Source: an uncultured Erysipelotrichaceae bacterium (GTDB lineage Bacteria; Bacillota_I; Bacilli_A; Erysipelotrichales; Erysipelotrichaceae). From it: DNA of 35,903 bases. The DNA is taken from contig CAMCSA010000021.1 in assembly GCA_945877405.1 (NCBI GenBank), forward strand, positions 1 through 35,903, in the 5' to 3' direction. Shown here piece after piece: positions 1 to 35,903 of this stretch. A program made the position numbers and the translations under genes. Numbering within the stretch: the stretch's first letter is position 1; the number at the start of each line of letters is the position of its first letter. Below the pieces are notes generated by a model that saw only the letters and a list, made by a program, of their open reading frames with translations, made no database searches and was not told the origin of the DNA.

Positions 1-155
1 GTTATGCCTGTGATTCATGTATCATCAAATCTGCTACTGCATATATTCATACTTTTCTCCTAAATCGATTATACAGTTTTTACGGGTGTGATGACTGGGA
101 TGAATGCTGTTTTCTTATGATGAAACCACAATGCAAAGAAAAAAACATATGAATC

Positions 156-192
156 TGTTACAATACATTTTAGATAACGCTTACAGGAGAGA
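156..192 (+). promoter_or_regulatory. Extended -10 promoter and RBS of the HAD pair
   Basis: TGTTACAAT at 156-164 is an extended -10 (TGn plus TACAAT). AGGAGAGAG at 184-192 is a good ribosome binding site for the ATG at 201. Between them, 170-184 (core ATAACGCTTACA) resembles a CcpA cre site with two mismatches, which is only suggestive. Bases 1-155 show no gene that I can support. Confidence 0.45.
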
Positions 193-200
193 GTTGGTTT

Positions 201-1046
201 ATGAGTGATAAGAAAATACTTTTTCTTGATGTCGATGGTACGCTCATCGATTATCGTACAATCATGCCTGAATCAGCAGGCAGAGCTGTAGACCAGGCAC
301 GTGCCAATGGACATCTTGTCTATGTCTGCACAGGATGTTCCAAGGCTGAGGTTCTGGAAAGAAATCTGTGCGAACTGGATGGCATGATCGGAGCCAATGG
401 CGGCTATGTGGAAGATCATGGTGAAGTCATTCTTCACCAGAGCATTCCGGTAGAAGATGTCCGTGCCATTGTGGAATGGTGTGATGCAAGAGGACTTGGC
501 GCAGTTCTGGAATCCAATGAAGGAATCTTCAATTCAATGTTGATGAAGGATCAGGCAAGAACGGTTTATTCCAAGTATGCTGCAGGGAAAGGCTCTACCT
601 TTGAGGATGCATGGAAAAAGAATGAACACATTACGGATCGGATGATTTTCCTGGAAGGAGAAGACAGATATCGTACTGACATCAACAAGATTGACTTTGT
701 TTTATCTTCCTATCAGGATTTCCTGGATGCAAAGGAAGCATTCCCGCATATGATTGCCAATACATGGGGTGGTAAGGATGAACAGGCCCTGTTTGGAGAT
801 CTTTCCCCGGCTGGTATTACAAAGGCAAATGCGATTGCATTGCTGTTAAAGCATCTTGGCAGAGACGTGGAAGATACCATTGCATTCGGTGATGCAAAGA
901 TTGATATTTCCATGTTTGAGTTATGCAACTATTCGGTCGCAATGGGAAACGCAGGCCCTGAAACAAAGGAAGCAGCTGACTATGTCACAACAGATGTCAA
1001 TGACGATGGTATCTGGAATGCATTTAAACATCTTGGTCTGATTTAA
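201..1046 (+). CDS. HAD-superfamily phosphatase, Cof/YbjI type (paralog 1)
   Basis: This 281-residue protein is a cytosolic haloacid-dehalogenase phosphatase of the Cof type. Motif I is DVDGT (D10 and D12, nucleophile and acid/base), and motif IV is GDAKID near residue 232. The middle of the protein (about residues 85-185) is the variable C2-type cap that chooses substrate. The family acts on sugar phosphates, FMN, PLP and similar small phosphate esters; the substrate here cannot be read from sequence. A tandem paralog begins 14 nt after its stop, so the two are likely co-transcribed. The last ~290 nt are nearly identical between the copies while the caps differ. Confidence 0.9.
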   Translation: MSDKKILFLDVDGTLIDYRTIMPESAGRAVDQARANGHLVYVCTGCSKAEVLERNLCELDGMIGANGGYVEDHGEVILHQSIPVEDVRAIVEWCDARGLGAVLESNEGIFNSMLMKDQARTVYSKYAAGKGSTFEDAWKKNEHITDRMIFLEGEDRYRTDINKIDFVLSSYQDFLDAKEAFPHMIANTWGGKDEQALFGDLSPAGITKANAIALLLKHLGRDVEDTIAFGDAKIDISMFELCNYSVAMGNAGPETKEAADYVTTDVNDDGIWNAFKHLGLI

Positions 1047-1060
1047 GGGAGGATAATCAC

Positions 1061-1906
1061 ATGAGTGATAAGAAAATCATATTTCTGGATGTCGATGGAA
1101 CACTGATTGACTATGAAGCAAAGATGCCTGCTTCTGCTGGTAAGGCAGTAGATCAGGCACGTGCCAATGGACATCTTGTCTATATCTGTACAGGCTGCTC
1201 CAAAGCAGAAATTGAACAGAGGCAGCTGTGTGAGTTGGATGGCATGATCGGAGGCAATGGTGCATATGTGGAAGATCATGGTGAAGTTGTCATGCATAAG
1301 GGATTGCCGGTAGAAGACGTGAAACACATCGTTGACTGGTGTAATGAGAAACATCTTGGTTTCTATCTGGAAGCCAATTCCGGCATGTACTGCAATGATT
1401 ACATGATTGAACAGGGACCAGCTACAATGGTGAAGTATGCCCAGGGTAAGGGTGCAACTGCTGAGCAGGCACAGGCAAACGCAAATTCCTTTGTCAACAG
1501 CTTCATTCACCTGCCAACTGAAGAGCTGTACAGGGATGATATCAACAAGATTTCCTTTATTCTCTCTTCTTATCAGGATCATCTGGATTCCAAGGTGGAA
1601 TTCCCTCATCTGATTGCCAACACATGGGGAGGCAAGGATGAACAGGCCCTGTTTGGAGATCTTTCCCCAATGGGAATCACAAAGAAAAATGCCATTGATG
1701 TTCTGTTAAAGCATCTTGGCAGAAATGTGGAAGATACCATTGCATTCGGTGATGCAAAGATTGATATTTCCATGTTTGAGTTATGCAATTATTCTGTTGC
1801 AATGGGAAATGCAGGCCCTGAAACAAAGGAAGCAGCTGACTATGTCACAACAGATGTCAATGAAGATGGCATCTGGAATGCATTCAAATACCTGAATCTG
1901 ATCTGA
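1061..1906 (+). CDS. HAD-superfamily phosphatase, Cof/YbjI type (paralog 2)
   Basis: This second 281-residue HAD phosphatase has the same length as its upstream neighbour, with motif I DVDGT and motif IV GDAKID conserved. It has its own ribosome binding site (GGGAGG before the ATG at 1061). The N-terminal Rossmann core and the C-terminal third closely match paralog 1. The cap region differs strongly: residues after GMYCNDY have no close counterpart. The pair therefore looks like one phosphatase core carrying two different substrate caps. A hairpin just after the stop ends the transcript. Substrate unknown. Confidence 0.9.
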   Translation: MSDKKIIFLDVDGTLIDYEAKMPASAGKAVDQARANGHLVYICTGCSKAEIEQRQLCELDGMIGGNGAYVEDHGEVVMHKGLPVEDVKHIVDWCNEKHLGFYLEANSGMYCNDYMIEQGPATMVKYAQGKGATAEQAQANANSFVNSFIHLPTEELYRDDINKISFILSSYQDHLDSKVEFPHLIANTWGGKDEQALFGDLSPMGITKKNAIDVLLKHLGRNVEDTIAFGDAKIDISMFELCNYSVAMGNAGPETKEAADYVTTDVNEDGIWNAFKYLNLI

Positions 1907-1910
1907 AATC

Positions 1911-1941
1911 AAAAGGCGGAATCATGAATTCCGTCTTTGTT
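1911..1941. terminator. Bidirectional terminator between HAD pair and glycosyltransferase
   Basis: An 8-bp stem, GGCGGAAT (1915-1922) with ATTCCGTC (1928-1935), has one G-U pair. A T-rich tail follows on the plus strand (TTTGTT) and TTTT on the minus strand. It serves two convergent genes; the minus-strand stop codon lies inside the hairpin. Confidence 0.7.
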
Positions 1942-3022
1942 CGTAGTTGGAAAGAATGTTCAGCAGTTTCAGAAGATCTCCTTCCTTGAGAAATTCAGAA
2001 CTGATGTGATGCATATGCTGCTGCAGGGAAGTGTTGACGATACATGTCCGATAGGCTTCATAGATTGTTGAAACATTGAACTGATCCGCATCGATCACAA
2101 CACCACTGCCTTCTCTTCGGATGCTGAAAGCATGGAAACGGGAAATACAGGAATCAGAAGGAACGACAACTTGTGGTACGCCATAACAGTGGCATATATT
2201 TGTGATAAACGGGCTGCCATCATGAATGCATATACTGGACCTGCGCAGTAATGACTCCTTCGGTTCTTTGATGAAGTGCAGGTTTCTCTGGGTATGCCCG
2301 ATGCATCCTGGATAATGAATATACACTTCATAGGGAGCACCAAGAAATGCACCTTCGATGACCTTTGTCAGTTTTCTGATGGAAACGGAAGGCTCTGTAA
2401 AGCAGACGGATACCGTTGCATCATTACGGATGGAAAGCTGAGATAAGGTCATCATGCCGATGCGGGTAATATCTGCAGAAATCGGGAATGGATCTGTCTG
2501 TACCGTGCCGAAACCGATTCTGTAATCACAACAGGGATACAGGTCACGCAGGCGCAGAATCTGACCTTCACCACATGATGAAAGAAAGGAATTGATATCC
2601 TTCAGGCAGAAAGCAGGAACTTCTGCACGGTGGTACAGAGTGCTGTGTACGATGGCTATTACGGGAATACCGTTTCTGCGTGCAACCGGTATGGCAGCAA
2701 CTCGGACATCTGTCACAATCAGATCCGGATGAAAGGATTCTACCGCTTTCTGTAATGCTTCTTCATCCTGTCTGAGAAACGACAGGGAAGCACCACCTGC
2801 TTTTTTCAGCCACCCTTCAAAACTGCGATGGTCATTTCTGGCAAAATGCTGTTTTGCTGGAGCAGGGCTGTGGTACAGGCTGACATGATGAAATCTGCCT
2901 TCCATGTGTGTGCAGATTCCAACGGTATGACGACTACGTATCACATCCGCAATATTTTCACACGCAGAAGCCCATGGTTCAGGGGCAATGCGCGGTATGA
3001 ATGGTGCTATCAGAATCTTCAT
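1922..3022 (-). CDS. GT-B fold glycosyltransferase-like protein
   Basis: From the ATG at 3022 this is a 366-residue protein beginning MKILIAPF. A two-domain GT-B layout (UGT/MGT-like) fits. The N-terminal half has alternating strand/helix pattern with HPDLIVTD, like the acceptor domain. The C-terminal half has CIHDGSPFI followed by GVPQVVVPSD, the position where UGT-family enzymes carry the HxG and GxPxxxxP donor-binding motifs. No signal peptide or membrane segment is seen. A TTG at 3049 could extend it by 9 residues, but the ATG is better. It has no Shine-Dalgarno sequence, and an extended -10 (TGTTATCAT, 3037-3029) sits 6 nt before the ATG, suggesting a leaderless transcript. Donor and acceptor are unknown. 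Confidence 0.65.
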   Translation of the reverse strand: MKILIAPFIPRIAPEPWASACENIADVIRSRHTVGICTHMEGRFHHVSLYHSPAPAKQHFARNDHRSFEGWLKKAGGASLSFLRQDEEALQKAVESFHPDLIVTDVRVAAIPVARRNGIPVIAIVHSTLYHRAEVPAFCLKDINSFLSSCGEGQILRLRDLYPCCDYRIGFGTVQTDPFPISADITRIGMMTLSQLSIRNDATVSVCFTEPSVSIRKLTKVIEGAFLGAPYEVYIHYPGCIGHTQRNLHFIKEPKESLLRRSSICIHDGSPFITNICHCYGVPQVVVPSDSCISRFHAFSIRREGSGVVIDADQFNVSTIYEAYRTCIVNTSLQQHMHHISSEFLKEGDLLKLLNILSNYEQRRNS

Positions 3023-3042
3023 GCCAAAATGATAACATGAAG

Positions 3043-3072
3043 TTGTCAATCCATGGTATTTGGGATTATCAT
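3043..3072 (+). promoter_or_regulatory. Promoter of upp
   Basis: TTGTCA at 3043-3048, an 18-nt spacer and TATCAT at 3067-3072 form a good sigma-A promoter. It overlaps the divergent minus-strand start region. Transcription would start about 20 nt before the upp ribosome binding site. Confidence 0.6.
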
Positions 3073-3100
3073 AGGTGAGGAAAAACGGAGGAAAAAACCA

Positions 3101-3721
3101 ATGTTCAAACTGTTAGATCATCCATTAATCACACATAAACTGACACACATGCGCAAAAAAGAAACAGGCACAAAGGATTTCAGAGAAAATCTTGATGAAA
3201 TCGCTGAACTGATGGCATATGAAGTATGCCGTGATCTGCCTGTTGCACCGGTGGAAATTGAAACACCTGTTGCCCCATGCACAGGATATGAACTGTCAAA
3301 GGAAGTTGTCATCGTTCCGATTCTGCGTGCTGGTATCGGACTGCTGGATGGCATCAGAAGACTTGTTCCAACGGCCAAGGTAGGCTTTATCGGTATGTAC
3401 AGAGATGAGGAAACACTGATTCCTCATGAATACTTTGCCAAGTTCCCGAAGAATCTGGAAGATGCCATTGTCATGGTTGTTGACCCAATGCTTGCAACGG
3501 GTGGCAGTGCAGTAGATGCCATTTCTGCAGTCAAGTCACGTGGAGCAAAGCAGATCAAGCTTGTCTGTCTTGTAGGTGCACCAGAGGGTGTCAAGGCTGT
3601 AACAGAAGCACATCCGGATGTTGATGTGTATCTTGCCGCACTTGATGATCACCTCAATGAGCATGGCTATATTGTTCCAGGCCTTGGTGATGCGGGTGAT
3701 AGAATCTTTGGAACAAAATAA
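3101..3721 (+). CDS. upp: Uracil phosphoribosyltransferase
   Basis: This enzyme joins uracil and PRPP to give UMP in pyrimidine salvage, in the cytosol. The 206-residue length is normal for Upp. The PRPP-binding loop is [13 protein letters not shown], and the C-terminal uracil site [13 protein letters not shown] is intact. I chose the ATG at 3101 (MFKLLDHP) rather than a longer in-frame start because CGGAGGAAAA lies just upstream and the family begins here. The next gene starts 2 nt after the stop. It heads a short transcript from the 3043 promoter and sits next to tilS-hpt, so two salvage phosphoribosyltransferases are close together. Confidence 0.97.
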
Positions 3722-3723
3722 GC

Positions 3724-3924
3724 ATGAATGTGATTCAGGTCATCATCCGTGATGTCATCTATATTCTCTGTTTCATTCTTTCCATGCAGGCAATGCAGGC
3801 ACTCAACTATGAAAAGTTTCTGAAGCAGGGACATGTCAGACAGGCACAGGTACTTTACTTTCTGCTTGTCATGGCACTGGCATGGCTGTCCGGATCATTT
3901 GTTCTGATTTTTCTGGATTTCTGA
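3724..3924 (+). CDS. DUF1146 family small membrane protein (YwzB-like)
   Basis: A 66-residue protein with two hydrophobic spans (about residues 4-26 and 43-64) joined by a basic loop around EKFLKQGHVRQAQ. Size, two-span layout and the ALNYEKFL loop match DUF1146, a conserved Firmicutes membrane family of unknown function often found near ATP synthase or cell-wall genes. It starts 2 nt after upp with only a weak ribosome binding site, so translation is probably coupled to upp. Family assignment is by pattern; no function can be given. Confidence 0.75.
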   Translation: MNVIQVIIRDVIYILCFILSMQAMQALNYEKFLKQGHVRQAQVLYFLLVMALAWLSGSFVLIFLDF

Positions 3925-4000
3925 AGTCATTCACAATAAGTGGATGGCTTTTTTGCGTGGATCAGAATCATGAACATGTTTCTGATATGATGATTCATGA

Positions 4001-4013
4001 TAGAATGAAGCCA
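4001..4013 (+). promoter_or_regulatory. Candidate leaderless -10 element of tilS
   Basis: TAGAAT at 4001-4006 lies 6 nt before the tilS ATG. A weak -35 (TTTCTG, 3979-3984) is 16 nt upstream. No Shine-Dalgarno sequence precedes the ATG, so the RNA may begin at or next to the start codon. Confidence 0.35.
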
Positions 4014-5236
4014 TGCAGAAAGAAGAAAAATGGCTTGTCGGGCTTAGTGGGGGTCCGGATTCAATGGCTCTGCTGGGGATGTGTCTGAAGCAGGGAATAC
4101 CGGCAGCAGCCGCTCATGTCAACTATCATCATCGATTACAGGCAGAGGAAGAAGAAGTTTATGTCAGGCAGTTCTGTAAGGAACATGGCATAGACTTATA
4201 TGTCCGCAATGAACCTTTCGTGTATGAAGGCAACTTTGAGGCGCAGGCAAGGCAGTGGCGCTATGATTTCTTTGTTTCCATTGTAAAACAGCACCATTAT
4301 AAAGGTGTGCTGGTTGCTCATCATATGGATGATCTGATTGAGACATTTATCATGCAGGAAGAAAAGAATCTGGTCCCAGAACATTATGGGCTTGCAGAAG
4401 AGATATGTTATAAAGGAATTCTGGTCAGAAGGCCCTTACTTCATCATACAAAGGCACAGCTTGTTTCCTGGTGTGAAGAAAACAGCATTCATTACTATGT
4501 GGATGCTACAAATCTGAGTGATGCGTATACCCGCAACAGAATCCGCCATTCCATTGTGGAACAGCTGAGTGACAGTGACCGCATGCTGTATCTGAAAGAA
4601 ATTGAAAGAAGGAATGCGGAAAAACAGGAGAGGGAATGTCGTGTGAATGCCATTGCGGAAAACGGACCTGTTTTACTGTCATTGTACCGTTCGATGATGG
4701 AAGAAGACCGTATCGCCTTATTACGTGCCTTTGTGGAAAAGGATGGACACCATCATTCCCTTGCTTTCATGAAAGAAGTGGATCGTATCATCATGGAACA
4801 TGATGATTTCATCATTCCGTTTTCTTCCATGCAGCTTGTACAGGAAGACGGTTATCTGCGTTATGAAAAGCAGAGTGAACCATATGCACATGTATATGCA
4901 TCGTTAGATCAAATGCAGCATGTGAGTGCAGAATGGTATGTCATTGAAAATGGAAGTCCTGGCGTCAATGCATTGAGTCTGCATGATGATGATTTTCCGA
5001 TTGTGATCCGCAATGCGCGTAAAGGGGATGTCATTACCATGCGCTTTGGTAATAAGAAAGTACATCGTTTCTTTATCGATAGGCATATCCCGAAGTGGAG
5101 AAGAAAACAGTGGCCGGTGATCGAAAATGCGGGTGGAAAAGTCATATTTGTGGCAGGATTAGGCTGTGATGCAAACCATTATACTGTTAAGCCTGATGTG
5201 AATGTGTTATCATTATACCATTACACTAAAGACTGA
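4013..5236 (+). CDS. tilS: tRNA(Ile)-lysidine synthase
   Basis: TilS adds lysine to C34 of the CAU-anticodon tRNA-Ile, which makes it read AUA; it is normally essential. The PP-loop ATP-pyrophosphatase motif SGGPDS is at residues 12-17. The N-terminal catalytic domain continues through VAHHMDD and NRIRHSI. A C-terminal TilS domain ends near DRHIPKWRRKQWPVI. At 407 residues it is within the usual range. It opens the conserved order tilS-hpt-ftsH, 14 nt before hpt. No ribosome binding site is visible, which fits a leaderless start. Confidence 0.95.
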   Translation: MQKEEKWLVGLSGGPDSMALLGMCLKQGIPAAAAHVNYHHRLQAEEEEVYVRQFCKEHGIDLYVRNEPFVYEGNFEAQARQWRYDFFVSIVKQHHYKGVLVAHHMDDLIETFIMQEEKNLVPEHYGLAEEICYKGILVRRPLLHHTKAQLVSWCEENSIHYYVDATNLSDAYTRNRIRHSIVEQLSDSDRMLYLKEIERRNAEKQERECRVNAIAENGPVLLSLYRSMMEEDRIALLRAFVEKDGHHHSLAFMKEVDRIIMEHDDFIIPFSSMQLVQEDGYLRYEKQSEPYAHVYASLDQMQHVSAEWYVIENGSPGVNALSLHDDDFPIVIRNARKGDVITMRFGNKKVHRFFIDRHIPKWRRKQWPVIENAGGKVIFVAGLGCDANHYTVKPDVNVLSLYHYTKD

Positions 5237-5250
5237 ACAGGAGACCATTT

Positions 5251-5793
5251 ATGTGGGAAGAAAAAGATATAGATCATATCATTGCCAGCAGTGATGAGAT
5301 TACAGAACGTGCACGTCAGATCGGTGCACAGATTACAGAAGATTATAAAGACCATCCACCTGTACTGGTGGCTCTGTTGCGTGGTTCCGTTCCATTTCTT
5401 GCGGAACTGATTCGGCACATTGATCTGGACATCCAGTATGATTTCATGGATGTCAGTTCCTATGTCGGTACACATTCCACAGGTGATATCCGAATCCTCA
5501 AGGATCTGGAAACATCGGTTGTGGGTAAGGATGTTCTGATCATTGAAGATATCGTAGATACAGGCAGAACACTTTCAACTGTCAAAAAGACAATGACCCA
5601 TAAAGGTGCAAAATCTGTAAAGATTGTTTCCCTGCTTGATAAACCAAGTGGCAGAACAGTAGACATTGATGTCGATTATGTCGGCTTTACAATCGGACCG
5701 GAATTTGCGGTTGGATTCGGTATGGACTTTGATCAGAAATACCGTTGTCTGCCTTATATCGGTGTATTGAAAAAGGAATGTTATTCTGAATAA
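5251..5793 (+). CDS. hpt: Hypoxanthine phosphoribosyltransferase
   Basis: This purine-salvage enzyme converts hypoxanthine or guanine plus PRPP to IMP or GMP. The PRPP-binding signature IIEDIVDTGRTL is intact and the length (180 residues) is normal. ALLRGSVPF near residue 45 forms the pyrophosphate loop, and the C-terminal aromatic region (DYVGFTIGPEFAVGFGMDFDQKYR) holds the base. It lies between tilS and ftsH as in Bacillus and relatives, with 12-14 nt gaps, which supports a single operon. Confidence 0.96.
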   Translation: MWEEKDIDHIIASSDEITERARQIGAQITEDYKDHPPVLVALLRGSVPFLAELIRHIDLDIQYDFMDVSSYVGTHSTGDIRILKDLETSVVGKDVLIIEDIVDTGRTLSTVKKTMTHKGAKSVKIVSLLDKPSGRTVDIDVDYVGFTIGPEFAVGFGMDFDQKYRCLPYIGVLKKECYSE

Positions 5794-5805
5794 AAGGAGT
5801 TATGA

Positions 5806-7686
5806 ATGAATCGTAAGAACAATATTGCAAACTGGATCCCGTATCTGATTGTAATGCTTGCGCTGGTATCTCTGTTTTCCATGAATATGGGAACAGCGAC
5901 ACAGACACTGTCCTATAACGATCTGCAAAAGGTTGTTGCCAGTGATAAAACGGATAAGGTAACTGTGTCAATCAGTTCCAACATTACAACCGTATCAGGC
6001 CAGTATACAGAAGATGGTAAGACAGTAGCATTTGAAGGAACCATTCCTTCCACATCCGATGCGATTGAAACCATTCTTTCTTCAACGGAAAAGAAGGCTG
6101 TAACAATCGTTGATGCGGATGCGTCCAACCTGTTTGTGGATGCTCTGCTGACCCTGATTCCATTTGTCTTCATGGCAGGACTTGCTGTGTGGATGATCAA
6201 TCGCATGAATGGTGCACAGAGTGCTAATGGAAAGGCATTTGAATTTTCCAGATCCCGCGCCAGACTGGAAGGCAAAGTCAGAGTCCGCTTTACAGATGTA
6301 GCCGGATGTGATGAAGAAAAGCAGGAAATGGCTGAAATCATCGATTATCTGAAATTCCCGAAGAAGTTTGAAAAGATGGGTGCCCGTATTCCTAAAGGTG
6401 TTCTGCTTGCAGGTCATCCAGGTACCGGTAAGACACTTCTTGCCAAGGCTGTAGCAGGTGAAGCAAATGTTCCATTCTATTCCATTTCCGGTTCTGACTT
6501 TGTGGAAATGTTTGTCGGTGTCGGTGCTAGCCGTGTCCGTGATATGTTCAAAAAAGCAAAGGAAACAGCGCCATGCATTATCTTCATCGATGAAATTGAT
6601 GCGGTAGGAAGACAGCGTGGTGCCGGTTTTGGTGGCGGTCACGATGAACGTGAACAGACACTGAACCAGCTGCTTGTTGAAATGGATGGTATGGAAGAAA
6701 ATACAGGTATTGTTGTGATTGCCGCAACAAACAGACCTGACGTACTTGACCCGGCTTTATTAAGAGCGGGCAGATTCGACCGTCAGATTACAGTATCTCT
6801 GCCAGACCGTAAGGGCCGTGAAGCTATTCTGCGTGTTCATGCCCGCAATAAGCATCTTGGTGAAGAAGTGGATCTTGGAGCTCTTGCCAAGCGCACACCT
6901 GGATTCTCCGGTGCTGATCTGGAAAATGTGCTGAATGAATCCGCGATTCTTGCGGTTCGCCACAATGAGGAAAGTATTTCCATGGCGGATGTGGATGAAG
7001 CAATTGACCGTGTTATGATGGGACCTGCCAAGGTATCCCGTACCTATGATGACAAGACAAAGAAACTGGTGGCTTACCATGAATCTGGACACGCCATCGT
7101 CGGTCTGTTTTTGGATAATGCACAGGTTGTTCAGAAAGTTACAATCATTCCACGTGGTCAGGCAGGTGGTTATAACCTGATGACACCAAAGGAAGAAAAG
7201 ATGATGGATACAAAGAATGACCTGCTGGCAACAATCACATCCTATATGGGTGGCCGTGTTGCGGAAGAAACATTCTTTGATGATGTCACAACAGGGGCAT
7301 CCAATGATATTGAGCGTGCAACCAATATTGCCAAGGATATGGTAACCCTGTACGGTATGTCTGATCTTGGTCCGATCAAATACAACAGCGCATCTCAGAA
7401 CGTATTTTTGGGAAGAGATTACAACTCTCCAAACAACGTATCCGGTCAGGTTGCATTTGAGATTGACCAGGAAGTCAGAAAGATCGTCAATCTGTGCCAT
7501 GACAAGGCAACGGAAATCATCGGCTCTCATAAGACGGAGCTTGTCCGTATTGCCGAGGCATTAATGGAATATGAAACGCTGACAAGTGAACAGATTCAGC
7601 GTGTCGTTAACGGCGAAGACATTTCTGCAGACTTTGAAACAAAGACTGCCGGAAAGCCGAGTGAAGAAACACCACAGAATGCATGA
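5806..7686 (+). CDS. ftsH: ATP-dependent zinc metalloprotease FtsH
   Basis: This is the membrane-anchored AAA+ protease that degrades misfolded membrane proteins and regulatory proteins. It has TM1 at about residues 10-28, an extracytoplasmic domain, TM2 at about 108-130, the AAA+ module, then the M41 peptidase. Walker A is GHPGTGKT (near residue 203), Walker B is CIIFIDEID, and the second region of homology is [18 protein letters not shown]. The zinc site is HESGH (near 425-429) with a downstream Asp in DDVTTGAS. Walker A has His where most FtsH have Pro. At 626 residues it is full length. A strong terminator follows directly, so expression of downstream genes may be partly separate. Confidence 0.97.
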
Positions 7687-7691
7687 TGAGT

Positions 7692-7721
7692 AAAACAGGG
7701 AAGCCATCGCTTCCCTGTTTT
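7692..7721 (+). terminator. Terminator after ftsH
   Basis: A perfect 13-bp stem (7692-7704 with 7709-7721, core ACAGGGAAGC) closes a CATC loop. The 3' arm ends in TTTT. It lies between the ftsH stop and the next start, and supports placing that start at 7734. Confidence 0.75.
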
Positions 7722-7733
7722 GGAAAGGAAAGT

Positions 7734-8120
7734 ATGGAAGAGAGAATACAGAAAATCATTCAGACAGTCACTGCTGGCCTGATTCTTGGAATGCTTGCGG
7801 CAGTATTGTTTCTGATGCTGTTGAAAAGTACAGGATATACACCGACGCTTTTATTCGGGATTGGGCTGATCGTCATTGCGTTCTTTCTTCCACAATGTCT
7901 GCGGATCTTGCCTGAAAAATGGTTTTATCCGCTTGCTGTGGCGTGGACAATGAGTGTAACCTCTTTATTTGTATGCACAGGATATGTCCTGTTTGTTACG
8001 TGGAATACAGGTCATGGTATCATGGGAAACATGATGAATGGTGTGCTGTTCATCAATCTGACAATGCTTGTCAGTACTGGAATCAGCACAGCATGGAAAC
8101 TTCGTCACAGGGGAAAGTGA
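7734..8120 (+). CDS. Small integral membrane protein, unknown
   Basis: From the ATG at 7734 (GGAAAGGAA just upstream) this is 128 residues. Four hydrophobic segments are visible, at about residues 10-28, 34-50, 62-85 and 95-116, with short basic ends (MEERIQK and WKLRHRGK). I do not recognise a family. It overlaps the next gene, a GH2 glycosidase, by one base (TGATG), so the two are translationally coupled and probably related in function. The pair sits between ftsH and hslO, which are adjacent in many Firmicutes. Confidence 0.7.
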   Translation: MEERIQKIIQTVTAGLILGMLAAVLFLMLLKSTGYTPTLLFGIGLIVIAFFLPQCLRILPEKWFYPLAVAWTMSVTSLFVCTGYVLFVTWNTGHGIMGNMMNGVLFINLTMLVSTGISTAWKLRHRGK

Positions 8121-9868
8121 TGGTATCAGGGATGGAAAGCAGAATGATGTGGGATGACGGGTTTGATCCAGGTGCTCCATTAATGGAATACCCGAGAATG
8201 AACCTGCAAAGAGACAGCTATCATAATCTCAACGGATTATGGCAGTATCAGATAACAGAAAGAAGAGCGGATCCGGATCCTTCCGCATGGAAACCGATCC
8301 TTGTGCCGTTTGCTTTGGGGACAGCACTTTGCGGCAGTGATGAAAATCTGCCTGTCGGGAAGGCATTGTGGTATCGCAAACAGTTTGCCTATCAGCCAGG
8401 AACCAGCCACACTTGGATTCACTTTGAAGCAGTGGATATGGAATGTATGGTGTTTGTCAACGGGATGGAAGTCGGCATTCATAAAGGGGGTTACACCTCT
8501 TTCGGCTTTGACATTTCCCAGTATGTATCCTATCAGAATTCACTGATGCTCAGAGTCATCGATGACTCCGACTGTGGTGCTTTTTCCTATGGGAAACAGA
8601 AAGTGGACCATGGTGGTATGTGGTATACACCAACCGCTGGCATCTGGGGAACCGTATGGCTGGAGGATGTACCGAAGCACTTTGTCAGTGATATCAAGAT
8701 CACACCGGATTACGATCATTCCTGTGTGCATGTATCTTTGGCAGGGGATTTTGATCAGGCACTGGTCACGGTTGCCAGCAATGGTCATGTTGTCCATTCC
8801 GGTATTACCAATGATAAGACTTATACTGCACCGATTAAGGATATGCATCCATGGACATTGGATGATCCATTTCTGTATGATCTGTATGTACAGACGGAAG
8901 ATGATTTTGTCCGCAGTTATTTTGGCATGCGCAAGTTTTCCATCATGAATGACAGCAGGGGAATTCCCCGCTTTGCGCTCAACAATCAGATTGTGTTTCT
9001 GACAGGACTGCTCGATCAGGGATATACACCTGATGGTGGATATACATACCGTACGGAAAAAAGCATGATTCAGGAAATCATGAGTGTCAAGGATCTTGGT
9101 TTCAACATTGTGCGCAAACACATGAAGGTGGAAAGCAGAAGATACTATTATCTTTGTGACAGGCTTGGACTGCTGGTCATGCAGGATATGCCATGTGGTG
9201 GCTTTGATCATTATGATCTTTGGACAATGGGAATTCTTCCTAACCTGGGATTGCGCAGACTGAAAGATACAAAGAAGTCAGCATTTACAAGGAACAACAC
9301 TGTATTCAGGGAAAACTACAGAAAAGAACTGTTTGAGATGCTGGACAGGCTGTATTCCTTCACTTGTATCTGCAGCTGGGTTCCATTCAATGAAGGATGG
9401 GGACAGTTTGATTCGAAAAAGATTACAGAAGAAATCCGATTGTATGACAGTACAAGGCTGATTGACAGCGCTTCGGGATGGCATGATCAGGGCTGTGGTG
9501 ATTTCTTCAGCCTGCATAACTATTTTCTGCCATACAGACAGAAGAAAGACAGATACCATCGGATCTGTCTGCTCAGTGAATTCGGTGGGTATTCCCATGT
9601 TGTCCAGGGACATAACCGGATGAAAAAGGAATATGGCTATCGGAAGTATGAAGATCAGGCGCAACTGAATCAGGCTGTAGCTGATCTGTATGAAAAGGAT
9701 ATCCTGCCGAATATCCCACAAGGGCTCGCTGGATGCATCTATACACAGCTGAGTGATGTTGAGGATGAATGCAATGGCTTATGGACACAGGATCGCAAGG
9801 TACTCAAAATTGATGGTGCAAAGATGCGCAGAATCAATGAGAAAATGAAAAGAAGAGGTAGCAAATGA
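8120..9868 (+). CDS. Glycoside hydrolase family 2 protein
   Basis: A 582-residue GH2-type enzyme with an N-terminal sugar-binding jelly-roll (NLNGLWQYQ through MWYTPTAGIWGTVWLE), an immunoglobulin-like domain and a TIM barrel. The acid/base is E425 in FNEGWGQ and the nucleophile is probably E487 in LSEFGGY. This class covers beta-galactosidases, beta-glucuronidases, beta-mannosidases and relatives; specificity is not clear. No signal peptide is seen, so it acts on imported oligosaccharides or glycosides. The ATG at 8120 is preceded by AGGGGAAAG and overlaps the previous stop. The gene overlaps hslO by 4 nt (ATGA). No sugar transporter or sugar regulator lies next to it. Confidence 0.85.
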   Translation: MVSGMESRMMWDDGFDPGAPLMEYPRMNLQRDSYHNLNGLWQYQITERRADPDPSAWKPILVPFALGTALCGSDENLPVGKALWYRKQFAYQPGTSHTWIHFEAVDMECMVFVNGMEVGIHKGGYTSFGFDISQYVSYQNSLMLRVIDDSDCGAFSYGKQKVDHGGMWYTPTAGIWGTVWLEDVPKHFVSDIKITPDYDHSCVHVSLAGDFDQALVTVASNGHVVHSGITNDKTYTAPIKDMHPWTLDDPFLYDLYVQTEDDFVRSYFGMRKFSIMNDSRGIPRFALNNQIVFLTGLLDQGYTPDGGYTYRTEKSMIQEIMSVKDLGFNIVRKHMKVESRRYYYLCDRLGLLVMQDMPCGGFDHYDLWTMGILPNLGLRRLKDTKKSAFTRNNTVFRENYRKELFEMLDRLYSFTCICSWVPFNEGWGQFDSKKITEEIRLYDSTRLIDSASGWHDQGCGDFFSLHNYFLPYRQKKDRYHRICLLSEFGGYSHVVQGHNRMKKEYGYRKYEDQAQLNQAVADLYEKDILPNIPQGLAGCIYTQLSDVEDECNGLWTQDRKVLKIDGAKMRRINEKMKRRGSK

Positions 9869-10746
9869 AAGATGAGATTACAATCGCCCAGGCACTCAAC
9901 GGGCGGGTCAGAATACATGCCGCAAGAACGACACAGCTTGTTGGTGAAGCAGCAAAGGCACACCACTGCATGCCGACAAGTGCAGCAGCACTTGGCAGAA
10001 CATTAACCGCAACAGCCATCATGGCAAGTGATCTGAAAAGCTCTGCTGAGCATATTACTGCGACCATTAATGGTCATGGGCCTGCAGGTACGGTTCTTGC
10101 CCAGGCTGATGGAGAAGGCAATGTCAGAGGGTTCATCGGAGATCCGAATCTGTATCTTGTCAGAGAAGATGGACATCTTGCGGTAGGGGCTGCAGTTGGA
10201 ACGGATGGAAATCTGACTGTAACACGTGATATGGGACTTAAGGATACCTTTACCGGAATGTCTGCATTACAGAGTGGAGAAATCGGTGATGATTTTGCCT
10301 ATTATTTTGCGATCAGTGAACAGACACCATCCGTTGTAGGGGTTGGTGTACTTGTTGATCCGGATGGTTCCATTAAGGCTGCAGGCGGTCTGATTTATCA
10401 GCTGTTACCTGGAGCAGATGAGGAAGCAATTGCCTTCTGCGAAAATGTTGCCGCAAAGCAGAAACCAGTATCACAGCTGATTGAAAGCGGAATGGATCTT
10501 GAAACAATGATCCATACATATTTTCCGGACGCACAGATTCTGGCACATAAGGATGTCAGGTGGCATTGTGGCTGCAGCAGGGAATCCTTCCGTGCCTCCC
10601 TGTCCACATTGCATGATGATCAGTTAAAGGAAATGGTAGAGGATGGTAAAGGGGCAGAGATCGTCTGCCAGTTCTGCAACAGCCGTTATTTCTTTGATTC
10701 TGATGAAATACAGCAGATCCGGGATGAAAAGAAATGTGGAAGATAG
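9865..10746 (+). CDS. hslO: Redox-regulated chaperone Hsp33
   Basis: Hsp33 is a cytosolic holdase activated by oxidative unfolding. The C-terminal zinc switch is complete: C235-G-C237 and C268-Q-F-C271. The N-terminal core domain and length (293 residues) are normal. It starts inside the stop of the GH2 gene and overlaps dus at its end. The ftsH-hslO-dus neighbourhood is common in Firmicutes. Confidence 0.96.
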   Translation: MKDEITIAQALNGRVRIHAARTTQLVGEAAKAHHCMPTSAAALGRTLTATAIMASDLKSSAEHITATINGHGPAGTVLAQADGEGNVRGFIGDPNLYLVREDGHLAVGAAVGTDGNLTVTRDMGLKDTFTGMSALQSGEIGDDFAYYFAISEQTPSVVGVGVLVDPDGSIKAAGGLIYQLLPGADEEAIAFCENVAAKQKPVSQLIESGMDLETMIHTYFPDAQILAHKDVRWHCGCSRESFRASLSTLHDDQLKEMVEDGKGAEIVCQFCNSRYFFDSDEIQQIRDEKKCGR

Positions 10747-11714
10747 GAAATGTAACCATTGATAATCCGGTTGTTGCCGCACCACTTGCAGGAATTTCCA
10801 ATCCGGTCTACCGTCAGCTGATGCATGATTATGGGGTTGGCTTATCCGTATCGGAAATGATTTCCGACAAGGCTCTGCATTATGAAAACGCCAGAACGTT
10901 TGATATGTGCAGAACATTTCCGGATGAACATCCGGTTTCCCTGCAGTTATTCGGAAATGATCCCGATACACTGGCGGAGGCAAGTGAATATCTTTGTACA
11001 CATACAGACTGTGATATCATTGATTTCAATATGGGATGTCCTGTTCCGAAGGTTCTCAAGGCCAAAGCCGGATCCTATCTGATGGCACATCCTGAAGAAG
11101 CCTATGCGGCTGTATCTGCGATTGTCAGCCATTCTGATCGTCCGGTAACAGTAAAAATGCGTGCCGGATGGGATCTTCAGCATATCAACTGTGCAGAGAT
11201 CGCAAAGATCTGTGAAAAGGCTGGCGCATCTGCGATTGCGGTTCATGGCAGAACAAAAACACAGTTGTATACCGGGCACAGTAATCATGAATATATCCGC
11301 ATGGTCAAGCAGGCTGTATCGATTCCTGTAATCGGTAATGGGGATATCCATTGCGGCAATGATGCAAAGAAGATGATTGAAGAAACCGGATGTGATGCGG
11401 TCATGGTCGGAAGAGCCCTGATTGGGAAGCCGTATCTGATTCAGGAAATCCGTTCCGTTCTGGAAGGGAAGGAATATCATGAACCGGATGCACTGGAAAA
11501 AATCCGTCTGTTATATGATTATGCGCAGAAACTGTGTGAATATGATGGAGAAAAGAATGGAATCTGTCAGATGAGAGGCATCTCATCCTATTTCATTTCT
11601 TCCATTCCTTATGCATCCTCATATAAGGCACAGCTCAGCCAGATGAATTCTCTGGATGAAATGAAGGAGATTCTTGATTCCTTTGTAAAGAAAATGTTTA
11701 CCATTACAAAGTAA
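10734..11714 (+). CDS. dusB: tRNA-dihydrouridine synthase (DusB type)
   Basis: This FMN enzyme reduces uridine to dihydrouridine in tRNA D-loops. It is 326 residues long. FMN/active-site features are APLAGISNPVYR at the N-terminus, FNMGCPVPKVLKAKAG (catalytic Cys in GCP), VKMRAGWD, AVHGRTK and IGNGDI, with MVGRALIGKP near the phosphate site. It overlaps hslO by 13 nt and is therefore coupled. The start MWKIGNVTIDNP fits the family. The B-type name is by motif similarity and genomic position. Confidence 0.93.
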   Translation: MWKIGNVTIDNPVVAAPLAGISNPVYRQLMHDYGVGLSVSEMISDKALHYENARTFDMCRTFPDEHPVSLQLFGNDPDTLAEASEYLCTHTDCDIIDFNMGCPVPKVLKAKAGSYLMAHPEEAYAAVSAIVSHSDRPVTVKMRAGWDLQHINCAEIAKICEKAGASAIAVHGRTKTQLYTGHSNHEYIRMVKQAVSIPVIGNGDIHCGNDAKKMIEETGCDAVMVGRALIGKPYLIQEIRSVLEGKEYHEPDALEKIRLLYDYAQKLCEYDGEKNGICQMRGISSYFISSIPYASSYKAQLSQMNSLDEMKEILDSFVKKMFTITK

Positions 11715-11729
11715 TGTTTATGGTAAAAT
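11697..11729 (+). promoter_or_regulatory. Extended -10 promoter overlapped by an inverted repeat
   Basis: TGGTAAAAT (11721-11729) is an extended -10 without a clear -35. It is covered by an inverted repeat: TTTACC (11697-11702) with GGTAAA (11722-11727), and an inner ATTAC (11703-11707) with GTAAT (11711-11715). It overlaps the dus stop. It may be an operator for the following sigma-like genes, or a poor terminator for dus; the lack of a T run favours the former. Confidence 0.4.
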
Positions 11730-11747
11730 AGAAAAACGAGGAACAAT

Positions 11748-12074
11748 ATGAAGCAGAAAGATAAAATAGATGCATTCAAGGCGTCATGCAGAGTATATCT
11801 CAATGAAAAGGAAGCATTGGAATCTTATCATTCTACAAATCTTGGCGACAGATATATGTATGAAATGATGCAGGATGATGTTGATTTTGTTGAGGAAATT
11901 TTTGATCGTCTTGAAGAAAAATGTGGTACACAGGCAAAGCTCATGTTTTATCTTCTCTATGTCAAGGCTGAAACACAACAGGATGTTGCGAAAAAGTTCG
12001 GATTGACTCGCCGACAGCTGCAGCAGACGATTTATCGCTGGCAAAGGCAGGTGTTCGACGATGGCGAGGAGTAA
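11748..12074 (+). CDS. Small sigma-region-4-like HTH protein (copy A)
   Basis: A 108-residue protein whose C-terminal third looks like a sigma-70 region 4 helix-turn-helix (AETQQDVAKKFGLTRRQLQQTIYRW). The N-terminal part is helical and begins DAFKASCRVYL, similar to the start of the next gene (DLFKRECRKYF). Such proteins occur as phage late-gene activators (ArpU/RinA-like) and as small Firmicutes regulators; I cannot assign a named family. CGAGGA precedes the ATG. It overlaps the next gene by 14 nt and is probably co-translated. Confidence 0.6.
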   Translation: MKQKDKIDAFKASCRVYLNEKEALESYHSTNLGDRYMYEMMQDDVDFVEEIFDRLEEKCGTQAKLMFYLLYVKAETQQDVAKKFGLTRRQLQQTIYRWQRQVFDDGEE

Positions 12075-12543
12075 ACTGGCTCGACTGGATCTGTTCAAAC
12101 GGGAATGCAGAAAATATTTTACCTATCAGTCTGAAATTTCCAAAATAGATGAACGACTTCGTTCACTGGAAGTATCCATGCAGAATGTACATTCCCCATC
12201 CATGCAGAAAATAGGCTCCTCTCCAAGCCGAAAGGAGCTGGATTATCTGCGCTTTCTTGCGGCTAAGGAAGAATATGAAAAACAGCGTCAGTTTTATCAG
12301 GATAGAGTAAAGTGGATTGATGATGTTATCAATGCAATTCCATCCAAAGCATATTGTGCCATTACATGGATGACACTGGTACAGGGAAAATCACGTATGG
12401 AACTGCTCATTACATACGATACTTCCCCGGATTATGTCTATAAGACAAGAGATCTGTTTCTGAAACAGCAGCTGACAGATGAAAAGATGGAAGAATATGC
12501 AAGGACGGAACTGAACCGCCCACGTAAGGAAAAAAAGTCATGA
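12061..12543 (+). CDS. Sigma-like/phage-type regulator (copy B)
   Basis: A 160-residue helical protein. The N-terminus (DLFKRECRKYF) mirrors that of the overlapping upstream gene, then comes a coiled-coil-like stretch (about residues 20-90) and a C-terminal part (RMELLITYDTSPDYVYKTRDLF) that could be a divergent region-4 HTH. It resembles small phage-encoded transcription regulators (DUF1492/ArpU-like) in layout only. No other phage genes are nearby. A terminator follows at once, so the two sigma-like genes form a closed unit. Confidence 0.55.
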   Translation: MARSKLARLDLFKRECRKYFTYQSEISKIDERLRSLEVSMQNVHSPSMQKIGSSPSRKELDYLRFLAAKEEYEKQRQFYQDRVKWIDDVINAIPSKAYCAITWMTLVQGKSRMELLITYDTSPDYVYKTRDLFLKQQLTDEKMEEYARTELNRPRKEKKS

Positions 12544-12546
12544 TTG

Positions 12547-12575
12547 GGATATTCGAAAAAAGAATATCCTTTTTT
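12547..12575 (+). terminator. Terminator after the sigma-like pair
   Basis: GGATATTC (12547-12554) pairs with GAATATCC (12562-12569) around an A-rich loop, followed by six T. This is a textbook intrinsic terminator. Confidence 0.85.
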
Positions 12576-12605
12576 CGGATACTGTTGTGGAAACATGCGT
12601 AATAC

Positions 12606-12634
12606 TTGCCATTTTTTCACAAATGGATTATAAA
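12606..12634 (+). promoter_or_regulatory. Orphan sigma-A promoter
   Basis: TTGCCA (12606-12611), 17 nt, TATAAA (12629-12634). The expected start is near 12641. No convincing gene follows directly; a structured stretch does. Confidence 0.6.
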
Positions 12635-12640
12635 GTATAT

Positions 12641-12850
12641 AACAAAGAATGACTGAATCATGTGCAGTCAGTTCAAGCATTCAGCGTTGTCAGAAATGAC
12701 AGCTCTTTGGAAGGAGGCCGCGTCTGGATGTAAAAATGCCAATGTACCGCATCCGTGCGGACGGCATTTTCGCAAATGTTGTTTTAAATGAAATTCCTGT
12801 CGATCATTTCCGGCAGGAATTTCATTGTCTATGGATGATTGATCATCATG
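12641..12850 (+). ncRNA. Candidate structured RNA or leader, unassigned
   Basis: This stretch without a supported gene folds into several hairpins: a GAAA-tetraloop hairpin with arms GTTGTCA and TGACAGC, a two-tier hairpin (AAAATGCC with GGCATTTT enclosing CCGCA/TGCGG), and a perfect 13-bp stem (12787-12799 with 12814-12826). A strong AAGGAGG (12711-12717) precedes an ATG immediately followed by TAA (12728-12733). A 50-codon ORF starts at 12736, but its spacing from the AAGGAGG is poor and it runs into the blaI promoter, so I do not call it. The stretch matches no riboswitch class I recognise, and has no good T tail. Confidence 0.4.
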
Positions 12851-12862
12851 GGGTTCTTTCTG

Positions 12863-12913
12863 TTGACTTTCCTACTCTAATGCATTAGACTTAAGGTAGT
12901 CTAATAGATTATA
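12863..12913 (+). promoter_or_regulatory. blaI promoter with double operator
   Basis: TTGACT (12863-12868), 17 nt, TAGACT (12886-12891) is the promoter. A perfect palindrome TCTAATGCATTAGA (12876-12889) lies across spacer and -10. A second, imperfect copy TCTAATAGATTATA (12900-12913) lies 24 bp further, centre to centre. This spacing fits two repressor dimers and implies autoregulation by the BlaI-type repressor. Confidence 0.75.
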
Positions 12914-12926
12914 GTGGAGGGGTACG

Positions 12927-13292
12927 ATGGAAACACCAAAGATATTTGAGAGTGAATACAGGTTCTGTCAGATTCTCTGGGACAATGAGCCGGTAAGAAG
13001 CAGTGAACTTGTCAGGTTGTGTCAGGAAATCCTGGGATGGAAACAGTCTACGACCTATACGGTCATCAAGCGTCTTTCACAACGGGGCGTATTACAGAAT
13101 GAGCACTCCGTTGTAACAAGTCTTGTATCCCGGCAGCAGGTGCAGACAGCCGAAATTGATGAGCTGATCGAAAACAGATTCAATGGATCCATTCCATCAT
13201 TTCTGGCTGCATTTACAGACAGCCATGCATTATCGAAAGAAGATCTCGATGATATTCAGAAGATGATTGATACGATCCGGAAGGGACGATAA
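12927..13292 (+). CDS. BlaI/MecI-family transcriptional repressor
   Basis: A 121-residue BlaI-type repressor: winged-helix N-terminal domain (about residues 5-80; SELVRLCQ, then STTYTVIKRLSQRGVL, the recognition helix and wing) and a C-terminal dimerisation part. In this family the repressor is released when a partner BlaR1/MecR1 metalloprotease senses a signal. The partner follows immediately, 1 nt after the stop. The operator pair upstream supports autoregulation. No beta-lactamase or penicillin-binding protein gene is adjacent, so the signal and any other targets are open. Confidence 0.9.
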   Translation: METPKIFESEYRFCQILWDNEPVRSSELVRLCQEILGWKQSTTYTVIKRLSQRGVLQNEHSVVTSLVSRQQVQTAEIDELIENRFNGSIPSFLAAFTDSHALSKEDLDDIQKMIDTIRKGR

Positions 13293-13293
13293 T

Positions 13294-15093
13294 ATGACTG
13301 TGTTATTAAGAACACTGGCGGATATGAGTGTCCAGGCTTCCTGGATCATTGCGGCGACAGTGGTACTGCGCTTTGTATTCCGCAACAGATCAAAGAAATT
13401 CCGTCTTGCGTTATGGGCAGTAGTGGCATTCAGATTGACCTGTCCCCTCAGTTTTGAGGCACCGTATTCTCTTGGCCTTCAGCAGCAGGCTGTTACAGGG
13501 GCTGCCGGTCTCAGTCAGTTGAAGGAATATACGGTAACGACTGGTAGCAGTCCGCAGTCTGCCGGCATATCTGTTATGTATGTTGTTTCTGCGATATGGC
13601 TTGCAGGTGTGATCGCTTTTGGAATATATGCTCTGATACAGTATATCCGTATGAAACAGCGTCTTTGTACGGCAGTGATCCTGCAGGATGGAATCATGGT
13701 TTCCGATCAGATCCGAACACCATTTGTGATGGGCTTGATTCATCCGTATATCTATCTGCCATGTGGTCTGGACGAGAATGACAGACAATACGTCATTGAT
13801 CATGAAAGAATGCATATCCGTTATCTGGATCCGGCTGTAAGACTGCTTGGATGGTTTCTGACATGTATACACTGGTTCAATCCGGTGGTCTGGATCGGAT
13901 ACAGACTGTTTGTACAGGATATTGAACTGGTCTGTGATGAAAGAGTCATTGAACACTATACATCTGATCAGCGAGCTGATTACAGTATGGCTATGGTGCA
14001 TTCCAGTATTTTTGCCACAGGCATGCATCTGATCTGTCCGCTTGGCTTTGGAGAAACCGGTGTCAAAGAAAGAATCCATTCGATCATGAATTACAGAAAG
14101 CCGTCTTTCTGGGTGACTGTAGTGTGCATTGCGGTATGTGTTGTTACAGCTGCATGTTTTCTGTCGCATCCCCGCAGAACGTCTTTTTCCATGAAGATTA
14201 CCGTGCCGGCAGGTTCTGAACTGGAGTACTACTATGCTTCCAGTCAGATTGCTCCGGAAAACTCCTCTTTGAAAGTTGTATGCGAACAGGGGCAGGGAGA
14301 GTTTTCGGTCGTATTGCGGGAATGTGAAAACCGCGATGGTGAGTGGATTGAGACATATATGGAACCTGGAATATCCGGTACAGTGCCTGTGAAAAAGGGT
14401 GTCTGGTATGATTTTGGAATCCGGGCAATGAACACAACAGAGGAAGATGTGGTATATACACTGCTGGTAAAGCCGGTGGAGCTCCGCATTGAAGATGGTG
14501 TGTATGGAGAGCTGGAACAGTATCGCAGCAGTTATGTCGGAGATGCTTCCAACAGTGCAGGACTTGCGATGGCTCTGCCGTATGGGGAAAATTTCCGTTA
14601 TGATCATATTGAACTGCAGACTGATGCGATGCCATATGGAATGACAGTATTTCTGAAAGGCACCGGGAAAGGAACAGGATTACAGAACTGTGCACAGACC
14701 GCATTTGATCTGATCAGTAATCTTGATGAAATCTCCTTCTGTAAAGCAGATGATAGAGAAGTCATTGCATCATATGTCCGCAACAGATTATGGGCTGAAA
14801 AGAAAGAGCCGATTACAGGCACATGGGTACTGACATTCGGAAATGATGATATATCTGAGATTTCCATGCAGATGGAAAATGAAAGTCTGCATATGAACAA
14901 TGCCGATGGATCATTGTTTAAAAAAGGGGAGCAGTTATCCCTGATTGAGCTTGCAGCAGATGCGGATGCGACGGTTTCTGCCCGAAACCGGAATCATGAG
15001 GTAATTTTTCAGGCTTATGTGAGAAACGGATTTGTGGAAGGCATGGATATGAAGATTGCCGAAATGGATGACTGGGACCTGACCCTTCAATAA
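13294..15093 (+). CDS. BlaR1-type M56 metallopeptidase with DUF4825-like C-terminal domain
   Basis: I place the start at ATG 13294 (AAGGGA upstream), giving 599 residues. The N-terminal ~300 residues hold about four membrane spans and an M56 zinc peptidase with HERMH (H170, E171, H174). A further span at about 275-290 leads to an extracellular part. That part lacks the penicillin-binding sensor domain of BlaR1. Instead it has a beta-rich segment, then a stretch like DUF4825 (YVGDASNSAGLA, IELQTDAMPYGMTVF), then ~100 residues unlike anything I know. It probably senses an envelope signal and triggers cleavage of the upstream repressor. Confidence 0.87.
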   Translation: MTVLLRTLADMSVQASWIIAATVVLRFVFRNRSKKFRLALWAVVAFRLTCPLSFEAPYSLGLQQQAVTGAAGLSQLKEYTVTTGSSPQSAGISVMYVVSAIWLAGVIAFGIYALIQYIRMKQRLCTAVILQDGIMVSDQIRTPFVMGLIHPYIYLPCGLDENDRQYVIDHERMHIRYLDPAVRLLGWFLTCIHWFNPVVWIGYRLFVQDIELVCDERVIEHYTSDQRADYSMAMVHSSIFATGMHLICPLGFGETGVKERIHSIMNYRKPSFWVTVVCIAVCVVTAACFLSHPRRTSFSMKITVPAGSELEYYYASSQIAPENSSLKVVCEQGQGEFSVVLRECENRDGEWIETYMEPGISGTVPVKKGVWYDFGIRAMNTTEEDVVYTLLVKPVELRIEDGVYGELEQYRSSYVGDASNSAGLAMALPYGENFRYDHIELQTDAMPYGMTVFLKGTGKGTGLQNCAQTAFDLISNLDEISFCKADDREVIASYVRNRLWAEKKEPITGTWVLTFGNDDISEISMQMENESLHMNNADGSLFKKGEQLSLIELAADADATVSARNRNHEVIFQAYVRNGFVEGMDMKIAEMDDWDLTLQ

Positions 15094-15116
15094 AAACGGA
15101 TATTGCTATCCGTTTT
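15093..15116. terminator. Bidirectional terminator
   Basis: CGGATA and TATCCG pair around TTGC, flanked by AAAA and TTTT so it works in both directions. Both convergent genes end inside or at the edge of it. Confidence 0.8.
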
Positions 15117-15573
15117 CTTTCTGTCTGGCAAGGGCAATCATATTGGACAGCTGAACTCTGTATAACAGCAGGTCATCTTCCATTGGGTTGGCTACTACTG
15201 CAGCAATTCTTTCATTTCCATTCAGGAAATCCAGCAGATCCTGTTTTGTCAACAGCAGCAGTGATTCACCATCTTTCAGCTGTGGCTTGAAAGATTGAAA
15301 CAGATCCATGTCTGTAAAGACAGGGAAATACCGTTCACCATCTGTGCCTTCCATCATGTCAGCTCTATCTATGTCGGCAATGTTCAGGTCTTTCTTTGTG
15401 GTATCTTTCAGAAATGCGGAACCGATGAATTCCACATCTTCGCAAAGATACAGAGTCAGGTCTGTTAAAGCAATCCGCATGCCTTCTTCAGATAAAGGCG
15501 CTCTTCTTTGGGCAAGCAGCTGACTCAGTTTTGCATCTTTGTGATAATCAATAATATTCGTGAAATAACGCAT
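15106..15573 (-). CDS. SseB-domain-like protein
   Basis: A 155-residue soluble protein. GERYFPVFTDMDLFQSF followed by LLLTKQDLLDFLNGNERIAAVVANP resembles the SseB N-terminal domain (family pattern: a value to store, PVFTD, then a position with conserved NP). Its function in Firmicutes is unknown. GAGAG lies upstream of the ATG, and TATAAT at 15604-15599 with CTGCCA 18 nt further upstream gives a promoter. It is divergent from the MarR-activase gene, with 95 nt between. Confidence 0.65.
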   Translation of the reverse strand: MRYFTNIIDYHKDAKLSQLLAQRRAPLSEEGMRIALTDLTLYLCEDVEFIGSAFLKDTTKKDLNIADIDRADMMEGTDGERYFPVFTDMDLFQSFKPQLKDGESLLLLTKQDLLDFLNGNERIAAVVANPMEDDLLLYRVQLSNMIALARQKENG

Positions 15574-15668
15574 CTGTTTTTTCTCTCTTTTCCATTGGAA
15601 TTATACACGAAACAGGAAGGAATGGCAGTTTTTCTGTATAATAATAACAATAGAAAGAAGAGGAATCC

Positions 15669-16814
15669 ATGGCTGATAATCACAACTTCCTTCTGAATCT
15701 GTCTGTTCTGTATCGAAATGTACAGAAATACTTTGATCATGTTCTGGCACCATATGAAATTGGATCCGGTCAGGTCATTATCCTGATGGTAATCAATGAG
15801 AATACAGGTATAACGATGCAGGAAGTCAGTTCCCTTTGTGAAATTGATAAAGGCACATGTACCAAGTCTGTCAATCGCCTGATCGAACAGGAATATGTCC
15901 AGGTCAGGCAGGATGAAAAAGACCGCAGAATCAAAAGACTTTATACAACGGATAAGGCAGAAGACATCATCAATCATCTGTATGAATACCGGAATGCATG
16001 CCGCACAAGGCTTGCATATGACAATGATTTCAGCATGTTTGAAACACTGCTGGAAAATATCTGTGATAATTCAAGAAACAGGCTGAACAGTGAAGAAGAG
16101 ATTTCCTCGATCCGGATCGGTGGATTCACCCCACTAACATTGAATGGATATCCTGGTCACATCAGTGCCTGTGTCCATACGGCTGGGTGTCCGTGGAAAT
16201 GCCCGTTCTGTAATCAACGCAGTCTTGTTTATATACCGGAAGATGCACAGTATGTTGATCCGGATGAAGTTCTTGGATATCTGAAGAAAAGAAAAGGCAT
16301 ATTGGATGGAGTTGTGATTACCGGTGGGGAGCCATTGATGCAGAAGGATCTGAAGCCGTTTCTGAAAAAGATACACAGATATGGATATCAGATCCGGCTG
16401 GAAACATCCGGTTGCCGACCACAACTGTTAATGGAATATTGCGAAGCAGGTCTGATTGATCAGGTATCCATGGATATCAAAAACAGACCGGAAAAGTATG
16501 GGGAAACAGCTGGAATGGATGCGCATACGTTCTCTTTGTCAGGAGTGCGGGAATCCATCCGGTATCTGAAAAGCAGCAGTATTCCATCTGAATTTACGAC
16601 TACTGTTGTAAAGGAATTCCATACAATCGAGGATCTGATCGCAATTGCGGAATGGATCGGGCCGGTGGATCATTATGTGCTGCAGACATTCGAAACATCA
16701 GGTGACCTTGTAAATCCTTACCTGCAGGGGTATACAGAAAAAGAAATGGAAGAAATGCTGGAGGAAGTCAGGAAAATCATACCTTCAGCTACATTGCGGA
16801 AAGCAGGGAGGTAG
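15669..16814 (+). CDS. MarR-family HTH fused to NrdG2-type radical SAM activase
   Basis: A 381-residue two-domain protein. Residues 1-145 are a MarR-type winged helix (GITMQEVSSLCEIDKGTCTKSVNRLIEQEYV, with the wing DEKDRRIKRLY). From about residue 148 (IRIGGFTPLTL) it is a radical SAM activase of the NrdG2 type, with the CxxxCxxC iron-sulfur ligands C174, C178 and C181, and VVITGGEPLMQ for SAM binding. NrdG enzymes make the glycyl radical on anaerobic ribonucleotide reductase. There is no ribosome binding site or ATG at the junction, so it is one polypeptide. An NrdD-like gene starts 2 nt after the stop. The fusion suggests DNA binding responds to iron-sulfur, SAM or partner state; that is inference. 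Confidence 0.85.
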   Translation: MADNHNFLLNLSVLYRNVQKYFDHVLAPYEIGSGQVIILMVINENTGITMQEVSSLCEIDKGTCTKSVNRLIEQEYVQVRQDEKDRRIKRLYTTDKAEDIINHLYEYRNACRTRLAYDNDFSMFETLLENICDNSRNRLNSEEEISSIRIGGFTPLTLNGYPGHISACVHTAGCPWKCPFCNQRSLVYIPEDAQYVDPDEVLGYLKKRKGILDGVVITGGEPLMQKDLKPFLKKIHRYGYQIRLETSGCRPQLLMEYCEAGLIDQVSMDIKNRPEKYGETAGMDAHTFSLSGVRESIRYLKSSSIPSEFTTTVVKEFHTIEDLIAIAEWIGPVDHYVLQTFETSGDLVNPYLQGYTEKEMEEMLEEVRKIIPSATLRKAGR

Positions 16815-16816
16815 TT

Positions 16817-18670
16817 ATGTATCGGGTCAAAAAAAGAGATGGAAAAATCACGGATTTTGACATTCAGAAAATCATCAGTGCATTGCGGAAAGCCTTTGAG
16901 GGAAGTCACAGGCAATATAATGATGATATCATCGACATGCTTGCATTGCGTGTGACAGGAAATTTTGAGTCACGGATTATTGATGGATGTATTGATGTGG
17001 AAGATATTCAGGACAGTGCGGAAAAGATATTGAGTGAATGTGGATACTCAGATGTTGCCAAGGCATATATTCTGTATCGCAAACAAAGAGAAAATATCCG
17101 GAACATTGATAAATCCAATGTCGACTACAGGCAGATTGTTGACAGTTATCTGAACTCCGTTTCATGGAAAGGAGAAAATGGTAAGCGGTCTGATTATTCC
17201 ATTGGTGGTCTGATTATGTCCAATTCCGGTGCTGTAACGGGAAATTACTGGCTGTCGGAAGTCTATGATCAGGAAGTCTCGCAGGCACACAGAAATGGGG
17301 ATCTGTATATCCATGATCTTAATATGCTGACAGGTCATTCCACAGGATGGTCATTGAAACAGCTGATGATACAGGGGATTGCAGGTGCGGCTGGTAATAT
17401 CAGCTGTGGCCCTGCACGACATCTGAACACACTTTGTGAACAAATGGTCCGATTTATTGGTGTTGTCCATAACGAGTGGGCTGGGACACAGACATTTGTA
17501 TCATTTGACACGTATCTGGCACCATTTGTTAAAGTGGATCAGCTTGACTTCGCGCAGGTCAAACAGTGTATTCAGACATTTGTGTATGGTGTCAATACAC
17601 CATTGAAATGGGGATATGAACCACCGCATACCAATATTGTTCTGGACTGGTATGTACCTGAGGATATGCAGGATGAACCTGCCATTGCCGGGGGAAAACC
17701 ACAGGGATTTACATATGGGCAATGTCAGAAGGAGATGGATCTGATCAATGCTGCTCTGATTCAGGTCATGTGCGAGGGCGACTTTGAAGGCAGAAGGTTT
17801 CAATACCCGCAGCTTACCATCATGAGTGATGAAACGATCTTTGATCATGAAAACGCATGTGTTTTATCAGATCTTGCCTTGACAGGCAATGAAGTATACT
17901 TTGCCAGCTGCACCAGCAAAACAAAAAACAGAGCAGATGTCAGAAATCTGGTCCGCAATGAAAAGGTCGATCTGCGCAGGTTGTACCGTAACTGCGGTGG
18001 AATTACAGGAAGTGGAGAAAACACTGGTACGTTTGGCCTTGTGACATTGAATATTCCAAGGCTGTGCCTGCTCAAGTGGAAGGAAGAAGAACTGTGGGCA
18101 GGTCTGGATCGTCTGATGGATATGGCAGCCCGCAGTCTGCATACAAAGAAAACAGTCATCACAAAACTGATGGAAAGCGGGCTGTATCCATATACGGGAT
18201 ATTATCTGAAAACATTGAACAGACATTTTGGAATGATTGGTGTGACTGGATTACAGGAAGCATACAGGCATGTGGATCATCAGTTGTGGCCGACATGTCA
18301 GATGTTTGAAACTGCTGCGCTGTCCCACATGCGGGAAAGACTGAAAAGCTATCAGAAAAAGTACGAAACACTGTTTGGAATTGAATGTGTACAGTCATCT
18401 TCAGCAAGAATGTATCTTGCGGAAAAAGACAGGAATGCATTTGCAGATCTGCATCTGATGGAAGATCATGGCCTTGTTTCCTACAGCAGCGATATTGAAA
18501 GGGGAAGTGATCTTTTTGAAACAATGGATCATGGAGAAAAGATACTTTCCATGTATTCCAGTGGTGGCGTATTCCATCTTGGTTTATCGGAAGAGATGAA
18601 TGGAAAAGATCTCTGTCTTTTCCTGAAAAAAATCATCTCTGCCTACGATATTCCATATATCGGTCTTTAA
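16817..18670 (+). CDS. nrdD: NrdD-like anaerobic ribonucleotide reductase lacking the glycyl-radical domain
   Basis: A 617-residue protein with an N-terminal ATP-cone (about residues 1-95) and the ten-stranded NrdD barrel (HDLNMLTGHSTGWSLKQLM, then NISCGPARHLNTLCEQ, EWAGTQTFVSFD). A candidate thiyl-radical Cys is C393 in RNCGG, followed by LVTLNIPRL. It ends at IPYIGL. In canonical NrdD this position (LPYFTL in E. coli) is followed by a zinc site and the glycyl-radical motif RxxGY; both are absent. The stop is followed at once by a terminator, so no frameshifted remainder is visible. It either uses a separate glycyl domain protein or has another role. GGGAGG precedes the ATG. Confidence 0.8.
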   Translation: MYRVKKRDGKITDFDIQKIISALRKAFEGSHRQYNDDIIDMLALRVTGNFESRIIDGCIDVEDIQDSAEKILSECGYSDVAKAYILYRKQRENIRNIDKSNVDYRQIVDSYLNSVSWKGENGKRSDYSIGGLIMSNSGAVTGNYWLSEVYDQEVSQAHRNGDLYIHDLNMLTGHSTGWSLKQLMIQGIAGAAGNISCGPARHLNTLCEQMVRFIGVVHNEWAGTQTFVSFDTYLAPFVKVDQLDFAQVKQCIQTFVYGVNTPLKWGYEPPHTNIVLDWYVPEDMQDEPAIAGGKPQGFTYGQCQKEMDLINAALIQVMCEGDFEGRRFQYPQLTIMSDETIFDHENACVLSDLALTGNEVYFASCTSKTKNRADVRNLVRNEKVDLRRLYRNCGGITGSGENTGTFGLVTLNIPRLCLLKWKEEELWAGLDRLMDMAARSLHTKKTVITKLMESGLYPYTGYYLKTLNRHFGMIGVTGLQEAYRHVDHQLWPTCQMFETAALSHMRERLKSYQKKYETLFGIECVQSSSARMYLAEKDRNAFADLHLMEDHGLVSYSSDIERGSDLFETMDHGEKILSMYSSGGVFHLGLSEEMNGKDLCLFLKKIISAYDIPYIGL

Positions 18671-18694
18671 GGGAGTGAATCAGCTCCCTTTTAA
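18671..18694 (+). terminator. Terminator after nrdD-like gene
   Basis: GGGAG pairs with CTCCC around TGAATCAG, followed by TTTT. Confidence 0.75.
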
Positions 18695-18698
18695 CATG

Positions 18699-18722
18699 AA
18701 AAAACGCATGTCAGGCATGCGT
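18699..18722 (-). terminator. Terminator after the EEP-family gene
   Basis: On the minus strand ACGCATG and CATGCGT pair around CCTGA and are followed by six T. The stop codon of the gene lies inside the loop. Confidence 0.8.
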
Positions 18723-19475
18723 GGCAAGTATGGCGAATAATGGATAATGATCCGATGGCCAGATACCCTGTGGTGTTTCTGTCAGCTTGCGGATCTCTTG
18801 TTTGGAAAAGGAACAGTCAAAGAAGATGTGATCAATCGGCATGTGGGAAAAACGGCGGGAACCGATGTTTCCACGCAACGTGGATCCCAAATGCAATGAG
18901 GCACAGTCATCATAGCCTGCCTGTCGGATTGTCATGATGGAATCATTTTTCTCATGAGAGTTGAAGTCACCTGTCAGACAGATCGGACTTCTTTCCTTTG
19001 CCAGCAGTTCACACAGCTTTTCAGCCTGCTTCTGTCTGATGGAAGCAAAGTTGACATCTAGATGTGTGTTGGCAAAAGTTACAATATCACCAGTGTTTCT
19101 ATCTTTAAGTGTGACAATGGTCACAATACGAGGAAACTGTGACATGGCATAGCGCGAACCTTCCACTTCTGGTGTATCGGAAAGCCATAATGTCTTTTCT
19201 TCCATAAGGTCAAATCTGTCTTTTCTGTAAAGGACAGGGTTGGCTTCGTTGTTCATCAGGCTTTTTCTCTGTTTGCCACAGATATCGTATTCAGCCAGAA
19301 TCCGGTCCATGTATTTCATCATGGAGGAAGTGACTTCCTGTGCACCGATCACATCCGGATGGTATGTATCGATCAGAGCTTCAATGGAATGGATGCGGTG
19401 TGAGAACACCTTTGTACCAAACAGGTGGGTGAAGTCTGCCCACATGTTGACTGTCATGACTCTGTATTCACTCAT
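18711..19475 (-). CDS. Endonuclease/exonuclease/phosphatase family protein
   Basis: A 254-residue EEP-fold metal-dependent phosphodiesterase. Motifs in order: TVNMW, GAQEV (metal-binding Glu), NTHLD, TGDFNS, IDHIFF and SDHYPL (catalytic His). The family includes DNA repair endonucleases, sphingomyelinases and sugar or nucleotide phosphatases; the substrate cannot be read. No signal peptide is seen. I chose ATG 19475 (MSEYRVM) over an upstream ATG because a perfect TATAAT (19488-19483) lies 7 nt before it; the longer start would put coding sequence over the promoter. No Shine-Dalgarno sequence is seen, so it may be leaderless. Confidence 0.85.
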   Translation of the reverse strand: MSEYRVMTVNMWADFTHLFGTKVFSHRIHSIEALIDTYHPDVIGAQEVTSSMMKYMDRILAEYDICGKQRKSLMNNEANPVLYRKDRFDLMEEKTLWLSDTPEVEGSRYAMSQFPRIVTIVTLKDRNTGDIVTFANTHLDVNFASIRQKQAEKLCELLAKERSPICLTGDFNSHEKNDSIMTIRQAGYDDCASLHLGSTLRGNIGSRRFSHMPIDHIFFDCSFSKQEIRKLTETPQGIWPSDHYPLFAILATHA

Positions 19476-19565
19476 GCCTGTCATTATACACCGCAAAACT
19501 CAGAAACGGATGAGAAAGTATGGATCATAAAAGAATCTTCAGAAAGATCAGTGGCAGTTGAACAT

Positions 19566-19593
19566 AAAAAAGAAGCATGTATGATCATGCTTC
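19566..19593 (-). terminator. Terminator after the YitT gene
   Basis: On the minus strand GAAGCATG pairs with CATGCTTC around ATCATA, then six T. The rest of 19500-19622 shows nothing else. Confidence 0.85.
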
Positions 19594-19622
19594 CGGAAAG
19601 TAAACCTGTAGAAATCATCTGA

Positions 19623-20483
19623 TCAGTCATGCTGTTCCTGATGGAAGTTGCCTTTGATTTCCTTTGTGCGTACACAGTTGATGAAGGCATGAGGATCGAT
19701 CTTTCTGATCTGAGTGATGACGGAATGCTCTGAATTGGCATTGATGACAGAATAGACCATCTTTCTTTCTTCGTCAGTATAGGCACCTTCACATTTGATG
19801 ATGGTTGCTCCATGATTTGTCAGTTTATGGATATTTTCTGCAATTTCATGTGGTTTGTCGGAAATGACAAACAGTGATACCTGCTGATAGGCGCGATAGA
19901 AGGTGTGCAGGACCTGTGTGGATGTGAACTGAAAGATAATCGAATACAATGCCTTGTCCCAGCCAAAAAGAACGCCGGCAATACCGAGGATGACAATATT
20001 CAGTCCCAGTACCAGATTGAATGTATCCATATTGTATTTCTGAGAAAGGAAAATGGAGATGAAGTCTGTTCCTCCTGTGGTTGTATGGAAACTCAGGCAC
20101 AGGGAAACGACAAAGCCATTGATGATACCACCGAATACCGCGATCAGAAGCAGATCATAAGTGATGGATAAAGGTGGGATCATATCGACAAGGAAACCGC
20201 TGAGCAGAATCATAATCAGGGAATACATCGTGAATTTCTTTCCGATATAGCGGAAACCGATGTATACAGGAACTGCATTCCACGCAATATTGACAATCGT
20301 ATACGGAACATCCAGATTGAAAAAACGTTCGCAGATCGCCTGGGTCAATACAGTCAGACCAGTAGCCCCACCAGGATACAGACCACCTACCTTGACAAAC
20401 ATTCTGATATTCACTGCCATCAGAACGGAAGCAAGAACTGTAATAACAGGGCGTAAAGTGTGACGTATCTTTTTTTCAGTCAT
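19623..20483 (-). CDS. YitT family membrane protein
   Basis: A 286-residue protein with five to six membrane spans in the first ~200 residues, including the YitT-family signatures GGLYPGGATGLTVL and TGGTDFIS. A C-terminal cytoplasmic DUF2179-like domain (VISDKPHEIAENIHKLTNHGATI) follows. Function is unknown. I chose ATG 20483 because AGAGG lies 6 nt upstream. It starts 2 nt after the stop of the next gene upstream, so the two are coupled. Confidence 0.9.
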   Translation of the reverse strand: MTEKKIRHTLRPVITVLASVLMAVNIRMFVKVGGLYPGGATGLTVLTQAICERFFNLDVPYTIVNIAWNAVPVYIGFRYIGKKFTMYSLIMILLSGFLVDMIPPLSITYDLLLIAVFGGIINGFVVSLCLSFHTTTGGTDFISIFLSQKYNMDTFNLVLGLNIVILGIAGVLFGWDKALYSIIFQFTSTQVLHTFYRAYQQVSLFVISDKPHEIAENIHKLTNHGATIIKCEGAYTDEERKMVYSVINANSEHSVITQIRKIDPHAFINCVRTKEIKGNFHQEQHD

Positions 20484-20485
20484 AT

Positions 20486-20785
20486 TCAACCTCTTCTTTT
20501 ATGCATCATCTCATATTCCGGTGTGCCAGGAGCATAAATCGGGCCACCATCGAAGAACTGTCCATCGTAGAGGACCTGGAAAAACAGTACGTTTCCGTTT
20601 GGAAGAGAGCGGATCATTTTCTTCGTAAAGGAAATCGGATCGACAGATTCATCACTGATGACATCAAACTGCATTTCAACCGGTGAAAGACGTCTGACGT
20701 ATGTATAGGAAGGAGACTGCAGTGCCTCCAGTTTTGCTTTGATTTCATCCTGTTTTAAAGGACATGCAACATTGATTAAAGTCAT
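20486..20785 (-). CDS. Small conserved-looking protein, unknown
   Basis: A 99-residue acidic/mixed soluble protein with a good ribosome binding site (CCGGAGG) before ATG 20785. I do not recognise the family. It has an alternating beta/alpha look (MTLINVACPL, YTYVRRLSPVEMQFDVISD, NVLFFQVLYDGQFFDGG) and a glycine/proline-rich end (YAPGTPEYEMMHKR). It is coupled to YitT, with 2 nt between stop and next start. A weak -10 TAGAAT lies about 25 nt upstream. Confidence 0.6.
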   Translation of the reverse strand: MTLINVACPLKQDEIKAKLEALQSPSYTYVRRLSPVEMQFDVISDESVDPISFTKKMIRSLPNGNVLFFQVLYDGQFFDGGPIYAPGTPEYEMMHKRRG

Positions 20786-20875
20786 TTATACCTCCGGAGT
20801 ACGTTCCATTCTAGTACAGATTCCAAAGGGAATAAAGCGTAAAAACAGATTTCCACAAACCGGAAAGCATTTCTT

Positions 20876-20904
20876 TTGACATATACCCCCAGGGGGTATA
20901 ATCT
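20876..20904 (+). promoter_or_regulatory. CsoR-type operator inside the copper operon promoter
   Basis: TTGACA (20876-20881), 17 nt, TAATCT (20899-20904) is the promoter. A perfect palindrome, TATACCCCC-A-GGGGGTATA (20882-20900), fills the spacer. This G/C-tract palindrome is the known CsoR operator form. A TATAAT at 20897-20902 is also present but would give only a 15-nt spacer. Confidence 0.85.
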
Positions 20905-20926
20905 ATGAGCGTGGAGGGACAGAGAT

Positions 20927-21217
20927 ATGCATTGCTGTAAAGAACATACACACAGAAATGAAGAAGAAAAGAAAAAGCTGATCAATCGTCTGAAAAAAGC
21001 AGAAGGACAGATCAGGGGTATACAGAAAATGGTGGAAGAAGACGTATACTGTCCGGAAATTCTGATTCAGGTATCTGCACTGACGGGTGCTTTGAATGCT
21101 TTTAACAGGGAACTGCTTTCCCGGCATATACAGACATGCGTTCATGATGATATTGTCGCAGGTAACAATGAAAGCATGGATGAGCTGATGGAAGTTCTGC
21201 AGAGGCTGATGAAATGA
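20927..21217 (+). CDS. csoR: CsoR-family copper-sensing repressor
   Basis: A 96-residue all-helical repressor. The Cu(I)-binding triad of CsoR is complete: C42 (in DVYCPE), H67 and C71 (in RHIQTCV). The N-terminus is Cys/His-rich (MHCCKEHTHR), which may add metal affinity. In this family Cu(I) binding releases the operator. GGAGGG lies 8 nt before the ATG. It overlaps copA by 4 nt and sits right behind its own operator, so it controls copA as well as itself. Confidence 0.93.
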   Translation: MHCCKEHTHRNEEEKKKLINRLKKAEGQIRGIQKMVEEDVYCPEILIQVSALTGALNAFNRELLSRHIQTCVHDDIVAGNNESMDELMEVLQRLMK

Positions 21218-23694
21218 AAGAATATCAGATTACGGGAATGAGCTGTGCCTCCTGTCAGGCACATGTGACAAAAGCTGTGGAACAGGTAGCGGGTGTGACT
21301 TCTGTCAATGTATCCCTGCTTTCAAATTCCATGCAGGTAGAAGGAAATGCAGATGAGAAAGCAGTGATAGCGGCCGTGAAGGATGCCGGTTATGGTGCAT
21401 CTTTGAAAGGAAAGCAGCAGTCTCAGCAGGATCCCTATGAAGACAGGGAAACACCTGAACTTTTGAAAAGACTGAAGTATTCCATCGGATTTCTGACAGT
21501 TCTGATGTATTTCAGTATGGGACATATGCTGTCATTGCCTGTACCGTCCTTTCTGGAACACAATCCTGTTGGAAACGGGATCATTCAGATGACGTTGGCG
21601 ATGATTGTGCTGATGATCAACAGAAAATTCTTTGTTTCAGGTTGGAAGGCACTTCGGCATGGATCATCCAATATGGATACCCTGGTTGCGCTGGGAAGTG
21701 GAATCTCATTTGTCTATTCCTTTGTTGTACTGCTGCAGATGAGTGGTATGGAACATGAGGGGGCAATGGCTGCCGTGCACAGTCTCTATTTTGAAACGGC
21801 AGCGATGATTCCATCTTTAATTACAGTCGGCAAAACCATGGAATCTTTGAGCAAAGGGAAAACAACCAGTGCATTACGTCAACTGATTTCGCTTGCACCG
21901 AAAACAGCAGTTGTACTGCGGGATGGGCAGGAAGTAACAGTTGATGCGGATCAGCTTCAGGTGAATGATCTGTTTGTTGTAAGGGCCGGTGAATCCGTTG
22001 CGGCTGATGGGGTGATTGTACAGGGCAGTGCAGGTTTTGACGAATCTTCATTAACAGGGGAATCCGTACCTGTTGATAAACAGGCAGGCGATACTGTGAT
22101 GGCAACCTCGATTAACACTTCCGGTCATGTTGTTGTAAAGGCACAGAAAGTCGGCAAGGATACCGGATTTTCCAGAATTATTGAACTTGTGGCACAGGCA
22201 TCTGATTCCAAGGCACCGATCGCAAGGATCGCAGATCGTGTTTCCGGTATCTTCGTACCATCCATTATCCTCATTGCCACTGTTGTCCTGGCTGGATGGC
22301 TGGTTGCTGGAGCACCATTGGAAAATGCTCTGACACATGCTGTGACAGTACTTGTTGTAGCATGTCCATGTGCGCTTGGACTGGCAACACCAACTGCCAT
22401 CATGGTAGGCAATGGTGTTGCTGCAAAGCATGGTATTCTTTTCAAAAATGCGGAAGCTCTGGAAAATGCAGGACGAATGGAAATCTGTGTCATGGATAAA
22501 ACCGGTACGATTACGCAGGGCGTCATGCATGTTACAGATATTACAGCAGTCAGTCAGAAAAAAGAACTTCTGACATATGCCGTATCACTTGAAAAGAAGT
22601 CCTCCCATCCGGTTGGACAGGCGGTTGCTCAGTATGGGCAGGAAAATGGCGTGTCAGTGATGGATGGAACAGATGTGACAGTTGAAAACGGCAGAGGAAT
22701 TCATGCAAGGATGGATGGACATCTGATTCGAGGGGGAAATCTTTCCTGGATCGGTGAATTGTGCCGGATTGATTCAGATGTGAAAGCGGATATTGAAGAA
22801 AAAAGCAGTCAGGGAAAGACGCCGCTTCTGTTTATGAAAGATGATGAACTGCTTGGAGTAATCTATGTTGCGGATGTGATCCGTAAGGATTCAGCAGCAG
22901 CGATCGAAAGGCTGAAACGCATGGGAATCGTAACTGTCATGTGTTCAGGGGACCGCAGGGCAACTGCTCAGGCAATCGGAGCTCAGGCAGGTGTGGATCA
23001 CGTCATAGGGGAGATGCTGCCGGAAGATAAGCAACGGGTCATTCAGGTACTGAGCAGACAGGGTGTAACTGCGATGGTAGGAGATGGCATCAATGATGCC
23101 CCATCCCTGGTGAGTGCTCAGATCGGTATTGCGATCGGGGCAGGAACGGATGTTGCGATTGACAGTGCCGATATCGTACTGATGAATTCCAGACTCTCAG
23201 ATGTTCCTGCACTGGTACATCTGAGCAGAAAGGTTCTGCGCAATATTCATGAAAATCTGTTCTGGGCATTTGCCTATAATGCATTGCTGATTCCGGTTGC
23301 ATCAGGTATTGTGGCGGGAATCCATATGAATCCGATGTTTGGTGCTGCAGCAATGTCATTGTCTAGCTTTACCGTATGCATGAATGCACTGCGGCTGAAC
23401 AGATGCAGACTGCATGATGAAAAACACGACATGATCAGAAAACAGAAATCAGTTGATTTTACAGATATCAGGAGGAAACAGATAATGAAGAAAACTGTAA
23501 AGATTGAAGGTATGATGTGTGGACATTGTGAAATGTCCGTACGCAAGGCACTGGAAGCCATTGACGGTATTGAACAGGCAACTGTATCTCATGAAACAGG
23601 TACGGCAGAATGTACAATGTCCAAGGATGTGGATGCAGATATCATCCGCAAGGCAATTGAAGACAAAGATTTCACATTTGTTTCAATTGACTGA
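21214..23694 (+). CDS. copA: Copper-exporting P1B-ATPase CopA with C-terminal CopZ-like domain
   Basis: An 826-residue Cu(I) pump in the cytoplasmic membrane. The N-terminal metal-binding domain has GMSCASC (C11, C14). Eight membrane spans follow, with CPC at 384-386 in the transport site. The phosphorylated Asp is D428 in DKTGT, and GDGINDAP is the hinge. The usual pump ends near residue 740. Here it runs on in frame through DFTDIRRKQI into a second heavy-metal-associated domain with GMMCGHC, the form of a CopZ chaperone. That C-terminal domain has its own ribosome binding site and ATG, so pump and chaperone may come from the same gene. It starts inside the csoR stop. Confidence 0.95.
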   Translation: MKEYQITGMSCASCQAHVTKAVEQVAGVTSVNVSLLSNSMQVEGNADEKAVIAAVKDAGYGASLKGKQQSQQDPYEDRETPELLKRLKYSIGFLTVLMYFSMGHMLSLPVPSFLEHNPVGNGIIQMTLAMIVLMINRKFFVSGWKALRHGSSNMDTLVALGSGISFVYSFVVLLQMSGMEHEGAMAAVHSLYFETAAMIPSLITVGKTMESLSKGKTTSALRQLISLAPKTAVVLRDGQEVTVDADQLQVNDLFVVRAGESVAADGVIVQGSAGFDESSLTGESVPVDKQAGDTVMATSINTSGHVVVKAQKVGKDTGFSRIIELVAQASDSKAPIARIADRVSGIFVPSIILIATVVLAGWLVAGAPLENALTHAVTVLVVACPCALGLATPTAIMVGNGVAAKHGILFKNAEALENAGRMEICVMDKTGTITQGVMHVTDITAVSQKKELLTYAVSLEKKSSHPVGQAVAQYGQENGVSVMDGTDVTVENGRGIHARMDGHLIRGGNLSWIGELCRIDSDVKADIEEKSSQGKTPLLFMKDDELLGVIYVADVIRKDSAAAIERLKRMGIVTVMCSGDRRATAQAIGAQAGVDHVIGEMLPEDKQRVIQVLSRQGVTAMVGDGINDAPSLVSAQIGIAIGAGTDVAIDSADIVLMNSRLSDVPALVHLSRKVLRNIHENLFWAFAYNALLIPVASGIVAGIHMNPMFGAAAMSLSSFTVCMNALRLNRCRLHDEKHDMIRKQKSVDFTDIRRKQIMKKTVKIEGMMCGHCEMSVRKALEAIDGIEQATVSHETGTAECTMSKDVDADIIRKAIEDKDFTFVSID
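23485..23694 (+). CDS. copZ: Nested CopZ-like copper chaperone (internal start)
   Basis: In frame inside copA. AGGAGG ends at 23475, 9 nt before the ATG at 23485, better than most ribosome binding sites in this window. The 69-residue product is exactly one heavy-metal-associated domain, with GMMCGHC at residues 8-14. That is the size of free CopZ, which carries Cu(I) to CopA. I infer dual expression, as a fused C-terminal domain and as a free chaperone. Loss of an old copA stop codon would explain the arrangement. Whether the free form is made is not shown by sequence. Confidence 0.6.
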   Translation: MKKTVKIEGMMCGHCEMSVRKALEAIDGIEQATVSHETGTAECTMSKDVDADIIRKAIEDKDFTFVSID

Positions 23695-23700
23695 AGTCAG

Positions 23701-23720
23701 GAGGGGAATCCCCTCTTTTC
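23701..23720 (+). terminator. Terminator of the copper operon
   Basis: GAGGGG and CCCCTC pair around AAT, followed by TTTT. Confidence 0.75.
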
Positions 23721-23771
23721 ATTTTGAAAGATGGGTCTATAATAATGTGGTTTTATGAAAAGAGGTGTTGT

Positions 23772-25130
23772 ATGAAAGGAAGCATGACAAATGGAAAGCC
23801 GTTTGGACTGATCCTCAGGTTTTCCATTCCACTACTGCTGGGAAATCTGTTTCAGCAGACCTATAACATGGTAGATGCGGCAATCGTCGGACAGACGCTT
23901 GGCGCGGATGCACTGGCGGCGGTCGGCTCTTCCAGCTCGGTACAGTTTTTTGTGCTTGGGTTTGTGATGGGGATGTGTGTCGGTTTTTCTGTTCCGGTTT
24001 CCCAAAGATTTGGAGCAGAAGATTATTCCGGCATGCGCAGATTCATTTTTTCAGGTTCCATATGGGCAGCTGTACTTGGTGGAACACTGACACTTGTCAC
24101 TTCATTATTGTGTGGAACCATTCTGCATGGACTGCAGGTGCCTGAAGACATCTTTTCCATGTCCTATTCCTATCTGCTGATCATCTTTCTTGGTATACCG
24201 TTTACGGTTCTTTATAACTATCTGTCCGGGATTCTGCGTGCCATTGGAGATTCAAAAACGCCATTCCTGTTTCTGGCAATGTCAGCGATCATCAATATCT
24301 TTCTTGATTTTTTCTGCATCATGGTATTGCATATGGGAACTGCAGGGGCAGCACTGGCAACCATTGTATCTCAGGCAATCAGTGGTATCTGCTGCCTGAT
24401 TCTGATCATCCGAAAATTTGAAATACTTCATATCCGCAAAGAAGATCGCATCTTTTCGTGGGAACTTTCGCAAAGATTACTTGTCATGGGAGTTCCGATG
24501 GGGCTTCAGTTTTCCATTACTGCCATCGGTTCCATGGTTATGCAGAGTGCCAATAACGCACTTGGAACACTGTATGTATCTGCCTTTACGGCAGGTATGA
24601 AAATCAAACAGTTCATGATGTGTCCGTTTGATGCCTTTGCTACGGCGGTATCCACCTTTGCTTCACAGAATTATGGTGCAGGAAAGATGGACCGCGTCAG
24701 ACAGGGAATCAGACAGGGAACAGCCATGGCTGTCGGTTATGGTGTGATTGCGGGTGTGATCATGATTCTGTTTGGCAGGACCATGTGCATGCTGTTTGTG
24801 GATGGTGGTAATACACAGGTATTGGATGCCGCCTATCTGTATGTATGCCGTATGGGTCTGTTCTGGTGGTCACTTGGATTTCTTAACACGGAACGTCTTT
24901 CCATACAGGGACTTGGATTTGCTGGAAAAGCAGTGTTTGCCGGTGTCATCGAAATGATCTGCCGCATTGTTGTGTCTTTTGTGTTTGTGCCGATGTTCGG
25001 ATATAACGCAATCACGTTTGCTGATCAGGTGGCATGGATCGGTGGCTGTCTGTATGTTGTTCCGATGTGTATTATGATTGTACGCAGACTGACAAAACAG
25101 ATGGAAATTGAAAATGCATTATTAAAGTGA
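23772..25130 (+). CDS. MATE family efflux transporter
   Basis: A 452-residue membrane protein with about 12 hydrophobic spans in two homologous halves. The N-terminal half has FSIPLLLGNLFQQTYNMVDAAIVG, the MATE signature for cation-coupled drug/metabolite export. I chose ATG 23772 (AGAGGTG upstream); an in-frame ATG further upstream lacks a ribosome binding site and would place a hydrophobic-poor extension first. Substrate unknown. It follows the copper operon terminator with its own candidate -10 (TATAAT near 23740), so it is probably separate. Confidence 0.9.
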   Translation: MKGSMTNGKPFGLILRFSIPLLLGNLFQQTYNMVDAAIVGQTLGADALAAVGSSSSVQFFVLGFVMGMCVGFSVPVSQRFGAEDYSGMRRFIFSGSIWAAVLGGTLTLVTSLLCGTILHGLQVPEDIFSMSYSYLLIIFLGIPFTVLYNYLSGILRAIGDSKTPFLFLAMSAIINIFLDFFCIMVLHMGTAGAALATIVSQAISGICCLILIIRKFEILHIRKEDRIFSWELSQRLLVMGVPMGLQFSITAIGSMVMQSANNALGTLYVSAFTAGMKIKQFMMCPFDAFATAVSTFASQNYGAGKMDRVRQGIRQGTAMAVGYGVIAGVIMILFGRTMCMLFVDGGNTQVLDAAYLYVCRMGLFWWSLGFLNTERLSIQGLGFAGKAVFAGVIEMICRIVVSFVFVPMFGYNAITFADQVAWIGGCLYVVPMCIMIVRRLTKQMEIENALLK

Positions 25131-25151
25131 GTCAGGGCAACCTGACTTTTT
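25131..25151 (+). terminator. Terminator after the MATE gene
   Basis: GTCAGG pairs with CCTGAC around GCAA, followed by five T. Confidence 0.85.
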
Positions 25152-25157
25152 GCATAC

Positions 25158-25183
25158 AAAAAATGCAGGAATCATTCCTGCAT
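25158..25183 (-). terminator. Terminator after the aldo/keto reductase-like gene
   Basis: On the minus strand a near-perfect palindrome with ATGCAGGAAT arms is followed by six T. Confidence 0.8.
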
Positions 25184-26037
25184 CAGAAATCACATGTATC
25201 CGGATCAATGTTATCCGGTCCGTAGTTTTTCATATTATCCAGAAACAGCATATCTTCTCTGGAAAGTGAGAAGTTCAGGGAATTGAATACATCGGAAAGC
25301 TCATTGATATCATTTCCCTGGCACAGTGGCAGTATGTTCTTTTCCAGAAGGTAGCGCGCACAGATCTGGCGTGGGGTAACGTGGTATTTATCAGCGAAGA
25401 TCTGCAGTTCCTTGCAGGAAAGAATCGCATCATGGTTTGGTGGGAGAAATCCGATTGTCTGGATTTTATGCTCATTGGCACAGTCAACGTTATCCTTGAA
25501 TGGGAAACCAGGATAAACACGTGCCTGGTTGGCCATCGGGGAGATTTCGGAATGCTCCAGAGTGAATTCGATGTGTCTAGCTTCGAAGTTGGCGACACCG
25601 ATGGCATGAACCTTACCGTTTTTGTACATTGTCTCCAATGCTTTCCATGTATCAGCCAGCGTCTGTTCATAATTGTCACGGTAACGGACAGGGTTTGGCC
25701 AGTTGATCAGATACAGATCGATATAGTCTGTGCCAAGTCGCTTCAGTGTATTTTCAAAAGCACGCAGAGTCTGATGATAGCCATGGCTGTTATTGTCCAG
25801 CTTGGCTGTCAGAAACAGTTCATACCTCTTCAGCCCGCAGTCCTTGAATGCTCTGCCTGCCGTTTTTTCCGCTTCTCCATCACATGCGATGTCAAAATGA
25901 CGGAAGCCGGCATGGATGGCGGTCAGGATATATTCGTAGTTCTTCTTTCCATGATCTTTATCTGCGCGGTATCCGAATACCGGAATGGTTACGCCATTAT
26001 GTAATTCTGTTGTAAGTGAGTTGATTGATGATGACAT
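25183..26037 (-). CDS. Aldo/keto reductase-fold protein with lost catalytic residues
   Basis: A 284-residue (beta/alpha)8 aldo/keto reductase homolog. Family landmarks are present: GFRHFDIA, LTAKLDNNSHGY with the catalytic Lys, and IDLYLINWPNP. The conserved Tyr (normally DTAxxYxNE) is Gly here (FDIACDGEAEKTAG). The conserved His of LIHWP is Asn. The NADPH-binding PKS near the C-terminus reads PLCQG. Asp and Lys of the tetrad remain. It is therefore probably not a standard reductase: a pseudoenzyme, a binding protein, or one with altered chemistry. GGAGGAATAAA precedes the ATG. It is divergent from a small ORF and a large palindrome. Confidence 0.85.
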   Translation of the reverse strand: MSSSINSLTTELHNGVTIPVFGYRADKDHGKKNYEYILTAIHAGFRHFDIACDGEAEKTAGRAFKDCGLKRYELFLTAKLDNNSHGYHQTLRAFENTLKRLGTDYIDLYLINWPNPVRYRDNYEQTLADTWKALETMYKNGKVHAIGVANFEARHIEFTLEHSEISPMANQARVYPGFPFKDNVDCANEHKIQTIGFLPPNHDAILSCKELQIFADKYHVTPRQICARYLLEKNILPLCQGNDINELSDVFNSLNFSLSREDMLFLDNMKNYGPDNIDPDTCDF

Positions 26038-26127
26038 TTTATTCCTCCGGAAACATTATACATATTCCGTGTGAACACACAATGAAAAGGTACAGGAAAA
26101 CATACAAATCATAAAAATTGTGACAAT

Positions 26128-26164
26128 AATTATTTACTGTACATGATCGTGTACAGTAATAATT
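26128..26164. promoter_or_regulatory. Large palindrome between divergent genes (candidate operator)
   Basis: TACTGTACA (26135-26143) and TGTACAGTA (26150-26158) are perfect 9-bp arms around TGATCG. Outer AATTAT and ATAATT arms extend it, with one unpaired T. A TTTACT/TAATAA promoter with an 18-nt spacer would lie over it. It most likely binds a dimeric repressor; no regulator gene is adjacent. Confidence 0.55.
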
Positions 26165-26221
26165 CAGAGATGAAGTATCATACAGTCATGGCAAGACAGC
26201 CGGAAAGCGAGGTAAAAAAGA

Positions 26222-26353
26222 ATGAATACCGATCAGAAAACGGAAAAGACAGGAATGGAAGTTTCAATCTGCCCTGAGGAGTTGAGCGATATGGAACTTT
26301 ACATCCGATTAAGAGACAGCTTTGACAGCCTTGTAATTCCCGACTGTCACTGA
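26222..26353 (+). CDS. Small ORF, 43 residues, unknown
   Basis: ATG at 26222, with GAGGT about 9 nt upstream, encodes 43 residues beginning MNTDQKTEKTG and ending IPDCH. It has two Cys, is acidic in the middle (PEELSDMELYIRLRDSF), and has no signal peptide or membrane span. A perfect terminator follows and a large palindrome precedes it, so promoter, RBS, ORF and terminator make a complete small unit. I recognise no family. A short overlapping ORF in another frame (start near 26189) lacks an RBS. Confidence 0.5.
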   Translation: MNTDQKTEKTGMEVSICPEELSDMELYIRLRDSFDSLVIPDCH

Positions 26354-26361
26354 CCGTACAG

Positions 26362-26397
26362 AAAAATCATGCTTTCCCCTTGCGGCATGATTTTTTT
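26362..26397 (+). terminator. Terminator after the 43-codon ORF
   Basis: ATCATGC (26366-26372) pairs with GCATGAT (26385-26391), extended by A/T pairs and followed by a seven-T run. Confidence 0.85.
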
Positions 26398-26429
26398 ATT
26401 GGCATACTTTCTGTAAAGAGGTAATGGGT

Positions 26430-26651
26430 ATGGTGACAGTGAAGAAGGGAATATACAGACATTTTAAAGGAAATCTGTATGAAGTCATCGGCATGGCAAA
26501 ACACAGTGAAACTTTAGAGGAAATGGTTGTATACAGAGCATTGTATGGAGAGGGTGGTTTGTGGGTAAGACCTGCATCCATGTGGAATGAAACAGTAGAA
26601 CGCGATGGTGTGGTATATCTGAGATTTACATGGATCAAGGACAGCGAATAA
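26430..26651 (+). CDS. DUF1653 family protein
   Basis: A 73-residue protein with the DUF1653 pattern: YRHFKGNLYEV, then AKHSETLEEMVVYRALYG, WVRP and an aromatic end. The family is a small soluble beta-barrel-like protein of unknown function, widespread in bacteria. I prefer the ATG at 26430 because AAGAGG ends 8 nt before it; the in-frame ATG at 26424 would have only 2 nt spacing. Confidence 0.85.
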   Translation: MVTVKKGIYRHFKGNLYEVIGMAKHSETLEEMVVYRALYGEGGLWVRPASMWNETVERDGVVYLRFTWIKDSE

Positions 26652-26711
26652 ACACCAGAAGATACCTGTATAATTATGTGAAATAATGTGATGGAAAATG
26701 TGCGCGTTTCA

Positions 26712-26741
26712 TTGAAATTCAGTTACGATTGTTGGTATACT
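26712..26741 (+). promoter_or_regulatory. Promoter of the EAL-domain gene
   Basis: TTGAAA (26712-26717), 18 nt, TATACT (26736-26741), with TGG directly before the -10 (extended -10). Confidence 0.65.
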
Positions 26742-26802
26742 GAATACATCTGATAAATCAGTTACGTCTGACTGTGATAATGGACAGGGAAGAGGTGCCT
26801 TT

Positions 26803-28473
26803 ATGGAATGTGCAATTACACCCGAAAGAAAACGGTATCTGGATGAGCTTTTTGATGCTATGCAGATAGCTGCAGAAGGTTATTATGTGTATGTCTGCGA
26901 TCTTGCATATGATTATTCCAGATGGTCTTTGGAAGCCATTGCGCATTTTGATCTGCCTGGAGAATACATGGTCGGATGCAAGGATCTCTGGGGTAATCTG
27001 ATTTTCCCTGGAGATCAGGATGTGTATCTGAAAAGCATTGATGATATTTTTGCGGGCGTGGCAAAGCATCATGACATGCAGTATCGTGTCAGAAACAGAG
27101 ATGGGCAGTATGTTGTGTGTACATGCAGGGGAACGGTAATTCATGACGAAAGCGGTAATCCTGTTTATTTTGTCGGTACGATTCAGAATAACGGTATTAA
27201 CATCAGTATGGATTCTTTGACGGGATTACAGAATCTGTATGGTCTGTTTTCTCATCTGGATGGCCTTTATCAGAAACGGACAAAGGCGAATATTATGATG
27301 ATCGGTATCCGTCATTTCTCTACAGTCAATGAGATGTGGGGTTATGATTTTGGGAATATGGTCATTCATAAGGTGGTACAGGAGCTGAAACAGATCTTTG
27401 TGAATGATGGTATTCTGTTTCGTGGAGATGGTGTCCGATTCATACTGCTGAGCAGATCTTTGAGTATGGAACAGCTGTGTTTGAAATATGAAGAGGTATG
27501 CAGACGTATCAGTGCTGAACTGGAAATGGATGGTTATCATCCTGATCTGGATATCTCTGGCAGTGCACTTGAAATCAGTACTTTTGATGTAAAGCCTCAG
27601 GCAATGTATTCCTGTCTGAATTATGCATATACCATTTCCTGTGAACAGGGCAATGGGCAGCTGCAGATCTTCCGCAATGAAGTTGATCAGAACAGAACTG
27701 ATCTGATGACCCTCATCAATGTGATCAGAAGAAGCATTGAACATGACTGTGAAGGTTTTGTCCTGTATTATCAGCCAATTATGAATGCGGAAACAGGTAC
27801 GGTGAGTGGTTGTGAAGCACTGTTGCGCTGGTACAATCCTGAATATGGTCTTGTTCCTCCTAATCGTTTTATACCTGTGATTGAAAATGATCCATCGTTT
27901 TTCCGACTTGGTGAGTGGATTCTGCGCAAGGCAATGGAAGATGCAAAACCATTCCTGAAAAACCATCCGGATTTTGAATTGAACGTCAATATTTCCTATA
28001 ATCAGCTGAAACGTGCCTCTTTTGTGGAAACGGTCAGACGTAATCTGGAAATAACAGGTTATCCGGCAAAGAATCTTTGTCTGGAGATCACGGAACGGTG
28101 TCGTCTGCTGGATATCAGACGTCTATCGCTGATCGGTACACAACTGCAGGAAATGGGAGTACATTTCGCAATTGATGATTTTGGTACAGGTTATTCCTCG
28201 GTAGGCATTCTCAAACAGCTGAAATGTGATGTAGTAAAAATTGATAAGATGTTTGTGGATCATATTGCATGCAGGGATGAAGATGCAAGGCTGCTCAAGG
28301 CATTGAATGAAGTGGCAATGATTCATGGGTCTACGGTCTGTGCGGAAGGGGTTGAGACACAGGAACAGTGTGAAATCATCCGTAAGTGTGGAATCCACAC
28401 GGTCCAGGGATACTACTTCTCAAAACCTGTACCGTTAGAAACATTTCAGGAAAAATACGTAACAGAGAAATAA
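26803..28473 (+). CDS. PAS-like/degenerate GGDEF/EAL cyclic-di-GMP phosphodiesterase
   Basis: A 556-residue soluble signalling protein. Residues ~1-130 look like a PAS-type sensor. A GGDEF-fold domain (~135-290) follows; its signature reads RGDGVRF, so it should not make cyclic-di-GMP. The EAL domain (~300-550) has EALLRW, NVNIS, EITERC, DDFGTGYSS, KIDKMF, AEGVET and QGYYFSKP, all the usual metal and catalytic positions, so hydrolysis of cyclic-di-GMP is expected. The degenerate GGDEF domain may bind GTP as an activator, as in some relatives. It is next to a tRNA and an orphan HPt gene. No membrane segment is seen. Confidence 0.9.
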   Translation: MECAITPERKRYLDELFDAMQIAAEGYYVYVCDLAYDYSRWSLEAIAHFDLPGEYMVGCKDLWGNLIFPGDQDVYLKSIDDIFAGVAKHHDMQYRVRNRDGQYVVCTCRGTVIHDESGNPVYFVGTIQNNGINISMDSLTGLQNLYGLFSHLDGLYQKRTKANIMMIGIRHFSTVNEMWGYDFGNMVIHKVVQELKQIFVNDGILFRGDGVRFILLSRSLSMEQLCLKYEEVCRRISAELEMDGYHPDLDISGSALEISTFDVKPQAMYSCLNYAYTISCEQGNGQLQIFRNEVDQNRTDLMTLINVIRRSIEHDCEGFVLYYQPIMNAETGTVSGCEALLRWYNPEYGLVPPNRFIPVIENDPSFFRLGEWILRKAMEDAKPFLKNHPDFELNVNISYNQLKRASFVETVRRNLEITGYPAKNLCLEITERCRLLDIRRLSLIGTQLQEMGVHFAIDDFGTGYSSVGILKQLKCDVVKIDKMFVDHIACRDEDARLLKALNEVAMIHGSTVCAEGVETQEQCEIIRKCGIHTVQGYYFSKPVPLETFQEKYVTEK

Positions 28474-28481
28474 TGGCTGCT

Positions 28482-28510
28482 AAAGGCTTTGTGCAATGTA
28501 CAGAGCCTTT
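28482..28510 (+). terminator. Hairpin after the EAL gene
   Basis: An 11-bp stem (28482-28492 with 28500-28510, with one T-G pair) lies 8 nt after the stop. It lacks a T run, so termination is uncertain. The following 28511-28589 shows nothing recognisable. Confidence 0.45.
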
Positions 28511-28589
28511 GTGATCGTTGTGGGGTGATTTTCTGTACAGTGGAATTTACATTTTCAATTCAGAAGAGAAAAAATAATTTAAAAAAGTG

Positions 28590-28618
28590 TTGCATTCCTT
28601 ATACATGTATCATATAAT
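28590..28618 (+). promoter_or_regulatory. Promoter of tRNA-Lys
   Basis: TTGCAT (28590-28595), 17 nt, TATAAT (28613-28618). Near-consensus. Confidence 0.85.
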
Positions 28619-28637
28619 AATCGAGCACAAAGGAAAT

Positions 28638-28713
28638 GACTTCTTAGCTCAGTTGGTAGAGCAACTGACTCTTAATCAGTGGGTCGAGGGTTCGAGTCCC
28701 TCAGAGGTCACCA
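28638..28713 (+). tRNA. tRNA-Lys (anticodon CTT)
   Basis: A full cloverleaf: acceptor GACTTCT with AGAGGTC, D arm TAGCTCAGTTGGTAGAGC, anticodon stem ACTGA/TCAGT around CTCTTAA (anticodon CTT, reading AAG), T arm with GGTTCGAGT. The 3' CCA is encoded. A terminator follows. Confidence 0.97.
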
Positions 28714-28718
28714 TCGAA

Positions 28719-28746
28719 AAAAACTGTCAGGAATGGCAGTTTTTTT
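28719..28746 (+). terminator. Terminator after tRNA-Lys
   Basis: AAAACTGTCA pairs with TGGCAGTTTT around GGAA, with one T-G pair and a seven-T run. Confidence 0.8.
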
Positions 28747-28842
28747 GTGCTTTATGGCGGGAGAATATCGCTTTTTATGTGAAATCGTGGTTAAATAGGA
28801 TCATATATATGATATTGATATGGAAATAAAAGGTGTGCGCAT

Positions 28843-29202
28843 ATGACAATCGAAGAATGTTATGAAAAAATCGGTGGGAATTTTGCTGAAGCAAAGGAAA
28901 GACTGATCAATGAGAAGATGATTAACCGTTTTGTCGGGATGTTTTTGAAAGACCAGAGTTTTGCAGAACTGAAAACAGCAATGGAAGCGGGTGATCGTGA
29001 AGCGGCTTTCAGAGGTGCACATACATTAAAAGGTGTATGTGGGAACCTGAGCTTTACGGCACTGTTTGAAAAAGCAAGTGAACTGACAGAATCACTTCGG
29101 AACAATGATTCTGAGATTTCTGAAGAAGCTCGTGTTTTATTTGTAAATGTAGAACAGGCTTACCGGAATACAGTTGAAACCATTCAGGCTTATATCGGCT
29201 GA
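28843..29202 (+). CDS. Stand-alone histidine phosphotransfer (HPt) protein
   Basis: A 119-residue four-helix HPt protein. The phosphorylated His lies in AHTLKGVCGNLSF, the HPt signature (HTLKG). HPt proteins relay phosphate between receiver domains of hybrid kinases and response regulators. No kinase or receiver gene is nearby, so its partners are elsewhere, or it serves the EAL protein. AAAGGTG precedes the ATG. A palindrome ATCATATATATGAT (28800-28813) lies upstream and may be regulatory. Confidence 0.88.
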   Translation: MTIEECYEKIGGNFAEAKERLINEKMINRFVGMFLKDQSFAELKTAMEAGDREAAFRGAHTLKGVCGNLSFTALFEKASELTESLRNNDSEISEEARVLFVNVEQAYRNTVETIQAYIG

Positions 29203-29206
29203 TTCA

Positions 29207-29237
29207 GATGCTCCGCAATCATGGAGCATCTTTCTTT
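29207..29237 (+). terminator. Terminator after the HPt gene
   Basis: GATGCTCC and GGAGCATC pair around GCAATCAT, followed by TTTCTTT. Confidence 0.85.
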
Positions 29238-29368
29238 ATATTACAATGGAAAAAGAAATGCGATGTTGATAGGCAAAGCATAACTTCCAGTACTGTCAAG
29301 ACTGTACTTTTATAAAATATTCCTTATACTGAAAATCAGCCGGGGGAAACATGATTTTTCCTACATTG

Positions 29369-29531
29369 TGATATAAGGGAGTTCTGATTTGCAGTTTCTG
29401 TTGTGAAAGCTCGGTACGGCTGAGAATCCTGATGAGGCTCAAAGAACACCCACCTCTACAGAAGAGGGAAATATATCAACCTTCGGCTCATTGGACTGAT
29501 TACCCTGTATGACTGTCATACAGGGTTTTAT
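29369..29531 (+). ncRNA. Candidate structured RNA, unassigned (6S-like architecture possible)
   Basis: A closing stem TGATATA (29369-29375) with TATATCA (29472-29478) encloses a second stem GGGAGTTCT (29377-29385) with AGAACACCC (29443-29451, one mismatch), then a hairpin with arms CCTCT and AAGAGG. About 23 nt after the closing stem is a strong terminator ending near 29531. Candidate -10 elements (TATAAA, TATACT) lie at 29310-29336. No plus-strand ORF is in range, so it is not an obvious leader. It is not tmRNA, SRP RNA or RNase P by their signatures. 6S RNA is possible from size and shape but not shown. Confidence 0.5.
29502..29531 (+). terminator. Terminator of the candidate RNA
   Basis: ACCCTGTATG and CATACAGGGT pair around ACTGT, followed by TTTATAAT. 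It converges on the tRNA-Thr terminator. Confidence 0.8.
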
Positions 29532-29540
29532 AATACAAAA

Positions 29541-29563
29541 GAAAAACTCTGCATCTGCAGAGC
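29541..29563 (-). terminator. Terminator after tRNA-Thr
   Basis: On the minus strand CTCTGC pairs with GCAGAG around AGAT, followed by TTTTTC. Confidence 0.75.
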
Positions 29564-29569
29564 CTGAAG

Positions 29570-29642
29570 TGCCGACTACCGGATTCGAACCAGCGACCTA
29601 CTCATTACGAATGAGTTGCTCTACCAGCTGAGCTAAGTCGGC
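29570..29642 (-). tRNA. tRNA-Thr (anticodon CGT)
   Basis: A full cloverleaf on the minus strand: acceptor GCCGACT with AGTCGGC, D arm TAGCTCAGCTGGTAGAGC, anticodon stem ACTCA/TGAGT around TTCGTAA (anticodon CGT, reading ACG), T arm GGTTCGAATC. The 3' CCA is not encoded, unlike tRNA-Lys nearby, so CCA must be added enzymatically. Confidence 0.97.
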
Positions 29643-29653
29643 ATTACCCCGAT

Positions 29654-29682
29654 ATTATACTCAAATTGAAGCAGGACTTCAA
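29654..29682 (-). promoter_or_regulatory. Promoter of tRNA-Thr
   Basis: On the minus strand TTGAAG (29682-29677), 17 nt, TATAAT (29659-29654). It overlaps the stop codon of the gene upstream. Confidence 0.8.
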
Positions 29683-30155
29683 TCAGAAATAAAACTGACG
29701 ATCGGGATTCCACCTTCCTGGGGATTGTTGTTGGTCAGCTGTAATGGATGGTCGTCACCATCATTGATCTGTGCCAGTACGGTCCATTCACCTGCGTTCA
29801 GCTGTTTACGTGGGATGTTTCCCTGCAGGATGATGAGATCCTTGTTTTCAGTCTGAACAGTTTTGCTTTTCATCATGATGGTGTTGTTTCCATCGGTAAT
29901 AACCCACTCTCCATATACTGAATCATCAACATGATTTATGGATACCTCAATGGAAAACATCAGTGTGTCCTTTGCCCAGTTATATGCTGCATCCGTAGCG
30001 ATGATGCCTGCCTGTGCCTGTTGTGAGGTTACATGTAATGGTATGGCGATAATATCATGGATGCGGTTGCGGACGCTTTGTGCATACAGGAATGCACAGG
30101 CAAAAGCAATGGAAAGGGACATCCAGAAAACAGTTTTGAAATGTAATTTCTTCAT
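29679..30155 (-). CDS. Exported or membrane-anchored small protein, unknown
   Basis: 158 residues. An N-terminal KK followed by a hydrophobic stretch (about residues 8-26) is a signal peptide or anchor; no lipobox Cys is seen. The rest is a beta-rich domain (WAKDTLMFSIEVSINH, YGEWVITDGNNTIMM, GNIPRKQLNAGEWTVLAQI), typical of an Ig-like extracytoplasmic domain. I do not recognise a family. Its start lacks a ribosome binding site, and TAAGAT lies 7 nt before the ATG, so the transcript may be leaderless. Divergent from the EIIB-ROK gene. Confidence 0.7.
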   Translation of the reverse strand: MKKLHFKTVFWMSLSIAFACAFLYAQSVRNRIHDIIAIPLHVTSQQAQAGIIATDAAYNWAKDTLMFSIEVSINHVDDSVYGEWVITDGNNTIMMKSKTVQTENKDLIILQGNIPRKQLNAGEWTVLAQINDGDDHPLQLTNNNPQEGGIPIVSFISD

Positions 30156-30202
30156 ATGGACTATCTTACAACAAAAAAAGAAGAGTTGGAACGATCTTAT
30201 TT

Positions 30203-30211
30203 TGATATACT
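30203..30211 (+). promoter_or_regulatory. Extended -10 of the EIIB-ROK gene
   Basis: TGATATACT: TGn plus TATACT. No convincing -35. GAGGGA at 30215-30220 is the ribosome binding site for ATG 30229. Confidence 0.45.
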
Positions 30212-30228
30212 GTAGAGGGATAAATCTT

Positions 30229-31683
30229 ATGGAATGTCGGAAGGAACTTGTTGAACAGTATCGTAAATGGATTCTGCATCATACAAACAGCAGATACCGT
30301 ATTTCAGAAAACTGCAATGGCACTATTGAACTGCAGACGGAAAACTATATCGCATCCATATATTTTTATGAAGAGGAAATCATTGAACTGAGAATTGAAT
30401 CTATCCGTGAAGGAAGTACGGAATTCTTTCTGCATTTTCAGATGACGGAAATTGATCATGCCAGAACGCTCTTTGAAGAACTTGAGAAGACACTTCTGAC
30501 ACTCGATGAAGCGCATCCGCTTAAAATACTTTTATGTTGTACAAGCGGCTTGACGACCTCCTATTTTGCAAATGAGCTGAACAAGGCGGCAGAAGCATTG
30601 AACTTCAAGATGAATTTCAGAGCACTGCCAATCCGTGAAGTGTATGAAAAGGGATTCGGATATGATGCGGTATTACTGGCACCACAGGTATCTTATGAAA
30701 GAGAACATCTGCAGAGTGCTTTGAAGGGTGCATCTGTCATGAATATTCCACCACATATCTTTGCACGTTATGAATGTGGGGATCTGATTGATCTTGTTCG
30801 AAATGAACTCAGAGAAGAAAAAAATCAGAGAACATTGAACAGTGAACGTGTCCTTCGCTTTTTTGAAACAAAGGAAAAGATTTTATGCGTTGCGGTGATC
30901 AATTCCAAATCAACAATTCATATTGAATACCGTTATTATGATCGTGGCGAAGCAAAGATATCTGGTGGTATTGAACAGGACTGCCTGGATTTCAGAGATC
31001 TGGAATCTGTGATTGAGACAGTGCTGAAGGATTATCCGGAGATTGATACAATCGGCCTTTCTGTTCCAGGTATGGTGGATGATGGCTCTGTTACACTTCC
31101 GTCTATGGATGCGTATGGAGAAAACATCGTTACCTATCTGAAAAGAAAATTCAATAAACGTGTTCTGGCATTCAATGATGTCAATATGATCAGTACCGGT
31201 GTCTACTGGCTGGAAGACCGGTATCGTTCCATCATTACATACTTCCTGCCACGCCATGGTGTTACAGGTGGAGCAGGTATTGTCGTCAATGGTCATCTTG
31301 TCAAAGGGGAACATAATCTGGCAGGAGAGGCTACATATATCAACAATCTTGTTTCCTATTCAAAGCCGATGCGCCAGCTGATCGAAACACAGGAAGGGTT
31401 ATGCGAACTGCTTGCCAAAACACTTGTGCCGATGATCGCAACGATTGGTCCACAGGCAGTATATATTGCCAGTGACGATCTTGAAAACATCTGTGATGTC
31501 AGAAAAGAAATGGAAAAATATCTTCCATCTTCCTATATACCGGATCTGATCAAACTGCAGAGTAAGGAAAACTATATGATGGTCGGTCTGTTTTTAAGAT
31601 GTATCTGGGCAATTGACGATGAAAACTTCAGGAAGAATGGAATTGCGAATACTTTTGTAATACCGGAGAATAACTTCAAATGA
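30229..31683 (+). CDS. Fusion of PTS EIIB-like and ROK-like domains
   Basis: A 484-residue protein. Residues ~1-95 are an unrecognised helical/beta domain. Residues ~97-190 resemble a lactose/cellobiose-type PTS EIIB: KILLCCTSGLTTSYFANELNKAA has the Cys-x-SG start of the phosphoryl-accepting loop. From ~205 on it is a ROK/ASKHA fold: GLSVPGMVDDG, FNDVNM, and GVTGGAGIVVNGHLVKGEHNLAGEAT. The first ATP-phosphate loop (DxGxT) reads VINSKST, and the ROK zinc motif CxCG is absent, so kinase activity is doubtful. It could be a sugar-phosphate sensor driven by PTS state. It overlaps the next gene by 4 nt (ATGA). I chose ATG 30229 because of GAGGGA and the -10 at 30206. Confidence 0.75.
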   Translation: MECRKELVEQYRKWILHHTNSRYRISENCNGTIELQTENYIASIYFYEEEIIELRIESIREGSTEFFLHFQMTEIDHARTLFEELEKTLLTLDEAHPLKILLCCTSGLTTSYFANELNKAAEALNFKMNFRALPIREVYEKGFGYDAVLLAPQVSYEREHLQSALKGASVMNIPPHIFARYECGDLIDLVRNELREEKNQRTLNSERVLRFFETKEKILCVAVINSKSTIHIEYRYYDRGEAKISGGIEQDCLDFRDLESVIETVLKDYPEIDTIGLSVPGMVDDGSVTLPSMDAYGENIVTYLKRKFNKRVLAFNDVNMISTGVYWLEDRYRSIITYFLPRHGVTGGAGIVVNGHLVKGEHNLAGEATYINNLVSYSKPMRQLIETQEGLCELLAKTLVPMIATIGPQAVYIASDDLENICDVRKEMEKYLPSSYIPDLIKLQSKENYMMVGLFLRCIWAIDDENFRKNGIANTFVIPENNFK

Positions 31684-33488
31684 AAAATAAGATAAATGTC
31701 ATGCTTGATGATCAGTATGTTGTGATTGTTCAGGCAGAAAGAAAATACCGGATTGACCGGAATCAGTGGTGTGTGGAAAAGGATGGCGTATGCTGTCCTT
31801 TTACAAGGGCGGAAAAGATCAGTGTGTCACAACACGATACAACTGTGGAACACACTCTTTCAATAACGTACGAAAAGATCATGGCTGGATTAAGCCTGCG
31901 GGTGGATATCAGAGCGGATCTGATCCGTAACAGGGTTATTTTTACACTGACACCACTTCAGGATGAAGCTGTATTTGATGTCATCCGTTTCCCAGGCAGT
32001 GTTGCTCATGATAGAGGAAAGCTTGTGATTCCAATGCAGCAAGGGGTATTACTGGATACGGAAGATCCGTGTGAATTCAGTCCGCATTTTGGTGGGTATT
32101 TTGCCTGTGCAGATGCTTATGTCAATGCGCTTGGATATTATGGGGAAACACAATCGTATCTTTGGATCGTGGACAGTTACTTTGATGCATGTTATCAAAT
32201 CAGAAAGGAAGAGCGGCAGCAGATCCATATCGGGACACTCTCTTCTCTTGCACATCTGCGTTATCCACGTACTTATACACTGCTGCTTTCAGATGGAACC
32301 ATGGATTATAACCTCATGGCAAAGCATGTCAGGAAATGGTATGAGGAAACACAGACAGTTGTTCCACTAAAAGAAAAGATGGAACGGAAACCTGTGTTGA
32401 AACAGCTTGTCGGCAGTTGTGTCTATCATACAGGTATTCATTCTGATATTTCACCTGACTCCCGTTATTATCACATCGATGGGAAGAATGAGGCAATTGT
32501 TCCGATTGATGAGATCGGAAAGAATCTCAGGCAGTTTCATGCAGAAGGGGTTGGAAGAATTCATCTGCATCTGGATGGATGTGGAATTGCCTATGACAGA
32601 AAACATCCACGCTTTGATCCGATTGATGAAAGAACCGGTGGTTATCCTGCCCTTATAAAACTCATCAATGAGATGCATGAAGATGGAGATCTGCTGACAT
32701 TACATGATAACTATCATGATCTGTACTTTGATTCCCCTGACTTTGATGATTCCTTAAGGATTTATGACCGGAATGGTAATCCATACTATATGGCAGTATG
32801 GGCTGGAGGAAAACAGAGTTATCTGAGTGCAAGACTGGCACCGGTATTTTTTGAAAGAAACCTGAATGTATTAAAGGGCCATGGCGTAGTCAGTGATGGT
32901 GTGTACTGTGATGTATTTACATGTAATCCACAGGATGAAAACTTCAATCCATGTGATCTGCAGGATCGGACACAATGTGCACATTACAGAAACATGACAT
33001 TTGATGTCTTCAATCACACAGGTGGTATTACTTCCAGTGAAGAAATCAATGGATTTGCGATCAATCATGTGGATACATGCCATTATGCTCCATATCCGTT
33101 TATGATGAAGGAAGATGGAAAACAGGCAGGGCTTCCGATTCCGTTTTTCAATCTTGTCTTTCATGACTGTGTAGTGATTCCATGGATGAGTGATGTGGTA
33201 AATGGGGTCAACTATGGGCTGTATGCATTGTTGAATGGTGGCATTGCATATCTGAAAAGGGATGGTGCCTATGTCAATACAGATGGCAGCTTTTCACAGG
33301 ATTACGTGGATGAAAACAGAATCGAACTTGTCAATGCAGTAAGTGCACTGCATGAAAAAATAGCCTGTGCAAAGATGGTACAGCACAGATTCATTGATGA
33401 TGATCCAATGCATCAGGAAACAGTGTTTGACCATGGGATTCGTGTAGAGATCAACCTGCATGACAATACATATCAGATTCATGAATAA
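31680..33488 (+). CDS. Large putative glycoside hydrolase (GH101/GH129-like or DUF5696-like)
   Basis: A 602-residue soluble protein without a signal peptide. The N-terminal ~200 residues are beta-rich. A TIM-barrel-like middle follows (GVGRIHLHLDGCGIAYDRKHPRFDPID, LTLHDNYHDLYFD). D411 in GVYCDVF and E454/E455 in TSSEEIN sit where GH101/GH129-type alpha-N-acetylgalactosaminidases carry their nucleophile and acid/base. This is a motif-level resemblance, not proof. DUF5696-type glycosidases are the alternative. Being cytoplasmic, it would act on imported sugar conjugates. It is coupled to the EIIB-ROK gene, which suggests a common sugar theme. Confidence 0.55.
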   Translation: MKNKINVMLDDQYVVIVQAERKYRIDRNQWCVEKDGVCCPFTRAEKISVSQHDTTVEHTLSITYEKIMAGLSLRVDIRADLIRNRVIFTLTPLQDEAVFDVIRFPGSVAHDRGKLVIPMQQGVLLDTEDPCEFSPHFGGYFACADAYVNALGYYGETQSYLWIVDSYFDACYQIRKEERQQIHIGTLSSLAHLRYPRTYTLLLSDGTMDYNLMAKHVRKWYEETQTVVPLKEKMERKPVLKQLVGSCVYHTGIHSDISPDSRYYHIDGKNEAIVPIDEIGKNLRQFHAEGVGRIHLHLDGCGIAYDRKHPRFDPIDERTGGYPALIKLINEMHEDGDLLTLHDNYHDLYFDSPDFDDSLRIYDRNGNPYYMAVWAGGKQSYLSARLAPVFFERNLNVLKGHGVVSDGVYCDVFTCNPQDENFNPCDLQDRTQCAHYRNMTFDVFNHTGGITSSEEINGFAINHVDTCHYAPYPFMMKEDGKQAGLPIPFFNLVFHDCVVIPWMSDVVNGVNYGLYALLNGGIAYLKRDGAYVNTDGSFSQDYVDENRIELVNAVSALHEKIACAKMVQHRFIDDDPMHQETVFDHGIRVEINLHDNTYQIHE

Positions 33489-33520
33489 GGTTTTTCCATG
33501 AAATGGAAATTCCTTTTTTT
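33487..33520 (+). terminator. Terminator after the putative glycosidase
   Basis: TTTCCAT and ATGGAAA pair around GAA, extended by AAGG with CCTT across a small internal loop, followed by a T run. Confidence 0.75.
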
Positions 33521-33570
33521 ATCGTGTTGTCAAAGTGCATAATACAGGCAACAACAGGAGGAAACAGAAA

Positions 33571-34143
33571 ATGAAGAAAGCAGTTGTATTACTCGCAGAA
33601 GGATTTGAAGAAGGAGAAAGCCTGGAAACGGTTGATATCCTGAGAAGATGTGGTGTCGGATGTGATTCCGTATCCATCGGTGAACAGATTGTAACTGGAT
33701 GCAATGGGATCAAGGCTGTTGCGGATTATGTCATGGATGAAGTCAATCTAAATGACTATGATATGGTAATTCTTCCAGGTGGTATGCCTGGTGCGGCAAA
33801 TCTGGCAGATGATACACGTGTTATTGAAACAGTACAGACATTCATGGAGGAAGGAAAGTATGTCGCAGCGATCTGTGCAGCGCCAATGGTTCTCAAGCAG
33901 GCTGGTGTCAGCGCAGGCAGAACGCTGACTTCCTATCCTGCAGACAAGTACAGAAACATGTTTACAGACAGCACATACGTGGATGATCAGATTGTAGTTA
34001 CAGATGGCAATCTTATTACTTCCCGTGGGCCTGCAACTGTATTCCTATTTGCCTATGCATTAGCAGAAATGCTTGGTGGTAATGTTGAAACAGTCAAGGA
34101 AAGAATGCTTTATAACAGACTGACGGACAGCTGGAAAAACTGA
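33571..34143 (+). CDS. DJ-1/PfpI family protein
   Basis: A 190-residue DJ-1/PfpI class-I amidotransferase-like protein. The nucleophile Cys is in AAICAAPMVL, and the Glu at the elbow is in LLAEGFEEGES. DJ-1 members include glyoxalase III/deglycase-like and stress proteins. I chose ATG 33571, preceded by AGGAGGAAAC; an in-frame ATG at 33535 lacks an RBS. A terminator follows, so it is monocistronic. Confidence 0.9.
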   Translation: MKKAVVLLAEGFEEGESLETVDILRRCGVGCDSVSIGEQIVTGCNGIKAVADYVMDEVNLNDYDMVILPGGMPGAANLADDTRVIETVQTFMEEGKYVAAICAAPMVLKQAGVSAGRTLTSYPADKYRNMFTDSTYVDDQIVVTDGNLITSRGPATVFLFAYALAEMLGGNVETVKERMLYNRLTDSWKN

Positions 34144-34154
34144 GTGGAGGATGG

Positions 34155-34195
34155 AACCTTTCCTGTATTACAATAATGGCAGGAAAGGTTTTATT
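34155..34195 (+). terminator. Terminator after pfpI, holding the next gene's RBS
   Basis: AACCTTTCCTG (34155-34165) and CAGGAAAGGTT (34180-34190) form a perfect 11-bp stem, followed by TTATT. The 3' arm carries AGGAAAGG, the only plausible ribosome binding site for the next start at 34200. Confidence 0.7.
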
Positions 34196-34199
34196 CGTT

Positions 34200-34961
34200 A
34201 TGAAATATCAGAAACTTCCGGTCGTACTGGCTGGTGTATTGTATGGCTGTGCTCCGGATTCAACGGATGCACAGATTACCAGATATCTGATGGAACATAT
34301 GGAGGATGCAGATATTTCCATATCCCAGGTTGCGCAGGATTGCCATGTGGGAATGGCAACTGTATCCAGGTATGTACGCAATATCGGATTTGAGAGTTTT
34401 TCAGCATTACGGGAATGCATGAAAAAGGAAGAGGAAACGTTTGAAACGGTGGATGAAAACAATACGGCGCAGACAATTGCACAATATCATCATGATGCGC
34501 TGTCTGTATGTCTGCAGTCGATTGATCTTAAGCAGGTGGAACAGCTGTGCACACAGATTGAACGTGCAGAACATGTATTTCTGGCAGGTCTTTTGAAAGG
34601 TGAGGCTGCAGCAATGTGTCTTTGTGCAGATCTGTGCTCTCTTGGTAAACTGTGTCATACAACCGTATCTTTATCCAACCAGATGAAACAGATCATGGAA
34701 AGTACAAAAGATGATCTGATCATCGTGTTTTCAGCAACGATGAGCTACTTTGAATATTCGGATATCCGCAGAATCAGGCATCTGCTGGAAAACAGAAATA
34801 TATGGATGATTGGAAATGGTTTAAAACCTGATTTTGTAAGACATGCGATTACGTATGAATCCGGAAATGTTCCTTTATCCCATCCGGTACAGCTTGTAGC
34901 TGCGGCAGAGCTGATAGCGCAGAAATATGCGGAAAAAATAAATTTATCAAAAAAGTGTTGA
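34200..34961 (+). CDS. MurR/RpiR-type transcriptional regulator
   Basis: From ATG 34200 this is 253 residues. The N-terminal HTH reads ISISQVAQDCHVGMATVSRYVRNIGFESFSALRECM, the RpiR pattern (VSxxTVxRxxxxxGFxxFxxLR). A C-terminal SIS sugar-phosphate-binding domain follows (about residues 110-240, VFLAGLLKGEAA through DDLIIVFSATMSYFEYSD). These regulators respond to phosphosugars and often control amino-sugar use. The putative glycosidase unit is close by and could be a target. The RBS is in the arm of the preceding terminator. An in-frame ATG at 34176 exists but has no RBS. Confidence 0.85.
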   Translation: MKYQKLPVVLAGVLYGCAPDSTDAQITRYLMEHMEDADISISQVAQDCHVGMATVSRYVRNIGFESFSALRECMKKEEETFETVDENNTAQTIAQYHHDALSVCLQSIDLKQVEQLCTQIERAEHVFLAGLLKGEAAAMCLCADLCSLGKLCHTTVSLSNQMKQIMESTKDDLIIVFSATMSYFEYSDIRRIRHLLENRNIWMIGNGLKPDFVRHAITYESGNVPLSHPVQLVAAAELIAQKYAEKINLSKKC

Positions 34962-34986
34962 CACATATAATCACAGATGGTATATT
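34958..34986 (+). promoter_or_regulatory. Promoter of the hairpin-array RNA
   Basis: TTGACA (34958-34963), 17 nt, TATATT (34981-34986). Consensus -35; the strongest -35 in this part. It overlaps the 3' end of the RpiR gene. Confidence 0.8.
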
Positions 34987-34988
34987 AT

Positions 34989-35176
34989 CCGAGCTGTTGA
35001 AAAACAACTCGGATTTCTTTCAAAGAAATTCGATGAATATACAACAACAAATCGATGGGAAACCATCGAGTGTAATACAGCAAAAACAGGTCCATTGACC
35101 TGAGAAATATAACACCAACCAGGTCATATGACCTGTGAAATATACAGTATTCCAGGACATGCAGTCCTGTTTTTTT
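34989..35176 (+). ncRNA. Candidate small RNA made of regularly spaced hairpins
   Basis: From promoter to terminator there is no ORF of note, but a run of hairpins: CCGAG/CTCGG (34989-35012), ATTTCTTT/AAAGAAAT (35013-35029), CGATGG-GAAA-CCATCG (35053-35068), CAGGTC-CATT-GACCTG (35087-35102), CAGGTC-ATAT-GACCTG (35120-35135) and CAGGAC/GTCCTG (35153-35169) followed by seven T. The last four start 34, 33 and 33 nt apart, each with 6-bp arms. Linkers share AATATA or similar (GAAATATAAC, GAAATATACA, TAATACAG). A tandem array like this suggests repeated protein- or RNA-binding sites. No known family comes to mind. Confidence 0.65.
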
Positions 35177-35212
35177 GTGCATTGATAGAGTGATAATTTC
35201 TGCATCATTCAT

Positions 35213-35243
35213 GGATGTCAAAATGTTTTGACATCCTGTTTTC
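35213..35243 (+). terminator. Second terminator-like palindrome
   Basis: GGATGTCAAAA (35213-35223) and TTTTGACATCC (35226-35236) are perfect 11-bp arms, followed by TGTTTTCTTT. It could back up the RNA terminator. 35250-35380 shows only one further irregular hairpin (arms AAGCAC/GTGCTT, 35293-35338). Confidence 0.5.
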
Positions 35244-35387
35244 TTTAAAATCATACAAGTTTGATATTCTGTAATAATCCACATACCATATAACATACAA
35301 GCACTTCCATATGCAGATTCATTCTCGCATACAGAGGTGCTTTTAACTACCACGTCTCAATTTGAAGAATACGGAGCATAGTACAAA

Positions 35388-35544
35388 TGAACTACCCCAC
35401 CTGATACGTAGTTCAGATAGGGTATCCTTGTGATGTACTCTTTTGTACTACCACAGGGATTTTGATTTATGCAGGCATATACATGTGATTCATGTACTGT
35501 TTCCACAATGGTCGGTTCACTCGACCTCTACTGTTTTTACACAG
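35388..35544 (-). mobile_element. Right-end region of an IS200/IS605-type element (possible omega RNA segment)
   Basis: Downstream of the tnpB stop lie four hairpins: TGAACTAC/GTAGTTCA (35388-35415), a long irregular stem around GTAC/GTAC (35424-35460), ACATG/CATGT (35481-35495) and GGTCG/CGACC (35510-35526). In this element class the 3' end of tnpB and the right end encode the guide RNA used by TnpB, and transposon ends are short imperfect hairpins. The exact end of the element cannot be fixed from here. Confidence 0.55.
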
Positions 35545-35903
35545 TTACTTACTGTTCAGATCTGCAAATCTGATGATTTCCGGATTCAACAGTCTGGATA
35601 ACTGAATACTTGAAGTGTCATATCCTGCTTTCCTCAGAATATTGGCTGCACCATTCAGATCCGCATTGATAAGAGTTCCATCAGATGACCTGTATAAGCC
35701 ACGCTTTATTCTCTTACCGGAGAAGCTGTACTTCTTATTACTGCCGCTGACATGTACAGGTATCTCATCATGATCCAGAAAACTCGCTTTGCTTGTGTAT
35801 GACTCTTCTGTTCTTGTGACAGTGATACCATACTCACATGCTTTCAGCTCAATCATACTTTTCAGCATATCAAAAGGAATACTGACAAAGCTCTGGTTAT
35901 TCT
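35545..35903 (-). CDS. tnpB: TnpB (IS200/IS605 family), C-terminal part, cut by the window end
   Basis: The reading frame continues past the window end: residues before the first Met read NQSFVSIPFD, the usual TnpB context. The C-terminal part holds ESYTSKASFLDHD and the RuvC-III segment NADLNGAANILRKA with its catalytic Asp. The zinc-ribbon cysteines of many TnpB proteins are absent; FSGKRIKRGLYRSSDG stands in their place, a variant known in Firmicutes elements. TnpB is an RNA-guided nuclease. Whether this copy is intact depends on sequence outside the window. Confidence 0.85.
   Translation of the reverse strand, partial: NNQSFVSIPFDMLKSMIELKACEYGITVTRTEESYTSKASFLDHDEIPVHVSGSNKKYSFSGKRIKRGLYRSSDGTLINADLNGAANILRKAGYDTSSIQLSRLLNPEIIRFADLNSK

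Follow-up and report, generated by a model that had tools for sequence, protein, structure and literature searches.

The window analysed here, a 35,903-nucleotide stretch from an uncultured Erysipelotrichaceae bacterium, carries a two-gene operon whose second gene encodes a relative of the class III ribonucleotide reductase (RNR) NrdD that is catalytically dead, since its finger-loop cysteines, reductive Cys1, zinc site and radical glycine are all gone from the sequence. Together with the MarR-NrdG2 fusion protein encoded by the first gene, this pseudoenzyme probably controls the gene of the cell's only real NrdD. By comparison of genomes we judge it fairly likely that the fusion represses nrdD via a palindromic operator and that the dead NrdD reports (d)ATP to the fusion, the pair acting in place of NrdR. 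A wider proposal is held more tentatively, as a serious possibility: i) a dead RNR serves as nucleotide sensor of a MarR/activase transcription factor, the two jointly replacing NrdR across the order; ii) at least three such conversions took place; and iii) the circuit of the window works wholly in trans, with the operator kept only at the true nrdD.

The NrdD-like protein and its activase neighbour

The start codon of the pseudoenzyme gene lies 2 bp past the stop codon of the fusion gene (Table 1). Its product exceeds the cut-off of the NCBIfam model PRK08270 'ribonucleoside triphosphate reductase' (593 bits versus 548; positions 3-623 of 684). An AlphaFold2 model has a mean pLDDT of 51 (13 rows), and the NRDD barrel is assigned by sequence family only.

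Table 1. Features of the operon, in window positions
Feature	Position	Strand	Evidence
Intergenic region upstream of marR-nrdG2; operator of catalytic relatives absent	15574..15668	.	Upstream operator scan
MarR-NrdG2 fusion, 381 aa	15669..16814	+	TIGR02495 178 bits (cut-off 131); MarR_2 PF12802 42 bits; Radical_SAM 75 bits
NrdD pseudoenzyme, 617 aa, operon gene 2	16817..18670	+	ORF, profile matches, family alignment
ATP-cone (residues 3-92), kept	16823..17092	+	Pfam PF03477 78.7 bits; invariant-residue count
NRDD domain (residues 121-616)	17177..18664	+	PF13597 282 bits, profile positions 2-503 of 562
Codon 175: Ser replaces reductive Cys1	17339..17341	+	Cys in 30/30 canonical relatives; aligns with T. 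maritima NrdD YC
Codons 379-380: Val-Arg replace finger-loop Cys-Cys	17951..17956	+	CC in 30/30 canonical relatives
Weak hairpin AAGGGAG-8 nt-CTCCCTT with short T run, overlapping and following the stop	18669..18691	+	Terminator scan gives no score

The first-pass annotation described an NrdD-like protein with full ATP-cone and barrel that stops before the zinc and glycyl-radical domain. Its ending is confirmed, as the NRDD match reaches profile position 503 of 562, and the missing C-terminal part corresponds to the Cys4 zinc site and the RITGYY motif of relatives. The reported lack of any remnant holds as well: none is found in the three forward frames downstream, and a genome-wide search for an NrdD zinc/glycyl end returned only the C-terminus of the full NrdD on contig C20 (E 1.3e-4) and a chance-level match (E 0.25). 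The terminator said to follow the stop directly is present as a hairpin, which is weak and scores nothing in the terminator scan. A frameshift, a contig end or an assembly error is unlikely to lie behind the short end, because four relatives have nearly the same endpoint, and for one of these (L071) the genome (G091) is a single contig. Farther downstream in the window (20927-23694, plus strand) lie a putative small regulator of the CsoR kind and, after it, a putative copper-type P-ATPase bearing metal-binding domains at both ends.

The ending is not the sole loss, as had been supposed, since all three active-site cysteines are replaced as well. Residue positions were anchored on T. maritima NrdD, with whose ASCCRL and PYC motifs the catalytic relative L004 (P0001) was aligned; for that enzyme, PMC4493059 describes SCCR as the motif where the radical probably sits and equates Cys125 with T4 Cys79. 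The finger loop reads RSMCCRLRL in catalytic proteins and RNLVRNEKV in the window protein, and the Cys1 region changes from GYCAGW to GHSTGW. In the family alignment of 30 catalytic proteins, four of which came from a scan of named genomes, and 24 cysteine-less proteins, the CC pair is present in all 30 canonical members and absent from all 24 pseudoenzymes, and Cys1 is absent from 22 of the 24.

Of the two domains that the first-pass annotation called full, the ATP-cone deserves the description and the barrel does so only up to the finger loop. Up to residue 95 the window protein keeps 29 of the 30 residues that are invariant in canonical proteins, compared with 15 of 52 in the finger-loop region (residues 336-400); across the 24 pseudoenzymes each invariant residue is kept by a mean of 23.1 proteins in the ATP-cone and 9.7 in the finger-loop region. 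The ATP-cone of P. copri NrdD holds two ATP or two dATP, with the phosphates near basic residues, among them Lys7, Arg8 and Arg87 (PMC11226230). Window residues K6, R7 and R88, present in all 24 pseudoenzymes, seem to be their equivalents in an alignment of L004 with the structure 8p23. By these residue counts, nucleotide sensing looks to have been kept in the window protein and catalysis not.

The activase gene that had been noticed next door is indeed there, immediately upstream and of the NrdG2 type; it is not a plain activase, being fused to a MarR domain (matches to TIGR02495 and MarR_2). The N-terminal part of the fusion holds a MarR winged helix at about residues 35-97 with the recognition-helix motif DKGTCTKSVNRL, and the C-terminal part a radical-SAM NrdG2 domain (150-341) with an intact CPWKCPFC (CxxxCxxC) motif. 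A second match to this MarR domain is not found in the window genome at E<=1e-4. MarR-NrdG2 adjoins all 24 pseudoenzymes, and catalytic relatives occur with either the fusion or plain NrdG2. Pairwise conservation of the MarR versus the radical-SAM domain is 0.51 versus 0.41 at loci with glycyl-keeping pseudoenzymes, 0.54 versus 0.47 at those with short ones and 0.52 versus 0.59 at catalytic loci; the locus groups are unlike in make-up, and the better conservation of the MarR domain at pseudoenzyme loci is suggestive.

Several loci depart from this arrangement. The fusion beside the glycyl-keeping pseudoenzyme L079 has lost two of the three radical-SAM cluster cysteines (GGDNFRCPYYTHP), from which MarR-NrdG2 may work without its cluster. 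A full MarR-NrdG2 at L199 (G097) has no adjoining NrdD and is followed by a glycosidase-like gene; its genome, 90% complete, gives no PF13597 match despite the fusion. Both L079 and G097 speak against our reading of the pair. The small gene divergently upstream of MarR-NrdG2 both in L199 and in the window (15106-15573, minus strand) we take to be SseB-like. In two Clostridia (L114, L117) plain NrdG2 lies about 1 kb downstream, not upstream, of a catalytic gene for NrdD with a thioredoxin-like domain (NrdD-Trx).

At least 24 cysteine-less NrdD proteins occur in the order. The zinc/RxxGY part is kept, and the finger-loop cysteines are lost, in 19 of the 24 (L096 is unreadable there owing to a contig end; the glycyl motif reads RIAGNY in L033 and L072); five, namely the window protein, L039, L040, L071 and L075, have lost the zinc/glycyl part. 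None of the 24 has the thioredoxin-like domain with which most catalytic relatives end. Downstream of the short NrdD in L071 (1-3960) and L075 (1-2963), on the minus strand, a thioredoxin-like domain (CPKC) has a frame of its own immediately past the stop, and the zinc/glycyl domain is gone; the pattern resembles a deletion of the central piece of the C-terminus.

These two types bear on an alternative in which MarR-NrdG2 regulates nrdD and the pseudo-NrdD is its scaffold or redox partner, not a nucleotide sensor. In the RxxGY keepers the signal could then be a glycyl radical that MarR-NrdG2 generates and oxygen destroys, and the window protein would be structural only. The majority of zinc/glycyl-keeping proteins, with L096 unreadable, and the intact radical-SAM cysteines of the window fusion agree with this proposal. 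It fits poorly with the ATP-cone being the best-kept part of the pseudoenzymes and with the broken cluster motif at the glycyl-keeping L079; moreover, the glycyl site is lost from five of the 24, the window among them, so it cannot be a common signal. We regard this alternative as unlikely.

RNR genes, NrdR and the operator palindrome

The window genome (95.6% complete) contains one full nrdD (contig C20, 741 aa, 641 bits) and one canonical NrdG (C75, 185 bits), and no class I/II RNR was found in it, so that the C20 nrdD is its sole visible catalytic RNR gene. The second full nrdD that the first-pass annotation had envisaged is present, and the stand-alone RxxGY protein it had also envisaged, an NrdD glycyl domain of the GrcA/YfiD type, was found nowhere across the genome. 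NrdR (TIGR00244) has no match in the window genome and none over the cut-off in 50 genomes of the order, compared with 9 of 14 well-known genomes in the same search; the weak TIGR00244 matches fall in long frames, mostly RNR-sized.

Nearly all MarR-NrdG2 genes with a catalytic NrdD partner are preceded by a palindrome, AGTTGG-AAAT-CCAACT. Its consensus AGTTGR-N4-YCAACT, with mismatches counted over the ten arm bases and L230 and L233 dropped (gene start or upstream unreadable), is found with at most one mismatch upstream of 41 of 53 marR-nrdG2 genes at catalytic loci (shuffled mean 0.05) and with at most two upstream of 51 (shuffled mean 3.4). Glycyl-keeping pseudoenzyme loci have it with at most one mismatch in 9 of 19 cases (shuffled 0.15), and none of the five short-type loci does, the window included; autoregulation does not apply at the window's own marR-nrdG2, since the operator is missing there. 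Two operator-like matches in the window lie inside genes for tRNA-Lys (ctt; 28638-28713, plus strand) and tRNA-Thr (cgt; 29569-29642, minus strand) and are not operators.

Elsewhere in the window genome the palindrome AAATAGTTGGAAATCCAACTATTT matches exactly once, at C20:17291-17306, 38 bp before the nrdD start codon and inside a longer palindrome, AGAAATAGTTGGAAATCCAACTATTTCT. With all bases equally likely, the genome should contain about 0.5 exact matches, and a given 100-bp promoter hence about 2e-5; the ten places with one mismatch do not exceed chance (11 places in total versus 18 for a reversed-pattern control). Just upstream of the operator is a TTGAAT-17-TATATT box, one of which is also expected by chance.

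The same arrangement recurs in other genomes. In those with pseudoenzymes, the exact operator stands 20-71 bp before the start codon in 20 of 20 readable nrdD genes of the NrdD1 type. Thioredoxin-type (Trx-type) nrdD genes of such genomes are more varied. GGTTGGATTTCCAACC precedes those of G005 and G107 by 47-49 bp. In G015, G305 and G094 the 300 bp before the start codon lack the operator, apart from a variant 224 bp away in G094, and these three genomes count against the operator reading; G305 has a copy further upstream (L104:2083). From genomes that have a close catalytic NrdD-Trx and, with few exceptions, MarR-NrdG2 too (the MarR fusion of G004 and G041 being unconfirmed), 20 NrdD1 loci were taken, of which two were unreadable; the operator is exact in 15 of the 18 others, and the rest comprise one with one mismatch, one GG variant and one with none. 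The 30 control nrdD loci, from genomes chosen for having no close relative of the window NrdD, gave one exact operator (G022), three with one mismatch (G124, G127, G128), two with two mismatches (one being G115, GGTTGGAAATCCAACC) and 24 with three or more; no MarR-NrdG2 was found in these control genomes, except for a MarR-only match in G084. By count, recognition helix and operator covary (32/34 versus 5/28, Fisher p 7e-10), within few lineages and few independent events. The option, raised by the first-pass annotation, that the protein is a regulator gains support from the MarR domain of its neighbour and from this MarR-NrdG2-linked palindrome before the genome's real nrdD.

The control genomes also raise the question of whether a different factor reads the palindrome, the operon having nothing to do with nrdD control. 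Five genomes in which MarR-NrdG2 was not detected (G022, G115, G124, G127, G128) have the operator or a near variant ahead of nrdD. Two of these, G022 with the exact form and G115 with a GGTTGG...CCAACC variant, belong to the genus of the window and have no detected MarR-NrdG2 or close MarR; here the regulator may have been lost or not assembled. The other three, from another genus, carry AAAAGTTGCAAGTGCGACTTTTT 56 bp before nrdD and no MarR-NrdG2 gene (L190, L189 and L188 for G127, G124 and G128, respectively). Against a foreign reader, the palindrome is a mark of the MarR-NrdG2 genes at catalytic loci, genomes without MarR-NrdG2 nearly all lack it before nrdD, and the window genome has no second match to the MarR domain at E<=1e-4. 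We consider such a reader quite improbable.

The mechanism we propose, with MarR-NrdG2 as the factor that reads the palindrome, makes marR-nrdG2 and pseudo-nrdD a regulatory rather than a biosynthetic operon. MarR-NrdG2 would bind the palindrome before the C20 nrdD and would repress this gene, because the operator sits just downstream of the -10-like TATATT. Its NrdG2 half would hold the pseudo-NrdD in the way an activase holds NrdD, and the pseudo-NrdD would tell the fusion the ATP/dATP state through its ATP-cone, so that the pair would stand in for the NrdR absent from the order. The short forms have no glycyl loop, the natural substrate of the activase, which counts against this contact. 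Catalytic relatives probably have this circuit too, with a live NrdD as partner, in which case the regulation is likely to predate the loss of catalysis.

Origins and selection

Relatives of the window protein (E<=1e-40) are present in at least 172 of 315 genomes of the order, and the scan of named genomes gave 16 relatives, all of catalytic type (a contig end truncates 5), with none of them a close orthologue. In the NrdD tree all cysteine-less proteins fall on one side (SH-aLRT 99), on long branches (1.3-1.5 changes per site). In the activase tree, on the other hand, a single pseudoenzyme clade is rejected (AU p 2e-9) and well-supported branches force at least three changes, which speaks against a single origin of the pseudoenzymes; their grouping in the NrdD tree is probably due to long-branch attraction. 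Catalysis thus seems to have been lost repeatedly next to MarR-NrdG2, at least three times. Both trees are of a quick kind, without bootstrap, and the NrdD tree leaves out the fragments L037/L042 (G028). L042 was counted as catalytic in the activase, domain-conservation and operator counts, though its NrdD (G028, L037) is a pseudoenzyme, and the grouping was corrected for the activase tree only.

Pairwise dN/dS was computed by the Nei-Gojobori method for unsaturated pairs of relatives, the window gene not among them (one further pair was saturated). It amounts to 0.072, 0.050, 0.035 and 0.135 in glycyl-keeping pseudoenzyme pairs and 0.089 in the short pair L071/L075, next to 0.033, 0.064 and 0.095 in catalytic pairs. 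By these values the testable pseudoenzymes are under purifying selection.

A functionless, decaying relic of an old NrdD-Trx gene could account for the long branches, for the progressive loss of parts across relatives and for an internal stop in one of them (G028, L037). Such a relic would hardly keep 617 codons open after this much divergence or retain its ATP-cone residues, the relatives' dN/dS of 0.035-0.135 is unlike decay, and the same state arose at least three times beside a kept MarR-NrdG2, all of which makes this explanation very improbable. Scarcely credible is the suggestion of the first-pass annotation that a glycyl domain encoded elsewhere completes an active NrdD in trans, in the manner of GrcA/YfiD and pyruvate formate-lyase. 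A relocated Cys365 might serve such an enzyme, and in a pairwise alignment this cysteine (FASC) does fall on the T. maritima ASCC motif and other barrel residues are partly kept, but the genome holds no stand-alone domain, the ungapped family alignment puts Cys365 14-15 residues ahead of the canonical pair and finds it in just 4 of the 24 pseudoenzymes, and with Cys1 and the finger-loop cysteines lost a domain in trans could not restore activity, the radical having nowhere to go.

Comparison with known systems

In the open PMC literature, searched by titles and abstract starts, no paper came up on a fusion of MarR with NrdG, on an RNR pseudoenzyme or on such a pair controlling RNR; PMC9531940 contains none of the terms inactive, pseudoenzyme and non-catalytic. 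The window protein shares ATP-cone and NRDD domain with class III NrdD of the thioredoxin type (PRK08270; T. maritima 4coi, P. copri 8p23) and is 53% identical to its nearest catalytic relative over 586 columns, but it is without Cys1, the finger-loop CC, the zinc site, the radical glycine and the C-terminal thioredoxin-like domain. The analysis can explain proteins that would be automatically annotated as ribonucleoside triphosphate reductase, as the window protein passes the PRK08270 cut-off, and yet are unable to be one.

The fusion resembles the NrdG2 activases in exceeding the curated TIGR02495 cut-off and keeping CxxxCxxC, and differs from them by its N-terminal MarR domain and, in the window, by the lack of HN after the third cysteine. 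With MarR regulators it has the winged helix in common (PF12802, 42 bits). Operators of that family are short palindromes at the promoters under control, which often include the regulator's own; the candidate palindrome here lies before nrdD and before the marR-nrdG2 of relatives, not before the window's own. Dead paralogues also act as regulators elsewhere, for instance yeast Gal3: a sensor derived from an enzyme governs how the pathway of its catalytic relative is transcribed. A similar role is proposed for the pseudo-NrdD by analogy, the enzymes being different.

NrdR is an ATP-cone/Zn-ribbon repressor of RNR genes (PMC9110341, PMC12176259, PMC12051234). The putative system of the window is like it in the proposed control of RNR transcription, in the ATP-cone as presumed nucleotide reader and in a site adjoining the RNR promoter. 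Unlike NrdR, it has no Zn-ribbon and consists of two proteins, the ATP-cone belonging to a dead NrdD and the DNA-binding domain to a MarR-radical-SAM fusion, and a single 16-nt palindrome takes the place of paired NrdR boxes. The pair is thus a candidate second route by which the dNTP level could be coupled to bacterial RNR transcription without NrdR, built from the enzyme and its activase.

Follow-up and report, generated by a model that had tools for sequence, protein, structure and literature searches.

A previously undescribed family of hairpin-array RNA genes in one genus of Erysipelotrichales, read as candidate multi-site binding RNAs

Anatomy and surroundings of the RNA gene

We analyzed a stretch of 35,903 nt (hereafter the window) that makes up contig CAMCSA010000021.1 of an uncultured Erysipelotrichaceae bacterium (assembly GCA_945877405.1). 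On its plus strand, a sigma-70 promoter close to consensus opens the region 34958–35176, which also comprises five hairpins and ends in an intrinsic terminator. The promoter (TTGACA-17-TATATT, 34958–34986, 11 of 12 matches) has a TG before the −10 hexamer, and the RNA is predicted to start near 34993. At the other end, the last hairpin (35153–35169) and the seven T that follow it form the terminator (35153–35176). Both elements were thus present as the initial annotation had described them, and the small RNA gene that it had placed between them was supported. Equivalent promoters were read ahead of the arrays of relatives, and in one genome (G035) a similar promoter lies ahead of a tRNA gene.

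Between these signals, all on the plus strand, hairpin 1 (TCGGATTTCTTTCAAAGAAATTCGA, 35009–35033) is followed by linker 1 (TGAATATACAACAACAAA, 18 nt, 35034–35051) and by hairpin 2 (TCGATGG-GAAA-CCATCGA, 35052–35069), the most family-like unit of the array. Linker 2 (GTGTAATACAGCAAAAA, 35070–35086) leads to hairpin 3 (CAGGTC-CATT-GACCTG, 35087–35102), and linker 3 (AGAAATATAACACCAAC, 35103–35119) to hairpin 4 (CAGGTC-ATAT-GACCTG, 35120–35135), a near copy of hairpin 3; the likeness of these two units, counted as the fourth and fifth in the initial annotation, was confirmed. Linker 3 is 17 nt long, its position 1 having been taken up into the C-G pair that closes the flanking hairpin. Linker 4 (TGAAATATACAGTATTC, 35136–35152) is of a pre-terminator type that also stands ahead of the terminators of relatives. 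The starts proposed earlier for the last four hairpins were correct at 35087, 35120 and 35153 and off by one at 35053 (actual start 35052). A second strong terminator-like hairpin of 10 pairs (GGATGTCAAAA/TTTTGACATCC) is present at 35213–35236, 37 nt past the array terminator.

For the RNA of 184 nt, the computed folding energy is −58.3 kcal/mol (z = −7.2), and none of 200 shuffled sequences folded equally well when nested folds were considered. The array had been described as lacking an ORF, and indeed no plus-strand ORF of at least 50 aa lies inside it; a 122-aa ORF that spans it on the minus strand is probably due to chance.

Upstream, the end of an RpiR-type regulator gene (PF01418, 34176–34961, plus strand) overlaps the −35 box. 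Downstream, the C-terminal end of an IS605 TnpB (PF07282, 35545–35901, minus strand) is cut by the contig end. We consider both to lie outside the system. In relatives, the array and a D-2-hydroxyacid dehydrogenase gene usually converge, the array lying immediately ahead of the 3′ end of that gene; the upstream neighbours vary. This dehydrogenase gene, rather than RpiR or the mobile element to which the RNA had been tentatively linked, is the conserved neighbour; the RpiR or IS-element link is not conserved among relatives and looks incidental. In the window genome, the dehydrogenase gene is located on contig C76 beside an IS200-type tnpA, and the window ends inside tnpB. Pieces of an IS605-type element were found at 35237–35901 of the window (tnpB end) and at 1–443 of locus L144 on contig C76 (tnpA end). 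Judging by these sequences, the window contig and C76 are probably neighbours and IS605 probably split the array from the dehydrogenase; an IS605 element between the two would explain both contig ends. Three arrays that lie away from the dehydrogenase (those of the window, G035 and G074) have an RpiR-type gene as a neighbour, arranged differently in each case; these RpiR-type genes are located at 34176–34961 of the window, L002 387–1217 and L020 454–1347. RpiR genes may simply be common in these genomes. No RpiR relatives turned up when named genomes were scanned at the protein level.

Distribution and sequence conservation of the array family

When 60 related genomes were searched at the DNA level, arrays came to light in the window's own genus (the first matches, L006, L007 and L009, were not arrays). 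As the initial annotation had proposed, a covariance model search was then carried out. The model R1, built from an alignment of linker-hairpin-linker units, found arrays in 23 of the 70 genomes of the genus, and a refined model, R2, applied to 316 genomes from the order, again gave 23 with arrays; all of these belong to the window's genus, and the 246 order genomes outside it have none. R2 also matched in the window's genus only when applied to a 392-genome sample of the phylum. In the window, R2 matched 35034–35088 with 55.2 bits (58.1 bits with R1) and 35102–35149 with 33.9 bits; both models were seeded with window sequence, so that independence can be claimed for most matches in other genomes but not for this one. 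An exact pattern run over 84,980 species yielded 12 records, all labelled as Erysipelotrichaceae or Solobacterium, including the cultured strains NK3D112 and 7770_A6. The array-less genomes of the genus gave no convincing match even at a relaxed threshold.

Searches against Rfam 15 detected only tRNAs in the window and nothing near gathering scores in the array regions; the sub-threshold matches to Hrs13 and Mahella-1 were judged to be chance. We found no description of the array family in the open-licence literature. Viral carriage was considered and rejected, the sole match of the exact pattern among viral contigs (L053) being in phage coding sequence without a hairpin array; there, at 3200–3420, GTGAAATAC is repeated in the coding sequence without hairpins, which we took as coincidence. 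The array is a member of a previously undescribed RNA gene family found in one genus of Erysipelotrichales, gut and rumen bacteria, and the window copy is a divergent member. That a conserved RNA gene exists here is, in our judgement, very likely indeed.

There is essentially one array locus per genome, in fixed orientation and with a promoter and terminator in nearly every genome; most of the genomes analyzed are metagenome assemblies. Mapped onto a tree of rpoB domains from 57 genomes, the distribution of arrays requires four changes, most simply an old presence followed by four losses. Having been lost about four times, the RNA is not essential.

In the relatives, a sigma-70 promoter is followed by 3–12 hairpins and an intrinsic terminator. 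We examined 87 consecutive linker intervals in 22 arrays, 85 of which were measurable. The linker was exactly 18 nt long in 76 of these 85 and follows the consensus GYGAWAUAYAnnnnCAAA, constant at about 12 of its 18 positions. Conservation of positions 3 to 10 is partly imposed, since the search pattern fixed or restricted them. The positions that it left free (1, 2 and 11–18) are also conserved, with G1 in 69, Y2 in 74, C15 in 62, A16 in 67, A17 in 75 and A18 in 74 of the 76 linkers. The hairpins between the linkers range from 14 to 24 nt and are distinct in 78 of 85 cases. Their 85 loops are not conserved, and their stem base is mostly UCG/CGA, CUG/CAG or CCG/CGG (mostly YYG...CRR). Linker bases, one of the features whose conservation the initial annotation had suggested checking, are thus conserved across relatives, whereas unit number (3–12) and loops are not. 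Its 33–34-nt period does not describe the family either: the unit period ranges from 32 to 42 nt among relatives, and the apparent regularity is a by-product of the 18-nt linker, which is the constant part.

Compensatory changes in the arms, whose absence from relatives had been named in advance as counting against the gene, were present at all seven modelled stem pairs. In the full, model-fitted alignment, 7/7 pairs changed in a compensatory manner and 99.7% of cells were paired, compared to at most 45% for slid partners; in an alignment not fitted to the model, 6/7 pairs changed on both sides and 97.9% were paired, compared to at most 49%. An alternative register, in which the 3′ arm pairs with the next 5′ arm, was rejected, as it accounted for 15 of 87 intervals versus 71 of 87 with all six local pairs. 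Constant linkers combined with variable, self-complementary hairpins are the reverse of a CRISPR-like plan.

The 5′ end of the RNA has a pairing of its own. In 20 of 21 genomes, 4–10 nt of the leader are complementary to the first linker (at least 4 pairs), forming a helix (P1) of diverse sequence, for example GCUG/CAGC, GCGU/ACGC, UGUUG/CAACA, CACUG/CAGUG and GCGCAA/UUGCGC. With leaders and linkers read off by hand, cognate partners scored 13.6 compared to 10.3 ± 0.6 for shuffled partners, and none of 5000 shuffles reached the cognate mean. In the window, this leader/linker pairing test assigns P1 to UGUUG (34995–34999, plus strand) and CAACA (35042–35046, in linker 1); the alternative, seen in the minimum free energy fold, pairs GCUGU (34993–34997) with ACAGC of linker 2 (35077–35081). 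The leader of relatives thus pairs with the first linker, and the leader hairpin previously drawn at 34989–35012 is not the conserved fold. Likewise, the alternative pairing suggested between TCGATG (35030–35035) and CATCGA has no counterpart that we could see in relatives.

Promoter control

A cre-like palindrome (TGNAANCGNTTNCA, at most 2 mismatches) was detected upstream of the −35 box in 18 of 22 arrays, compared to 9% of control windows of similar size. The centres of these boxes cluster at −55/−56, −64/−65, −76/−77 and −86/−87, that is, one helical turn apart. For ten lineage-collapsed centres, phasing at 10.5 bp reached R = 0.95, a value found in none of 20 000 random sets, and 10.5 was also the best period in a scan of 6–20 bp. 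The positions assume a transcription start 7 nt after the −10 box, and a shared error in this assumption would leave the phasing unchanged. A CcpA-like LacI-family protein is encoded in 62 of the 70 genomes of the genus; in none of them does its score reach the CcpA cut-off curated by NCBI, and the protein may therefore be something other than CcpA itself.

In Bacillus subtilis, cre boxes located ahead of the −35 box are associated with activation, and the effect of CcpA depends on the face of the helix (PMC3463425). The location of the boxes upstream of the −35 box, at helical-turn spacing, suggests that transcription of the array is probably activated and that, as far as the sequences indicate, the array is probably switched on by sugar supply. 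The phased box is absent from the window copy and from G074, G026 and G078, the control of which may therefore differ. RsaI of Staphylococcus aureus is likewise a small RNA gene with cre-type control. It is reported to be down-regulated by CcpA (PMC9130240), whereas the cre position of the arrays suggests activation rather than repression, and the two RNAs have no known sequence or structure relation.

Proposed function and alternative explanations

The multi-site binding RNA that had been suggested from the window is the most economical reading of the array. More specifically, we propose a catabolite-controlled, multi-site protein-binding RNA and put the probability of this reading at about 0.5. 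From the sequences we infer transcription, catabolite activation, protein binding and titration as follows. In most relatives, a CcpA-like LacI-family regulator would activate transcription when a preferred sugar is present. In the resulting RNA, the 5′ unit would be locked by P1, the helix that the leader forms with the first linker. Hairpins would follow in variable number, with arms free to change while their pairing stays, interspersed with 18-nt single-stranded linkers and their conserved stem bases, before the terminator hairpin. Linker and stem base would together form the putative binding site of one protein, repeated 2–11 times, so that the RNA could titrate or scaffold many copies of the bound protein.

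The stem-base/linker site was not enriched outside arrays, with 26 occurrences in 12 genomes versus 19 for a backward-pattern control. Without such an excess, a decoy for a protein that has many identical mRNA sites is not supported, which would leave a dedicated partner, or a partner with looser mRNA sites, as candidates. We also compared the arrays with known RNAs of this general kind. Hfq (PF17209) and CsrA (PF02599) were each found in 0 of the 70 genomes of the genus by searches in which control genomes were positive. CrcZ, CrcX and CrcY, the Hfq/Crc decoys of Pseudomonas, resemble the arrays in being stand-alone RNAs with repeated A-rich sites, species variation and a place in carbon catabolite control. 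CrcZ, however, binds Hfq, and its sense of control is likely the opposite, since CrcZ levels are high when the carbon source is poor (PMC8395346); a decoy of this type was rejected since the genus has no Hfq. CsrB and RsmZ share many tandem hairpins, repeated sites and a varying unit number with the arrays, but their CsrA sites are GGA in loops, a motif present in 4 of 85 loops here, and a CsrA sponge was rejected on these grounds and on the absence of CsrA. Finally, the ANTAR-sponge RNAs of the Rli55/EutX type, with a hexaloop that has A at position 1 and G at position 4, were discarded because a single loop out of 85 fits A..G...

The linkers, whose sequence is constant and which the conserved fold leaves unpaired, could also be read as repeated seeds of a base-pairing sRNA or RNA sponge, complementary to URUAUWUCRC in target RNAs, with the hairpins spacing and protecting them. 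The lack of Hfq need not prevent pairing by sRNAs in Gram-positive bacteria. A pure seed, however, would require neither a linker of exactly 18 nt nor the conserved stem base and CAAA block, and we consider this explanation unlikely. The conservation on both sides of the stem (CAAA before, GYGA after), together with the stem base, is also what would be expected of an architectural RNA, in which the AAA and GYGA flanks form non-canonical pairs at the stem base and no dedicated protein is needed for the units to stack or multimerise. The first unit, with an internal-loop form of the motif closed by P1, points in the same direction. A fixed assembly agrees less well than independent sites with the wide variation in hairpin length and unit number, and we regard the architectural reading as quite improbable.

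Tandem units of ∼36 nt with a terminator and single-stranded flanks that could bind protein, as in ToxI (PMC8860590), raise the question of a type III antitoxin-like array, whose units would neutralise a ToxN-like endoribonuclease and be processed by it. ToxI units are near-identical and adjoin a toxin gene, whereas the array units differ far more and have diverse hairpins; the ToxN family occurs in just 2 of 23 array genomes, and the genes flanking the arrays, which encode unrelated enzymes, transporters and regulators, include neither ToxN nor any other toxin gene. We therefore judge a ToxIN-type system very improbable. ToxN-family genes in a few genomes of the genus were located at G066:C1:1110545–1111066, G061:C1:594015–594488 and G015:C537:9570–10058, and their occurrence shows no relation to that of the arrays. 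TIGR stem-loop arrays, which supply guide RNAs to a Nop-domain Tas protein, likewise consist of variable palindromes in tandem and finish with a terminator (PMC12045711). They carry two variable spacers of 8–12 nt per unit, as opposed to a linker constant at most positions and a vertically kept chromosomal place here, and no Nop-domain tas gene was present among the neighbours examined, making a TIGR-type array a very remote prospect. A DNA-level repeat (for example, selfish palindromes or a series of operators, whose promoter and terminator would be there by chance) is the least credible explanation, for although unit blocks do duplicate (a 113-nt block occurs three times in G014), arms of free sequence covary, which DNA-binding sites would not, and the locus is single, fixed in orientation and framed by a promoter and terminator in nearly every genome.

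The protein-binding reading can be taken one step further, to a new class of periodic ribonucleoprotein. Here, a dedicated protein would sit in 2–11 copies on linker/stem-base sites that occur essentially only in the array RNA, under catabolite control and without Hfq and CsrA; we offer this version tentatively and hold it to be rather doubtful. To our knowledge, few RNA hubs have been described in Firmicutes that lack Hfq and CsrA, and we know of hardly any work on post-transcriptional control in rumen and gut Erysipelotrichales. The arrays show that an RNA can evolve by complete turnover of its hairpins while its linkers are preserved letter for letter. With as many as 11 identical sites and a catabolite operator in helical phase, this conserved RNA would offer a direct way to isolate an RNA-binding regulator from these bacteria.
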